NCBI GenBank assembly: GCA_020832665.1
Contig: JAFIEG010000023.1
Coordinates: forward strand, 1-55,315
DNA: 55,315 nt
Source of the DNA: Pararhodobacter sp.
GTDB taxonomy: Bacteria > Pseudomonadota > Alphaproteobacteria > Rhodobacterales > Rhodobacteraceae
Direction of reading: 5' to 3'
Shown piece by piece: positions 1 to 55,315 of this stretch; within the stretch, counting starts at the first letter, position 1; every line of letters starts with the position of its first letter. The notes beneath the pieces were generated by a model. It had not been told where the DNA came from. It worked only from the letters and a program-made list of their open reading frames with translations, and did not search any database. The translations under genes were made by a program, and so were the position numbers.

Positions 1-115
<115 letters not shown>

Positions 116-194
116 GATGCGCGAATCGCCCATCCTACGGGGCGCTGGCCCGGGGGGCGGGGGATGGCGCAATCGCGCATTCTTCAGGGCTTTG

Positions 195-213
195 CCCGTG
201 CTGTCGGCACGGG
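195..213. terminator. GC hairpin downstream of flgI
   Basis: A perfect 7-bp stem CCCGTGC/GCACGGG with loop TGTCG, with no T tract. It lies about 360 bases beyond the flgI stop and directly abuts the first copy of the 36-nt repeat. It may be part of that repeat unit rather than a simple terminator. Confidence 0.35.
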
Positions 214-246
214 CTGACTTGCAGGTCAGGGTATCGGAGCCGATCA
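211..246 (+). repeat. 36-nt intergenic repeat, copy A
   Basis: Begins GGGCTGACTTGCAGG and ends TATCGGAGCCGATCA. It matches copy B at 7050 in 28 of 36 positions without gaps. The 3' part is a near-palindrome ATCGG-AG-CCGAT. It starts inside the 3' arm of the hairpin at 195-213. Confidence 0.7.
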
Positions 247-365
247 AAAGGTTCGGAACCCATTCGCTTGCCGGGTAGCCTGATCGAAACGCGCGGGCAT
301 CGACAGCCTGGCCGGGTGCGAAGGCGCGCGCTGCGCCGATGGCACGTCATTGGCGTGACCGGGGC

Positions 366-401
366 GATTGGGTACACCGGCCAGGGCATTGGGACCGATC
401 A
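366..401 (+). repeat. 36-nt intergenic repeat, diverged copy E
   Basis: Matches copy B (7050-7085) at 24 of 36 positions. The best conserved blocks are GCCAGGG and GGGACCGATCA. Similarity continues past the 3' end: GGCG followed by TTTCGCATCAG here, against GGCG followed by ACTCGTATCAG at copy B. Confidence 0.45.
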
Positions 402-574
402 GGCGGATTTCGCATCAGCGCGGACGCTTCGCCGCAGCTGGCTGATTGGCGACAATCACGTTCAGGCTCCGGTGCGGGTAAAACCGCAAGGCGCGCCGCC
501 TGATTGATCGCGCGCCTGAACGCGAGCCTGGGGCAATGCGCGCGGCTGGCCTGGTGCCGGAACTGGTTGGCAGT

Positions 575-1804
575 TCAGCGCACCAGCAGTTCGGCATGCA
601 GCGCCCCGGCGGCGTTGATCGTGTTCAGGATGTCGATCATGTCGCGCGGGCCGACCCCCAGCGCGTTGAGCCCCGCCACCAGTTCGGCCAGCGAGGTGCC
701 GCCATCGACCTCGGCAAGGCCAGTGCCGGGCCGGGGTTCAATCTCGGCGCGGCTGCGCGGCACCACGACCGTCTCGCCGCGCGCGAAGGGGTTGGGCTGC
801 ACCGCGATGGGGGTTTCCTCGACACGCAATGTCAGCCCGCCCTGGGCAACGGCGACGCGGCTGATGCGCACTTCCTCGCCCATCACGATCGTGCCCGAGC
901 GCTGATCGACGACCACGCGCGCGCGCCGGCCGGGCGAGACGACGAGATTCTCGATCTCGCCCAGCGCATGGGCGGCCGAGGCCCGGCGCGTGGCCTCGAC
1001 ATCCAGCACCACCGTGCCCGGGTCCTGCATCACCGCGACGGCGCGCCCGAAATGGTTGTTGACCGTCTGCTCGATGCGCATGGCGGTGGTGAAATCGGCG
1101 TCGCGCAATGCCAGCCTGATTTCGCGCAGCGAAGCCAGCGCGAATTCGACCTCGCGCTCGACGCGCGCGCCACCGGGTATGGAGCCCGAGGTGGGCACGC
1201 CCTGCACCGTCTGCGCCGCCTCGCCGCGTGCCGCGGCGCCGCCGGCAATGACCGCGCCCTGGCCGACGGCATAGATCTGCCCGTCGGCGCCGTTGAGCGG
1301 GGTCATCACCAATGTGCCGCCCAGCAGGCTGGAGGCATCGCCGATGGCCGCGACCGAGACATCGATCCGCGAGCCGGTACGCGCGAAGGGCGGCAGGGTG
1401 GCGGTGACCAGCACGGCCGCAACATTGCGCGCGCGAAACTGCTCGCCGGTGACATTGACCCCCAGCCGCTCGAGGATGCTTGACATGATGTCTTCGGTGA
1501 AGGGGGCGTTGCGCATGCCGTCGCCGGTTCCGTCGAGACCGACAACCAGGCCGTAGCCGATCAGCTCGTTGCCGCGCACGCCGTCGAATTCGACCAGATC
1601 CTTGATGCGGACATTGGCCGCAGCCGGGGCCCAGAGAAGCGACAGCATGAGCGCGAGCATCGCCACCATCGCGGCGGTAGCGGTGGCGCTGCGCCCGGCA
1701 AAGGCATTGGTGCCGCTTCGAAGCCCGGGCCGGGGCCGGCCATGGCCGTTGCAGCGAGCACGGTCAGCCCGGGTTGCGGGGCAGGGGCGGGACCTGTGCA
1801 TCAT
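575..1804 (-). CDS. flgI: Flagellar P-ring protein FlgI
   Basis: FlgI forms the periplasmic P ring around the flagellar rod. Recognition is by the mature start NVRIKDLVEFDGVRGNELIG, the GLVVGLDGTGD block and a C-terminal DIL-type segment (DMIDILNTINAAGALHAELL), all characteristic of FlgI. At 409 aa it is longer than the usual roughly 370 because about 45 arginine-rich residues precede the signal peptide (MVAMLALMLSLLWAP..AAA, residues 46-63). The start at 1804 is kept because a GGAG lies 8 nt upstream and its ATG overlaps the flgL stop (ATGA). An internal ATG at 1669 would put the signal peptide at the N terminus and is a real alternative. It is the last gene of the motB-flgE-flgK-flgL-flgI run. 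Confidence 0.93.
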   Translation of the reverse strand: MMHRSRPCPATRADRARCNGHGRPRPGLRSGTNAFAGRSATATAAMVAMLALMLSLLWAPAAANVRIKDLVEFDGVRGNELIGYGLVVGLDGTGDGMRNAPFTEDIMSSILERLGVNVTGEQFRARNVAAVLVTATLPPFARTGSRIDVSVAAIGDASSLLGGTLVMTPLNGADGQIYAVGQGAVIAGGAAARGEAAQTVQGVPTSGSIPGGARVEREVEFALASLREIRLALRDADFTTAMRIEQTVNNHFGRAVAVMQDPGTVVLDVEATRRASAAHALGEIENLVVSPGRRARVVVDQRSGTIVMGEEVRISRVAVAQGGLTLRVEETPIAVQPNPFARGETVVVPRSRAEIEPRPGTGLAEVDGGTSLAELVAGLNALGVGPRDMIDILNTINAAGALHAELLVR

Positions 1805-2802
1805 CTGAGGAACTCCGTGAGCGACAGCCGCGACAGCCGCGCGGTGACCATGTAGAGGCTCTCAAGCTGGCCGCGCGCCTGTTCGAGCCGGGTGGCGGCG
1901 GCGTAGGAGTCGGCCCCGATCATGGTTTCGCGGGCCAGGACCAGCGCGTCATGTTCGCCCTGCAACCGTGTCTTCTGTTGCGCGAGATCGGCCTGGGCGA
2001 AGCCAATCTTGCCGCCGAGCGCGGCCATTGCCGCGGTGGCTTCATTGAGCGCGGTGGCGGCGTCGAGCGCCAGGGCGCGGCGTTCGTCGGCATCGGTGGG
2101 CGCCGCCTGCGTGCCCAGGATGCTTGCCATCGACAGCGCCATCAGCGACCGGCGAATGGCCGGGTCGGCGGCTGTCGGCAGCGATGGCTGCGGTTGGCCC
2201 GATGGCGCCAACCCGTTGGCTGCGGGCGGGCCGCCGGCATAGATATCGGAGAGGAAGCCGCCGGCATCATCCATGAAGAAGGTCTCGAGCGCCGCCTTGA
2301 TCTCGGCGGCATCCTGCAGGCCGGCGACGGCCGCTTCGGCCGCTTCAAGGATGGCCTGGCCTGATGGAAGCGGCGGGCGGTCGGTTCTCGTGCCGGCAAA
2401 CAGCGCCTGGCCAGCGACGCTCTGATTCAGCGCCGCGGTCAGCCCCTCCAGTGCGGGGCGGGCGCCGCGATCGGCAATCGCCTCCTCGCCCGGCGTATTC
2501 ACCGGCAGACGCAACTGCGCGGCGATCTCGTCGCCCTGATCGAGAAAGACCTGCAACCCGGCCTGCGCCGCATCGAGCCGTGCCTGCCGCTGCCCGAGAC
2601 TACGCTCGATGCTATCGATCCGGCCCAGCCGGTGCTCGACGGCGGCGAGGGGGGCGAGGTTGCCCTTGAGCTGGCGCTGCGGCGAGGCGACGCGCCCGGT
2701 CGTCACCTCATGGGAAAGCCGCTGAAGCTCGTTGCGCAGGCGCACGCCGCGACTGTGCATCTCGTGCGGCAGGGCGAGCGAGCCCAGGGATTGCCAGGTC
2801 AT
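1801..2802 (-). CDS. flgL: Flagellar hook-associated protein 3 FlgL
   Basis: Hook-filament junction protein of 333 aa, flagellin-like in architecture: an N-terminal helical region (residues 1-80, with the RLSHEVTTGR element matching flagellin/FlgL N termini), a variable centre, and a C-terminal helical region ending LSRLSLTEFLR. It follows flgK after only 2 nt and overlaps flgI by 4 nt, so translation of the three genes is probably coupled. A GGAG lies 8 nt upstream of its ATG. Identity rests mainly on position after flgK and flagellin-type ends, because FlgL is poorly conserved in this group. Confidence 0.85.
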   Translation of the reverse strand: MTWQSLGSLALPHEMHSRGVRLRNELQRLSHEVTTGRVASPQRQLKGNLAPLAAVEHRLGRIDSIERSLGQRQARLDAAQAGLQVFLDQGDEIAAQLRLPVNTPGEEAIADRGARPALEGLTAALNQSVAGQALFAGTRTDRPPLPSGQAILEAAEAAVAGLQDAAEIKAALETFFMDDAGGFLSDIYAGGPPAANGLAPSGQPQPSLPTAADPAIRRSLMALSMASILGTQAAPTDADERRALALDAATALNEATAAMAALGGKIGFAQADLAQQKTRLQGEHDALVLARETMIGADSYAAATRLEQARGQLESLYMVTARLSRLSLTEFLR

Positions 2803-2804
2803 GA

Positions 2805-4250
2805 TCAGATCTCCAGAAGGCGGCGCAGCAGGTCATCGGCGACCTGCATCACGCGGGCATTGGCGGCATAGGCCTTTTCCAGGGTCATCAGGCGCTGCAA
2901 TTCGCCATCGGTATCGACCCCGCCTGCGAGCATCCGCTCGAACAGCGTGTCATGCCGGCTCTGGGCGAAACCACCGCGCATCTCGGCGGCGTGGCGGCTT
3001 TGCCCGAAAGTTCCGACCAGCTGGCCGGCATGGCCCGCCAGGCTGCGCGCGGCGCCGCCGCCAGTGGCCGCGAGCGGTGCCTCGATCGCGTCGAGCAGGC
3101 GCATGAGCTGCGCGGGATCGCCCACCTCCAGGCCGGGAGCAGTGGCGCCAAGCCCGTCGCGCAGGCGCCAGTATTCGCCCCCGCCGGCCGGGGTCAGGGC
3201 ATCGTTCAGCGCCACCCGGCCGGCCAGCCCGGGCGCGGGTGGGGTGTCGGGGACGCCGCCAGCATCGGTAAACAGCCCCGGCGCGCCGTCCGGCAGCGAG
3301 GGGTCGGTTGCCGGGTCAGCGAAACGGGCGATCAATTCGGCGGCGAATTGATCGAGCTGGCTCTGCGCCGCGGGGGCATGGCTGTCACGGATGGCAAAAT
3401 GCGCGCCCAGCCGGCCGCCGCCAATCGGCGCCCCGGGACCGCTCGGCACTGGTTGGCCATCAAGGGTGAGGCCCGAGAGCTGGCCATCGGCCAGGCTCAT
3501 GGCGGCGGTGATCGGTGCGCTGGGCTGAAAGCCGATCTGCATCGGCTGCGTGCCGTCGAGCAGCATCTGGCCGCCGGCGGTATAGAGCGCGAGCCGACCA
3601 TCGGGGCGCAGCTGCTCGCGCAGCGGCACGATGTCGGACAGCTCGGTGACCAGCATCTCGCGCTTCTCGACAAGATCGAGCGCCGGGTCGCCGCCAGCCT
3701 GGCGGCGCAGTATGTCGGTGTTGAGCCGGGCAACCTCGCCAAGGCCGCGATTGAGGGTTTCGACATCACCAGCGATGGCGGCATCGGCCGCCTGGCGTTG
3801 CGAGCGGATATCCTCCGAGGCGTCGTTCAGCGCGCCGGCAAGTGAACCGGCTGCCCGCGCCGCGCTGGCGAGCAGGTAATCGAGATCGGGGCGGTCGGCG
3901 GCATCGGCCAGCGCGTTTTCAAGAGCGGTGATGCGCCCGGCAAGCGAATTGCCATCGCCCGCCTCGCCGAGCGCCTCGGCGAGGCGCTCCCAGAAAGCGG
4001 TCTCGGCCCCGGCGGCGGCCGTTTCGGCGCCTGACTGGCGCAGCATGCCGGCCAGCGCCGGATCGTCCTGGCGGTGGATGCCGGTGATGCGCACGCCGCC
4101 CTGGCTGCCGGCGGCGCTGGCCAGCGCCAGCCGACGCGGTGCGTAACCCTCGACCATGGCATTGGCGATGTTCGAGGAGGCAAGCTGCACGCCGCGCGCC
4201 GAGGCCTGCAGCCCGCTCATGGCATTGGCGATCGAGAGATTCAGACTCAT
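2805..4250 (-). CDS. flgK: Flagellar hook-associated protein 1 FlgK
   Basis: Hook-filament junction protein of 481 aa. The N terminus has the axial-protein motif (ASSNIANAMVEGYAPRR, residues about 25-41; the family pattern is S.NIAN..T.GY). The C terminus has the matching rod/hook domain (EKAYAANARVMQVADDLL). The middle is long and variable, as expected for FlgK. It lies 32 nt downstream of flgE and 2 nt upstream of flgL, the standard flgE-flgK-flgL order in Rhodobacterales. Confidence 0.93.
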   Translation of the reverse strand: MSLNLSIANAMSGLQASARGVQLASSNIANAMVEGYAPRRLALASAAGSQGGVRITGIHRQDDPALAGMLRQSGAETAAAGAETAFWERLAEALGEAGDGNSLAGRITALENALADAADRPDLDYLLASAARAAGSLAGALNDASEDIRSQRQAADAAIAGDVETLNRGLGEVARLNTDILRRQAGGDPALDLVEKREMLVTELSDIVPLREQLRPDGRLALYTAGGQMLLDGTQPMQIGFQPSAPITAAMSLADGQLSGLTLDGQPVPSGPGAPIGGGRLGAHFAIRDSHAPAAQSQLDQFAAELIARFADPATDPSLPDGAPGLFTDAGGVPDTPPAPGLAGRVALNDALTPAGGGEYWRLRDGLGATAPGLEVGDPAQLMRLLDAIEAPLAATGGGAARSLAGHAGQLVGTFGQSRHAAEMRGGFAQSRHDTLFERMLAGGVDTDGELQRLMTLEKAYAANARVMQVADDLLRRLLEI

Positions 4251-4282
4251 CGCTTCATCCGATCAAAAGGGAGGTGGAAGGA

Positions 4283-5590
4283 TCAGCGCTTCAGATTGGC
4301 GGTTTCCTGAAGCATCTCGTCCACGGTCTGGATTACCTTGGCGTTCGAGCTGTAGGCGCGCTGTGTCTGAATCATGTTGGTCAGTTCTTCGGCGACATCG
4401 GCGGTCGAGCCCTCGAGCGCGTAGCCGGCAACCTCGCCGGTCGGCCCGTCGCCGGCATTCCACAGGAACAGCGCGCCGCTTTCGCCGGTGACGCGGTAGC
4501 TTTGCCCCTCAAGCGCTTCCAGCCCGTTTGGGTTGGGAACATCGACCACCGGGATCTGGGCGATGGGGCGAATGAGCCCGGAATCATAGATTGCCTGGAC
4601 GAAGCCCCTTTCATCGACCTCGACCCCAAGCAGCGTCTGCACCGGCGAGCCGTCGCGATCCATGGCGATGGTTTCGAAGCTCGACGCCATCTGGGTAATG
4701 CCATCGGAGCTGCCGGGGCGCCCGATATCGACATCGATTTCCTGGCCGTCAACGGAGATCGACATGGTGCCGGTTTCCGGGTCATAGGCACCGCCAGGGG
4801 CGCCGTCGGCCTGGGTTACCGAGATGATCTTCCCGGCATCAGGCGGGGTGTCGGAGAAGGTGATCGTGTATTCGCCGACCACCGCATCGCCATTGCGCGG
4901 ATCGGTGATTCGCATCGTCCAGGTGTTTGACTGGCCGGTGTCGGGCACATCCGGCTCGAAGCTTAGGCTGAGCCGCTCGGTGGCGCCGAGGGCGGTATAG
5001 TATTCCATCGACATGACACGCGGGCTGCCGTCGCCGCCCTCCCTTGTGTCATTGGCCGGCAGGTTGACCCGCAGGCCCACCCGGGTTGTCGGGTCCGAAC
5101 TGAAGCGGTCTCCGGTGATCTGGACCGGGCGCAGCCCGCCCGCGGAATCGCGCGGCGGCGTGCCGATACTGCCATCAGGCCCCACCGGCCAGCCCAGCAA
5201 CACCATGCCCGATTGCGTGCGCAGTATGCCCTGGGCATCAGGGCGGAACGAGCCCGTGGTCATCAGCTGCAAGGGCATGTTGCCCCCTGCAGTAAGCGCC
5301 GACTGTGGCGTGACCGGCAGAAAGCCGCGCCCGTTTACCGCCAGATCGGTGGGGTTGTTGGTGGCGGCGAGCGCGCCGCGCTGGTCGATCATGCGCATGG
5401 TCGATGCGCGCACGCCACCGGCCATGTAGCTGCCACCGCCGCCGAGCACCACGGAATGGAACGAACTGCGCATCCGCTTGTAGCCGGCGGTGCCGCTGTT
5501 GGCGATATTGTCCGAGATCGTGGACAGCCGCGTGGCATTCGCGTTGAGTCCGAGGATGCTGGCATTGAAAGACGAAAAGAGGCCTGACAT
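4283..5590 (-). CDS. flgE: Flagellar hook protein FlgE
   Basis: Structural subunit of the hook, 435 aa. The N-terminal axial motif is TISDNIANSGTAGYKRM (residues 23-39). The C-terminal flagellar domain carries TNMIQTQRAYSSNAKVIQT, typical of hook and rod proteins. The central part (residues about 90-380) is the FlgE D1/D2 region with many acidic and Gly-rich turns. Start ATG at 5590 has an AAGGAA upstream. It is preceded by an 87-nt gap after motB that contains a CtrA-like sequence, so it may have its own promoter. Confidence 0.94.
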   Translation of the reverse strand: MSGLFSSFNASILGLNANATRLSTISDNIANSGTAGYKRMRSSFHSVVLGGGGSYMAGGVRASTMRMIDQRGALAATNNPTDLAVNGRGFLPVTPQSALTAGGNMPLQLMTTGSFRPDAQGILRTQSGMVLLGWPVGPDGSIGTPPRDSAGGLRPVQITGDRFSSDPTTRVGLRVNLPANDTREGGDGSPRVMSMEYYTALGATERLSLSFEPDVPDTGQSNTWTMRITDPRNGDAVVGEYTITFSDTPPDAGKIISVTQADGAPGGAYDPETGTMSISVDGQEIDVDIGRPGSSDGITQMASSFETIAMDRDGSPVQTLLGVEVDERGFVQAIYDSGLIRPIAQIPVVDVPNPNGLEALEGQSYRVTGESGALFLWNAGDGPTGEVAGYALEGSTADVAEELTNMIQTQRAYSSNAKVIQTVDEMLQETANLKR

Positions 5591-5646
5591 GTGTGTTTCC
5601 TTCGTGCCGTCGCCATGAGGTTGACGTGCAATCTGCCCGAAGGGTC

Positions 5647-5661
5647 TTAATGTCGGGCTAA
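5647..5661 (-). promoter_or_regulatory. CtrA-like site upstream of flgE
   Basis: On the minus strand this reads TTAG-N7-TTAA, one mismatch from the CtrA consensus TTAA-N7-TTAA, about 57-71 nt upstream of the flgE start. CtrA control of motility genes is established in Rhodobacterales. A site with the same single mismatch precedes fliC (44067). The match is short and could occur by chance. Confidence 0.4.
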
Positions 5662-5677
5662 CGCTGTCGCGGCCTTT

Positions 5678-6508
5678 TCATCGCGATGCTGTCCGCCCCG
5701 TCGCCGGCTCTCGCGACTGGCGCAGCAAGATCACCTCGAGCCGGTTGTTGCGGCTTGCCATTGCGTTCTCGACGGCCGGGCGCCGGTCGGCATGGCCGGT
5801 AAGGCGCGCCAGCCGCGACGGATCGACACCGCCCTCTTCGAGCAGCCGGCGCATGCTGGCGGCGCGCGCCATCGACAGGCTCCAGTGCGGATCGTCGCGC
5901 TGGACCATGGTATAGCTGCGGGTGTGCCCTTCCACCGCCATGGCGTTGCCGACCATGCCCAGAACCTCGCCGAGAATGCCGGCGATGATCCGAAGCACCG
6001 GCTTCGGTTCGTTGGTATCGGGGTGAAACAGCGCGCTGTCGGGCAGGTCGAAGATCTCGATCACCAGCCCCTCATCGGTGACCCGCATCATCATGTGGCG
6101 CAGTGCGTCGTCCAGCGCCGGGTTCTCGCCGCCCAGCCCGCGCAGATGACGCGCGGCTTCTTCCATCTGCGCTGATTCGGCCGCGATGGCGTCTGCCTCT
6201 GCTTCCGGGTCTCCGCGCGGAGAGTCGGGGCCAAGATTTTCGCGCGTCTCGATGTCGGAGCCACCAAGCAGGCCGTCGCCGCCCGAGGACAGCCGGTGCA
6301 CCGGAATCGACGGATTGAAATAATCCGCCAGACCGCGCCTTTGCGATTCGCTCGTTGCGCCGAGCAGCCACATCATCAGAAAGAAGGCCATCATGGCGGT
6401 CACGAAGTCCGCATAGGCCACTTTCCAGGCGCCACCGTGATGGTGCTTGCCGCCTGCAACCTTCTTTCGCCTGATGATGATTGGCGCGGCATCGTTTCGC
6501 CGGCTCAT
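5678..6508 (-). CDS. motB: Flagellar motor stator protein MotB
   Basis: Stator subunit anchoring the motor to peptidoglycan, 276 aa. The cytoplasmic N terminus is basic and includes KKVAGGKHHHGGAWKVAYAD. It leads into one membrane helix (residues about 33-50) that begins with the proton-binding Asp of the MotB pattern W..AYADF. The C-terminal OmpA/MotB domain (residues about 140-265) has the peptidoglycan-binding elements EGHT and GHADRRPAVEN..ASRNNRLE. MotA is not next to it in this window. First gene of the minus-strand flagellar run. Confidence 0.93.
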   Translation of the reverse strand: MSRRNDAAPIIIRRKKVAGGKHHHGGAWKVAYADFVTAMMAFFLMMWLLGATSESQRRGLADYFNPSIPVHRLSSGGDGLLGGSDIETRENLGPDSPRGDPEAEADAIAAESAQMEEAARHLRGLGGENPALDDALRHMMMRVTDEGLVIEIFDLPDSALFHPDTNEPKPVLRIIAGILGEVLGMVGNAMAVEGHTRSYTMVQRDDPHWSLSMARAASMRRLLEEGGVDPSRLARLTGHADRRPAVENAMASRNNRLEVILLRQSREPATGRTASR

Positions 6509-6605
6509 CCCACCACCTTTATCTTCACCCGTCTCAAGGGATAGTTGGCAGGCGTGAAGGTGGCGTTAACACCGGCTGGTGGCCGGCGGGAAGAAGGAAA
6601 GAAAT

Positions 6606-6619
6606 TTGATCTATGTCAA
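6606..6619 (+). promoter_or_regulatory. FNR/FnrL-type box TTGATCTATGTCAA
   Basis: The sequence TTGAT-CTAT-GTCAA fits the FnrL/FNR consensus TTGAT-N4-(A/G)TCAA exactly. It lies 71-84 nt upstream of the DUF6455 gene at 6690 and is also upstream of divergent motB. FnrL is the oxygen-responsive activator of Rhodobacterales. The position suits activation of the plus-strand gene under low oxygen. Confidence 0.7.
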
Positions 6620-6689
6620 GGAAGGATATCGTTGCATGTGCAATGAGTAGGTCTTAGCGTCGTCTTGTGACGTAGAGAAGGAGAAAGAC

Positions 6690-6944
6690 ATGGGTCTGGC
6701 AAAGCGAATCGACCATCACGCAACGCTGTTTCACAACATGGCCGATACGGTTCATGCCGATCTCGGCGAAGCGTTGCTGAACGGCAAGATCGATGGTCAG
6801 GGGCTGCGCGCCGCGGTGTTTCAGTGCATGACCTGCGACAGCGCCGAGCAATGCCCCGACTGGCTTGAAGCGCATGCCGAGGGTGCTGACAGCGCCCCGG
6901 AGTATTGCCGCAACCGGCAGCTTTTGCGGCGCCTGACGAGCTGA
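6690..6944 (+). CDS. DUF6455 family small cysteine protein
   Basis: An 84-aa soluble protein with a conserved Cys pattern (CMTCDSAEQCPDW, residues 46-58, and a further Cys in PEYCRN) that I recognise as the DUF6455 family common in Rhodobacterales. Four cysteines could bind a metal or form disulfides; no function is established. The start has GGAG 7 nt upstream (AGAAGGAGAAAGAC-ATG). The FNR-type box upstream suggests expression at low oxygen. It stands alone, convergent with serA. Confidence 0.75.
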   Translation: MGLAKRIDHHATLFHNMADTVHADLGEALLNGKIDGQGLRAAVFQCMTCDSAEQCPDWLEAHAEGADSAPEYCRNRQLLRRLTS

Positions 6945-6996
6945 GCCCGGCCCGGCGGCGGCTTTGCGCCAGCAACGGGGCAGCCACGGCCGGAAA

Positions 6997-7019
6997 CCGG
7001 CCGCCAGGAAGGCGGCCGG
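6997..7019. terminator. Hairpin between DUF6455 gene and serA
   Basis: A perfect 9-bp stem CCGGCCGCC/GGCGGCCGG with loop AGGAA, between two convergent genes. No T tract on either side. It probably limits transcription from both directions. It lies 30 nt before copy B of the 36-nt repeat. Confidence 0.5.
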
Positions 7020-7049
7020 CCAAGCAGGTTCCAAATCGGGCGGGCGCAC

Positions 7050-7085
7050 GGGCAGGCATACAAGCCAGGGTACCGGAACCGATCA
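7050..7085 (+). repeat. 36-nt intergenic repeat, copy B
   Basis: Reads GGGCAGGCATACAAGCC, then AGGGTACCGG, then AACCGATCA. It ends only 12 nt from the serA stop codon. It is the best representative of the family, identical to copy C (40117) at 30 of 36 positions. Confidence 0.75.
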
Positions 7086-7097
7086 GGCGAACTCGTA

Positions 7098-8690
7098 TCA
7101 GACCTCGAAGCGCATTGGCCGCACCTGGCGGAACATGCCGGTATTGCGCAGCGTTTCCACCACCTTCGGGTCGATCTGCTGATCGAGATACAACAGCGCG
7201 ATGGCATCCTGCCCGGCGCCGGAGCGGCCCAGCGTGAAGTTGGCGATGTTGACGCCGTTCTTGCCCATCGTGTTGCCCAGAAGCCCGATGATGCCCGGCA
7301 CATCCTCATTGGTGGTATAAAGCATGTGCTCGCCAACCTCGGCATCGATGGTGATGCCCTTGATCTGGATGAAGCGCGGCTTGCCGTCGGAAAACACCGT
7401 TCCGGCAACCGAACGCTCGCGCTTGTCGGTGACGACGGTAAGCTTGATATAGCCGTCAAACACGCCCGACTTGCCCTGTGTGGTGGTGGAAAGCTGGATT
7501 CCACGCTCGCGCGCCACGATCGGGGCCGAGACCATGTTCACATCGGGATTGGCTGATTTCATCACCCCCGCGATCACCGCGCAATCGAGCGCCTTTAGGT
7601 TCATCTCGGCGGCAAGCCCGTCATAGAGCACGTTAATGGCGCGGATCGGTTCATCGGTAAGCTGGCCGGCGAAATCGCCCAGATGGCCGGCAAGCTTGAT
7701 CCAGGGGCCCATGACCGCGGCTTCCTCGGCGGTGACCGAGGGCATGTTCAGCGCGTTCGCAACGGCGCCGGTAAGCAGGTAATCCGACATCTGCTCGGCC
7801 ACCTGCAGGGCCACGTTTTCCTGTGCCTCGGCGGTCGAGGCGCCCAGATGCGGCGTGCAGACGACATTGGGCAGGCCAAAGAGCACATTCTCGTTGGCCG
7901 GCTCGACGGCAAAGACATCGAGCCCGGCGCCGGCGACATGGCCGGATTTCAGCGCCTCGGCCAGTGCCTCTTCATCGACCAGCCCGCCGCGCGCACAGTT
8001 GATGATGCGAACGCCCTTCTTCGTCTTCGCCAGGTTCTCGCGGCTCAATATGTTGCGGGTCTTGTCGGTGAGCGGCACATGCAGGGTGATGAAATCGGCG
8101 CGCTTGAGCAACTCGTCCAGTTCGACCTTCTGCACGCCCATCGCCTTGGCGCGTTCCTCGCTCAGGAACGGGTCATAGGCGATGACCTTCATATGCAGCC
8201 CCAGGGCGCGGTCGCAGACGATGCCGCCGATATTGCCGGCACCGATCACGCCCAGGGTCTTGTTGAACAGCTCGGTGCCCATGAAGCGGTTCTTTTCCCA
8301 TTTTCCGGCATGGGTCGAGGCGCTGGCCTCGGGCAATTGCCTTGCGACAGCGAACATCATGGCGATGGCGTGCTCGGCGGTGGTGACGGAATTGCCGAAG
8401 GGGGTGTTCATGACGATCACCCCGCGTTTGGACGCGGCGGGAATATCGACATTGTCCACGCCGATGCCGGCGCGGCCGATCACCTTCAACTTGTCGGCGC
8501 GTTGCAGAAGTTTCTCGGTGACCTTGGTGGCCGAGCGGATGGCAAGGCCGTCATACTGGCCGATGATCTCGGCCAGTTTTTCCTTGTCCTTGCCGATATC
8601 GGGCAGGAAATCCACCTCGATGCCGCGGTCGCGGAAAATCTGCACGGCGGTTTCGGACAGCTTGTCGGAAACGAGAACACGGGGGGCCAT
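7098..8690 (-). CDS. serA: D-3-phosphoglycerate dehydrogenase SerA
   Basis: First step of serine biosynthesis: oxidation of 3-phosphoglycerate to 3-phosphohydroxypyruvate with NAD+. 530 aa, the long form: substrate domain at both ends of the catalytic half, NAD-binding fold with GAGNIGG, catalytic Arg in NCARGG and catalytic His in CTPHLGAST, then an intervening ASB domain and a C-terminal ACT domain (VPGIIGLLGNTMGKNGVNIA) for regulation by serine. Start ATG at 8690 has GGAG upstream and gives MAPRVLVSDKLSE, the normal N terminus. Second gene after serC, 61 nt downstream. Confidence 0.97.
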   Translation of the reverse strand: MAPRVLVSDKLSETAVQIFRDRGIEVDFLPDIGKDKEKLAEIIGQYDGLAIRSATKVTEKLLQRADKLKVIGRAGIGVDNVDIPAASKRGVIVMNTPFGNSVTTAEHAIAMMFAVARQLPEASASTHAGKWEKNRFMGTELFNKTLGVIGAGNIGGIVCDRALGLHMKVIAYDPFLSEERAKAMGVQKVELDELLKRADFITLHVPLTDKTRNILSRENLAKTKKGVRIINCARGGLVDEEALAEALKSGHVAGAGLDVFAVEPANENVLFGLPNVVCTPHLGASTAEAQENVALQVAEQMSDYLLTGAVANALNMPSVTAEEAAVMGPWIKLAGHLGDFAGQLTDEPIRAINVLYDGLAAEMNLKALDCAVIAGVMKSANPDVNMVSAPIVARERGIQLSTTTQGKSGVFDGYIKLTVVTDKRERSVAGTVFSDGKPRFIQIKGITIDAEVGEHMLYTTNEDVPGIIGLLGNTMGKNGVNIANFTLGRSGAGQDAIALLYLDQQIDPKVVETLRNTGMFRQVRPMRFEV

Positions 8691-8728
8691 GGGGCGCTCC
8701 TTGATGGAAATGGGATTGGTCTGGGAAG

Positions 8729-8746
8729 GGCGGGGTTCACCCCGCC
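8729..8746. other. Hairpin in the serC-serA spacer
   Basis: A 7-bp perfect stem GGCGGGG/CCCCGCC around the loop TTCA fills part of the 61-nt gap between the serC stop and the serA start. No T run follows in the direction of transcription. It could act in mRNA processing or as a partial terminator lowering serA relative to serC; inference only. Confidence 0.4.
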
Positions 8747-8751
8747 GCCCC

Positions 8752-9909
8752 TCAGGCGGGCTGCGCTTGCGCGGCGATTTCGGCCTGAAAGGCCCATTCG
8801 ATCCAGGGCATGAGCGCGGCGATATCGGCTGTCTCCACCGTCGAGCCGCACCAGATGCGCAGCCCCGGCGGCGCGTCGCGATAGGCGCCGATATCGAAGG
8901 CCACGCCCTCGGCTTCCAGCCGCTTCGCCACTGCCTTGGCAAAACCCGCGCCGTCGCGGATGCGCGCATCAGTGAATTTCAGGCACACGCTGGTAGTTGA
9001 AGCGGTGGCCCCGTCTTCGGCCAGATTGGCGATCCAGTCGCGGCTGGCGATGAAATCCCACACCACGCCGGCATTGGCGTCAGCCCGCGCGATCAGCGCG
9101 GGCAGGCCGCCAATGGATTGCGCCCAGTCCAGCGCCAGCAAGTAGTCTTCCACCGCCAGCATTGAGGGGGTGTTGATGGTCTCGCCCCTGAAAATGCCCT
9201 CATTGAGCTTGCCGCCCTTGGTGAGCCGGAAAATCTTGGGCAGCGGCCAGGGCGGGGTGTAGCTTTCCAGCCGCTCGACGGCGCGCGGCGAGAGGATCAG
9301 CATGCCATGCGCCGCCTCGCCACCCAGCACCTTCTGCCAGGAAAAGGTGGTGACATCGAGCTTGTCCCAGGGCAGCGCCATCGCAAAGGCGGCCGAGGTG
9401 GCGTCGCAGATGGTCAACCCTTCACGGTTGGCGGGGATGGCATCGCCATTTGGCACGCGCACCCCCGAGGTGGTGCCGTTCCAGGTGAAGACGACATCGC
9501 GGTCGAAATCAACCTGCGCGAAATCGACGATCTGCCCGTAATCGGCCTTGCGCACGATGGCGTCGAGCTTGAGCTGCTTCACCGCATCGGTGACCCAGCC
9601 CTCGCCGAAGCTTTCCCAGGCCAGCATCTTCACGGGCCGCGCGCCCAGAAGCGACCACATCGCCATCTCAACGGCGCCGGTATCCGAGGCCGGCACGATG
9701 CCGATGCGGTAATCGGCGGGCACGCCGAGGATCTCGCGGGTAAGGTCGATGGCGCGGGCGAGCTTTGCCTTGCCGATGGCGGCACGGTGCGAGCGCCCCA
9801 GCGGGGCGTCGGCCAGCTTTTCAAGCTCAAAGACGGGGGGTTTGGCACATGGGCCAGACGAGAAACGCGGATTGGCCGGCCGCGCGGCCGGGGTCTTGAT
9901 ATCGCTCAT
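8752..9909 (-). CDS. serC: Phosphoserine aminotransferase SerC
   Basis: Second step of serine synthesis, converting 3-phosphohydroxypyruvate and glutamate to phosphoserine and 2-oxoglutarate; PLP enzyme. 385 aa, of the alphaproteobacterial/archaeal type. Visible: N terminus [26 protein letters not shown], the cofactor Asp in [10 protein letters not shown], and the PLP lysine in SWQKVLGGE. Start ATG has GGAAGGATAGC immediately upstream. It heads the serC-serA operon. Confidence 0.95.
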
Positions 9910-10048
9910 GCTATCCTTCCAGATAAGCGCCCCTCGTTGGGGAGGGGTGTCCCGCTGCCGGCGTTACGGCATCGGCGCGCTTCTGGCAAGGGACAAATTG
10001 GCGCAGTTCGCGGGGAGAGGCAGGAGGGTGTGTCAGGCCGGATGCGGT
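9910..10048 (-). promoter_or_regulatory. serC leader region with small hairpin
   Basis: A 5' region upstream of serC containing a 6-bp stem CCCCTC/GAGGGG at 9930-9947, shortly before the ribosome-binding site. Conserved RNA leaders upstream of serC in alphaproteobacteria have been described ('serC' motif), so this region is a candidate. I cannot test covariation here and see only the one small stem clearly. Confidence 0.35.
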
Positions 10049-10084
10049 TGATCGGGTCTCACGCTCTGGCTTGTATGCTCGCCC
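10049..10084 (-). repeat. 36-nt intergenic repeat, copy D
   Basis: Read on the minus strand it starts GGGCGAGCATACAAGCC and ends CCCGATCA, identical to copy B at 27 of 36 positions. The palindromic core is degraded here (TGAGACCCGATCA). It lies between tauR and serC, reading in the direction of both, just past the hairpin at 10104-10138. Confidence 0.65.
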
Positions 10085-10103
10085 CTGCGCCAGCCTCTGC
10101 AGT

Positions 10104-10138
10104 GCCCGCAAGGCGTGCAGGGGGCGCGACTTGCGGGC
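10104..10138 (-). terminator. Hairpin downstream of tauR
   Basis: A perfect 9-bp inverted repeat GCCCGCAAG/CTTGCGGGC with a 17-nt loop, 78 nt beyond the tauR stop codon. No T run. The sequence CTTGCGGGC also occurs before repeat copy C at 40089, so it may belong to a longer repeat unit. Confidence 0.45.
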
Positions 10139-10215
10139 GCTTTTGATGCGCCCATCTCGGGCGGCCGCTGCTCGTGCTTGAGTCGATGCAACCAACCGAA
10201 TCCGGTTTCAACCCT

Positions 10216-11718
10216 TCAGCCCTGGCCAGCCCCGCTGTGTTGCAGGCGGTCGATCGCCGCGCTGATGCGCGCGATGCCCTCGCCGATGCGGTCCTCGGTG
10301 ATCGAGCTGTAGGCGATTCGGTAGTAATGCCCCGGCGCGCTGGCTGCGCCAAAGAAGGGCCGCCCCGGCTCGATCAGCACGCTCTCTGCGCGCAGCGCCT
10401 GCGCCAGCTCCTGTGTGTCGATGCCATCGGGCGCGCGCATCCACAGGCTGGACCCGCCGCTGCCCAGATCGCCCGCGACCGGCAATCCGTGCCGGCGCAC
10501 CGCAGCAAGCATGGCAGCCCGGCGCGCCTGAAAGGCGCGGGTCGTGCGCCGCAGCAGCGCATCGTAATGGCCAAGCTGCAGGAAATAGGCCGCCGCGCGC
10601 TGGATCAGCCCGGGGGGGTGGCGCAGCACCGTGGCGCGCAGTGCGCGCGCCTCGCGGATGAAGGGCTCGGAGCCCACAAGAAAACCCAGCCTGAGCCCCG
10701 GAAACAGCGATTTCGAGAACGAGCCGACATGAATCACGCGGCCCTCGGTATCGAGCGATTTCAGCGCCGGCAGCGGCGCGCGGCCATGGGCGATCTCGAA
10801 CTCGTAATCATCCTCGACAACAAGAAAATTCTCGCGCTCGGCGGCCTCGAGCAGCGCCTGGCGCGCGGCCATGGGCATGGTGGCGCCGGTGGGGCAGTGG
10901 TGGCTGGGTGTGCAGAAGACGACATCGGCGCGCTCGGGCAGCCGCCCGGGCTCAAACCCGGCGGGGCCCACCGGCACCTGCTGCACCCGGCAGCGCGTCT
11001 GGCGCAATATGCCCCGCAGGCCCGGATAGCCCGGCTCTTCGATGGCGGCACTGCGGCGCTGGTTGAGCAAAAGCTCGGCGGTCAGCCACAGCGCGTTCTG
11101 CGCCCCCAGCGTGACCAGGATCTCCTCGGGGCGGGCGAGTATGCCGCGCCGGGGAAGGGTGTGGCGGGCGATATACTCCACCAGGCCGGGGTCGTCCTCC
11201 TTGAAGCGGTCATCTGTCATGGCGTGGAAGTCCTTCAGCCCCAGCGCCATCATTGTGCAGCTGCGCCAGTTCTGGTGGTCGAACAGCGCCGGGTCGGCCT
11301 GGCCATAGACGAAGGGATAGCGGAAACCGCGCCAGTTGACGGGCTTTCCGTGGCCCGGGATCTCGGCCCACTCGGTGCGCGGCAGCCCCAGCGCGCGCGC
11401 CCAGTCCACGCTGCCGCCCGTGCCGGCACCGCGCCCGGCCTCGGGGAAATCCTGTGGCTGCGGCGCGTTTTCCGAGACGAAATAGCCCGAGCGGCCGCGC
11501 GCGGTGAGGTAGTCATCGGCGACGAGTTCGGCATAGGCCAGCGTCACGGTAATGCGGCTGACGCCCAGATGCGCGGCCAGCCGGCGGCTTGAGGGCATGC
11601 GCTCGCCCCGGCGCAGCCTGCCGGCAAGAATGCCCTCGGCCACCATCTGCCGAATCTGCACCTGCAGCGTGCCGGTGGCGCTGGGGCGCAGGAAGAAGCT
11701 GTCAACCGAGATTGCCAT
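10216..11718 (-). CDS. tauR: MocR-family regulator, probable TauR
   Basis: 500 aa with the MocR architecture: an N-terminal GntR-type winged helix (residues about 15-85; the recognition region contains MPSSRRLAAHLGVSRITVTL) fused to a class I aminotransferase-like domain (residues about 120-490). PLP-site residues are visible in VVEDDYEFE and in VGSFSKSLFPGLRLGF, where the Lys is the Schiff-base residue. It is divergent from tpa. In Rhodobacter capsulatus the MocR protein TauR activates tpa, so this position gives the name. PdxR, another MocR protein, would be the alternative, but no pdx genes are nearby. Confidence 0.8.
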   Translation of the reverse strand: MAISVDSFFLRPSATGTLQVQIRQMVAEGILAGRLRRGERMPSSRRLAAHLGVSRITVTLAYAELVADDYLTARGRSGYFVSENAPQPQDFPEAGRGAGTGGSVDWARALGLPRTEWAEIPGHGKPVNWRGFRYPFVYGQADPALFDHQNWRSCTMMALGLKDFHAMTDDRFKEDDPGLVEYIARHTLPRRGILARPEEILVTLGAQNALWLTAELLLNQRRSAAIEEPGYPGLRGILRQTRCRVQQVPVGPAGFEPGRLPERADVVFCTPSHHCPTGATMPMAARQALLEAAERENFLVVEDDYEFEIAHGRAPLPALKSLDTEGRVIHVGSFSKSLFPGLRLGFLVGSEPFIREARALRATVLRHPPGLIQRAAAYFLQLGHYDALLRRTTRAFQARRAAMLAAVRRHGLPVAGDLGSGGSSLWMRAPDGIDTQELAQALRAESVLIEPGRPFFGAASAPGHYYRIAYSSITEDRIGEGIARISAAIDRLQHSGAGQG

Positions 11719-11838
11719 GGGCGTGGTCTCCTTGCCGTTGCCGGCCGATTGTGCGGTGAGGTCGTAGCGCCGGCGCAGGCACGGGCGGGATGCATTGGCC
11801 GTTCAAAAGCATCTGAGCACGCGCCCACGACCACCCCA

Positions 11839-11871
11839 CTGGATATAACTCTAGCCTCGCTCTGGGTCTAA
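11839..11871 (+). promoter_or_regulatory. Candidate TauR operator, direct repeats CTGGNNNTAA
   Basis: Two direct repeats, CTGGATATAA at 11839-11848 and CTGGGTCTAA at 11862-11871, lie in the tauR-tpa divergent promoter region. They match the CTGGAC-T-TAA type element that I recall for TauR of R. capsulatus. Start-to-start spacing is 23 nt, wider than I recall for the original. The tpa start is 122 nt further on. Confidence 0.5.
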
Positions 11872-11992
11872 CGCTAGTGTGGCGCATGCGGCAAGTTGCA
11901 GCCAGATCGCCGCGCCCGGCATCCCTGCGCCATTGCCGCCAGCATCTCCGCCGTGGCTCGCCGCCCCGACATCCCACACCGTGAGGCAACCC

Positions 11993-13375
11993 ATGAACAT
12001 CACCGCGTCCGTCAACGACCTCAGCCACATAGTTTCCGCCGACCGCGCGCATGTCTGGCATCACCTGACCCAGCACAAGCCCTTCGAGACGATCGATCCG
12101 CGCGTGATCGTCGAGGGCAAGGGGCTGAAGGTCTGGGATGCTACCGGGCGCGAGACGCTCGATGCCGTTTCGGGCGGGGTGTGGACGGTCAATGTAGGCT
12201 ATGGGCGCGAATCCATTGCCGATGCGGTGCGCGAGCAGTTGGTGAAGATGAACTATTTCGCCGGCTCGGCGGGCAGCGTGCCGGGCGCGCTGTTTGCCGA
12301 GGCGCTGATCGCACGCATGCCGGGGATGAGCCGGGTCTATTATTCCAACTCGGGCTCCGAGGCCAACGAGAAGGCTTACAAGATGGTGCGCCAGATCGCC
12401 CATCGCCGCCACGGCGGAAAGAAATGGAAGATCCTCTATCGTGAGCGCGATTATCACGGCACCACCATCGCCGCGCTGGCCTCGGGCGGGCAGGAAGAGC
12501 GCAAGGCCATGTATGGCCCCTTTCCGCCGGGCTTCGTGGCGGTGCCGCATTGCCTGGAATACCGCAGCCAGTGGGGCGATGTGGCCGATTATGGCATCCG
12601 CGCCGCCGATGCCATCGAGGAAGTGATCCTGCGTGAAGGCCCCGACACGGTGGGCGCGATCATCCTTGAGCCCGTCACCGCCGGCGGCGGCGTCATTACC
12701 CCGCCCGAGGGCTACTGGCCCCGCGTGCAGGAGATCTGTCGCAAGCACGACATCCTGCTGATCATCGACGAGGTGGTCTGCGGGGTGGGGCGCACCGGCA
12801 CCTGGTTCGGCTATCAGCATTACGGGGTCGAGCCCGATATCGTGACCATGGCCAAGGGCGTGGCCTCGGGCTATGCGGCGATTTCCTGCACCGTGACCAC
12901 CGAACGTGTCTTTGAAATGTTCAAGGACGATGCCGACGACCACATGAGCTATTTCCGCGACATTTCCACCTTTGGCGGCTGCACCGCCGGACCGGCAGCG
13001 GCGCTGGAGAACATGCGCATCATCGAGGATGAAGAGCTGTTGCAAAACACCAGTTTGATGGGCGAGCGGCTGATGGGCAATCTGCGCGCGCTGATGGAAA
13101 AGCACGCGGTCATCGGCGATGTGCGCGGCAAGGGGCTGTTTTGCGGCGCCGAGCTTGTGGCCGACCGCGCCAGCAAGGAGCCGCTGCCCGAAAAGACAGT
13201 GTCGGCGGTGCTGGCGGGCGCGATGAAGCGCGGCGTGCAGATCGGCATGACCAACCGCTCGCTGCCGGGGCTGAACAACACGCTGTGCCTGAGCCCGGCG
13301 CTGGTGGTCTCGGCAGCAGAGATCGACCAGATCACCGACGCCATCGACGGGGCGCTGGGCGAGGTTTGCGGTTAA
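11993..13375 (+). CDS. tpa: Taurine-pyruvate aminotransferase Tpa
   Basis: Transfers the amino group of taurine to pyruvate, giving sulfoacetaldehyde and alanine. 460 aa class III aminotransferase. The N terminus (DRAHVWHHLTQHKPFETIDP) and DAVSGGVWTVNVGYGRES are those of the Tpa subgroup. PLP features: NSGSEANE, YHGTT, the cofactor Asp in IIDEVVCGVGRTG, and the Schiff-base Lys in TMAKGVASGYA. Start ATG has GAGG upstream. The following steps (Xsc, Pta) and taurine transport genes are not in this window. A related omega-aminotransferase specificity cannot be excluded. Confidence 0.88.
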   Translation: MNITASVNDLSHIVSADRAHVWHHLTQHKPFETIDPRVIVEGKGLKVWDATGRETLDAVSGGVWTVNVGYGRESIADAVREQLVKMNYFAGSAGSVPGALFAEALIARMPGMSRVYYSNSGSEANEKAYKMVRQIAHRRHGGKKWKILYRERDYHGTTIAALASGGQEERKAMYGPFPPGFVAVPHCLEYRSQWGDVADYGIRAADAIEEVILREGPDTVGAIILEPVTAGGGVITPPEGYWPRVQEICRKHDILLIIDEVVCGVGRTGTWFGYQHYGVEPDIVTMAKGVASGYAAISCTVTTERVFEMFKDDADDHMSYFRDISTFGGCTAGPAAALENMRIIEDEELLQNTSLMGERLMGNLRALMEKHAVIGDVRGKGLFCGAELVADRASKEPLPEKTVSAVLAGAMKRGVQIGMTNRSLPGLNNTLCLSPALVVSAAEIDQITDAIDGALGEVCG

Positions 13376-13464
13376 GGCGCGGGGCGGGCTTTGCCGCCAA
13401 TGTATCCGGCCTGATCTGACGGGTTTCGGAAAAGAGCAAAGTCAAGGCAGTCGCCCGCGCATCC

Positions 13465-13917
13465 CTAACCCCGCGCCCAGAGCGACGGCTCGGCGAATTC
13501 GATGGAATTGCCCGCCGGGTCGCGGAAATAGAGCGAGCGCGCGCCGCCCGGCCAGGTGAAGTCGGCCTCGATGGCGATGCCGGCGGCCTCCAGCCGCTCC
13601 ACCCAGAGGGGCAGTTCGTTGCTTTCTGCGGCAAAGCACAAATGCCCCGGCCCGCGCGCGCCATGCGGCGGCACCGGCAGCGCCGGATTGTTGGGCGGCT
13701 GCTCCGAAGCAGAGGGGCGGAAGATCAGCAACATACCCGCGCCGAGCCGGAAAAAGACATGCCGGCCGGGCATTTCCGGCCCGCGCTCAAGCCCGATGAC
13801 GGTCTCGTAGAATTCGGCGCAGCGTTCCAGATCGTCGGCATAGAGCGCGACTTCGAGCGCCCGTTCCGGTGACGGTGCGGGGGGCAGGGGATGCGGTTGG
13901 CGATCTGGCGGGCTCAT
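13465..13917 (-). CDS. VOC/glyoxalase-fold protein
   Basis: 150 aa with one glyoxalase/bleomycin-resistance/dioxygenase (VOC) fold. Visible elements: N-terminal ALEVALYADDLERCAEFYET, central GHLCFA and the C-terminal RDPAGNSIEFAEP, the usual positions of VOC metal ligands. Substrate unknown; such proteins range from lyases to antibiotic-binding proteins. Start ATG at 13917 is preferred over longer frames because the upstream part has no homologous character. It lies 82 nt downstream of the glycosyltransferase gene, same strand. Confidence 0.8.
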   Translation of the reverse strand: MSPPDRQPHPLPPAPSPERALEVALYADDLERCAEFYETVIGLERGPEMPGRHVFFRLGAGMLLIFRPSASEQPPNNPALPVPPHGARGPGHLCFAAESNELPLWVERLEAAGIAIEADFTWPGGARSLYFRDPAGNSIEFAEPSLWARG

Positions 13918-13999
13918 GCAGCAAGCCTGCCGGTACCATCGGTGCTTTGCAAGCCCGGCATGCCCTTGCCACCACGCAGCGAGGGCGAGATGGGGGCGC

Positions 14000-15859
14000 T
14001 CAGGCGCCCTCGGGCGGGGCAAGGCCCAGCGCCTGGCGCAGGGGCGCGGGTGTTTCCGGGTCGACGCCGGCGGGCAAGCCGTCGCCCAGCCGCAGAAGGC
14101 GCGCGGCCAGCCAGGCCGCGTTCAACTGGCGCTGCCGTGCGCGCTGGGTTGCCAACATGGGCATTTCGGCCTGCAGCATGCGTGCCGCCAACACCGCCCG
14201 CCAGCCCTCGGGCAGGCCGGGCGATGACGTCAGCGCCAGACGTGCCGCCCAGCGCAGCGCCGCCGTGCCGCCGAGGGCGCGGCGTCGCTCGTGAACCGGC
14301 ACCTGCGCCAGCGCCAGCGGGGTGTAATCAACCGCACCGGCGGCCAGAGCCGCGCGCAGCACCAGTTCGGCCCCGGCGAAGGGGTGCGCCAGCGGCAGCG
14401 AAAGTGCCCCGATGCGCCGCAAGAGCGCGCGGCGAAACACGCGTGCCGCGCCGCAATGGTGCAGCCTTAGCGCCTGTGCCGGCGACAGCGGCTGGCGCTC
14501 GCCCATGAAATCCACCTGTGCTGGCGGGCGCGCGGCAAGGCGGTTGTCGGTCCAGCCATCGTGATATCCGCTTGGCGTGGCATCGTCGCCGGGAAAGGCA
14601 AGCCGTTCGAAACCGGCCATTGCCATGCTCTCGTCGGAAAGATCGAGCGCGTTGACCAGGCGCATGAAGGCGTCAGGCGAGGGCGCCTGCCCGGCGCGCA
14701 ACAGCGCCACATGGCGCGAATCGGTGGTATCGAGAAACGCCTGCAGCGACAGGCTTGCCGGTGCGTGCCCGGCATCGGCCCAATCGGCCGGCGGCGCGGC
14801 GCCGCCCAGCAGGGTCAGCGCGATACCGGGCAGGCTTTGCGCATCTAGCGCGGCGCGGGTTCGTGCCAGCGCTGCCGCATCGCCGGTTTCGACCACGGCA
14901 ACGGCCAGGGCCGGGCGGGGTGGTGTGGTGGCGGGCGCGGGGCCAGCGACGGGCGCAGCAGGGGGCGGGTTTGGCAGCGCCGCGCCATGCCGGGCGAGGA
15001 AAGCGCGGGCCTGCGCCAGAAACCGGTTCCGCCTTTCGGGGTTGCGCAGCACAAGCGCGCGTTCCAGCAACAGGCGACGCGCCAGCAATGCGAAACCGTC
15101 AGCCGCGCCGGCGCGGTTGCTTTCTTCAATCACAGGCCTTAGCCGTTCGAGCACCGCAATCTGCTCGAAAGCGCGCTCGTCATCGGCGCCTGTGATCTGG
15201 CCCTCGCGGTCGCGGCTGTGCAGATAGAGCGGCTCGGGCAGCCAGGGCAGGCAGTCGGCGCGCAGGGCAAGGCGCCAGAAGAACTCGTGATCCTCGAACC
15301 AGCTTCCCTCGGGAAATCGCGCCTCGCCGATGAAGTCGCGCCGGTAGAGCTTGTTCCAGGCCGAGGGAAAGTGCCTGGCGATGGCGCGGCAATCATCCAG
15401 CGCGTGGCGCTGCAACCCGACTTCCGGCGCGGGCAGCGGCGCGTTGTGAATGGCGGGGTGATCAATCGTCCGGCCATCGGGCAGGCACAGGCGCAACGCG
15501 CAGGCCACCCAGCCGGCGCCCGACTCGGCCAGCGCCGCGCGCATGCGTTCAAGAAAACCCGGCGCAAGGCGGTCATCGCCATCGAGAAAGGCAATCATGG
15601 TGCCGCGCGCCCGTTCAAGCCCGACATTGCGCGCCGCCCCCAGGCCGCGATTTTCCTGACGGATCAGCCGGAAGCGCGGGTCGCCGGCGATGGCATCGGC
15701 TGCCTGCGCCGCGCTGTCATCGCCAGAGCCGTCATCGATGACAAGGGCCTCGAAATCGCCGGAGCTTTGCGCCTTGAGCGAGGCGATGCAGCCGGCGACA
15801 TGCCTTGCCACATTGAAAACCGGCACGATCACCGAAACGGCCGGCGCCGGGCCGCCCAT
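14000..15859 (-). CDS. Family 2 glycosyltransferase, two-part
   Basis: 619 aa. Residues 8-230 are a GT-A fold of family 2: SVIVPVFNVARHVAGCIASL, VIDDGSGDDS, the metal-binding FLDGDD (DXD) and the acceptor-side SWFEDHEFFWRLAL (ED motif). A Pro/Ala linker near residue 300 leads to a second region (about 310-560) that looks like a degenerate second GT-like domain lacking a clear DXD. It follows the sulfotransferase gene by 24 nt, so the two are probably co-transcribed and act on the same surface glycan. Acceptor and sugar are unknown. No strong ribosome-binding site precedes the start. Confidence 0.82.
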   Translation of the reverse strand: MGGPAPAVSVIVPVFNVARHVAGCIASLKAQSSGDFEALVIDDGSGDDSAAQAADAIAGDPRFRLIRQENRGLGAARNVGLERARGTMIAFLDGDDRLAPGFLERMRAALAESGAGWVACALRLCLPDGRTIDHPAIHNAPLPAPEVGLQRHALDDCRAIARHFPSAWNKLYRRDFIGEARFPEGSWFEDHEFFWRLALRADCLPWLPEPLYLHSRDREGQITGADDERAFEQIAVLERLRPVIEESNRAGAADGFALLARRLLLERALVLRNPERRNRFLAQARAFLARHGAALPNPPPAAPVAGPAPATTPPRPALAVAVVETGDAAALARTRAALDAQSLPGIALTLLGGAAPPADWADAGHAPASLSLQAFLDTTDSRHVALLRAGQAPSPDAFMRLVNALDLSDESMAMAGFERLAFPGDDATPSGYHDGWTDNRLAARPPAQVDFMGERQPLSPAQALRLHHCGAARVFRRALLRRIGALSLPLAHPFAGAELVLRAALAAGAVDYTPLALAQVPVHERRRALGGTAALRWAARLALTSSPGLPEGWRAVLAARMLQAEMPMLATQRARQRQLNAAWLAARLLRLGDGLPAGVDPETPAPLRQALGLAPPEGA

Positions 15860-15883
15860 CAGCGAACCCGGTCTGGCGCAGGT

Positions 15884-16528
15884 TTACAGATAGCGGCCAT
15901 AGTGCGCATAATCCTCGGCGTAGAAATCATCCAGCCTCGCCCGTTCCGGCGCGTCCAGGCTTTCGGGGTCGATCTTGGGCCCGCCTGTCTGCAGCTTTTC
16001 CAGCGTCAGCTCGCGCCCGGCCAGGGCCGACATGTCGGCAACAAGCTGGTCGAGTTCTGCCATTGGGTAAAGCCGCGTGAAATAGGCCGGGTCGCGGCCC
16101 AGATAGGTAACCATGGGCATGGCGTGGTGGTGGATGCTGGGCACCGCTTCGCAATAGGCCGGCAGCTTAGCGATGAAGGTGGGCAGATCGGGGTCGAAGG
16201 GCAGATCAGCGCGCTTTAGCGGCTTGCGAGCCTTCTCGCGCGACAATTCGCGGTGATGCACGACACGATTGGAATAGCATGAAAGCAGCCGGCGGACCGG
16301 GTCGCGCAGCACGGCAATGCGGCGGTGTTCGGCGATGGCGGCGTGGTCGATCTGCTCGAAGGGAATGGTCTTGTAGAAATCGTGAATCCACCATTGCCTT
16401 CCATTGGTGCTGAAGGGCCGGAAAGGAAATCCGTTCTGGACCTCGAAGAACAGGGTCTTGAGCGACGTGCAGGCGGCTTTCGGCACCGGTAGATAGCTCA
16501 ATGCGTGCTTGTCCAGAATAACGCTCAT
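15884..16528 (-). CDS. Sulfotransferase family 2-like protein
   Basis: 214 aa. The N-terminal PAPS 5'-phosphosulfate loop is YLPVPKAACTSLKTLF (family form 'PKxAxTS') and the 3'-phosphate-binding element is VLRDPVRRLLSCYSNRV (RDPxxRxxS), residues about 69-90. This is the carbohydrate (heparan/chondroitin-like) sulfotransferase pattern. Transfer of sulfate from PAPS to a sugar in an exopolysaccharide or LPS is likely. AAGGA sits 8 nt before the ATG. It is probably cotranscribed with the downstream GT2 gene. Confidence 0.8.
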   Translation of the reverse strand: MSVILDKHALSYLPVPKAACTSLKTLFFEVQNGFPFRPFSTNGRQWWIHDFYKTIPFEQIDHAAIAEHRRIAVLRDPVRRLLSCYSNRVVHHRELSREKARKPLKRADLPFDPDLPTFIAKLPAYCEAVPSIHHHAMPMVTYLGRDPAYFTRLYPMAELDQLVADMSALAGRELTLEKLQTGGPKIDPESLDAPERARLDDFYAEDYAHYGRYL

Positions 16529-16764
16529 TCATGAATTCCTTGCTGCAAACCCCGCCAGAGGCAACCTGCCGCCAACGTCAATACCGCGACGGGCGAGCAG
16601 TGAATCCCTACGCTATAAGGCCCGCCGTCGCAACGCTGGCATGGTTGTTCCGCCCCGCAGGCGGTTGCGCCGGCGCTTCAGGGCGATTACCGCTTTGTCC
16701 GGGGCCGGGATCGTGGCCCGGGTGCTTGCGCGGACCGGCGTGTGCCGGCTAGGGAGGATGCGGG

Positions 16765-17850
16765 ATGCAGGTGATCGTGCATATCGGATCGCCAAAGGCG
16801 GGATCAACCACGCTGCAACACGCCCTGCGAGTCAATCGCGAGGCGCTGGCGGGACAGGGTATCATGTTCTGGGAGCCGGACCCGCGCCATGGGCCGCCGG
16901 CACGCATATTGGCAAACCGCTTCGCGCGCCCGGGCAAGCCGCTTCTGCCACGCGAGCGGCTGTATTTCGCCAGTCGCGAAGAAGCCACTGCCCGCAGCCT
17001 CGAATTTTGGGCCGAATTGGCTGAAAAGGTACGCCTCGAGCGCCCGGCGGTGACCATCCTTTCCAGTGAATCGCTTTTTGCGGTCAAGCCGCCCAGGCAG
17101 GTGCTCGATGCGCTGGGCGAGACTTTCGACAAGATCACGATCCTGGCCTATATGCGCGACCCGGTCGCGCTTTACGGCTCGGCGCTGGATCAGATCATCC
17201 GCGACGGCGCGCGCCTGGCAAAGCTGTGGCTGCCCGTGGAATTTGGCTTTCCCTCGGCGCGGGTATTGGCGCAATACGCCGACAGGCTGGGCGATGAGCA
17301 TGTGGTGGTGCGCCATCTTGTGCGCGACAATCTGGTCGGGGGTGATTTGCTCGCGGATTTCCTTGGCAGTCTGGGCACCATTCTGGGTCGGCAGGTGACG
17401 CTGATCAAACACCCCGCCGCCAGCAATGAAAGCCTGTGCGCGGCGGCGACGGTGTGGTTGCTGGGGCTGAACGAGACCTTCTCGCGTTTCGGGGGCAGCG
17501 GCGATCAGCGAATGATCCGCGACCGCGCGGCGCTGATCGATCAGTTGCGCCGCGCCCCCGAACTGGCCGGGCTGCCGAAGCTTTCGATCGCCGGCACCGA
17601 GCTGGCCGACTGGGTGCGCGCGACGCAGCGCGACGATATCGCGCTTCTCAACGAGCGCTTCCTCGCCGCGCAGCGCCCGATCGACCTGCCCCCGGACGAT
17701 GTCGCGCTGCCCGATGCGGGGCGAATGCGCGCGCTCATGCGCGAGTGGCTACTGTCGCAGGCGCCGGGCGAGGCGCTGGAACGCGTGATGCAGGCGGCGC
17801 TGGCCTTGCCGGGCGGCGAAGAGAAAGCGCAGGGGCAGGCGCAGCCGTGA
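16765..17850 (+). CDS. Sulfotransferase-like P-loop protein
   Basis: 361 aa, divergent from the neighbouring sulfotransferase across 236 nt. It starts [20 protein letters not shown], a PAPS-binding P loop, and has the 3'-phosphate element [15 protein letters not shown] near residue 130. It resembles the protein at 37299-38474 ([11 protein letters not shown] at the same position), so the two are paralogues within the window. GGAGG lies 7 nt upstream of the start. Substrate unknown; a surface polymer is the most likely acceptor. Confidence 0.78.
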
Positions 17851-17959
17851 GGCGCTGAGCCATACGCACCCCAACCCGCCGCGACGAGGCGCCGCTGCCT
17901 GTCCTTGTGGCGGGCGATCCGGCTTTCCAGAGGCGGTGCTGCATGCTATTGGTAGTGGC

Positions 17960-19843
17960 ATGAATGCGCCGCGCCCCAATATAAGCCCCGATTCGCGCCC
18001 GACGATCCGCCAACTGGATGAGGCGGCGGCGAATCGCATTGCCGCCGGCGAGGTGGTCGAGCGCCCGGCCTCGGCGGTCAAGGAACTGGTGGAAAACGCG
18101 CTCGATGCCGGCGCGCGGCGTATCGAGGTGGCCTACGCGCAGGGCGGCAAGGCGCTCATTCGCGTGGTCGATGACGGCCACGGCATGCTGCCCGAAGAGC
18201 TGCCGCTGGCGCTGGCGCGCCATGCCACATCGAAGATCGATGGCAGCGATCTGCTGAACATCCACAGCTTCGGCTTTCGCGGCGAGGCGCTGCCAAGCCT
18301 GGGCGCGGTGGGCCGGCTGAGCATCGAATCGCGCGCCGAGGGGCATGAGGGCGCGCAGATCGCCGTCGAGGGCGGGCGCATGGGGCCGGTGCGCCCGGCG
18401 GCGCTGAACCGAGGCACGCGCGTGGCGCTGCGCGATCTCTTCCACGCCACGCCGGCGCGGTTGAAGTTCATGCGCTCTGACCGAGCCGAGGCGCAGGCCA
18501 TCGCCGATGTGCTGCGCCGGCTGGCGATGGCGGCGCCGCATGTGGGCTTCACCCTGGCCGATGTTGGCGGCGCCACGCCGCGCCAGATCCTGCGGCTGGA
18601 GGCCGAGCAGGGCGAGTTGTTCGCCGCGCTCGAGGCCCGCCTCGCCCGGCTGCTGGGCCGCGATTTCGCCGCCAGCGCAATTCGCATCGAGGCCGAGCGC
18701 GAGGGCGTGCGCCTGAGCGGGCAGGCGGCGCTGCCGACCTATTCGCGCGGCGCGGCGGTCGAGCAGTTCCTGTTCGTCAATGGCCGCCCGGTGCGCGACA
18801 AGCTGCTTCTGGGCGCGATGCGCGCCGCCTACGGCGATCTCTTGCCGCGCGACCGCCACCCGGCGGCGGTGCTGTTCATCGACTGCGCGCCGGTGGCGGT
18901 GGATGTCAATGTCCACCCGGCCAAAGCCGAGGTGCGCTTTCGCGACCCGGGTTCGGTGCGCGGGCTGGTGGTCTCGGCGCTGCGCCACGCGCTGGCCGAA
19001 GAAGGCCATCGCAGCGCGCCGGGCCTGAGCCAGGCGGCGCTGGGCGCCTTTCGCCCCGAAGGCGCGGCGCGGCCAGCCGGCGGCGGCTGGGGCCGGCCCA
19101 TGCACCCCTCGACCGGGGCATTGGCGGCGGCGCACGCTGCGCAGGCGCCGGCATGGCCCGACGAGCACGCCAATGGCCAAGCCGCCGGGCTGGCCGAGGC
19201 GCCGGCAGGCTTTGCAGGCACCGGGCTCTCGGCGCGCATCGATCCCGATGCCGGGCCGGTCGAGGCCCCGCTGGGCGCGGCGCGGGCGCAACTCCACGGA
19301 AATTACATCATCGCCCAGACCAGCGACGGCATGGTGATCGTCGATCAGCACGCCGCGCATGAGCGGTTGGTCTATGAGCGGCTCAAGGCCCAGCGCGCGC
19401 AAAACGGCGTGGCGGCGCAGGCGCTCTTGATTCCCGAGATCGTGTCGCTGAAACCGGGCGAGGCGGCAATGCTGGCCGAAAAGGCCGAGACGTTGTCGGG
19501 GCTGGGGCTGGTGATCGAGCCCTTCGGCGGCGAGGCGGTGGCGGTGCGCGCCACCCCGGCGGCGCTGGGCATAGTGGATGCCGCCGCGCTTGTGCGCGAC
19601 ATTACCGACGAACTGGCCGATCAGGGCGCCAGTCGCACGCTGGAGGCGCGCATCGATGCCGTGCTCAGCCGCATGGCCTGCCACGGCTCGGTGCGCTCGG
19701 GCCGGCGGATGAGCGCCGAGGAGATGAACGCGCTTCTGCGCGAGATGGAGGCAACGCCGCATTCGGGCCAGTGCAACCACGGCCGGCCGACCTGGGTGGC
19801 GCTGAGCCTGGCCGATATCGAGCGGCTGTTCGCGCGGCGCTGA
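17960..19843 (+). CDS. mutL: DNA mismatch repair protein MutL
   Basis: 627 aa. The N-terminal GHKL ATPase is complete: [49 protein letters not shown] and [10 protein letters not shown]. The C-terminal dimerisation domain contains [13 protein letters not shown], matching the DQHA(X)2E(X)4E metal-dependent nicking motif, plus [11 protein letters not shown] and QCNHGRPTW. It is therefore an endonuclease-type MutL that works without MutH, as usual outside the enteric bacteria. Start ATG at 17960 gives MNAPRPN. A GTG at 17936 is also possible; neither has a good ribosome-binding site. Convergent with polA. Confidence 0.97.
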
Positions 19844-19932
19844 AAGGGGTGTGCGGGTGAAGGCGGGGTGAACTCAGCCCTGCGAGCGAGCCTGAACAGT
19901 TGCCTGCAAACGCCGCCCAGGCGCATCCCGCC

Positions 19933-22755
19933 TCAATGCGCCTCGGCCCAGTTCGCCCCCTGCCCGGCATCGACAACCAGTGGCACAGCCAGTTCCAGCG
20001 CCGGGGCCGCCGCGCCCTCCATCACCGCGCGCACGCGGGCGATGGTCTCCTCGGCCGCGCCTTCCTCGACCTCGAAGACCAACTCGTCATGCACCTGCAT
20101 CAGCATCCTTGCCGGCAGCCCATCGATGGCCGCCGGAATGCGCACCATCGCCCGGCGGATGATATCGGCCGCCGTGCCCTGGATCGGCGCGTTGATTGCG
20201 CCGCGGCGGGCAAACCCGGCCCCCGGCCCCTTGGCGACAATTTCGGGCGTGTGGATCTTGCGCCCGAACAGCGTGGTGACGAAGCGGTGTTCCCTGGCAA
20301 ATTCGATGGTGCGGTTCATATAGGCGCGGATGCCGGGGAAGCGCTCGAAATAGGTGTCGATGAAGGCCTGCGCCTGCGCGCGCGGGATGCGCAAATTGCG
20401 CGCAAGGCCAAAGCCGGAAATACCGTAGATCACCCCGAAATTGATCGCCTTAGCCTGTCGGCGCACTTCGGGCGTCATCTCGTCGAGCGGCACGCCGAAC
20501 ATTTCCGAGGCGGTCATGGCGTGAATGTCCAGCCCGTCGGCGAAGGCCTGCTTGAGCGCCGCGATATCGGCGATATGGGCGAGGATGCGCAGCTCTATCT
20601 GGCTGTAATCCAGGCTGACCAGCACATGGCCCTTGTCGGCCACGAAAGCCTCGCGGATGCGCCGCCCCTCTTCGGTGCGGATGGGGATGTTCTGCAAGTT
20701 CGGATCGGTCGAGGCCAGCCGGCCGGTATTGGCGCCGGTCTGTACATAGGAGGTGTGCACGCGCCCGGTTTCGGGGTTGATATGGTCTTGCAGCGCGTCG
20801 GTATAGGTGGATTTCAGCTTGGCGAGCTGGCGCCAGTCCAGCACGCGACCGGGCAGTTCGTGCTCGGTGGCGAGATCTTCCAGCACATCGGCGCCGGTGC
20901 CATAGGCGCCGGTCTTGCCGCGCTTGCCGCCTTCGAGCGACATCTTGTCGAACAGTATCTCGCCCAGCTGCTTGGGCGAGCCGACATTGAAGCGCTCGCC
21001 GGCAAGCTGGTGAATCTCGTCTTCCAGCGCCGCCATTTTCTGGGCGAAGGCGTTCGACATGCGCGACAGTGTGTCGCGATCGACCAGAACGCCGGTGCGC
21101 TCCATCTTCGCAAGCACCGGCACCAGCGGGCGCTCCAGCACTTCATAGACGGTGGTCACCTGCGCGCGGTGCAGCCGCGGGCGCAGGGTTTGCCACAGAC
21201 GCAGGGTGATGTCGGCATCCTCGGCGGCGTAGCGCGCGGCCTCATCGATGGGCACCAGATCGAAGGTGCGCGCCGATTTGCCCGAACCGATCAGCTCCTT
21301 GATGGGGATCGGCTTGTGGCCCAGATACTGCTCTGACAGCACATCCATGCCATGCCCGTGCAGCCCGGCATGCAGCGCGTAGGACATCAGCATGGTGTCG
21401 TCGAAAGGCGCCATGTTGATGCCGTGGCGGGCCAGCACCTTGGCATCATATTTCACATTCTGCCCGATCTTGAGGATCGAATCATCCTCGAGCACGGGTT
21501 TCAGCGCGGCGAGAGCTTCTTCCAGCGCGATCTGCCCTTCGGTCAGGGCGCCGTCGCCGAAAAGATCGTCGCCGCCCTTGCGATGGGCAAGCGGGATATA
21601 GGCGGCCTCACCAGGCGCCAGCGCCAGCGAGACGCCGACAAGCTCGGCGCGCATTTCATCCAGCGAGGTGGTTTCGGTGTCTATGGCGAAAAAGCCCTGA
21701 TCGCGGATGCGCGCCAGCCAGGCCTTCAGCGTATCCATGTCGCGGATGCAGGCATAACCGGCATGATCGAAGGGCAGGGTGGCGGGGTCATCCTGCGCAG
21801 CCGGTGCCGCGCCGTTGTCACCTGCGGGTGGGGCCTCGGCGATGACCGGCGGTTCCGCGCCCAGCTTTTCGGCCACGCGGCGCGAAAGGGTACGAAACTC
21901 CATCTGCGCCAGAAAGCCCAGCAGCGCATCGGGCTCGGGTGCGCGGATGGCGAGATCAGCCAGTGTGACATCAAGCGGCGTTTCAGGGTCAAGCGTGACC
22001 AGCTTGCGCGACAGGCGGATCTGCTCGGCGTTTTCCAGCAATGTCTGGCGGCGCTTGGGCTGTTTAATCTCGTCCGCCCGCGCCAGCAGGGTTTCCAGAT
22101 CGCCATATTCGTTGATCAGCAGCGCGGCCGTCTTCACCCCGATGCCGGGCGCGCCGGGGATATTGTCGGTGCTGTCGCCGGCCAGCGCCTGCACATCGAT
22201 CACCCGCTCGGGCCCGACGCCGAATTTTTCGGCCACGCCGGCGGAATCGATCAGCTTGTTCTTCATGGCGTCGAACATCACCACGTTCTCGCCCACCAGC
22301 TGCATCAGGTCCTTGTCCGACGAGATGATGGTCACCTTGCCGCCGGCCTCGACCGCCTGGCGGGTCAGCGTGGCGATGATGTCGTCGGCCTCAAATCCCT
22401 CGGCCTCGATACAAGCAATGTTGAAGGCGCGCGTGGCGTCGCGGGTGAGCGGGAATTGCGGGCGCAGGTCTTCGGGCGGCTCGGGGCGGTTGGCCTTGTA
22501 TTCGGGGTAAAGCGCGTTGCGGAAGGTGGTGGCGGAGTGATCGAAAATCACCGCCGCATGGGTCGCTGCCTCGCCGCCATTGCGCCCGTCGAGATAGCGC
22601 TGCAGCATGTTGCAAAAGCCCGCCACCGCGCCCACCGGCAGCCCGTCGGATTTGCGCGTCAGTGGCGGCAGGGCGTGATAGGCGCGGAAGATGAAGGCCG
22701 AGCCGTCGATCAGATGCAGGTGGTCATCCTTGCCGAAACCGGAATCTGCGGCCAT
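19933..22755 (-). CDS. polA: DNA polymerase I
   Basis: 940 aa with all three domains. The 5'-3' exonuclease (residues 1-300) has LIDGSAFIFRAYHA, EADDIIATL and GDSTDNIPGAPGIG. The 3'-5' exonuclease (about 340-540) retains FFAIDTETTSLD and the later acidic residues, so proofreading should be intact. The polymerase domain has motif A VSLDYSQIELRILAHIA, the O helix RRQAKAINFGVIYGIS and motif C MQVHDELVFEV. GGAGG precedes the ATG. Functions in Okazaki fragment processing and repair. Confidence 0.98.
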   Translation of the reverse strand: MAADSGFGKDDHLHLIDGSAFIFRAYHALPPLTRKSDGLPVGAVAGFCNMLQRYLDGRNGGEAATHAAVIFDHSATTFRNALYPEYKANRPEPPEDLRPQFPLTRDATRAFNIACIEAEGFEADDIIATLTRQAVEAGGKVTIISSDKDLMQLVGENVVMFDAMKNKLIDSAGVAEKFGVGPERVIDVQALAGDSTDNIPGAPGIGVKTAALLINEYGDLETLLARADEIKQPKRRQTLLENAEQIRLSRKLVTLDPETPLDVTLADLAIRAPEPDALLGFLAQMEFRTLSRRVAEKLGAEPPVIAEAPPAGDNGAAPAAQDDPATLPFDHAGYACIRDMDTLKAWLARIRDQGFFAIDTETTSLDEMRAELVGVSLALAPGEAAYIPLAHRKGGDDLFGDGALTEGQIALEEALAALKPVLEDDSILKIGQNVKYDAKVLARHGINMAPFDDTMLMSYALHAGLHGHGMDVLSEQYLGHKPIPIKELIGSGKSARTFDLVPIDEAARYAAEDADITLRLWQTLRPRLHRAQVTTVYEVLERPLVPVLAKMERTGVLVDRDTLSRMSNAFAQKMAALEDEIHQLAGERFNVGSPKQLGEILFDKMSLEGGKRGKTGAYGTGADVLEDLATEHELPGRVLDWRQLAKLKSTYTDALQDHINPETGRVHTSYVQTGANTGRLASTDPNLQNIPIRTEEGRRIREAFVADKGHVLVSLDYSQIELRILAHIADIAALKQAFADGLDIHAMTASEMFGVPLDEMTPEVRRQAKAINFGVIYGISGFGLARNLRIPRAQAQAFIDTYFERFPGIRAYMNRTIEFAREHRFVTTLFGRKIHTPEIVAKGPGAGFARRGAINAPIQGTAADIIRRAMVRIPAAIDGLPARMLMQVHDELVFEVEEGAAEETIARVRAVMEGAAAPALELAVPLVVDAGQGANWAEAH

Positions 22756-22844
22756 CGGGGCCTCCGTTGCTGGGCGTCAATGGGAGCAGGCGGGCGCGAC
22801 CCGTGCAGGCGCACCGGCAGGAGCCGCGCCGCAAGTCAACCGGT

Positions 22845-23057
22845 TTACCCCGAAACCGCTTGCGATGCCTTCGCCGCCTCGCTGCCCTCGAGAATGAAGC
22901 GCTTGTCGCAATAGGGGCAGTCAACCCAGCCGGCATCCTCGGGGATGCTCAGCCAGATGCGCGGATGGCCAAGCGCGCCCTCGCCGCCATCGCAGGCAAT
23001 GCGGCCACGGCTGACAAGGGCGGTCTCGGGGGCGGGGTGGCTGGGCAGTTTGCTCAT
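22845..23057 (-). CDS. Zinc-finger (zf-CHCC) domain protein
   Basis: 70 aa. A single CHCC zinc ribbon: Cys in RIACDGGEG, His in GHPRIWL, and CPYC near the C terminus, with the conserved GHPRVYL-like turn. This is the family that contains the mitochondrial complex I subunit NDUFS6. In alphaproteobacteria such proteins accompany complex I or stand alone, as here. Start at 23057 (MSKLPSHPA) is preferred because the upstream extension is not conserved in type. It lies 90 nt upstream of polA. Confidence 0.78.
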   Translation of the reverse strand: MSKLPSHPAPETALVSRGRIACDGGEGALGHPRIWLSIPEDAGWVDCPYCDKRFILEGSEAAKASQAVSG

Positions 23058-23263
23058 GGGTTGAATTCCGGCTGCTCTGCATGGGGCTGATTTGACGCGC
23101 ATCATAGCCGATGGGTGCGCACACGCAACGCGGTCGGCGCAATTCAGGCTTGCCCATGCAATTGCGGGATTGACCGCGCCACGGATCAGGAACAGTTTTC
23201 ACGCGCGCGAGCACCAGATACCGGCGCAGCGTGGGACAGTGAAACAGTAAAGGGAACGAAAGT

Positions 23264-23536
23264 ATGCGCGACTTCTTCATCAAATCCTTCGAGATGATCA
23301 TCAATGTCGTGGTTATCATCATGGCCATAGTCGTGGTGATCGCCGGGCTGGGCACGATGTTCGGTGCCGGCATGGGTATGGGCGGCGGTGCCGGCTTCCT
23401 CTCGGGGCTGTTCGTGCTGGTCGTGGGGGGTGTCTATGTGCTGTTCTTCGGCGGGCTGATGTATCTGGGGCTGGGTATCTACCAGAACACAAGGCGCACC
23501 GCCGAGGCGATGGAGCGCATGGCGGCCAATCGCTGA
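23264..23536 (+). CDS. Small two-helix membrane protein
   Basis: 90 aa, not recognised. Two hydrophobic segments (residues about 9-33 and 42-72) separated by a Gly/Met-rich turn (GMGMGGGAG), followed by a basic-acidic C-terminal helix ending RRTAEAMERMAANR. The predicted topology is a hairpin with both ends cytoplasmic. AAAGGGAACGAAAGT-ATG gives a plausible ribosome-binding site. Convergent with the DUF805 gene, sharing the hairpin between them. Confidence 0.65.
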   Translation: MRDFFIKSFEMIINVVVIIMAIVVVIAGLGTMFGAGMGMGGGAGFLSGLFVLVVGGVYVLFFGGLMYLGLGIYQNTRRTAEAMERMAANR

Positions 23537-23554
23537 CCGGCAGAGAAAAAAGAA

Positions 23555-23584
23555 CCGGCCCGCATGCATTTGCCTGCGGGCCGG
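23555..23584 (-). terminator. Rho-independent terminator for the DUF805 gene
   Basis: A perfect 10-bp stem CCGGCCCGCA/TGCGGGCCGG with a 10-nt loop. On the minus strand it is followed by a T-rich tract (the A-rich stretch AGAGAAAAAAGA on the plus strand at 23542-23553). It therefore terminates the minus-strand DUF805 transcript, and its stem may also stop the convergent gene. Confidence 0.85.
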
Positions 23585-23624
23585 CACAAACTCCATGGCG
23601 CGCCTTGGGCGCGTTCATGTTCCC

Positions 23625-24104
23625 TTACTGCGGGGGCGGGCCATAGGCGTTGGCCTCGGCATCGCCGCGCAGAAAGCCCAGCTCGACCAGCGCCCAGATG
23701 CCGGCAACCAGCGCGATGAAACCGACAATCCCGGCCAGCGCGCCCGGCACCATCACGTCGCCCGCCTGGCCCATCGGCATGCCGCCCATCTGGCCCATAT
23801 CCATCGGCCGGTAGCCGATATTGAAGGCGCTCATGAACGATGCCAGCAGGCCGGGGCCGAAGAACAGCGCGATGCGCGGCATCGGTGGCTTGCTCCGGTC
23901 TGCCAGCCGCTTGGTGGCCAGCGCGATGGCCGGATAGAGCGCGGCCAGCGACAGAAGGAAGACGAGAAGCCCGCCAAAGAAGCCGGCGCCAAAAATGCCG
24001 AGGATGATGAATTGAAGCACGATCAGGGCAACGATCAGAATGATGGCGCCCAGCCACCACTGGCCGCGGCGAATGCGCCCGTCGAAGGAAAGGAAAAGAT
24101 CCAT
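23625..24104 (-). CDS. DUF805 family membrane protein
   Basis: 159 aa. It begins LFLSFDGRIRRGQWWLGA, the signature start of DUF805 proteins (F.GR..R..WW), followed by hydrophobic segments at about 18-38, 42-60, 80-95 and 125-148. A Met/Gly-rich loop (MDMGQMGGMPMGQ) sits between the last two. Function of the family is unknown. AGGAGG lies upstream of the ATG at 24104. The neighbouring small membrane protein also has a Gly/Met-rich turn, but they are on opposite strands. Confidence 0.82.
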   Translation of the reverse strand: MDLFLSFDGRIRRGQWWLGAIILIVALIVLQFIILGIFGAGFFGGLLVFLLSLAALYPAIALATKRLADRSKPPMPRIALFFGPGLLASFMSAFNIGYRPMDMGQMGGMPMGQAGDVMVPGALAGIVGFIALVAGIWALVELGFLRGDAEANAYGPPPQ

Positions 24105-24248
24105 GGCAATGCCTCCTGGTGGTGTCCGGCTGTCGCGCACTGAACCGGAGCCGGGTTGCTGTCTGATGGCGCCGACGCTAGACGCGGATGAGCGGCTTTG
24201 CAACCGGCCATCAGGCAGCAAGGTTTTTCTGGGCTTGAAGGGGTGGGC

Positions 24249-25184
24249 ATGACGGGTCAGGCAATCAGGATCGAGGGTCTGGGCAAGATCTATCGCAGCT
24301 CGGGCGGGCAACCGGCGAAAACCGCGCTCGACAATATCGACCTTTCCATTCCCGCCGGCTCGGTCTTTGGCCTCTTGGGGCCCAATGGCGCGGGCAAATC
24401 GACGTTGATCAACATCCTGGCCGGGCTGGTGGTCAAGACCTCGGGACGCGTGGAGATCTGGGGTTTCGACCAGGATCGCAACCCGCGCCAGTCGCGCGCT
24501 GCCATCGGGGTGATGCCGCAAGAGCTGAACATCGACCCGTTCTTTTCGCCGCGCGATGCGCTCGAGGTGCAGGCGGGGCTTTACGGCGTGCCGCGCGCGC
24601 GCCGGCGCACCGATCAGATTCTGCGGCTGATCGGGCTGGAGGACAAGGCCGGCGCCTATGCGCGCACCCTGTCAGGAGGCATGCGCCGGCGGCTGTTGCT
24701 GGGCAAGGCGCTGGTGCACTGGCCGCAGGTGCTGGTGCTGGATGAACCCACGGCGGGGGTGGATATCGAGCTGCGCCAGATGCTGTGGCAAAACGTGCGC
24801 GCGCTCAACGAGCAGGGCATGACCATCATCCTGACCACGCATTACCTGGAAGAGGCGCAGCAGATGTGCGACGAGATCGCCATTATCGACCACGGGCGCG
24901 TGGTCGTGCGCGATTCCACCGAGGCGATCCTCGCGCGCATGGAGATCAAGGCGCTGAGCGTGCGCCCGGCCGCGCCGGTGGGGGCTCTGGATCTGCCCGA
25001 TTGGGTCAAGCGCGAGGACCGCGCCGATGGCTCGCTGGTGTTTCACTACCCGCGCAGCCGGGTATCGGCCGGGCAGTTGCTGGCGTCACTGTCGGCGGCG
25101 GGGGTCGAGATTGTCGATCTCTCCACCGCCGAGCCCGATCTGGAAGACGCCTTCCTTGCCATCACCGGCAGCGCGGTGGAGTGA
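24249..25184 (+). CDS. ABC transporter ATP-binding protein
   Basis: 311 aa. Walker A GPNGAGKST (residues 44-52), Q-loop in GVMPQELNID, signature LSGGMRRRL, Walker B VLVLDEPT and H-loop TTHYLEEAQ. It has the C-terminal extension typical of ABC-2 type exporters (CcmA/YhhJ/NodI-like families for drugs, lipids or polysaccharides). An ABC-2 permease normally follows but none is present on either side, so the partner must be elsewhere. Start MTGQAIRIEG fits the family N terminus. Confidence 0.9.
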   Translation: MTGQAIRIEGLGKIYRSSGGQPAKTALDNIDLSIPAGSVFGLLGPNGAGKSTLINILAGLVVKTSGRVEIWGFDQDRNPRQSRAAIGVMPQELNIDPFFSPRDALEVQAGLYGVPRARRRTDQILRLIGLEDKAGAYARTLSGGMRRRLLLGKALVHWPQVLVLDEPTAGVDIELRQMLWQNVRALNEQGMTIILTTHYLEEAQQMCDEIAIIDHGRVVVRDSTEAILARMEIKALSVRPAAPVGALDLPDWVKREDRADGSLVFHYPRSRVSAGQLLASLSAAGVEIVDLSTAEPDLEDAFLAITGSAVE

Positions 25185-25371
25185 CGGCGGGTTGATGCCG
25201 GGCGTTTTGCACGGTTGCATTGGCCCCGGCCACACAGCGCCTGCGTATCGAAAGCAGCGCGTGGGTGCAGCCTTGCCTGCCGCGCCGGGTAACGACGGCC
25301 CGACGATTGCAGCTTGCGCCGCACTCGCCTAACCTTGGGCTTGCCCGCACTGACGGGCGGCAGGGGGTGTC

Positions 25372-26445
25372 ATGCGCGCTTTCATCGAACGCATACTCGA
25401 ACTTGGCGCCAGGCCGGTTGAGGTGCCCGCCGAGGCGCTGCCGCTGCCCACGCTGTGGCTGCTGGGCAAGACCGGGGCCGGCAAATCCTCGCTGGTGCGC
25501 GCGCTGACCGGCGAGGCCGAGGTGGGCCAGGGCTTTGCGCCCTGCACACGCACCGCGCGCGCCTTCGACTATCCGCAAGACCAGCCGGTGCTGCGTTTTC
25601 TCGATACGCGGGGACTGGGCGAGGCGGGCTATGACCCGGCCGAGGATCTGGCCGAGGCCGAGCGCGGCGCGCATGCGGTGCTGCTGGTGATGCGGCTTGA
25701 CGACCCGGTGCAGGGCCCGGTGCTGGCAGCGCTGGGCGAGGCGCGCCGCCACGCGCCCAAGCTGCCGGTGCTGGCGGTGCATACCGGCGCCGATCTGATG
25801 CCCGATGAGGGCGCGCTCACACGCGCGCGCGCCGCCCAGCAAAAGGCCGCCGAGCGCACGGCGGGCACGCCGCTGCCCTCGGTCACGCTGGCGCTGCCCG
25901 AAGGCGGGCGCGGCGAGGCCGGCATCGACGATCTGCGCAACGAGATCGCCGCCATCCTGCCCGATCTGGCGCTTCTCATGCTGCGCGAGGAAACCCGCGA
26001 CAACGAGGCGCGCCGTTTTGCCGAGCTGCGCCCGATGGTGCTGTGGTATGCCGGTGCCGCCGGGGCCAGCGATGCCGCGCCGCTTGTTGGTGCGGTGTCG
26101 GTGCCGGCGCTGCAGGGTGCCATGCTGCACGCACTCGCCGGCCGCCACGGTTACAAATGGACCCCGGCGCGCGCCGCGCTCTTCGCCTCGGCGCTGGGGG
26201 CGGGGGCGGTGGCCCATTACGCCGGCGCGCATGCGTTGCGCCAGGGGGTCAAGATGGTGCCGTTCATCGGCCAGACTCTGGGCGCCGCCGCTGCCGCCGG
26301 CGCCAGCTTCGCGGCTACCTATGCGCTGGGCCGGGTGGCATCGGCCTGGCTCTACCGCGCCGCGCGCGGCGAGGTGGTGGACCGCGAAAGCCTGCGCAAG
26401 CTGCATGAGGCGGCGCTCAGGAGGGCGCGCGATGCGGCTGGCTGA
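25372..26445 (+). CDS. GTPase with DUF697 membrane domain
   Basis: 357 aa. The N-terminal small GTPase fold has G1 GKTGAGKSS (residues 32-40), a switch Thr region at PCTRTAR, G3 DTRG (78-81) and a degenerate G4 (HTGAD). The C-terminal third is a DUF697 region with hydrophobic helices (for example GAGAVAHYAGAHALRQGVKM and GAAAAAGASFAATYALGR), suggesting membrane attachment. DUF697 GTPases of the YcjF/YcjX or Era-like type are linked to stress and envelope functions, but this one has no assigned role. It overlaps the next GTPase gene by 14 nt. Confidence 0.8.
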   Translation: MRAFIERILELGARPVEVPAEALPLPTLWLLGKTGAGKSSLVRALTGEAEVGQGFAPCTRTARAFDYPQDQPVLRFLDTRGLGEAGYDPAEDLAEAERGAHAVLLVMRLDDPVQGPVLAALGEARRHAPKLPVLAVHTGADLMPDEGALTRARAAQQKAAERTAGTPLPSVTLALPEGGRGEAGIDDLRNEIAAILPDLALLMLREETRDNEARRFAELRPMVLWYAGAAGASDAAPLVGAVSVPALQGAMLHALAGRHGYKWTPARAALFASALGAGAVAHYAGAHALRQGVKMVPFIGQTLGAAAAAGASFAATYALGRVASAWLYRAARGEVVDRESLRKLHEAALRRARDAAG

Positions 26446-28051
26446 CCGGCTGATCGGGGCCTTCCTGCGCTGGGGGCAGGTCGGGCTGGCCGGGCTGTTG
26501 CTGCTGCCCTTCGCCGTGGCCTCGGGGCTGGGATTTGTCTGGCTGTTCGAACGCGGCTGGCTGTTATGGTTCGTGCTGGCGACGGCGCTGCTGTTCGCGG
26601 CGGTGCGCGGCGCGCGGCTTTTCGTGCTGTGGCGCCAGCGCCGCCGGGCGCGCGGCGCGGCGGAAGAAGCGGTTGATGGCGGCGAGGAAGCCGACACTGA
26701 CGATGGCGGGGTGGCCACCGGCAAGCCGCCAGCGCGCGCCCTGCGCGCCAGCCCCACCGACCCGGACTGGACCGAGGCCGAACGCGCCGTCTATGAGCGC
26801 GCGCGCAACCGGATCGCCGCGCGCCTGACAAAGCCGCTGCCCTGGGAGCAGATCCCCGAAGAGGCCTTCGCCACCGTCGAATCCGTCGCCGCCGATCTGT
26901 CAGGGGGCAAGCGCAGCGCGCTGGATTTCACCCTGCCCGAGGCGCTGTTGCTGGTCGACCGGGTGGCGCTGCGCTACCGCGAATTCCTGCGCCTTCATGT
27001 GCCCTTTTCCGACCAGCTTTCGGTGCGCACCCTTTACTGGCTGTGGCAGCGCCAGGACCGCGCCATCCTTGCCTGGGAAACCGGCTTTCTGGCCTGGCGC
27101 GGCATAAGGCTGGTGGTCAACCCCGCCGTGGCGCTGATGCGCGAGGCCGAGCGCGCCATCGCCGCCGGGCTGCAAGAGCGGCTGAGCGTGCAGTTCCAGC
27201 GCGATGCGCAGGCGATCTTGCTGGAAGAGGCGGCGCAGGCGGCGGTCGATCTCTATTCTGGGCGGCTGCGCTTTTCCGATGCCGAGCTGGCCGAGATCAG
27301 CCTTGACAGCGAACGCCGCGATGCCGAGCGCCTGGCCACGCCCGACGACCCGCTGCGCATCGTCGTGGTGGGGCAGGTGAGCGCGGGCAAATCGACGCTG
27401 ATCAACGCGCTGCTGGAACTGGCCGAGGCCGAGACCGACATGGCGCCGACCACCTCGCGGGAAGTGGCGCATGAGATCGAGATCGACGGCACGCCATGCC
27501 GGCTGATCGATACGCCGGGGCTGGATGGCAGCGAGGAAATGCAGCGGCGTCTGGCCGGCGAGCTGATCGAGGCCGACATGGTGCTGTGGGCGCTGCGGGC
27601 CAATCGCCCCGGCCGGGCGCCCGACACGGCGCTGATGGCGCGGTTCCAGAAGTTCTTTGCCGACAACCCGGCGCGCCGGCCGCCGCCGGCGGTGCTGGTG
27701 GCAACGGTGGCTGATGCGCTGCTGACGGGCTGGCCCTGGCCGGAAAACACCTTGCCGGCCCGGGAGCGTGCAAAGCTGGGAAAGGCAATGGCGGCGATCG
27801 CCGAAGAGATGGGCGGCGGCGCGGTAATCCCGCTGCGTGCCGAGCCGCCGGAATGGAATATCGACGCGCTGAACGACCGGTTGCGCGCGCTCATCGGTGA
27901 GGCGGCGATGGTGCAGCGCAACCGCCGCCGGCTGGCCGGCGACACCGCCGGCTGGCAGTTGCGCGGCAACCTGGCGCGCGCCAGGCGCGGTTTGGGCCAG
28001 GGGCTGCAGCTGCTGCGGCGCAGCTTGCGTCGGGGGCGGCAAGTCGAGTAA
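26432..28051 (+). CDS. Membrane-anchored GTPase, dynamin-like in layout
   Basis: 539 aa. Two N-terminal membrane helices (residues about 16-40 and 44-62), a basic stretch (WRQRRRARG), a helical region (about 110-290), then a GTPase domain with G1 GQVSAGKSTL, switch Thr in APTTSRE, and G3 DTPGLDG; G4 is degenerate (ATVAD). The C terminus is strongly basic (RRSLRRGRQVE). AGGAGG lies 7 nt before the ATG, inside the upstream gene. The tight overlap implies the two GTPases work as a pair, as known for some bacterial dynamin-like proteins. No specific function can be named. Confidence 0.78.
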   Translation: MRLADRLIGAFLRWGQVGLAGLLLLPFAVASGLGFVWLFERGWLLWFVLATALLFAAVRGARLFVLWRQRRRARGAAEEAVDGGEEADTDDGGVATGKPPARALRASPTDPDWTEAERAVYERARNRIAARLTKPLPWEQIPEEAFATVESVAADLSGGKRSALDFTLPEALLLVDRVALRYREFLRLHVPFSDQLSVRTLYWLWQRQDRAILAWETGFLAWRGIRLVVNPAVALMREAERAIAAGLQERLSVQFQRDAQAILLEEAAQAAVDLYSGRLRFSDAELAEISLDSERRDAERLATPDDPLRIVVVGQVSAGKSTLINALLELAEAETDMAPTTSREVAHEIEIDGTPCRLIDTPGLDGSEEMQRRLAGELIEADMVLWALRANRPGRAPDTALMARFQKFFADNPARRPPPAVLVATVADALLTGWPWPENTLPARERAKLGKAMAAIAEEMGGGAVIPLRAEPPEWNIDALNDRLRALIGEAAMVQRNRRRLAGDTAGWQLRGNLARARRGLGQGLQLLRRSLRRGRQVE

Positions 28052-28093
28052 CTGCGGGGCGCGCACGCCCGCGCTGGGGAAACACAGGGGTAG

Positions 28094-28147
28094 GTGGGCA
28101 GCTTGCCCGCCCAGAAGCTGCACGCGCAAGGCGCGCAAGCTGCCCAC
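28094..28147. terminator. Bidirectional hairpin between GTPase and lpd genes
   Basis: A perfect 13-bp inverted repeat GTGGGCAGCTTGC/GCAAGCTGCCCAC (28094-28106 and 28135-28147) with a 28-nt loop, between convergent genes. No T tract. Length and position argue for bidirectional termination. Confidence 0.65.
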
Positions 28148-28157
28148 CGCTTCCGGC

Positions 28158-29546
28158 TCAGGCGTGGATCGGCCCGTCGCCGCAGGCAAAGGCGGCCTCG
28201 CGTACCGCTTCCGAGAAGGTGGGATGCGCGTGGCAGGTCAGCGCCACATCCTCGGCCGAGGCACCGAACTGCATGGCGACGCAGATCTCGTGGATCAGAT
28301 CACCCGCCATTGGGCCGATGATATGCGCGCCCAGAAGCCGGTCGGTTTCCTTGTCGGCCAGCAGCTTGACGAAGCCCTCACCCTGGAAAACGGCCTTTGC
28401 GCGGCCATTCGACATGAAGCTGATCTTGCCCGCCTTGTAGGCGCGCCCCTGTTCTTTCAGTGTCTCCTCGGTGGCGCCAAGCGAGGCCACCTCAGGCGTG
28501 GTGTAGATCACGCCGGGGACGAGGTTGTAATCGACATGGGCGGCATGGCCCGCCAGAATATCGGCCAGCGCATGGCCGTCATCCATGGCCTTGTGCGCCA
28601 GCATCGGCCCCTCAATGACATCGCCGATGGCATAAAGGCCCTTGACCGAGGTGGCATAGCTGCCATCGGTGGCGATCTGGCCGCGCTTGGTGAGTTCCAC
28701 GCCCAGCTTGTCCAGCCCCAGCCCCTCGGTGAAGGGCTTGCGCCCGGTGGCGACAAGCACGCAATCGGCATCGATCTTGTGCTCGCTGTCATCCTTGCGC
28801 AGCTTGTAGCTGACACTGGCCTTGCCGCGCTTGACCTCGGCGCCCTGCACCGCCGCGCCAAGGATGAATTCCATCCCCTGTTTCTTGAGCAGGCGCAGGA
28901 AGGTCTTGGCCACTTCGCCATCGCTACCCGGGATCAGCCCGTCGAGATATTCGATCACCGTGACTTCGGCGCCGAGGCGGGCATAGACCGAGCCCATTTC
29001 CAGCCCGATCACCCCGCCACCGATCACCACCATTTTCTTCGGCAGCTTTTCCAGCGCCAGCGCGCCGGTCGAGGTGAGGATGGTCTTTTCGTCCACCTCC
29101 ACCCCCTTCAGGCTGGCCGGCTCCGAGCCCGAGGCGATGACGATGTGCTTTGCCTCATGCGTCTCGTCACCGATCTTGACCTTGCCCGCCTCGGGGATGG
29201 TGGCCCAGCCCTTGAGCCAGGTGACCTTGTTCTTCTTGAACAGGAACTCGATGCCCTTGGTGTTCTGGCCGATGACATCGTCCTTGTAGGCGAGCATCTT
29301 CTTCCAGTCGGGTTTCGGCTTGGCGCCGGTGATGCCCATCTTCTCGAAGTTTTCCTTCGCCTCGTGCAGCATGTGGGTGGCGTGCAAGAGCGCCTTTGAG
29401 GGGATGCAGCCCACATTCAGGCAGGTGCCACCCAGCGTTTCGCGCCCCTCGACGCAGGCGACCTTGAGGCCGAGCTGGGCGGCGCGGATGGCGCAGACAT
29501 AGCCGCCGGGGCCGGCGCCGATGACGATGAGGTCGAATTGGGCCAT
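28158..29546 (-). CDS. lpd: Dihydrolipoyl dehydrogenase (E3)
   Basis: 462 aa flavoprotein that reoxidises dihydrolipoyl groups of the 2-oxoglutarate dehydrogenase E2, reducing NAD+. FAD fold [14 protein letters not shown], redox-active disulfide C42 and C47 (TCLNVGC), NAD fold [14 protein letters not shown], second FAD site YAIGDV, and the catalytic His-Glu near the C terminus ([10 protein letters not shown]). Start MAQFDLIV at 29546 is the family N terminus. It is the last gene of the suc region, separated from the MAPEG genes by the repeat-hairpin at 29573-29621, so it may partly depend on read-through or on its own promoter. Confidence 0.96.
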
Positions 29547-29572
29547 GTCGGTCTCCTTGTTCGGCGGTGGCG

Positions 29573-29621
29573 GCGGGGGTTTCACCCCCGCACCCCCGAG
29601 CGTATTTCAGGCAAGATGAAG
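29573..29621 (-). repeat. CTTCATCTTGCC-type box plus G/C hairpin
   Basis: On the minus strand: CTTCATCTTGCCTGAAATAC, then GCTCGGGGGT, then a hairpin with stem GCGGGGG/CCCCCGC (29573-29591). It begins 5 nt after the MAPEG stop codon. A second copy in the other orientation lies at 55212. I know this box as a frequent dispersed element of Rhodobacterales genomes. It probably terminates or processes the upstream transcript. Confidence 0.7.
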
Positions 29622-29626
29622 AGGTA

Positions 29627-30016
29627 TCACAAAAGCGCGGCGATCAGCATGGCCGGCGTGGCGAAGAAGCCGACGGCCCAGATCACCGAGCGCCAGGGCA
29701 CCCAGCCAAAGACATAGGCCGGAATGTAGAGGATGCGCGCGGCGAGAAAGGCGAAGGCGCAGGCGGCGGTAAAGGGGGTGGTGACCTTGATGAAGGTCAC
29801 GACGACCACCGCGATGGTGAACAGGATCAACCCTTCGAAATGGTTCGCAAGCGCCCTTTCCAGCCGCCCTGCAACGCCGGTAAGCGCGCGGTGTTTATCG
29901 CGCGGAGAGGTCGAATAGCCCAGGCCGACCTGGAGGTTGGCCGTGATCGAGAAGATGACGTACTGGAAGACCTGCAGAAGGGCGGCGAGGGTGAGGGCGA
30001 GGAGTTCGGGGGTCAT
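29627..30016 (-). CDS. MAPEG family membrane protein (downstream copy)
   Basis: 129 aa with four hydrophobic helices (about 4-25, 58-80, 82-102, 108-128). The loop after helix 1 contains GLGYSTSPRDKHR and the second helix follows ERALANHFEG, matching the MAPEG signature (..R..RA..NH.E..). MAPEG proteins include glutathione-dependent enzymes; the bacterial ones of this type have no defined role. Its start overlaps the stop of the other MAPEG gene by 4 nt. Confidence 0.82.
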   Translation of the reverse strand: MTPELLALTLAALLQVFQYVIFSITANLQVGLGYSTSPRDKHRALTGVAGRLERALANHFEGLILFTIAVVVVTFIKVTTPFTAACAFAFLAARILYIPAYVFGWVPWRSVIWAVGFFATPAMLIAALL

Positions 30017-30411
30017 GTCACAAGCACTCCGACAAGTAGCAGGGCAAGGCCAAGACCGGCGATCTGCCAGCAGGCGGTGCGCGCCCAGGGCAGGGCCGAG
30101 AGATAGGCGGGCAGATAGGCCGTGCGCCCGGCGAGATAGGCCGCCATGCCGATGGTGATGAGCGCGCCAGTGGCGTTGGCGGCATGGGCGGCGAGCATCA
30201 GCGCCAGGAAAGCGGGCGCGGTTTCAAGGAAGTTGCGCAGGGCGCGCCCGGCGCGGGCGGCGAGCGGGCCGGGCGTGGCGGCGGTGTCGCGCGGGCCGAT
30301 CGTCCAGGCATTGCCTACCGATGCCTTGAGCAGCATCGAATGGGTGCCGACATGGGCAAGCGCGAGCAGCGCGAAGCCGGCGAGGGCGAGGGTGAAGGGG
30401 TCGGCGGTCAT
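30013..30411 (-). CDS. MAPEG family membrane protein (upstream copy)
   Basis: 132 aa, four hydrophobic helices, with IGPRDTAATPGPLAARAGRALRNF followed by LETAPAF in the same place as the neighbouring MAPEG protein (RD...R..RA..N..E). The two are divergent paralogues translated with a 4-nt overlap and might form mixed trimers. It sits 9 nt downstream of the low-GC unknown gene and belongs to the suc transcription unit. Confidence 0.78.
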   Translation of the reverse strand: MTADPFTLALAGFALLALAHVGTHSMLLKASVGNAWTIGPRDTAATPGPLAARAGRALRNFLETAPAFLALMLAAHAANATGALITIGMAAYLAGRTAYLPAYLSALPWARTACWQIAGLGLALLLVGVLVT

Positions 30412-30420
30412 AGCTTTCCC

Positions 30421-31104
30421 TCAGAATGGGATTTCTTCATCTCGCTGCGATCTATGGTCTTCCAGACGCGGTGTCTGATCGGCGGCTTCAATCAACCTTT
30501 GCTCTTCATCCTCATCCGCCTTTTCAGCACCGAGCAGCGAGGTAATTGTTCCAATCGCAGCCGGTAGATCGGCGAGCATTGAAGTGCCACCGACTGCCAC
30601 TGCGCCAATGCCTGCTAACAATACCCCAATATGAGAAATATTTGTCCGCGGCGCCACTATGTGTGACTGCAATTCATCTATCTTCTCGCCTGCGCTGTCC
30701 TTGGTTCTCTGCGGCAGATCAGAGTTTCCGATCAAGATTCGCAAATTTTCAATCTGAATTAGAACTTGTTTCCTCGTTGGCCGAGAGAGAGAAACGGTAA
30801 ACTCGAGGTTCTCTAAACATTTTCTTAAACTCAACTTGGTCGCGAGTGCAGCCACTTCGGCCCGGAAGTAATCCATATTTTCTCTTACACCGGAAACGGA
30901 CACCTCTGGCAACATGCCGACGTCTAATTCATCAGCGGCACTTTTTAGTGTTGCCCAGTACTCGATCAGCGCCTCATCGGTTGAGCCATACTCTGGGTTG
31001 AAGCTTTCCGCCAATCTCCTCTCGACTAAATCCCGAAGAGCCAACCATCGGGGGATCGGCTCCAGCGGTAGTTTATTGAAGTCATGAGAGAAGACTAGCG
31101 GCAT
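30421..31104 (-). CDS. Unknown protein with C-terminal membrane segment, foreign composition
   Basis: 227 aa, not recognised. Residues 1-150 are mainly helical and charged; residues 158-192 are hydrophobic (HIGVLLAGIGAVAVGG and PAAIGTITSLLG), long enough for one or two membrane passes; the tail is highly acidic (EKADEDEEQ). Base composition differs from the neighbours: in 30601-30660 only 29 of 60 bases are G or C, against 43 of 60 in odhB at 32161-32220. Its ATG lies 5 nt after the odhB stop with no evident ribosome-binding site, so translation probably depends on coupling. The MAPEG gene follows 9 nt later. The compact fit and composition suggest a transferred gene settled in the operon. 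Confidence 0.75.
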   Translation of the reverse strand: MPLVFSHDFNKLPLEPIPRWLALRDLVERRLAESFNPEYGSTDEALIEYWATLKSAADELDVGMLPEVSVSGVRENMDYFRAEVAALATKLSLRKCLENLEFTVSLSRPTRKQVLIQIENLRILIGNSDLPQRTKDSAGEKIDELQSHIVAPRTNISHIGVLLAGIGAVAVGGTSMLADLPAAIGTITSLLGAEKADEDEEQRLIEAADQTPRLEDHRSQRDEEIPF

Positions 31105-31109
31105 CTGAT

Positions 31110-32696
31110 TTACAAATCCAGCAACAGCCGCTGTGGGTCTTCCAGCGCCTCTTTCACCCGTACCAGGAAGGTGACCGCGCCCTTGCCGTCGACGATGCGG
31201 TGATCGTAGCTCAGCGCCAGATACATCATCGGGCGAATGACGATCTCGCCCTTTACCACCATCGGGCGATCCTGGATCTTGTGCATGCCCAGGATGCCCG
31301 ATTGCGGCGGGTTCAGAATGGGCGAGGACATCAGCGAGCCATAGACCCCGCCATTGGAGATGGTGAAGGAGCCGCCCTGCATTTCGGCCATGCTCAGCTT
31401 GCCGTCGCGTGCGCGCGCGCCCATCTCGCTGATTTTCTTCTCGATGGCGGCGAAGCTCATATCATGCGCGTCGCGCACGACCGGCACCACCAGCCCCGAA
31501 GGCGTGCCCACCGCCACGCCCATATGGACGTAGTTCTTGTAGACAACCTCCTGCCCGTCGATCTCGGCATTGACCTCGGGCACTTCGCGCAGCGCGTGGC
31601 AGCAGGCCTTCACGAAGAAGGACATGAAGCCCATCTTGACGCCGTGCTTCTTCTCGAAGGCGCCCTTGTATTCGTTGCGCAGCGCCATGACCGAGGACAT
31701 GTCGACCTCGTTATAGGTGGTCAGCATGGCGGCGGTGTTCTGCGCGTCCTTCAGCCGCCGCGCGATGGTGGCGCGCAGGCGGGTCATCTTCACCCGTTCC
31801 TCGCGCGCGGCATCCTCGGCGGCGACCGGCCCGCGCGGGGTGGCGGTGGGGGCAGCGGTTGGGGCGGGCACGGACGGCGCAGCCGCCGGGGCCGTCGCCG
31901 CAGCGGCGATGGCCTTTTGCACGTCTTCCTTCATCACCCGCCCGTCGCGGCCGGTGCCGGTGACCTGATCGCGCGAAAGCCCCTTCTCTTCCATCATCTT
32001 CCTGGCCGAGGGGGCATCCTCGACATCCTTGCCGCCATCGTCTTCAGCGGTTTTCTCGCCTTCCTGCGCGGGCTTTTCCCCGGCTGGGGCAGACGCTTTC
32101 GCGCCATCGGCGCCGCCGATCTCGGCGAGCTGGGCGCCGGCGGCGACGGTGGTGCCAGCCGGGGCCATGATCTTGCTCAGGATGCCGGCGGCGGGGGCGG
32201 GCACCTCGACCGAGACCTTGTCGGTTTCCAGCTCGCACAGCATCTCGTCGGCCTCGACCCGCTCGCCCTCTTTCTTGAACCAGGTGGCGACGGTGGCCTC
32301 GGTGACGCTTTCGCCCAGGGTGGGCACCATAACCGGCACCGCCTCGCCGCCCTTCTGGCTGTCGTCCTTGTCGTTCTTTTCGGCCTTTTCGGCGGGCGCG
32401 GCGGGTTTCTTCTTTTCCGCCGAGGGGCGCGGCTCAGGCTCTTCAGGCCCGGCGGCATTGGCCTCGGCGATGATGGCCAGCAGCGCGTCAACGCCCACCG
32501 TCTGCCCTTCCTCGGCGACGATCTCGGCCAGCTTGCCGGCGGTGGGGGCGGGCACCTCGACGGTAACCTTGTCGGTTTCCAGCTCGCACAGCATCTCGTC
32601 GGCAGCGACAGAGTCGCCGGGCTTCTTGAACCAGGTGGCGACGGTCGCTTCCGAGACGCTTTCGCCCAGGGTGGGCACGCGGACTTCGATACTCAT
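31110..32696 (-). CDS. odhB: Dihydrolipoamide succinyltransferase (E2 of 2-oxoglutarate dehydrogenase)
   Basis: 528 aa. It carries two lipoyl domains rather than the single one of E. coli SucB: residues 1-76 with lipoyl Lys43 and 120-197 with Lys160, both in the motif ELETDK, separated by a Lys/Glu/Pro-rich linker. Then follow the E1/E3-binding domain ([20 protein letters not shown]) and the catalytic domain with SYDHRIVDG near the end (His and Asp). It starts 4 nt after sucA. Assembles the core that transfers succinyl to CoA. Confidence 0.96.
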
Positions 32697-32700
32697 GCGT

Positions 32701-35673
32701 TCAATTCCCTTCGAAAGTCAGCGCTTCGTTCACCAGCGCTTCCTGTTGTGCCTTGTGGCGCGAGGCCAGCCCGGTGGCCGGCGAGGCCGATGCCGGGCGC
32801 CCGATATAGCGCGCGCGGGGGTTTTCGGCGCCGATCTGGTTGAGCACCCATTCCAGCCAGGGCTCGATGAAGCTCCAGGCGCCCTGATTCTTGGGCTCCT
32901 CCTGGCACCAGATTACCTCGGCCTTCGCAAAGCGCCCCAACTCGGCGCGCAGCGATTGCGTGGGCACCGGGTAAAGCTGTTCGACGCGCATGAGATAGAT
33001 GTCGTCGATGCCACGCTCGTCGCGCTCGGCGAGCAGGTCGAAATACACCTTGCCCGAGCACATCACCACCCGGCGGATCTCGGTGTCGGGCTTCAGCGTG
33101 GTGTCGGAAATGCCCTTCTGGGCATCGTCCCACAACACGCGGTGGAAGACGGCGCCATCGGTGAAATCCTCGGCGCGGCTGATGCACAGCGGATGGCGCA
33201 GAAGCGATTTCGGTGTCATCAGGATCAGCGGCTTGCGGAAATCGCGGTGCAGCTGCCGGCGCAGGATGTGGAAATAGTTGGCCGGGGTCGTGCAGTTGGC
33301 GACGCTCCAGTTTTCCTCGGCGGAGTTCTGCAGGAAACGCTCCAGCCGCGCCGAAGAATGTTCGGGGCCCTGACCCTCGAAGCCGTGCGGCAGCATGCAG
33401 ACCAGCCCCGACATGCGCAACCATTTCGATTCGCCCGTGCTGATGAACTGGTCGAACATGATCTGCGCGCCATTGGCGAAATCGCCGAACTGGGCCTCCC
33501 ACATCACCAGCGCGTTGGGCTCGGCCAGCGAATAGCCATATTCGAAGCCCAGAACCGCGTATTCCGAGAGCATCGAGTCGATCACCTCATAGCGAGACTG
33601 GCCGGCGCGGATGTGGTTGAGCGGGTAGTGGCGCTCTTCGGTGAGTTGATCGACAAGCGCCGAATGGCGCTGGCTGAAGGTGCCGCGGGCGCTGTCCTGC
33701 CCGGCCAGGCGCACCGGATAACCCTCGACCAGCAGCGAGCCGAAGGCCAGCGCCTCGGCCGTGGCCCAGTCGAAGCCTTCGCCCGAGGCAAACATCTTCT
33801 TCTTGGCCTCGAGCTGGCGCGCGACGGTGCGGTGGATGTTGAAACCCTCGGGGTAGCTGGTCAGCGCCGAGCCGATTTCGGCCATGGTCTCGGGTTTTAT
33901 CCAGGTCTGGCCGCGCTGATACTCTTCCTGCTCCTTCGGGCGCATCGCCTTCCAGCGCCCGTCCAGCCAGTCGGCCTTGTTGGGGCGGAACTCCTTGCCG
34001 GCTTCGAATTCTTCATGCAGATGCGCCTGAAAGGCGGCCTTCATGTCGTCGATCTCGCCCTCGGGGATCAGCCCGTCGGCGACCAGCCGTTCGGTATAGA
34101 GCTGCAGCGTCGTCTTGTGCTTCTTGATGCTGTTATACATCTGGGGGTTGGTGAACATCGGTTCATCCCCCTCGTTATGGCCGAAGCGCCGATAGCAGAA
34201 CATGTCGATGACCACGTCCTTGCCGAATTGCTGGCGGAACTCGATGGCCACCCTGGCGGCATGCACCACGGCTTCCGGGTCGTCGCCATTGACGTGGAAG
34301 ATGGGCGCCTCGACCATCAGCGCGATATCGGTGGGGTAGGGGCTTGAGCGGCTGAAATGCGGCGCCGTGGTAAAGCCGATCTGGTTGTTCACCACGATAT
34401 GGATGGTGCCGCCGGTGCGGTGCCCGCGCAGCCCCGAAAGCCCGAAACATTCGGCCACCACGCCCTGGCCGGCAAAGGCGGCGTCGCCATGCAGCAGGAT
34501 GGGCAGCACCTTGCGGCGCTCGGCATCGCTTAGCTGATCCTGCTTCGCGCGCACCTTGCCCAGCACCACCGGGTTCACCGCCTCCAGATGGCTGGGATTG
34601 GCGGTGAGCGACAGATGCACGGTGTTGCCGTCGAATTCGCGGTCGCTCGATGCGCCGAGATGGTATTTCACATCGCCCGAACCATCGACATCCTCGGGTT
34701 TGAAGCTGCCGCCCTGGAACTCGTTGAAGATGGCGCGATAGGGCTTGCCCATCACATTGGCCAGCACGCTGAGCCGGCCGCGATGGGGCATGCCGATGGC
34801 GATTTCCTTCACGCCCAGCGCACCGCCGCGCTTGATGATCTGCTCCATCGCCGGGATCAGCGCCTCGCCGCCATCAAGCCCGAAACGCTTGGTGCCCATA
34901 TACTTGACATGCAGGAACTTCTCGAAGCCCTCGGCCTCGACCAGCTTGTTGAGAATGGCGCGGCGGCCGCGGCGGGTGAAGGTGATCTCCTTGCCGTAGC
35001 CCTCGATGCGCTCCTTCAGCCAGGCCGCCTGCTCGGGGGCCGAGATATGCATGAACTGCAGCGCGAAGGTGCCGCAATAGGTGCGCTTGAGGATCTCGAG
35101 GATCTGGCGCAGCGAGGCCACTTCCAGCCCCAGCACGTTGTCGATGAAGATGGGGCGGTCGAGATCGGCCTCGGTAAAGCCGTATGAGGTGGGGTCCAGC
35201 TCGGGATGCGGGGTTTCGTCACGCATGCCAAGCGGGTCAAGATCGGCAATCAGATGGCCGCGGATGCGATAGGCGCGGATGATCATAAGCGCGCGCAGGC
35301 TGTCGGTAACCGCCCGCTGCACCTGGGCATCGGTTACCTCGATATCCTTTCTCTGCGCCTCGGCCCTGATCTTGTCGCCGGCGGCCTTGGCCTCGCCCGC
35401 GGCGGCCGCGGCGGGCCATTCGCCGGTCAGCGCCGCGGTCAGCTCGTCGCCCGGCACAGGCGGCCAGTCGCGGCGCGCCCAGCTGGGCCCGTCCGCCTGA
35501 CGCGTGGCCTGGTCGGCCTCGTCGCCCAGCGCCTCGAAAAAGGCCGCCCATTGCGCATCGACGCTGGCGGGATTGCGCGCATGACGCGCCTGCATCTGGT
35601 CGATATAGGCGGCATTCGCCCCTTGCAAGAAGCTGGAGGCGTGGAATTGTTCGTTGGGGCTGTGTTCGGTCAT
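32701..35673 (-). CDS. sucA: 2-oxoglutarate dehydrogenase E1
   Basis: 990 aa thiamine diphosphate enzyme decarboxylating 2-oxoglutarate. The N-terminal E2-binding segment ([20 protein letters not shown]) is followed by [14 protein letters not shown], the ThDP/Mg region ([18 protein letters not shown] and NNQIGFTT), and the transketolase-like pyrimidine and C-terminal domains ([43 protein letters not shown]). GAGG upstream of the ATG. It precedes odhB by 4 nt and follows the secreted hypothetical by 21 nt. Confidence 0.97.
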
Positions 35674-35694
35674 GGCAAGCCTCGCTCGGGGGCG

Positions 35695-36426
35695 TCACTC
35701 AGGGGGCGGAAAGACGGTTCTGGTCATGAAGCCGTGGGTGGCTGACAATTCGTCATCGGCGGTGGTCGCCGGCGGCTGGCGCACCGCCATCACGCGCAGC
35801 CGCGCGCCGGCGGCAAGGGCGACGGGGCCATATTCGATAACGGCAATCCCGTCAGGGTCGGGGCCATTGTCGCGTTGGGGCAGGGCGGAGGTGAAGATGG
35901 CATCGACCACCGAGGTATCGGCCATCGCCACCCAGCACTCGATGGCGCGATGGCCGTCATCTGCGCTCATGCCGGCGAGAAAAAGCACCGCGCCGGGGCG
36001 CACCATGAGCGTGCGATCGGCGGTCATGGAAAACCAGTGCGCGCGGTTGGCAGAACGCAGCGCGCGCATCTCCTCTTCGCTGCCGCGGCCCAAATCCTCG
36101 CGCGCGGGCGTGACCGGCTCGAAGGCATCGGCCAGCCGTACGGTGACATCGGCGCGAATCTCGCGCCCGGCGCTCTCCCAGCCGGCGGCCTCGAGCGCTT
36201 CGCGGTAGCGGGCGGGGTCGAAATGGCCATCCTGGCAAGCCTGCACCGGCCCTATTGGCAGTGCAAGCCCTTCCGGGATGCCCGCCTGTGCATCCGTTTC
36301 ATCGGCGCCGGCCGGCCCGGCGGCAGGCGAAAGCAGCAAGGCCGCGATGAAACCGGCGACAAGGCTGCGCCGCGCGCCTGCCCTTCCCGGCCTCGCCCTG
36401 TGCCGCAAGCTGCTTTCCATTGGCAT
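35695..36426 (-). CDS. Secreted hypothetical protein in suc operon
   Basis: 243 aa. A twin-basic N terminus (RPGRAGARRSLVAGFIAALLLSP) and AGA cleavage region look like a signal peptide, so the rest is probably periplasmic. The mature part has a Cys pair (VQACQDGHF and AIECWVAM) and no domain I recognise. It lies 7 nt after sucD and 21 nt before sucA, thus inside the operon. AAGGGG stands 9 nt before the ATG; a second ATG two codons later is possible. Confidence 0.7.
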   Translation of the reverse strand: MPMESSLRHRARPGRAGARRSLVAGFIAALLLSPAAGPAGADETDAQAGIPEGLALPIGPVQACQDGHFDPARYREALEAAGWESAGREIRADVTVRLADAFEPVTPAREDLGRGSEEEMRALRSANRAHWFSMTADRTLMVRPGAVLFLAGMSADDGHRAIECWVAMADTSVVDAIFTSALPQRDNGPDPDGIAVIEYGPVALAAGARLRVMAVRQPPATTADDELSATHGFMTRTVFPPPE

Positions 36427-36433
36427 GGCCCGG

Positions 36434-37318
36434 CTACCCCTTTATGGCCTTCTGCACGGCTTCGCCCAGCGTGGCAGGGCTGTCTGCCACCACGATGCCG
36501 GCTTTCTTCATTGCCTCGATCTTCGATTCGGCATCGCCCTTGCCGCCGGCGACTATGGCGCCGGCATGGCCCATGCGCCGGCCCGGCGGGGCAGTGCGCC
36601 CGGCGATGAAGCCCGCGACCGGCTTCCAGCGGCCCTTCTTGCGCTGATCGGCCAGGAACTCGGCCGCCTCTTCCTCGGCCGCGCCGCCGATCTCGCCGAT
36701 CATGATGATCGATTGCGTCTCGTCATCGCCAAGGAACATGTCCAGCAGATCGATATATTCGGTGCCCTTGATCGGGTCGCCGCCGATGCCCACGGCGGTG
36801 GACTGGCCCAACCCCAGATCGGTGGTCTGCTTCACCGCTTCATAGGTCAGCGTGCCCGAGCGGCTGACCACGCCGACGCTGCCGCGCTGGTGGATATGGC
36901 CGGGCATAATGCCGATCTTGCAGGCATCGGGGGTAATCACGCCGGGGCAGTTGGGGCCGATCAGCCGGCTGGACGTGCCTTCCAGCGCGCGCTTGACGCG
37001 CATCATGTCGAGCACCGGAATCCCTTCGGTGATGCACACGATCAATTCCATCCCGGCATCGATCGCTTCCAGGATCGAATCGGCGGCAAAGGGCGGCGGC
37101 ACATATATGGCGCTGGCATTGGCGCCGGTCCTGGCCTTGGCCTCGTGTACCGAGTTGAACACAGGCAGGCCCAGATGCTCCTGCCCGCCCTTGCCCGGCG
37201 TTACCCCGCCGACCATCTGCGTGCCATAGGCGATCGCCTGTTCGGAATGAAAGGTGCCCTGCGAGCCGGTGAAGCCCTGGCAGATGACCTTGGTGTTTTT
37301 ATCTACGAGAATGGCCAT
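36434..37318 (-). CDS. sucD: Succinyl-CoA synthetase alpha subunit
   Basis: 294 aa. It forms the phosphohistidine intermediate and binds CoA: CoA-binding fold at [29 protein letters not shown], and active-site His in [13 protein letters not shown] (near residue 250). It overlaps the 3' end of the upstream sulfotransferase gene by 20 nt. In most bacteria sucD directly follows sucC; here the sulfotransferase gene separates them. Confidence 0.97.
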
Positions 37319-38474
37319 TCGGCACCCCTTTTCTTAGTATTGCGGGAAGAAGCCGGCTGGCTCCTCCCTTGTTTCGCAAGCGTCGGCCAAGCGCGCGGAT
37401 GCGCGTTGCAATGTGGCTTGCCGTTGCCTTCGGGCGGACAAGATCGGCGCCCCCCACAAGATCGGCATCCCCCAGCAGACGGGTTGCCAGGCGTAGCGCA
37501 TCCTCCCGCAGCGCTGCGGGATCGCGCGCGACGGCGGGTTCGGCGACCGGCGGGAAGAGCGACTCGCGCTGCGAAAAGAAGTTTCGGCGCAGTTTTTCGT
37601 TGCTCACGGCATGGGAATCGATGATCTGCTGGCGCTGTTCCTGGGTCAGGGCGAGGCGGCTGCCTTGCGCGGAATGCGCCATCAACCTGTCACGCAGGCG
37701 CTGGCCCAGCGGATCGCGGCTGCCATCGGGCAGCAATTCCGGCGTATGCTCGTTGAAGAGCCGCAGCAGTTCTGCCGCTTCGGCCGATAGCGCTTCGTTG
37801 CTGCGCGGCGGCATTTTCAGTTCCGACATGTCAATTCCGTCGCAAGCATGGCAGAAATCGGCGATCAGATCGCCCTGATGCAGGAAATCCTTTTCAAGCA
37901 GCCGGACATCGAGCCGGTCGCGACCGACGACTTTTACCCATCGGTTCACTTTCTTGAAATAGTTTTGCCGGATCCCGTGTGATTGCACGAAGCTTTCCAG
38001 CGTCTTCTTTCCGCCGCGCTTGATCGATTCGGAATAGGCGCTGACGATCATGTCTTCCTGACGGCGCAGATACAGAATGTAAGTCACCGGATCGAACAGT
38101 TCGCGCAGCATGTGATCCAGCGCAGCGATCGCCTCGTTTGTCTTGACCCAGGCCAGGATATGCTCTGACGAGATCAGGACCGTCGGCGCGGCCCAGTTTT
38201 TCCGTCGCCGGCGCAACCAGTCCTGCAACGCAGCGGTTTGAACGCGCTGCGCCTCCATGTCGGGATAGCCATAGCGAAGCCGGTGTTCGGGTGAAACCTG
38301 TTCACCGGCAAGCGTCAAGGCTGCTGCCGCGAATTCGAACTGGCTGCCGCGGTTCGGCTCGAATCGCTCATATCGGAAGCCTTGCGCCTTTAGAGGAGAC
38401 CAGTTCGACGCCAGAAAAGCCTGGATCGAACTGGTCCCGGTCTTTGGCGACCCGATATGAACGACCGCACGCAT
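37299..38474 (-). CDS. Sulfotransferase-like protein inside suc operon
   Basis: 391 aa. It begins [20 protein letters not shown], a PAPS-binding P loop, with a likely 3'-phosphate element at [17 protein letters not shown] (near residue 140). It is similar in layout to the protein at 16765-17850. It starts 4 nt after sucC and ends 20 nt inside sucD, so it is fully embedded and translationally coupled. Composition is slightly less GC-rich (33 of 60 in 37981-38040). Basic C-terminal tail (residues about 360-391). Target unknown. Confidence 0.8.
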
Positions 38475-38478
38475 GCCT

Positions 38479-39672
38479 TTAGCCCTTGACCGCCTTCACG
38501 ATCTTCTGCGCGGCATCCGACAGATTGTCGGCGGCAATCACGTCGAGGCCGGAATTGTTGATGATTTCCTTGCCCTTCTCGACATTGGTTCCTTCAAGCC
38601 GCACCACCAGTGGCACCTGCAGGCCCACCTCCCTGACCGCCGCGATCACCCCTTCGGCGATGATGTCACAGCGCATGATGCCGCCGAAGATGTTGACCAG
38701 AATGCCCTTCACATTCTTGTCCGAGGTGATGATCTTGAACGCCTCGGTCACCTTCTCCTTGCTGGCGCCGCCGCCGACATCGAGAAAGTTGGCGGGCTCG
38801 GCCCCGTAAAGCTTGATGATGTCCATCGTCGCCATCGCCAGCCCGGCACCGTTGACCATGCAGCCGATCTCGCCATCGAGCGCGATGTAGTTGAGATCGA
38901 ATTTCGAGGCCGCCAGTTCCTTGGGGTCTTCCTCGCTTTCATCACGCAGCGCCAGGATTTCGGACTGGCGGTAAAGCGCGTTCGAATCGAAGCCCATCTT
39001 GGCGTCGAGGCATTTCAGATCGCCCTTGTCGGTCACGATAAGCGGGTTGATCTCCACCATCTCGGCGTCGCGCTCGACGAACAGCTTGTAGAGCTTGCTC
39101 ACCAGATCGACACATTGCTTGATCTGCTTGCCCTCAAGCCCCAGCGCAAAGGCCACGCGGCGGCCGTGAAAGCCCGAGATGCCGGTGGCAGGGTCAATGG
39201 TGAAGCTGAGGATCTTCTCGGGCGTCGCGGCGGCGACTTCCTCGATATCCATGCCGCCCTCGGTGGAACAGACGAACGAGATGCGGCTGGAGGCGCGATC
39301 GACGAGCAGCGCCAGATAAAGCTCGCGCTCGATATCCGAGCCATCCTCGATATAGATGCGGCCCACCTGCTTGCCGGCGGGACCGGTCTGATGCGTGACC
39401 AGCGTTCGCCCGAGCATGGCATTGGCGTGTTCGGCTGCTTCCTCGACCGATTTCGCCAGCCGCACGCCGCCCTTGTCGCCGGCCGAGGCTTCCTTGAAGC
39501 TGCCCTTGCCGCGGCCGCCGGCATGGATCTGCGCCTTGACCACCCAAAGCGGGCCGTCCAGTTCGCCGGCGGCGGTCTTGGCTTCTTCGGCGCGAAAAAC
39601 CACGCGGCCATCCGAGACCGGCACGCCATAGCTGCGAAGCAGACCCTTCGCCTGGTATTCGTGGATGTTCAC
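38479..39672 (-). CDS. sucC: Succinyl-CoA synthetase beta subunit
   Basis: 397 aa, ATP-grasp fold binding nucleotide: N terminus [42 protein letters not shown], and the phosphate/power-helix region [13 protein letters not shown]. The start is taken as the GTG at 39672, which gives exactly the family N terminus (M)NIHEYQAK and the usual length; no ATG occurs at that place. First gene of the suc operon, downstream of the paired TGTGATCAC boxes. Confidence 0.95.
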
Positions 39673-39782
39673 GTCAACTGTCCCCGTCTGCTGCGAATTT
39701 GTGCGCCGTAATGACATGAATCCGGCGCGGGACAAATGGTAAATCGCGTTGATTTGTTGACGCGGGGCAATTTTTCACTGTT

Positions 39783-39812
39783 TGTGATCACGCGCATTTT
39801 CACTGTGATCAC
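39783..39812 (-). promoter_or_regulatory. Paired TGTGATCAC boxes upstream of sucC
   Basis: Two identical 9-mers, 39783-39791 and 39804-39812, each with the palindrome GTGATCAC, 21 nt apart start to start and 111-140 nt upstream of the sucC GTG. A CAGTGAAAA element follows each box on the minus strand, so the unit is imperfectly duplicated. The same pair occurs upstream of sdhC (53279-53307). Inference: operators of a shared TCA-cycle regulator. Confidence 0.65.
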
Positions 39813-40596
39813 TTGATCGCGCCCCAACTTCCCCGGCTGTGCCTGTCTGCGGGAGCCATCGGGCCGGCTGGCATGGCGACCGGAAGGTTTCGACCGAAGG
39901 CCGTCATGTGGCCGACAATGCGCGGACAGATCCGCAATCTCGATGCGGCGGGGCCGCACGCGCTTGCGGGCAATGTGCGCGCCTTTGACCAGCACTGTTT
40001 CGAGCGCCCCCCTGCTGCGTTGCGGCCGCGCCAAGGCCGGGCAGAGAGGTGCCCGCGAACCGCGCTCCCGCCCGCCCTCCCCGCGCGGCTTGCGGGCGCT
40101 GCCGGTGCAGTAGCTCGGGCGGGCATGCAGGCCGAGGTATCGGAACCGATCATTCCCCGTCGGGCACGTAGCGCGCCCGGCTCGGCCGTCGCGCCCCGCC
40201 TGGCGAGGTTTGTGCTTTGGCTTGCCCCCACACAAACGCAGCGCGCAGTGGCCTGGATGCCCGTCCGGAGAGCCCACCGACAGGGCGGCGCAGGCCGGCT
40301 GTGCCGATCTTGCAAGCGGGCGCCGATATGAAGGTGGCAATGGACCGAGGTGCAGGCTGTGCGACACCACGCCACGCAGCCGAGATCGCCCTATCGCAAG
40401 GCCGGGCACGAGTGCACCGCGCTCATTAGCATTCACGCGATGTGCTCCTGCAATCTGTTCTCGCGGGCCTTCCGAGAAACTGGCTCATGGCCTACGAAGC
40501 TTCCGAAGTGTGCAAACGGAACTCATATCGGTTGCACGCGCAAGCCCGGCTCAAGGCCGAGGCGCCATCAGGCCGGCCGGTCGGTTATCGGGTTGC
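39813..40596. other. Long non-coding stretch between sucC promoter and flgD
   Basis: Nearly 800 bases with no recognisable gene. It contains copy C of the 36-nt repeat (40117-40152) and several GC inverted repeats. Open frames on both strands have Arg/Pro/Ala-rich translations typical of random GC-rich DNA. Confidence 0.6.
40117..40152 (+). repeat. 36-nt intergenic repeat, copy C
   Basis: Reads GGGCGGGCATGCAGGCC, then GAGGT, then ATCGGAACCGATCA with a perfect ATCGG-AA-CCGAT palindrome. Identical to copy B at 30 of 36 positions. The 5' flank (CTTGCGGGCGCTGC at 40089) resembles the flank of copy D, so the unit may be about 75 nt long in these two copies. Confidence 0.75.
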
Positions 40597-41271
40597 TTAG
40601 TCGCTCTCGTCCGGTTGCGGTGCGCGCAGCCCAAGCGCCTCGCCTGCCGGCAGCATCAGCCCTCCGAGCAGGACCAGCATTATTTCGCCATTCTGCATTC
40701 GTGCCTCGTTTACCCGCTGATAGGCGGTCACCGGCACGGCATCGTTGGTTGTCTCGCCGGTGCGTGTCTCCAGCATGAAACTGTAGCGCCCCTCGGGCAG
40801 GGGCTCGCCGTCGCTGTCGGTACCCTCCCAGGTGAAGCTTTGTGTATCGACCGGCAGATCGATCCGGTCGACGATGGTGCCCGACTGGTCGCGCACCACC
40901 AGGGTGGCCCGGTCGGCACTTGCCGGTGCGTCGGGGGCAAGCGCGACCGGGCTGCCATCGAACCAGGCCTCGCCGGGAACGCCCACCTCCATGCCGACCC
41001 AGTTGCCCAGATCGCCGAGCCCCGAACGGCTGATCAGCGAGGCCAGCAACTGGTTTGTCTGCACCTGCTGTTCCACGCCGGAAAAGGTGGCCAGTTGAAC
41101 GGCGAAATCGGAGGCGTTCATGGGGTTGAGCGGGTCCTGGTTGCGCATTTGAACGGTGAGCATGTTGAGAAAGGTCAGATAGTCGCTCCCCATCGCCGGG
41201 CCGGGGGCTTGCGCGTGCACGCCACCTTGCCGGGTCGGGCCCGTGCTTTGACCAAGAGGCTGGATATCCAT
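40597..41271 (-). CDS. flgD: Flagellar hook assembly scaffold FlgD
   Basis: 224 aa hook cap protein. The N-terminal FlgD signature is clear: YLTFLNMLTVQMRNQDPLNP followed by FAVQLATFSGVEQQVQTN. The C-terminal part (about 100-200) is the Ig-like region, with TWEGTDSDGEPLPEGRYSF. Start MDIQPLGQSTG at 41271 is preferred; the frame upstream of it is low-complexity Pro/Ala/Arg and belongs to the spacer. It follows fliK by 13 nt, consistent with joint expression of the hook-length pair. Confidence 0.93.
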   Translation of the reverse strand: MDIQPLGQSTGPTRQGGVHAQAPGPAMGSDYLTFLNMLTVQMRNQDPLNPMNASDFAVQLATFSGVEQQVQTNQLLASLISRSGLGDLGNWVGMEVGVPGEAWFDGSPVALAPDAPASADRATLVVRDQSGTIVDRIDLPVDTQSFTWEGTDSDGEPLPEGRYSFMLETRTGETTNDAVPVTAYQRVNEARMQNGEIMLVLLGGLMLPAGEALGLRAPQPDESD

Positions 41272-41284
41272 TGGCAGGCTCCTT

Positions 41285-42892
41285 TCAGAGGCGAAGATCA
41301 AGATGGGCGGTCGCTGACGAGCCGGCCGATGCGGCCCCGGCCGGGCCGGCGGGCTGATTGGTATCGATGCCGACGCTGGCGGGGCTCGCGCCCGTGCCAT
41401 TGCCTCCGGCGGCGCTACCGTCGCCGCCGGATCCGTGCGCCGAGCCGTCAGCGAAGCTGAAGGCAAGATCGGTAAAGCCCAGCCGGCGCATGTCATCGGC
41501 GAGCAGATCGATATGGCGGCGCAGCAGTTCGAGGGTTTCGGAGCGCTCGGCCGAGAGCGAGACGCTCATCGCCCCGTCGCGGTTTTGCAGCGTGATTTCG
41601 ACCCGGCCCAGTTCGGCCGGGGAGAGCATCAGTTCGACCCGCCCGCCTGACGCGCGCTGCAGCGCCGGTACGACCTGATCGACTATGTCCCGACCGCCGG
41701 CAGCGCGTGCAATATCGCCGGCTGGCGCAGTGGCGGCGGGGCCAGCGATGCGCATTGGCGCGGCAGCCTCGATCCCGAGCGCCGATTTCATACCGTCCCT
41801 GCTGGCGCTGCGCAGCGCATGCAAGCCGCCGACATTGTCTGCATCGAGCGCCCCTGCGGGAGGCGGCGGCAAGGCAGGTTGCGGCGCAGATTCGATCGCC
41901 GATGCGCTCACCGTCTGGGTTGCGAGGCCCGTTTGCACCGGAGCCGCTCCCGAGGCGGCCAATCCCGCCTTGGCCAGCGTGGACGGCAGCGAGGAATGTC
42001 TGTTCGAGATCACGCTCCCCGGCGCCAAGGCGGCCGGACCCTTAGTGCCTGGCCGTGCGCCAGTAGTGGCTCTGGCTGATGTGGGTGCGCCTTCCTGCAG
42101 TTTTTCTGCCATGCCGATGCTCTGCCCGGCCATCGCGCCCCGTCCGCCGGTGGTCAGCGCCGGTTCGGGCATGGCCGGCGCGGGGGCGCGCGCGCGGTGG
42201 GCCGAAGCGCCTTCCCCAGAGGCCCCTTTCGCCAGTGCAGCCGTGGCGAGCACGCCATCTGCCCTGCGCCCTGCGGCTCGCTCCGTCGAATCCGATCCGG
42301 CTGCCGCGCGCGCTGCAGTGCCGATGGTCGCGCTGTCGAACGCGCCCGCTCGGGCGGCAAGAGTGGCGCTGGCCGACGAAGGCGCGCCGTCCGGCAGCTT
42401 CGCCGGTATGCCGTTGTCCTGCCCGGCCATCGCGCCCCGACCGCCGGCGGTCAGCGCCGGCTCGGGCATGGCCGGCGCGGCTGGGGCTGAGCGGTGCGCC
42501 GTGGCTCCTTCGCCGGAAGCTCCTTTCAGCAGCGCTGAAGTGGGCCCCGCCCGGACATCCGAATCAGTTCGAGGGGGAGCATGTGCCTCGCCGCCTGTTC
42601 CCCCGCTGGCCGAGCCACGCCCAGCCGATTCGGGCGATGCGGCGCCGGCCCCGGGTTGCGCTGCTCGCTCGGCCGCATCCGACCCGCCCCCCGAAGCCCC
42701 TTCCGCCGCCGGTGCGCGTTCATCATGGGCGGTTTCGGGCCGCTGGCCCGAATCAGCTTCGGGGCGCCTTGTGAAGGCCGCGAAACCGTCGGAGCGCTTG
42801 CCGGTTTCGCGCGGTGTGGCTTCGCGCGCGCCGGGGGCGCCCTTCTGGCTGGTGCCAAGCGCAGGCGGTGTCGCGGCGGGAACAATCATCAT
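41285..42892 (-). CDS. fliK: Flagellar hook-length control protein FliK
   Basis: 535 aa. The C-terminal FliK domain (about 420-500) is recognisable: RVELMLSPAELGRVEITL, then RRHIDLLADDMRRLGFTDL. The rest is an Ala/Gly/Ser-rich ruler region. It holds two copies of a 99-codon in-frame duplication: the segment MPEPALT(A/T)GGRGAMAGQ recurs, and the DNA at 42125 and 42422 matches closely over about 60 bases. The start with GGGAGAAACCC-ATG (MMIVPAATP, 42892) is preferred over an in-frame ATG 21 nt upstream. Confidence 0.88.
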   Translation of the reverse strand: MMIVPAATPPALGTSQKGAPGAREATPRETGKRSDGFAAFTRRPEADSGQRPETAHDERAPAAEGASGGGSDAAERAAQPGAGAASPESAGRGSASGGTGGEAHAPPRTDSDVRAGPTSALLKGASGEGATAHRSAPAAPAMPEPALTAGGRGAMAGQDNGIPAKLPDGAPSSASATLAARAGAFDSATIGTAARAAAGSDSTERAAGRRADGVLATAALAKGASGEGASAHRARAPAPAMPEPALTTGGRGAMAGQSIGMAEKLQEGAPTSARATTGARPGTKGPAALAPGSVISNRHSSLPSTLAKAGLAASGAAPVQTGLATQTVSASAIESAPQPALPPPPAGALDADNVGGLHALRSASRDGMKSALGIEAAAPMRIAGPAATAPAGDIARAAGGRDIVDQVVPALQRASGGRVELMLSPAELGRVEITLQNRDGAMSVSLSAERSETLELLRRHIDLLADDMRRLGFTDLAFSFADGSAHGSGGDGSAAGGNGTGASPASVGIDTNQPAGPAGAASAGSSATAHLDLRL

Positions 42893-43001
42893 GGGTTTCT
42901 CCCGTGCTGTCATGGCTGCCGACTTAACACGGCGTTGGTTACCCAATCTTTACCGCCGCCATTCACGATGCCCGAAATGCCAACCCTTGCCGGAGTGATC
43001 C

Positions 43002-43307
43002 ATGTTGCCCTTGCCGGACCTGACGCCATCAACCCCCGCAACTACCCGGGCCACCACGCCCCCCACCGCGCCCGAAAATGCGCTCGCGCGCAGCGCCGCG
43101 GCGCTGGAAACCGCCTTTCTGGCCGAGATGCTGAAAGCCGCCGGCCATGGCCGAGTCGCCTCGGTCAGCGGCAAGAATGAGGAAGACCCTTTCGCCTCGT
43201 TCATGGCCGATGCCCAGGCGCAGGCGATGATGGCCCGCGGCGGCATCGGCCTGGCCAGCCATATCGAGCGGTCACTGGAAATGCAGCGCCAGGAGGTGCC
43301 GGAATGA
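43002..43307 (+). CDS. Rod-binding protein (FlgJ N-domain type)
   Basis: 101 aa. The core LARSAAALETAFLAEMLKAAG and FASFMADAQAQAMMARGGIGLA match the rod-binding domain of FlgJ (E..FL..ML....; A..ia..GG.Gla). The muramidase domain of enteric FlgJ is absent, as usual in Rhodobacterales. It is divergent from fliK and overlaps the next gene (ATGA), so the two are coupled. Confidence 0.82.
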   Translation: MLPLPDLTPSTPATTRATTPPTAPENALARSAAALETAFLAEMLKAAGHGRVASVSGKNEEDPFASFMADAQAQAMMARGGIGLASHIERSLEMQRQEVPE

Positions 43308-43696
43308 AACCTGCCCATGACGCCGTGGAAACCCTGTCGCGCCTGATGGAAGAGGAGCGGCGTGCGCTGCTGGCCGGCGATACCCCGGCCTTTGACCGGA
43401 TTGCACGGCGCAAGGATGCGGCGCTGGCGCGGCTGACCGCGGCGCTGGATGATACGCCCGCTCTGGTGTCCGGCCAGCCCGGTGCGGCAGACGACACCGC
43501 GCTGACAGATGCACTCAAGGATCTGCGCGGCAATGCAGCGCGCAGCCGCGATCTGCTCGCCGCCGCACTGGAGGGGATGCGCGATGCCCAGGCATTGCTG
43601 GCAGCCCTGCGCGAGATGCGCCACGACACCTATACCGCCGATGGCGGCCGGGAACGCCATGGTGCGCCGGCCGGTCGATTGGAGCGGCGCGCCTGA
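43304..43696 (+). CDS. FlgN-like flagellar chaperone candidate
   Basis: 130 aa, almost entirely helical: EEERRALLAGDTPAFDRIARRKDAALARL resembles FlgN/FliT-type export chaperones for FlgK and FlgL. There is no conserved motif that proves it. The position directly after the rod-binding gene with a 4-nt overlap supports a flagellar role. The C-terminal 20 residues are Arg/Gly-rich and probably disordered. Confidence 0.6.
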   Translation: MKPAHDAVETLSRLMEEERRALLAGDTPAFDRIARRKDAALARLTAALDDTPALVSGQPGAADDTALTDALKDLRGNAARSRDLLAAALEGMRDAQALLAALREMRHDTYTADGGRERHGAPAGRLERRA

Positions 43697-44066
43697 GTTC
43701 CGCGCCCGGTGCGCTGCTTGTCGCTCTCGCCGAAGGAACCGGGGCCTTTGCATTCGGGCATGGCAGCGACATGCAATGGCGACATGCAATGGCAACATGC
43801 GTCCGGCGCCGCGGACGATTCGCGCGCGATTGTAGTTGCCGCAATGGGGTGATCGGTTGACGCGGGCCCGGTCCTGGCAGGGCGAAAACCGCGCGCGTGC
43901 TTGCGTGTATGCCTGTCGGGCCCGGCATGTCTTTGCGTTTCGCTGCGTTGCCGATCCCGGCGCAGGAAAAGCGCATCGGCATCGGTGCCGGAACACTCCC
44001 GCAGCCCGCCTTGCCGAAAGAGAAAGCGCGAATTTGAGTGATTTCCCGTCACCAAATTCGCGGCAC
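43697..44066. other. Non-coding region upstream of fliC
   Basis: About 370 bases with no gene. Two pieces that resemble halves of the 36-nt repeat occur on the minus strand (43850-43860 TGATCGGTTGA and 43899-43922, containing GTGTATGCCTG), separated by about 38 nt. The rest is featureless apart from GC palindromes. Confidence 0.5.
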
Positions 44067-44081
44067 TTAAGCCACTGTTAG
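44067..44081 (+). promoter_or_regulatory. CtrA-like site upstream of fliC
   Basis: TTAA-GCCACTG-TTAG: the consensus TTAA-N7-TTAA with one mismatch, about 150 nt upstream of the fliC start. It carries the same single mismatch as the site before flgE (5647). Confidence 0.4.
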
Positions 44082-44170
44082 AGAATCTGCCGCAGCGTGG
44101 CATTCGCACCGCAAAGGTGGCGCGGCAACGCCTTACCGGCCTCGCCCGCATGTCCAGAAGGGGCTTCGTT

Positions 44171-44189
44171 GCCGTTCCGGTGGAACGGC
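44171..44189 (+). promoter_or_regulatory. Hairpin in the fliC 5' leader
   Basis: A perfect 8-bp stem GCCGTTCC/GGAACGGC with loop GGT, 42 nt before the fliC ATG. FlbT of Caulobacter is known to act on the flagellin mRNA leader, and flbT lies downstream here, so this stem is a plausible target or modulator. Confidence 0.5.
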
Positions 44190-44231
44190 CTGCAAACCGG
44201 CGCAAAGTCGCTTCAGACTGAGGAAAATCAC

Positions 44232-45776
44232 ATGTCTTCGATTCTTACCAACACCTCTGCCATGGTCGCGCTGCAAACCATGCGTGGCATCAACAGGGAT
44301 ATGGCCGACACCCAGAACCAGATCGCCACCGGCATGAAGGTCGGCTCGGCCAAGGACAACGCCGCCGTCTGGGCCATCTCGCGGGTCATGGAATCCGATG
44401 TTCAGGGCTTCAAGGCCATTCAGGAAAGCCTCTCGCTGGGCGAATCGACGGTCGCAGTGGCGCGCCAGGCCACCGAAACGGTGACCAGCCTGCTGACCGA
44501 GATGAAGGGCAAGATCGTCGCCGCGCAGGAAGAAAATGTCGATCGCGCCAAGATCCAGACCGACATCACCCAGCTGCAGGAGCAGATATCTTCGGTGGTC
44601 AATTCGGCGCAGTTCAACGGGTTGAACCTCGTAAACGGGGCCAGTTCGAACCCGGTGAATGTGCTCTCCTCGCTCGACCGGGCAGCCGATGGCACTGTGA
44701 GCAGCAGCGCGATCGCGGTGACTACGCATAACCTCACCACCACCGCCGCACAGTTCGGCGATGGCGATTCGCTCGCGGCCAACCTTACCGTGGACGGGCT
44801 GACCGGCGCCGACGAGGTGGCAGCCGGTGCCGATACCGGCGCGCTGACCTTTGGCGGCAACATCGGCACCAATGGCGGCGAATTCGATGTCGTCATCACG
44901 GTGGGCGGCGAGACCATTACCCTGCAGACGGCCACCCTGGATGACAACGCCACCGCTGCCGAAGTCGCCGATGCGATTCGCGCTGCGGTCAACGGCTCTG
45001 AGAACGCGGCGCTGCAGGGCATCAATCTGGTTGCCGGCGGCACCGGTGCAGAGCTTGAATTCTCCATGGGCGGCAGCTTCGAGGATGTCACCATCGATGT
45101 CTCCGACGTGGTGGCCAATTCCGATCTGACCGGCGCCGACGCCAATGGCTGGGAAGATCAGGCGCAGACCCTCGGCGCGACGGCTGCAACCGTCGAATTC
45201 GACAGCAGCGCCGAAATCAATGCCGGTGACAGCTACCGTGTGACCGTCGGCTCCGAGAACTTCGATTATGTTGCCGGCGCGGGTGACAGCTTCGAGGATG
45301 TCGCCGACGGGCTGGCGGCACTTGTCAATGCCGCGGAAGGCTTCGAGGCCCGAGTGACCGAGGATGGCGGCACATTCACGCTTGAAGTGGTCAACACCTC
45401 GGGCACCGATGCCGCCTTCGCCGCTGACGGCGCCGAGGACGGTCAGGCGGCAGGCGGCCTGTTCGCAATGGCCGGGCTCAACGTTACCACCCAGGAGGGC
45501 GCCCAGCAGGCGCTGGACGATATCGAGGCGCTGATCCAGTTCTCGATTGATGCCGCCGCCGGCTTCGGTTCGGCCCAGGCGCGCATCGAGATCCAGAGCG
45601 ACTTTGTCGGCAACCTGATCGATTCGCTCAACACCGGCATCGGCACGCTGATCGATGCCGATATGGAAGCGCAATCGGCGAGGCTGCAGGCGCTGCAGGT
45701 GCAGCAGCAGCTGGCCACGCAGTCGTTGTCGATTGCCAACCAGGCGCCGCAGAACCTCCTCGCGCTGTTCCGCTAA
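44232..45776 (+). CDS. fliC: Flagellin
   Basis: 514 aa filament protein. The conserved N-terminal D0/D1 region (MSSILTNTSAMVALQTM; MADTQNQIATGMKVGSAKDN) and the C-terminal D0/D1 region (LQQQLATQSLSIANQAPQNLL type ending, IGTLIDADMEAQSARL) are intact. The surface region (residues about 160-420) is long, strongly acidic and poor in basic residues. It contains two similar subdomains (AAEVADAIRAAVNGSEN and FEDVADGLAALVNAAEG), suggesting an internal duplication. GAGG precedes the ATG. Flagellin is followed by flaF and flbT. Confidence 0.95.
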   Translation: MSSILTNTSAMVALQTMRGINRDMADTQNQIATGMKVGSAKDNAAVWAISRVMESDVQGFKAIQESLSLGESTVAVARQATETVTSLLTEMKGKIVAAQEENVDRAKIQTDITQLQEQISSVVNSAQFNGLNLVNGASSNPVNVLSSLDRAADGTVSSSAIAVTTHNLTTTAAQFGDGDSLAANLTVDGLTGADEVAAGADTGALTFGGNIGTNGGEFDVVITVGGETITLQTATLDDNATAAEVADAIRAAVNGSENAALQGINLVAGGTGAELEFSMGGSFEDVTIDVSDVVANSDLTGADANGWEDQAQTLGATAATVEFDSSAEINAGDSYRVTVGSENFDYVAGAGDSFEDVADGLAALVNAAEGFEARVTEDGGTFTLEVVNTSGTDAAFAADGAEDGQAAGGLFAMAGLNVTTQEGAQQALDDIEALIQFSIDAAAGFGSAQARIEIQSDFVGNLIDSLNTGIGTLIDADMEAQSARLQALQVQQQLATQSLSIANQAPQNLLALFR

Positions 45777-45784
45777 GCCAGTGA

Positions 45785-45808
45785 CGGGGTCCGCCATGGC
45801 GGGCCCCG
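45785..45808 (+). terminator. Hairpin after fliC
   Basis: An 11-pair stem CGGGGTCCGCC/GGCGGGCCCCG (one G-U pair) with a 2-nt nominal loop, starting 8 nt past the fliC stop codon. No T run follows. It probably separates abundant fliC mRNA from flaF-flbT or protects its 3' end. Confidence 0.6.
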
Positions 45809-45865
45809 CCCAAGCCCTGCACTTCAGGGCGCGTAGCCGCCGCCCGCACAGCCGAAGGACACTCA

Positions 45866-46246
45866 ATGAACGCCCCTGCTTTCGCACAATCCGCCTATGG
45901 CGCCCAGGCGCGCAGCGTCAAGACGCCGCGCGATGTCGAGCACGACCTCCTCGCCCGCATCACAGCCCGGCTGCGCCGCGCCGCCGAGCACGAGGGGCCG
46001 GGCGCCTATCCCGAACTCGTCGCCGCGCTGGACGAGAACGCCCGCCTCTGGACGGTCTTTGCCGCCGATCTGGCCGGGCCGGGCAACGCCTATCCCGACG
46101 ATCTGCGCGCCGGACTGCTGTCGCTGGCCGGTTTCACGCTGGAACACACGCGCAAGGTGTTGCGCGAGAAGGCCGAGACCGCGCCGCTGATCGAGATCAA
46201 CACCATCGTCATGCGCGGGCTGCGCGGTGGCGTGGAGGTGGCGTGA
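45866..46246 (+). CDS. flaF: Flagellar biosynthesis regulator FlaF
   Basis: 126 aa, helical. FlaF family pattern: AYGAQARSVKTPRDVEHDLLARIT, LWTVFAADLAGPGNAYPDDLRA and LLSLAGFTLEHTRKVL. In Caulobacter FlaF promotes flagellin synthesis or export and opposes FlbT. AAGGAC lies upstream of the ATG; the stop overlaps the flbT ATG by one base (TGATG). Confidence 0.92.
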   Translation: MNAPAFAQSAYGAQARSVKTPRDVEHDLLARITARLRRAAEHEGPGAYPELVAALDENARLWTVFAADLAGPGNAYPDDLRAGLLSLAGFTLEHTRKVLREKAETAPLIEINTIVMRGLRGGVEVA

Positions 46247-46650
46247 TGGGCGGCCTTATCCTCAAGCTCGCCCCGCAGGAGCGTGTGTTGATCAACGGCG
46301 CCGTGATCGAAAACGGCGACCGGCGCAGCCGGTTCTGCGTGCTCACCCCGGATGCCAACATCCTGCGGCTGCGCGATGCCATCCACCCCGAAGAGGCGCG
46401 CACCCCGGTGCGCCGCGTGTGCTACATCGCGCAGCTGGTTCTGTCGGGCGATGTCGCCCCCGAAGAGGCGCGCCCGCAGCTTCTGCGCGGGATCGAGCAA
46501 CTCAGCCAGGTGCTTACCGACCCCGACAGCCGCAGCCGGCTGGACCATGCCACGCGCGCGGTGCTCGCCGGCGGCTATTACCAGGGGTTGCGTGCGCTTC
46601 GCGCACTTATCCCGCGCGAGGACCGGCTGTTTGCCGTGGCGCGATCATGA
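46246..46650 (+). CDS. flbT: Flagellar biosynthesis repressor FlbT
   Basis: 134 aa. The N terminus GLILKLAPQERVLINGAVIENGDRRSR is typical FlbT. The family acts post-transcriptionally on flagellin mRNA, destabilising it until the hook is complete. It shares one base with the flaF stop and overlaps the next gene by 4 nt, so flaF, flbT and the DUF1217 gene are one coupled unit. The small fliC leader hairpin at 44171 is a possible target. Confidence 0.92.
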   Translation: MGGLILKLAPQERVLINGAVIENGDRRSRFCVLTPDANILRLRDAIHPEEARTPVRRVCYIAQLVLSGDVAPEEARPQLLRGIEQLSQVLTDPDSRSRLDHATRAVLAGGYYQGLRALRALIPREDRLFAVARS

Positions 46651-47495
46651 GCTTTCAGCCGGTTCTTCCCACGGGCGGTTATGTCGGTTGGCGCTTTCTG
46701 GAGCGCACGCTCGAGCGCCAGCAGGAACAACATGCCTCGATGCCAATGGCGCAGCGCGACGAGGCCCGCTTTCGCGAGAAGATCGGCTCGATCGACAATG
46801 CCCGCGCCCTGACCAACGACCGGCAATTGCTGCGCGTAGCGCTCACCGCTTTCGGCCTGGCCGAGGATCTGCCCAACCGGGCCTTTATCCAGCGCGTCCT
46901 GGAAAGCCCGACCTCGGAACGCGGCAGCTTTGCCAACCGCATGGCCGACCGGCGCTACCAGGCGCTGGCGGCGGCTTTCGGTTTCGGCGAGACCGAGGGG
47001 CCGCGCACGCGTGAGCCCGGTTTCGCCGATCGCGTGCTCGCGCTGTACCGCGAGCGATCCTTCGAGGCGGCGGTAGGCCAGCAGGACGATTCGATGCGCA
47101 TGGCGCTGGCGCTGCAGCGCGACCTGACCGAGATCGCGCAGCGCGACGCCAGCGACGAGGCGCACTGGCTGCGCGTTCTGGGAACGCCCAGCCTGCGTAA
47201 GGTCTTCGAGACCGCCTTCAACCTGCCATCGGCTTTCGGCGCGCAGGATCTCGACCGACAGGTTGAAATCATGAAGCGGCGCAGCCGCTCCGCCTTCGGC
47301 GACTCGACGGTCAGCCAGTTCACCGATTCCGACAAGCGCGACGCGCTGATCCGGCGCTTCTTCATAGGCGAGCAGGTCGCCCAGGTTTCGACGCTGGGCA
47401 GCGGCGCAACCGCGCTGGCGCTATTGCAGGCGGGTCAAGGCCCGGCGCGCGGCCCGATGATGCCGCCGCCCCTGCCGCTGACGCTGCCACGCTGA
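46647..47495 (+). CDS. DUF1217 family protein, flagellar cluster
   Basis: 282 aa. Helical, with REKIGSIDNARALTNDRQLLRVALTAFGL and RVLGTPSLRKVFETAFNLPSAFG, the DUF1217 pattern found in flagellar clusters of alphaproteobacteria. Its role is not defined; placement in the flaF-flbT operon suggests a part in flagellar assembly or regulation. ATGA overlap with flbT. The Pro-rich C terminus (MMPPPLPLTLP) is probably disordered. Confidence 0.8.
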   Translation: MSFQPVLPTGGYVGWRFLERTLERQQEQHASMPMAQRDEARFREKIGSIDNARALTNDRQLLRVALTAFGLAEDLPNRAFIQRVLESPTSERGSFANRMADRRYQALAAAFGFGETEGPRTREPGFADRVLALYRERSFEAAVGQQDDSMRMALALQRDLTEIAQRDASDEAHWLRVLGTPSLRKVFETAFNLPSAFGAQDLDRQVEIMKRRSRSAFGDSTVSQFTDSDKRDALIRRFFIGEQVAQVSTLGSGATALALLQAGQGPARGPMMPPPLPLTLPR

Positions 47496-47643
47496 AGGGC
47501 AGGGCCAACGCCGCCTGCCGGCGATCATCTGCCGAAAAAACTTGACATGAGTCATGAAACATAGCGCCGAATGCGTGTAGCATTAACGGTGGCGTGGCAG
47601 CCCTGTCATTGCCTTTCGATCCTGTTACATGGAGGACGAGTTG

Positions 47644-47943
47644 ATGACGTTTCGGGCAATGATTCCGGGCCTAATTCTGGCAGCGGGCCTGGCCATGGCC
47701 ATGCTGTCGGCATTGGCTACGCCGGCGCAGGCACAGCGCACCGATTACTGGAACTTGAGTTGCAACCAGCTCTGGTATGAGCGCAACCTGATCTATGCCA
47801 ATCGCGGCTACTGCTTCCAGACGCAGCGCGCGATTCGCACCTTTGGCCCGCGCTGCTACCCACCCTACGGCCAGCTGTCCACGGCCGAGCAACGCCGCGT
47901 GGCCGAGATCATCCGCTGGGAACGCCAGCGCGGCTGCCGCTGA
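47644..47943 (+). CDS. Secreted YARHG-type small protein
   Basis: 99 aa. A signal peptide (AMIPGLILAAGLAMAMLSALATPAQA) precedes a domain with SCNQLWYERNLIYANRGYCF, where the YARHG signature appears as YANRG. Cysteines (4-5 in the mature part) probably pair in the periplasm. The ATG at 47644 is chosen because GGAGG stands 8 nt upstream; that GGAGG lies inside a second in-frame ATG codon region 15 nt earlier. Function of the domain is unknown. Confidence 0.75.
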   Translation: MTFRAMIPGLILAAGLAMAMLSALATPAQAQRTDYWNLSCNQLWYERNLIYANRGYCFQTQRAIRTFGPRCYPPYGQLSTAEQRRVAEIIRWERQRGCR

Positions 47944-48071
47944 GCCACGACGGATCGTGCCGGAGCGCCGGACGCTGCGGCCCGTTCCGAAATCGGCCGG
48001 CGGGGCCGGCCATTCAAACGCGCCTGATGCAGGGCGTGTCTGGTGATGACAGCCGTCGGAGGGCAGAGGGG

Positions 48072-49085
48072 ATGACAGGAAAGAGCGGACTCATGCTTGC
48101 GGCAGCGATGGTTGCCGCGCTGGCCCAGCTGCAACCAGCGCGGGCGAATGATTCGATGGCGGGCATGGCGCTGGGCGGGCTGCAATTCATTCGCTCGGAC
48201 GACGTGGCCATGGTGGAGCAGTTCCTGCACATCACCCCCGACCGGGTACATGTGCGCTATGTTTTCCGCAACGAGAGCGACAGCACCGTCGATGCCCTTG
48301 TCGCCTTTCCGCTGCCGGCGCTGGGGTATCCCGATGATTTCGATTATGTCTGGGTGCCGTTCGAGGAAAGCGCCAACTATGTCGGTTTCCGCACCATGAT
48401 CGATGGCAGCGAGATCGAGCCGAATGTTGACAGCCGCGCGCTGCTTCTGGGCATCGATATCACCGAAAGGCTGCGCGCGCTGGATGTTTCGCCGGTACCC
48501 TTCGGCTATCAGGCGGTCGAGGCCATCGCCGCGCTGCCTGCCGCCACCCGCGCGGCGCTGCGCGAGGATCTGCTCATCGACGCGCACAACCAGCCTTTGT
48601 GGCGGCTCGAGACCAGTTTCTGGCGCCGGCAAAGCTTTGCACCCGGTGTCGAGGTGGTGGTCGAGCATGAATACACCCCGGTACGCGGCGGCAGCGCCTC
48701 GTCGCCGGTGGGCAATATGCCCCCTGCCGAGGGCGGCGACTGGGCCGATCATGCGCGCGAACGCTACTGCATCGAGCGCGCGCTGGAAGAAGCAATGTAT
48801 CGGCGCCAGCGCACCGGCCCCGACGACCTGTACCTGACCTTTACCACCAGCGAGGTGGGGTATGTGCTGATGACCGGGGGCAATTGGCGCGGCCCGATCG
48901 GGCGTTTCCGGCTGGTCGTCGAGGCTCCACACCCCGAGGATTTCGTCTTCATGTGCGAGGATCGCGCCACGCGCGTGGCCCCGAACCGGATCGAGATCGA
49001 TGCGACGGATTTCTGGCCCTGGGGCGATCTCGACATCCTGTTCGCGCATCTGAGCGGCGAAGGCATCGAGCGCGACGACTGGTGA
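48072..49085 (+). CDS. DUF4424 family secreted protein
   Basis: 337 aa with an N-terminal signal peptide (LMLAAAMVAALAQLQPARA). The mature start NDSMAGMALGGLQFIRSDDV and VRYVFRNESDSTVDALVAFPLP belong to the DUF4424 family (periplasmic, unknown function). Cys in RERYCIERALEE and FVFMCED. GGAGGGCAGAGGGG precedes the ATG at 48072. It stands alone between the YARHG gene and sdhB, and converges on sdhB. Confidence 0.78.
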   Translation: MTGKSGLMLAAAMVAALAQLQPARANDSMAGMALGGLQFIRSDDVAMVEQFLHITPDRVHVRYVFRNESDSTVDALVAFPLPALGYPDDFDYVWVPFEESANYVGFRTMIDGSEIEPNVDSRALLLGIDITERLRALDVSPVPFGYQAVEAIAALPAATRAALREDLLIDAHNQPLWRLETSFWRRQSFAPGVEVVVEHEYTPVRGGSASSPVGNMPPAEGGDWADHARERYCIERALEEAMYRRQRTGPDDLYLTFTTSEVGYVLMTGGNWRGPIGRFRLVVEAPHPEDFVFMCEDRATRVAPNRIEIDATDFWPWGDLDILFAHLSGEGIERDDW

Positions 49086-49149
49086 GGGTTACGCTCAACG
49101 CCACTGGCTGTGCCGCCCGCAGCGACGGTGCCTTGACGCGTCTCACCCG

Positions 49150-49175
49150 CAGGATGGGCAATAATGCCCATCCTG
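49150..49175. terminator. Bidirectional terminator between DUF4424 gene and sdhB
   Basis: A perfect 11-bp stem CAGGATGGGCA/TGCCCATCCTG with loop ATAA, between convergent genes. A short T run (TTTT) follows 12 nt later on the plus strand. Confidence 0.75.
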
Positions 49176-49214
49176 GCAGCGTCAGGTTTTCGAACCGGTT
49201 TGCCGGAAAGGCGC

Positions 49215-49994
49215 TCAAACCACCCGTTCGACCATCATCTTCTTGATCTCGGCAATCGCCTTGGCCGGGTTCAGCCCCTTGGGGCAGGTCTTGGCGCAAT
49301 TCATGATGGTGTGGCAGCGATAAAGCTTGAACGGGTCGTGCAGATCGTCGAGCCGCTCGCCGGTGGCTTCGTCGCGCGAATCGATGATCCAGCGATAGGC
49401 GTGCAGAAGCGCCGCCGGGCCCAGATAGCGGTCGCCATTCCACCAGTAGCTGGGGCAGGAGGTGGAGCAGCAGGCACACATGACGCATTCATAGAGACCG
49501 TCGAGTTTTTCGCGGTCCTCGATGGATTGTTTCCACTCTTTCGCCGGGGTGTTCGATTTCGTCTCCAGCCAGGGCTGGATGCTGGCGTGCTGGGCGTAGA
49601 AATGCGTCAGATCGGGCACCAGATCCTTGACCACCGGCATATGTGGCAGCGGGTAGATGCGCACATCGCCCTTCACTTCGTCCATGCCGAAGATGCAGGC
49701 CAGCTCGTTGCCGCCATCGATATTCATGGCGCAAGAGCCGCAGATGCCCTCGCGGCAGGAACGGCGAAAGGTCAGCGTGGGGTCGATCTCGTTCTTGATC
49801 TTGATCAGCGCGTCCAGAACCATAGGCCCGCAGCTGTCCATATCAACGAAATAGGTGTCCACGCGCGGGTTCTCGCCGTCATCGGGGTTCCAGCGATAGA
49901 TGCGGAAGGTGCGCAGGTTCTTCGCGCCTTCGGGCTTGGGCCAGGTCTTGCCGACGCGGATCTGGCTGTTTTTCGGCAGGGTCAGTTGAACCAT
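49215..49994 (-). CDS. sdhB: Succinate dehydrogenase iron-sulfur subunit
   Basis: 259 aa. It carries electrons from FAD to ubiquinone. [2Fe-2S] ligands C80, C85, C88 and C100 (CREGICGSC and a later Cys), then [12 protein letters not shown] and [12 protein letters not shown] for the [4Fe-4S] and [3Fe-4S] clusters. AGGAG lies 6 nt upstream of the ATG, which is 9 nt past the GIY-YIG-like gene. Normally sdhB directly follows sdhA. Confidence 0.97.
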
Positions 49995-50003
49995 CTAGGA
50001 CTC

Positions 50004-50546
50004 CTAGCGAGCAAGTTGTAGAGCAGACTCAGAGTACCGGATCCACGCATCCCGTGGGCCACGGCGCCGATGTAACCGACGGTCGTTTAGACCGTAAACA
50101 ACGACTCTGCGATCGCGTCTTGTCATCGAAACATTCAGGATCGCATGGTTTACAGCGAGAGCATGAGCGATTAGGCGGTTCTCCAACCAATCGATTTCAC
50201 GAGAGGCCGATATATTTGCAGGCCCAGTGTCGCAAGTTTCATTACGCCCGGAACACCTTGGATAAAGAATCAATTTTGTAATGCCTGCCGGCTGTTGCTC
50301 CATGGCTCTCCGGTACTTGGCCAGTTTATCTGAGGTAAAGACTTCACCTGCAAAAGAACTCTGTGTTTTACCTGCATACCAAGGCGTTGGCTGCCCTCTT
50401 TGGTTCTCGATTACAAACAGATAGCACCCAATAGCTTTTCGGATATTGTAATCAAATTCCTCTTCCATCGTATGCCAGAATCGCTCGCGCCACCTACCAT
50501 TGCCCAAGTCAAACTCTACGGCAGGGGTAACAGCAAAATAAGGCAT
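50004..50546 (-). CDS. GIY-YIG-like protein inserted in sdh operon, foreign composition
   Basis: 180 aa. Possible GIY-YIG nuclease-like fold: GCY (residues 40-42) and PWYAGKT (YAG at 57-59) fit the two strands of the motif, and EIDWLENRLIAHALAVNHAI (E117/E122) fits the C-terminal Glu/Asn region. The catalytic Arg is not obvious, so activity is uncertain. Composition is foreign: 29 of 60 bases are G or C in 50341-50400, against 38 of 60 in sdhA at 50581-50640. Its ATG shares one base with the sdhA stop (TGATG) and it ends 9 nt before sdhB. It is a single gene that splits the sdhA-sdhB pair without breaking it. Confidence 0.7.
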   Translation of the reverse strand: MPYFAVTPAVEFDLGNGRWRERFWHTMEEEFDYNIRKAIGCYLFVIENQRGQPTPWYAGKTQSSFAGEVFTSDKLAKYRRAMEQQPAGITKLILYPRCSGRNETCDTGPANISASREIDWLENRLIAHALAVNHAILNVSMTRRDRRVVVYGLNDRRLHRRRGPRDAWIRYSESALQLAR

Positions 50547-52351
50547 CAGTAAACACGCGCCTTGGGGGCGATCTTTTTCGGCTCGATGCCGCCCTTCTCG
50601 GGCGGGGTGAGCGGTTCAGTAATGACCGGGCGATAATCCAGCCGGACCTTGTTGCCATCGACCCAGGCGAGCGAATGCTTGCGCCAGTTCTGGTCATCGC
50701 GCTCGGAGAAATCCTCGCGGGCGTGGGCCCCGCGCGATTCCTTTCGCGCCAGAGCGCCGTTGATGGTGGTCAGTGCATTGGGCATGAGGTTTTCAAGCTC
50801 AAGCGTTTCCATCAGGTCCGAGTTCCAGATCAGCGAGCGGTCGGTAACCTTGATGTCGCTCAGCTTGGCGGCCACCTTCTCCATCTCGGCCACGCCTTCG
50901 GCCAGCACCTCTTCGGTGCGGAACACGGCGGCGTTGGACTGCATGGTCTTCTGCATTTCCAGCCGCAGATCGGCCGTGGGCACCGCGCCATCGGCATTGC
51001 GGATACGGTCAAACCGTTCCAGCGCGGCATCGACCGCTGCCTTGGGCGCCACCGGCACCGGCGCCTCGGCATCGACCACCTGACCGGCGCGGATGGCGGC
51101 GGCGCGGCCGAACACTACCAGATCGATCAGCGAATTCGATCCCAGCCGGTTTGCCCCATGCACCGAGGCGCAGGCCGCCTCGCCCACCGCCATCAGCCCC
51201 GGCGCCACCCGGTTGGGGTTCTCGCCATCGGCGTTGAGCACCTCGCCCCAGTAATTGGTGGGAATGCCGCCCATGTTGTAATGCACCGTCGGCAGCACCG
51301 GGATGGGCTCGCGGGTGACATCGACCCCGGCAAAGATGCGCGCCGATTCGGAAATGCCGGGCAGGCGCAGATGCAGCGTTTCCGGCGGCAGGTGGTTGAG
51401 ATGCAGGTGGATATGGTCCTTGTTCGGCCCCACCCCGCGCCCCTCGCGGATTTCAATCGTCATGCAGCGCGAAACCACGTCGCGGCTGGCCAGATCCTTG
51501 TAGGTGGGGGCGTAGCGCTCCATGAAGCGCTCGCCCTCGGAATTGGTCAGGTATCCGCCCTCGCCGCGCGCGCCCTCGGTGATCAGGCAGCCGGCGCCAT
51601 AGATGCCGGTGGGGTGGAACTGCACGAATTCCATGTCCTGCAGGGGCAGCCCTGCACGGGCGATCATGCCGTTGCCGTCGCCGGTGCAGGTATGCGCCGA
51701 GGTGGCGCTGAAAAAGGCCCGGCCATAACCGCCGGTGGCCAGCACCACCATCTTGGCGTTGAACTGGTGCATCGTGCCGTCATCGAGCTTCCAGGCCAGC
51801 ACGCCCTGGCACTGGCCGTCCTCGCTCATGAGCAGGTCGAGGGCGAAATACTCGATATAGAACTCGGCCTTTTGCTTGAGCGACTGGCCATAGAGCGTGT
51901 GCAGCATTGCGTGGCCGGTGCGATCGGCGGCGGCGGCTGTGCGCTGCACGGGCGGGCCCTCGCCGAACTCGGTCGTATGGCCGCCGAAGGGGCGCTGATA
52001 GATCCTGCCGTCTTCGGTTCGAGAGAAGGGCACACCGTAATGCTCCAGCTCATAGACAGCCTTGGGCGCCTCGCGCGCCAGATATTCCATCGCGTCGGTG
52101 TCGCCCAGCCAGTCGGAACCCTTCACCGTGTCATACATGTGCCACTGCCAGTGATCGGGGCCCATGTTGGAAAGGCTGGCGGCTATGCCGCCCTGCGCCG
52201 CCACGGTGTGGCTGCGGGTGGGAAAGACCTTGGTGATGCAGGCCGTGCGCAGCCCCTGTTCGGCCATGCCGAGCGTGGCGCGCAGCCCCGCGCCGCCGGC
52301 GCCGACCACCACCACGTCAAAGGAATGTTGTTCGATTTCGTATGCAGCCAT
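50546..52351 (-). CDS. sdhA: Succinate dehydrogenase flavoprotein subunit
   Basis: 601 aa. FAD-binding fold [20 protein letters not shown]; His48 in the SHTVAAQGG motif carries the covalent FAD; active-site elements [30 protein letters not shown], and [11 protein letters not shown]. It oxidises succinate to fumarate. The start at 52351 ([10 protein letters not shown]) is used; an ATG 21 nt upstream falls in the sdhD 3' end. It begins 10 nt after sdhD. Confidence 0.98.
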
Positions 52352-52361
52352 GTGTCTTTCC

Positions 52362-52742
52362 TCAGGCGCCAAACAGGGTGGTGGCGACAGCCAGCGTGCC
52401 GGCTACCGCCAGCGCGCCACAGGCGAAGGTGTTGAGCATCAACAGCGCCACCCGCGCGGGTTTGTTGGGCACGTAATCCTCGATGACCACCTGCACGCCC
52501 TGCGCCAGATGCCAGAAAGCGACGAGGAAGAACAGCACCGCCACCAGCGCATTGCCGAAGCTGGAATAGGTGGCCAGCATTGCCTCGTGCCCGCCGCCCA
52601 GCGCGCGGCCGAATGGGATGACGAACAGGACGGTCAGCGGGATCAGCGCCACCGACGACACCCTTTGCATCCACCAGTGATGCGCCCCCTCGCCGGCAGC
52701 GCCAAGGCCGTGAACGCGCGAATAATCGGTCTTGAATGCCAT
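52362..52742 (-). CDS. sdhD: Succinate dehydrogenase membrane anchor SdhD
   Basis: 126 aa, three membrane helices (about 28-48, 60-82, 95-122). The [20 protein letters not shown] segment preceding helix 1 and [14 protein letters not shown] are SdhD features; a heme-coordinating residue and the quinone site are shared with SdhC. Start [12 protein letters not shown] at 52742, 11 nt after sdhC. The longer upstream frame is only sdhC read out of phase. Confidence 0.9.
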
Positions 52743-52753
52743 GCCGCCCTCCG

Positions 52754-53137
52754 TCAGACGATGATGATCGTTATCAGCGTCAGCACCACCGAGGCGCCGA
52801 TCACGATGTAGTTGGCGCGCTGGGTCGCCTCGAGGTCGAAATTGCGGCCCATGTCCCAGACCAGGTGCCGGATGCCGTTGCAGAAGTGATAGCACAGCGC
52901 CCAGAGCGAGAGCATCATCACCACCAGCCCCAGCCATGAACTCAGCAGCCAGTCCACGGTGGCGAAATGCGCCGCCGACCAGGCGCCGGCGACAAACCAC
53001 CAGACCACCAGCACTGTGCCGGGGACAAGCGCCATGCCGGTGATCCGGTGCAGGATCGACAGGCGCGCGGTCAGCGGCAGGCGGTAGATCGTCAAATGTG
53101 GTGAAAGAGGCCGGTTGCCCCGGTTCACATCAGCCAT
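52754..53137 (-). CDS. sdhC: Succinate dehydrogenase cytochrome b556 subunit SdhC
   Basis: 127 aa, three membrane helices. Signature RPLSPHLTIYRLPLTARLSI with SILHRITG (quinone site) and CYHFCNGIRHLVWD, which holds the axial His for heme b. AAGGGAAA lies upstream of the ATG. First gene of the sdh operon; the paired TGTGATCAC boxes are 142-170 nt upstream. A likely promoter has -10 TATTCA at 53194-53199 (minus strand). Confidence 0.95.
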   Translation of the reverse strand: MADVNRGNRPLSPHLTIYRLPLTARLSILHRITGMALVPGTVLVVWWFVAGAWSAAHFATVDWLLSSWLGLVVMMLSLWALCYHFCNGIRHLVWDMGRNFDLEATQRANYIVIGASVVLTLITIIIV

Positions 53138-53278
53138 GGTCGTTTCCCTTCACTTGGCGGGCGTTCAGGGCGCGCCCGCTGGCTCTGCGCCGATGAATAG
53201 CGGATTTTTCAGCCAAGTCACGCCGGGAATGACCGAAAACACCGCGCAAGCCGGTTGCGACGGTGAAAAAGCCGGTTT

Positions 53279-53307
53279 TGTGATCACGTAATATTTTGTG
53301 TGATCAC
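53279..53307 (-). promoter_or_regulatory. Paired TGTGATCAC boxes upstream of sdhC
   Basis: Two copies of TGTGATCAC at 53279-53287 and 53299-53307, 20 nt apart start to start, in an A/T-rich patch unlike the surroundings. They match the suc pair (39783-39812) exactly in the 9-mer. They lie 142-170 nt from the sdhC ATG. Candidate regulator: AkgR, the GntR-family activator of TCA genes in R. sphaeroides; its DNA site is not something I can confirm from memory. Confidence 0.65.
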
Positions 53308-53322
53308 ATAAAATGCGTGCAC

Positions 53323-53357
53323 CGCCCCGGCACATGTTCTGCCGTTGTGCCGGGGCG
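53323..53357 (-). terminator. Terminator of the TorF-type porin gene
   Basis: A perfect 12-bp stem CGCCCCGGCACA/TGTGCCGGGGCG with an 11-nt loop, starting 11 nt after the porin stop. A T-rich ATTTTAT follows on the minus strand, after about eight intervening bases. Between this and the TGTGATCAC boxes there are only 15 nt. Confidence 0.75.
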
Positions 53358-53368
53358 CGATCGCGGAA

Positions 53369-54004
53369 TCAGAAATTCACGTTTGTGGAAAAGGCCACCC
53401 GCGCGCCCTCGCCGGCCCCGCGGTGGTAGCGGATGTCGGCATCGAAATTGTCATTGATTGTGTAGGTCACACCGACATTGCCGTAACTTGCCCCGGTCGC
53501 CCGGCCGAGCGTCGCCGATGCATCGAACGCGTCGAACAGCCCGACCGAGAAACCGGCATGGGCATCGGTCGGAAGCAGGTTGTCCTCCGGGTCAAGGTAA
53601 AGCCCGCCGAACAGCGTCACATTGCCGGCATCGTGCTCCGCAAGAAGGAACAGCTCGCCGCCGAGATCGCCCGAATTGTTGTAGAAGTAACGGGCGTATC
53701 CGGCATCGAAGCTGGTGTTACCGACCTCCCAGCGATAACCGCCGTAAAGGTTGAGTTCGAACCGGTCGGGCGCGAAACGCACATTCGAGGCCCAGAGACC
53801 GCCATAGAAGCCGCCCGATTCGACCTCTGCCCAGGGCTGAAGGGCCAGATAGGCGCTGCCGTCATCCGACTGCGTGGAACCGCGTGAAATGTAGTGGGTA
53901 GTCAGCGTGGCGCCATAGGAGAAACTGAAACCCTGGGCCGAGGCGCCCGTCGCCAAAAGAAAAGACGCCGCCAGCGTGGCGGCGAGCACGTTTGTCTTCT
54001 TCAT
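53369..54004 (-). CDS. TorF family putative porin
   Basis: 211 aa. Signal peptide MKKTNVLAATLAASFLLATG, cleaved after ASA, then a beta-strand-rich mature protein with FSFSYGATLTTHYISRGSTQSDDG and GLYGGLWAS-like strands, the pattern of the TorF/Gcw_chp outer-membrane family, ending with aromatic Phe (NVNF). Probably an outer-membrane channel for small solutes. It lies upstream of the sdh operon on the same strand, separated from it by the terminator at 53323. Confidence 0.82.
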   Translation of the reverse strand: MKKTNVLAATLAASFLLATGASAQGFSFSYGATLTTHYISRGSTQSDDGSAYLALQPWAEVESGGFYGGLWASNVRFAPDRFELNLYGGYRWEVGNTSFDAGYARYFYNNSGDLGGELFLLAEHDAGNVTLFGGLYLDPEDNLLPTDAHAGFSVGLFDAFDASATLGRATGASYGNVGVTYTINDNFDADIRYHRGAGEGARVAFSTNVNF

Positions 54005-54158
54005 TTTTTTGCTCCGTCAGTACTGCTCGGTTCGTTGCCCGTGCGCCAAACTCTGCGCAAGCTTCGCCATCAGGCAAGCAGAAACCGACGGATTCGCTGA
54101 AAAAAAACGGCTATTGTGGCGCAAACGCCGCCATTGCCTGGCCGAACGCCACGCAACG

Positions 54159-55184
54159 TCAACGCGGCATAAGCACCCAGCAATCGAGATCGAGCAGCAC
54201 CTCGGGCAGATAGCGCCCGTCATCGCCGCGCAGCGCCCCCGCCGCGCCGCGCGTTGCTACCAGACGCAGGCGCAGCGCGCCGACCCCGGGCGCGGGCGTC
54301 TCGGCCTTGTCCAGAACCTCGCTCCAGGCGCGCAGCGTGTCGCCGGCAAAGCAGGGGTTGGCATGGCTGCCGGCATTGATGGCGGCGATGATCTGGGCAT
54401 TGGCCAACCCGTTGAAGCTCAGCGCGCGGGCCAGGCTGATGACATGGCCGCCATAGATCAGCCGTCTGCCATCCTCGCGGGCGCCGGTATCGAAATGCAC
54501 CCGTGCGGTGTTCTGCCACAGCCTTGTGGCCATCATGTGCTCGGCTTCCTCGATGGTCACGCCATCGACATGGTCGATCACCTCGCCAACCGCATAGTCG
54601 CCCCAGCGATGCGGTTCGCCGGCGAGCGCGAAATCGTAGCCCGAGAAATCCAGCCCCGCCGGCACCACCAGATCTGCCGCCGCCACCGCACCGGCCAGGT
54701 CAGGCACCACCGCCTCGGGCGCCGGGGAATCAAGATTGCGCTTGCGCACCATCACCCAGCGCACATAGTCAAGCACCGCAACCCCGTGCTGGTTCAACCC
54801 CGTCGTGCGCACCCAGACCACGCCGGACTTGCCATTAGAATTTTGCTTCAGCCCGATGATTTCGCTTTGCGCCAGCAACGTGTCGCCGGGCCAGACCGGG
54901 GCCAGAAAGCGCCCCTCGGCATAGCCCAGATTGGCCACCGCATTGAGGCTGATATCGGGCACCGTCTTGCCGAAGACCAGATGAAAGGCGATCAGATCAT
55001 CCACCGGCGCCGCCGGCAAACCACAGACGCGGGCAAATTCATCCGAGGAATGAAGCGCCCCGCGCGCCGGATAAAGCGCATGATAAAATGCCCGTTCACC
55101 CCCTGAAACCGTGCGCGGCACCGCATGGCGGATCACCTCGCCCAACCGGTAATCCTCGAAAAACCGCCCCTGATTGGTTTTCAT
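54159..55184 (-). CDS. mch: Mesaconyl-CoA hydratase (beta-methylmalyl-CoA dehydratase)
   Basis: 341 aa, two hotdog (MaoC-like) halves. It hydrates mesaconyl-CoA to beta-methylmalyl-CoA in the ethylmalonyl-CoA pathway for acetyl-CoA assimilation. Recognised from NQGRFFEDYRLGEVIRHAVPRT, ERAFYHALYPARGAL, FGKTVPDISLNAVANLGYA and the second-half YGGHVISLARALSFNGL. Start at 55184 (MKTNQGRFFED) fits the family; the upstream extension is in the low-complexity edge. The other pathway genes (ccr, ecm, mcl) are not in this window. Confidence 0.9.
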   Translation of the reverse strand: MKTNQGRFFEDYRLGEVIRHAVPRTVSGGERAFYHALYPARGALHSSDEFARVCGLPAAPVDDLIAFHLVFGKTVPDISLNAVANLGYAEGRFLAPVWPGDTLLAQSEIIGLKQNSNGKSGVVWVRTTGLNQHGVAVLDYVRWVMVRKRNLDSPAPEAVVPDLAGAVAAADLVVPAGLDFSGYDFALAGEPHRWGDYAVGEVIDHVDGVTIEEAEHMMATRLWQNTARVHFDTGAREDGRRLIYGGHVISLARALSFNGLANAQIIAAINAGSHANPCFAGDTLRAWSEVLDKAETPAPGVGALRLRLVATRGAAGALRGDDGRYLPEVLLDLDCWVLMPR

Positions 55185-55211
55185 GCCTTGATCACCCGCA
55201 ACCGGGCGCCC

Positions 55212-55275
55212 CTTCATCTTGCCTCAAATACGCCGGGGGGAGACGGCGCAGCCGGCGGGGGGGCGCGGCCCCCCC
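55212..55275 (+). repeat. CTTCATCTTGCC-type box plus G/C hairpin, second copy
   Basis: CTTCATCTTGCCTCAAATAC followed by GCCGGGGGG, then a strong G7/C7-type hairpin near 55255-55278. It has the same architecture as the element at 29573-29621 but the opposite strand. It lies 27 nt upstream of the mch start, so it is not in a typical downstream position for mch. Confidence 0.55.
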
Positions 55276-55315
55276 CCCGCTCCCCCCACCGGATATACCG
55301 GCCGGATTCCCCCGG
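55250..55315. other. Low-complexity G/C contig edge
   Basis: G and C homopolymer runs at the right edge of the window, comparable to the left edge. Part may be real hairpin (see the repeat at 55212), but the long homopolymers are more likely assembly artefact. Confidence 0.6.

Follow-up and report, generated by a model that had tools for sequence, protein, structure and literature searches.

A predicted GIY-YIG-fold gene with phage relatives lies between sdhA and sdhB of Pararhodobacter sp.

The window, i.e., the whole stretch of 55,315 nt that was analyzed (positions 1 to 55,315 of contig JAFIEG010000023.1), contains on its minus strand the genes sdhC, sdhD, sdhA, an insert of 180 codons, and sdhB in this order (Table 1). 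The initial annotation had placed this open reading frame (ORF) between sdhA and sdhB, and the Pfam matches of both neighbours agree with it. The junctions were also described correctly, i.e., one base (A) is common to the ATG of the insert and the stop codon of sdhA, and 9 nt separate the stop codon of the insert, TAG, from the ATG of sdhB. An AGGAG overlaps the insert stop codon upstream of sdhB, and this putative ribosome site can act for sdhB. The foreign composition that had been claimed was found over the whole gene, which has a GC content of 49.7% and a GC3 of 46.4%, versus a GC3 of 82.9% for sdhA and 81.9% for sdhB. This GC3 was the lowest among 68 ORFs of the window with at least 150 codons, which were picked by coding-like codon-position bias and to which the insert was admitted by rule. 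The insert is present in a single copy in its own genome. Homologues that cover all or nearly all of its length are present in other genomes as well as viral contigs, so it is not just a chance ORF.

Table 1. Positions of the sdh genes, the insert, and its putative active-site residues in the window.
Feature	Position	Strand	Basis
GIY-YIG-fold gene, free-standing, 180 aa (fold predicted)	50004..50546	minus	ORF, predicted fold, composition
sdhA stop (TGA) / insert start (ATG) overlap, TGATG	50544..50548	minus	sequence
Spacer from insert to sdhB, 9 nt	49995..50003	minus	sequence
sdhA, flavoprotein subunit	50546..52372	minus	Pfam FAD_binding_2 (E 1e-124) and Succ_DH_flav_C
sdhB, iron-sulfur subunit	49215..49994	minus	Pfam Fer2_3 (E 2e-33)
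sdhD, start MAFKTDYSR	52362..52742	minus	tblastn, 13/13 genus members; name by position
sdhC	52754..53137	minus	tblastn, 13/13 genus members; name by position
GCY motif, residues 40-42, counterpart of GIY	50421..50429	minus	G and Y in 26/26 rows
YAG motif, residues 57-59, counterpart of YIG	50370..50378	minus	Y and G in 26/26 rows
Glu122	50181..50183	minus	26/26 rows; on helix 112-132
Asn138	50133..50135	minus	26/26 rows; alignment

The use of the host operon for expression, which had been proposed from the placement, is likely. No sigma-70-like promoter was seen in the scan of positions 49900-50650, and the RNA structure at the insert junction was inconspicuous (z 0.06). Most likely the insert is transcribed together with sdh, and ribosomes that reinitiate after sdhA translate it at a lower level.

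The initial annotation had regarded the sdhCDAB order as normally uninterrupted and the interruption as exceptional, and this turned out to be wrong for the family. The gene sdhB was found in 377 of 394 sampled genomes, and the junction was surveyed in the 127 family and class-sample genomes nearest by SdhB; these were the heads of similarity-ordered lists and thus not a random sample, and 11 short loci were swapped for longer ones. In 124 of them sdhA was located (L022, L116, and L143 are outside this number). Of the 124 junctions, 97 contained one or more ORFs of 60 codons or longer on the same strand; some of these ORFs, in long gaps, may be spurious. The gap was at most 20 nt in 23 cases and 37-74 nt without an ORF in the remaining 4, and in 50 of the 97 occupied loci the first ORF overlapped the sdhA stop codon. 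The 179 cargo proteins of at least 75 aa fell into 57 clusters, and, as the initial annotation had suggested checking, unrelated genes were indeed found to occupy the same place. Three lipoprotein-like clusters (52, 22, and 8 proteins, lipobox seen by eye) were distributed over 67 loci. Pfam naming, which covered 10 clusters with one representative each, revealed a sulfotransferase cluster (Sulfotransfer_1, E 7e-6), FkbM and other methyltransferases, and glycosyltransferase matches below the Pfam cut-off; a second cluster is called sulfotransferases by us from a motif only. Among 15 junctions of the genus, 8 were empty (11-14 nt), 3 contained a glycosyltransferase-like, 2 a sulfotransferase-like, and 1 a lipoprotein-like gene, and 1 was that of the window. 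Examples of the cargo slot are L012, L013, and L139. As so many junctions carry unrelated cargo, the insert occupies an often-used slot. In the clustering of the cargo nothing else grouped with it. The gene was found in 1 genome out of 18 from the genus and, by profile, in 1 out of 120 from the family; a presence in nearly all relatives, which would have spoken against the initial annotation, was thus not observed.

Database searches with the insert protein yielded no match above noise with Pfam, PHROGs, NCBIfam, and PADLOC models, and nothing relevant in PDB sequence searches. The names DUF4575 (E 0.19), SAV915 (E 0.061), and PDC-M16B (E 0.0086) were rejected as noise, because the matches were below the cut-offs where any exist and were seen with one row only; the last is the best PADLOC match, seen in 1 of 12 family rows. 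A solitary defence or toxin-like gene had been proposed, but this PADLOC value is taken as noise and no partner gene is adjacent, so no support for the defence or toxin reading as stated was found. Two further matches were dropped as chance, one in L002/G323 (E 8e-4, 65 residues) and one in L172/G835 (E 4e-4), which overlaps a long opposite-strand ORF. Compared with named phages, the window protein gave matches of E 0.1 or worse, one of them from Kosakonia phage Kc263. The literature was screened by titles and abstract beginnings, with subscription papers mostly outside the scope, and nothing on sdhA-sdhB cargo or on the insert family was found there.

The proposed GIY-YIG nature of the protein was supported in part. 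The family alignment consists of 26 rows including the window protein; L262 (a 146-aa open frame) and the repeats or near-repeats L250, L251, L254, and L255 are not contained in it. The superfamily is defined by the GIY and YIG motifs on two adjacent strands (PMC1564403), and the corresponding residues G40-x-Y42 and Y57-x-G59 are on the predicted strands E40-47 and E53-60. The GCY, the YAG, and the glutamates 117 and 122 are present as the initial annotation had listed them. Literal GIY was found in 2 of the 26 rows and GCY in 23. Glu122, which is on a long C-terminal helix and present in all rows, would be the counterpart of the catalytic Glu by order and topology. The best rows of the VIA-align comparison were the UvrC N-domain, T4 EndoII, PD-T4-3, and R.Eco29kI. 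The predicted fold type, the motifs, and Glu122 speak for the claim, but the PF01541 profile did not match the insert at E 10, an alignment of the family with GIY-YIG sets by hhalign was at best marginal, and the central Arg is absent. At the GFR place the window protein has Ala, and the 26 rows have, as assigned by eye, Arg in 11, Lys in 4, and other residues in 11 cases; K74, which is present in 25 of 26 rows, might be a stand-in. The structure prediction is compatible with a GIY-YIG-type fold, and at the level of a predicted fold the nuclease idea is backed. The protein resembles the superfamily in its predicted topology, in the GxY and YxG strands, and in the Glu on a long helix followed by an Asn; it differs in the missing PF01541 match, the mostly GCY motif, the non-conserved Arg, and a conserved WYxG..F..E....HK block of its own.

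Relatives were detected in 3 other genomes of the 385 in the class sample and at 11 named genome-contig loci, two of which are genomes already among the class-sample finds, and one further relative, G1005, came from the family of Sphingomonas sp. Leaf33. One relative is carried by a plasmid of Polymorphobacter megasporae (28% identity), and in all 11 carriers of the insert family the gene was found once per genome. The copies of Erythrobacter ramosus and Roseivivax halotolerans are 77% identical and belong to different families, which speaks for recent transfer. In four cases, i.e., Leaf33, Erythrobacteraceae bacterium Alg239-R51, a Sphingomonadaceae MAG, and G1005, the gene is placed exactly between ruvA and ruvB, and it overlaps the ruvA stop codon or starts within 15 nt of it; the four copies form one group in the 26-row tree (support 91/97). 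Strong matches were found in 4 of 298 genomes of the Leaf33 family, three of them at ruvA|ruvB and the fourth on the Polymorphobacter plasmid. Among 30 ruvA|ruvB loci from the Sphingomonadaceae sample, 7 were empty, 2 contained the insert family, and 11 contained other sequence; the rest were 8 loci without ruvA within the flank and 2 odd ones (L198, L199). The other sequence at these loci (L173-L202) includes hydrolase-like or proline-rich ORFs, named by eye, and in L185 a different GIY-YIG gene with the look of UPF0213 (by eye) starts at about position 1107 of the stretch preceding ruvB, just upstream of this gene. The ORF directly after the Rhodospirillales copy (L040, 1140-1895, plus strand) looks HNH-type by eye.

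Profile scans of IMG/VR detected the insert family in 13 distinct contigs, of which two are nearly duplicates; three scans with poorer queries gave no insert-family match. In L247 the family gene is inverted between the genes for portal (phrog_145) and scaffold (phrog_206), in a block that also holds the major head protein and the terminase. The arrangement is shared by L260 and L261 (blastp), with portals about 25% identical and scaffolds that matched that of L247 with E values of 1e-5 and 5e-4. In L248 the gene is between the scaffold gene and an unidentified stretch preceding the terminase, and its protein had no match at E 0.01 among named phage records. The neighbours are a head-morphogenesis gene in L249 and the tape measure gene in L252, and in L253 the gene is part of a baseplate block and has 37% GC versus 66% for the contig. 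Second inverted genes were also seen. In L247 such a gene (3443-4093, plus strand, phrog_29562, unknown function) is on the opposite side of the scaffold gene, a gene beyond the scaffold in L248 (347-901, plus) resembles it by eye, and in L253 the nuclease-like gene of the baseplate block is followed by an ORF without PHROG match (5473-6066, plus).

The best local matches of the window protein were in two of these contigs, L249 (57/139) and L256 (56/130). In the 26-row tree it is found on a long branch together with L256-L258 (support 86/79), inside a phage clade (90/95). In a first tree it had been grouped with the ruv copies (97/97), and this was abandoned because the grouping was unstable without L171 and changed once the phage rows were added. 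A phage relation, which the initial annotation had not proposed, is better supported than the defence or toxin reading.

Taken together, the insert is probably a phage-derived GIY-YIG-fold nuclease cassette that has been fixed in a permissive sdhA|sdhB slot and is read from the sdh transcript. The unnamed family would consist of small single-domain nucleases and be mostly a mobile single-gene cassette, which in tailed phages would reside between virion genes and in bacteria in islands and occasionally right between neighbouring genes of a core operon. From a phage-related source, a copy would have arrived at the junction and been fixed there. As it lacks a visible sigma-70-like promoter it would rely on the sdh transcript, the TGATG stop-start coupling after sdhA would allow its translation, and sdhB would retain its ribosome site. 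Nicking or cutting of DNA by means of the Tyr/Glu/Asn set of GIY-YIG enzymes is the most likely activity of the protein, and this could serve its own spread (homing) or act against competing phages.

These two purposes correspond to sharper forms of the cassette reading. That the gene is a phage moron which the host keeps as a nuclease against phages (superinfection exclusion) and expresses from sdh is possible but doubtful, and it would not exclude the cassette reading. Morons usually are inverted, single genes of lower GC inside virion blocks, and family genes of this kind are found within virion blocks; in addition, PD-T4-3 is among the fold matches. GIY-YIG nucleases act in defence, and SNIPE uses such a domain against phage (PMC13190303). 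However, SNIPE is described there as membrane-bound with a DUF4041 part, whereas the insert protein is one short domain without transmembrane or DUF4041 part, the PADLOC search gave no match beyond noise, and no modification or immunity partner is next to the insert in the window. Rather unlikely is a free-standing homing endonuclease that cuts a conserved neighbour and is copied by repair like T4 Seg and Mob. The GIY-YIG-type fold would fit, as would the placement, in which the insert separates genes of a single enzyme complex and its start shares one base with the preceding stop; in T4, mobE is found between the subunit genes nrdA and nrdB and its AUG likewise has one base in common with the nrdA stop, and several free-standing homing endonuclease genes are promoterless (PMC2988022). 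The phage members adjoin portal and scaffold genes, and, according to PMC10448857, T5orf172 homing endonuclease genes of phages are frequently located close to those for terminase, reductase, and capsid. The location at the same junction, ruvA|ruvB, in four genomes, three of them within the 298 sampled from one family, would also fit homing, but these copies could be one old insertion followed by many losses (three of them are 50-51% identical, RuvB there 80-93%). Unrelated cargo is found at both sdhA|sdhB and ruvA|ruvB, and no DNA-binding module was recognised in the libraries searched. Flank replacement is the expected trace of recent homing. Of the 12 genus members compared, the window had the least similar C-terminal 150 aa of SdhA (mean 0.759). 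Once the remainder of SdhA and SdhB had been corrected for, however, the most negative of the 91 pair residuals reached only -2.3 sd; the C-terminus was then within the scatter of the pairs, and no clear co-conversion of the flanks was found.

That the copy is inactive or decaying and persists as a neutral passenger seems distinctly unlikely. The very long branch, the loss of four residues that 24 or 25 of the 26 rows keep, and the foreign, non-adapted codon usage agree with it; against it, the frame is open over all 180 codons and all nine invariant residues are kept, the window protein being itself one of the 26 rows. A host DNA-repair helper tied to Holliday-junction processing is very improbable. 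Four relatives are inside ruvCAB and the UvrC-type fold match would suit it, but the gene is rare where ruvB is near-universal (RuvB in 283 of 296 genomes), and the remaining relatives are in phages, on a plasmid, and in sdh. A bolder version of the homing idea, an undescribed selfish GIY-YIG-type family that homes between junctions of phage virion modules and bacterial core operons (ruvA|ruvB, sdhA|sdhB), is speculative and rather doubtful; if true, it would be a rare case of intronless homing in bacterial chromosomes.

Among known systems, T4 SegA-G (GIY-YIG) and MobE (HNH, nrdA/nrdB) are similar as single genes between essential genes (PMC2988022), but the insert family is also found in bacterial chromosomes, has no recognised DNA-binding module, and its homing is only proposed. 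COG3680 is likewise an uncharacterised bacterial GIY-YIG group, and, unlike the insert, its bacterial members are listed with an extra conserved C-terminal domain (PMC1564403), a comparison made by description only. The results link an unnamed family of putative nucleases with phages, a plasmid, and housekeeping operons, and characterize sdhA|sdhB in the family (and ruvA|ruvB in sphingomonads, which was less fully surveyed) as an interior operon slot that takes unrelated genes. If homing were true, bacterial core operons would be targets of intronless homing; if defence were true, this would be a new one-gene anti-phage family that could be tested in laboratory strains. Elsewhere in the window, another ORF has a foreign-looking composition (30421-31104, minus strand, 227 aa), with a GC content of 50% and a GC3 of 52%.
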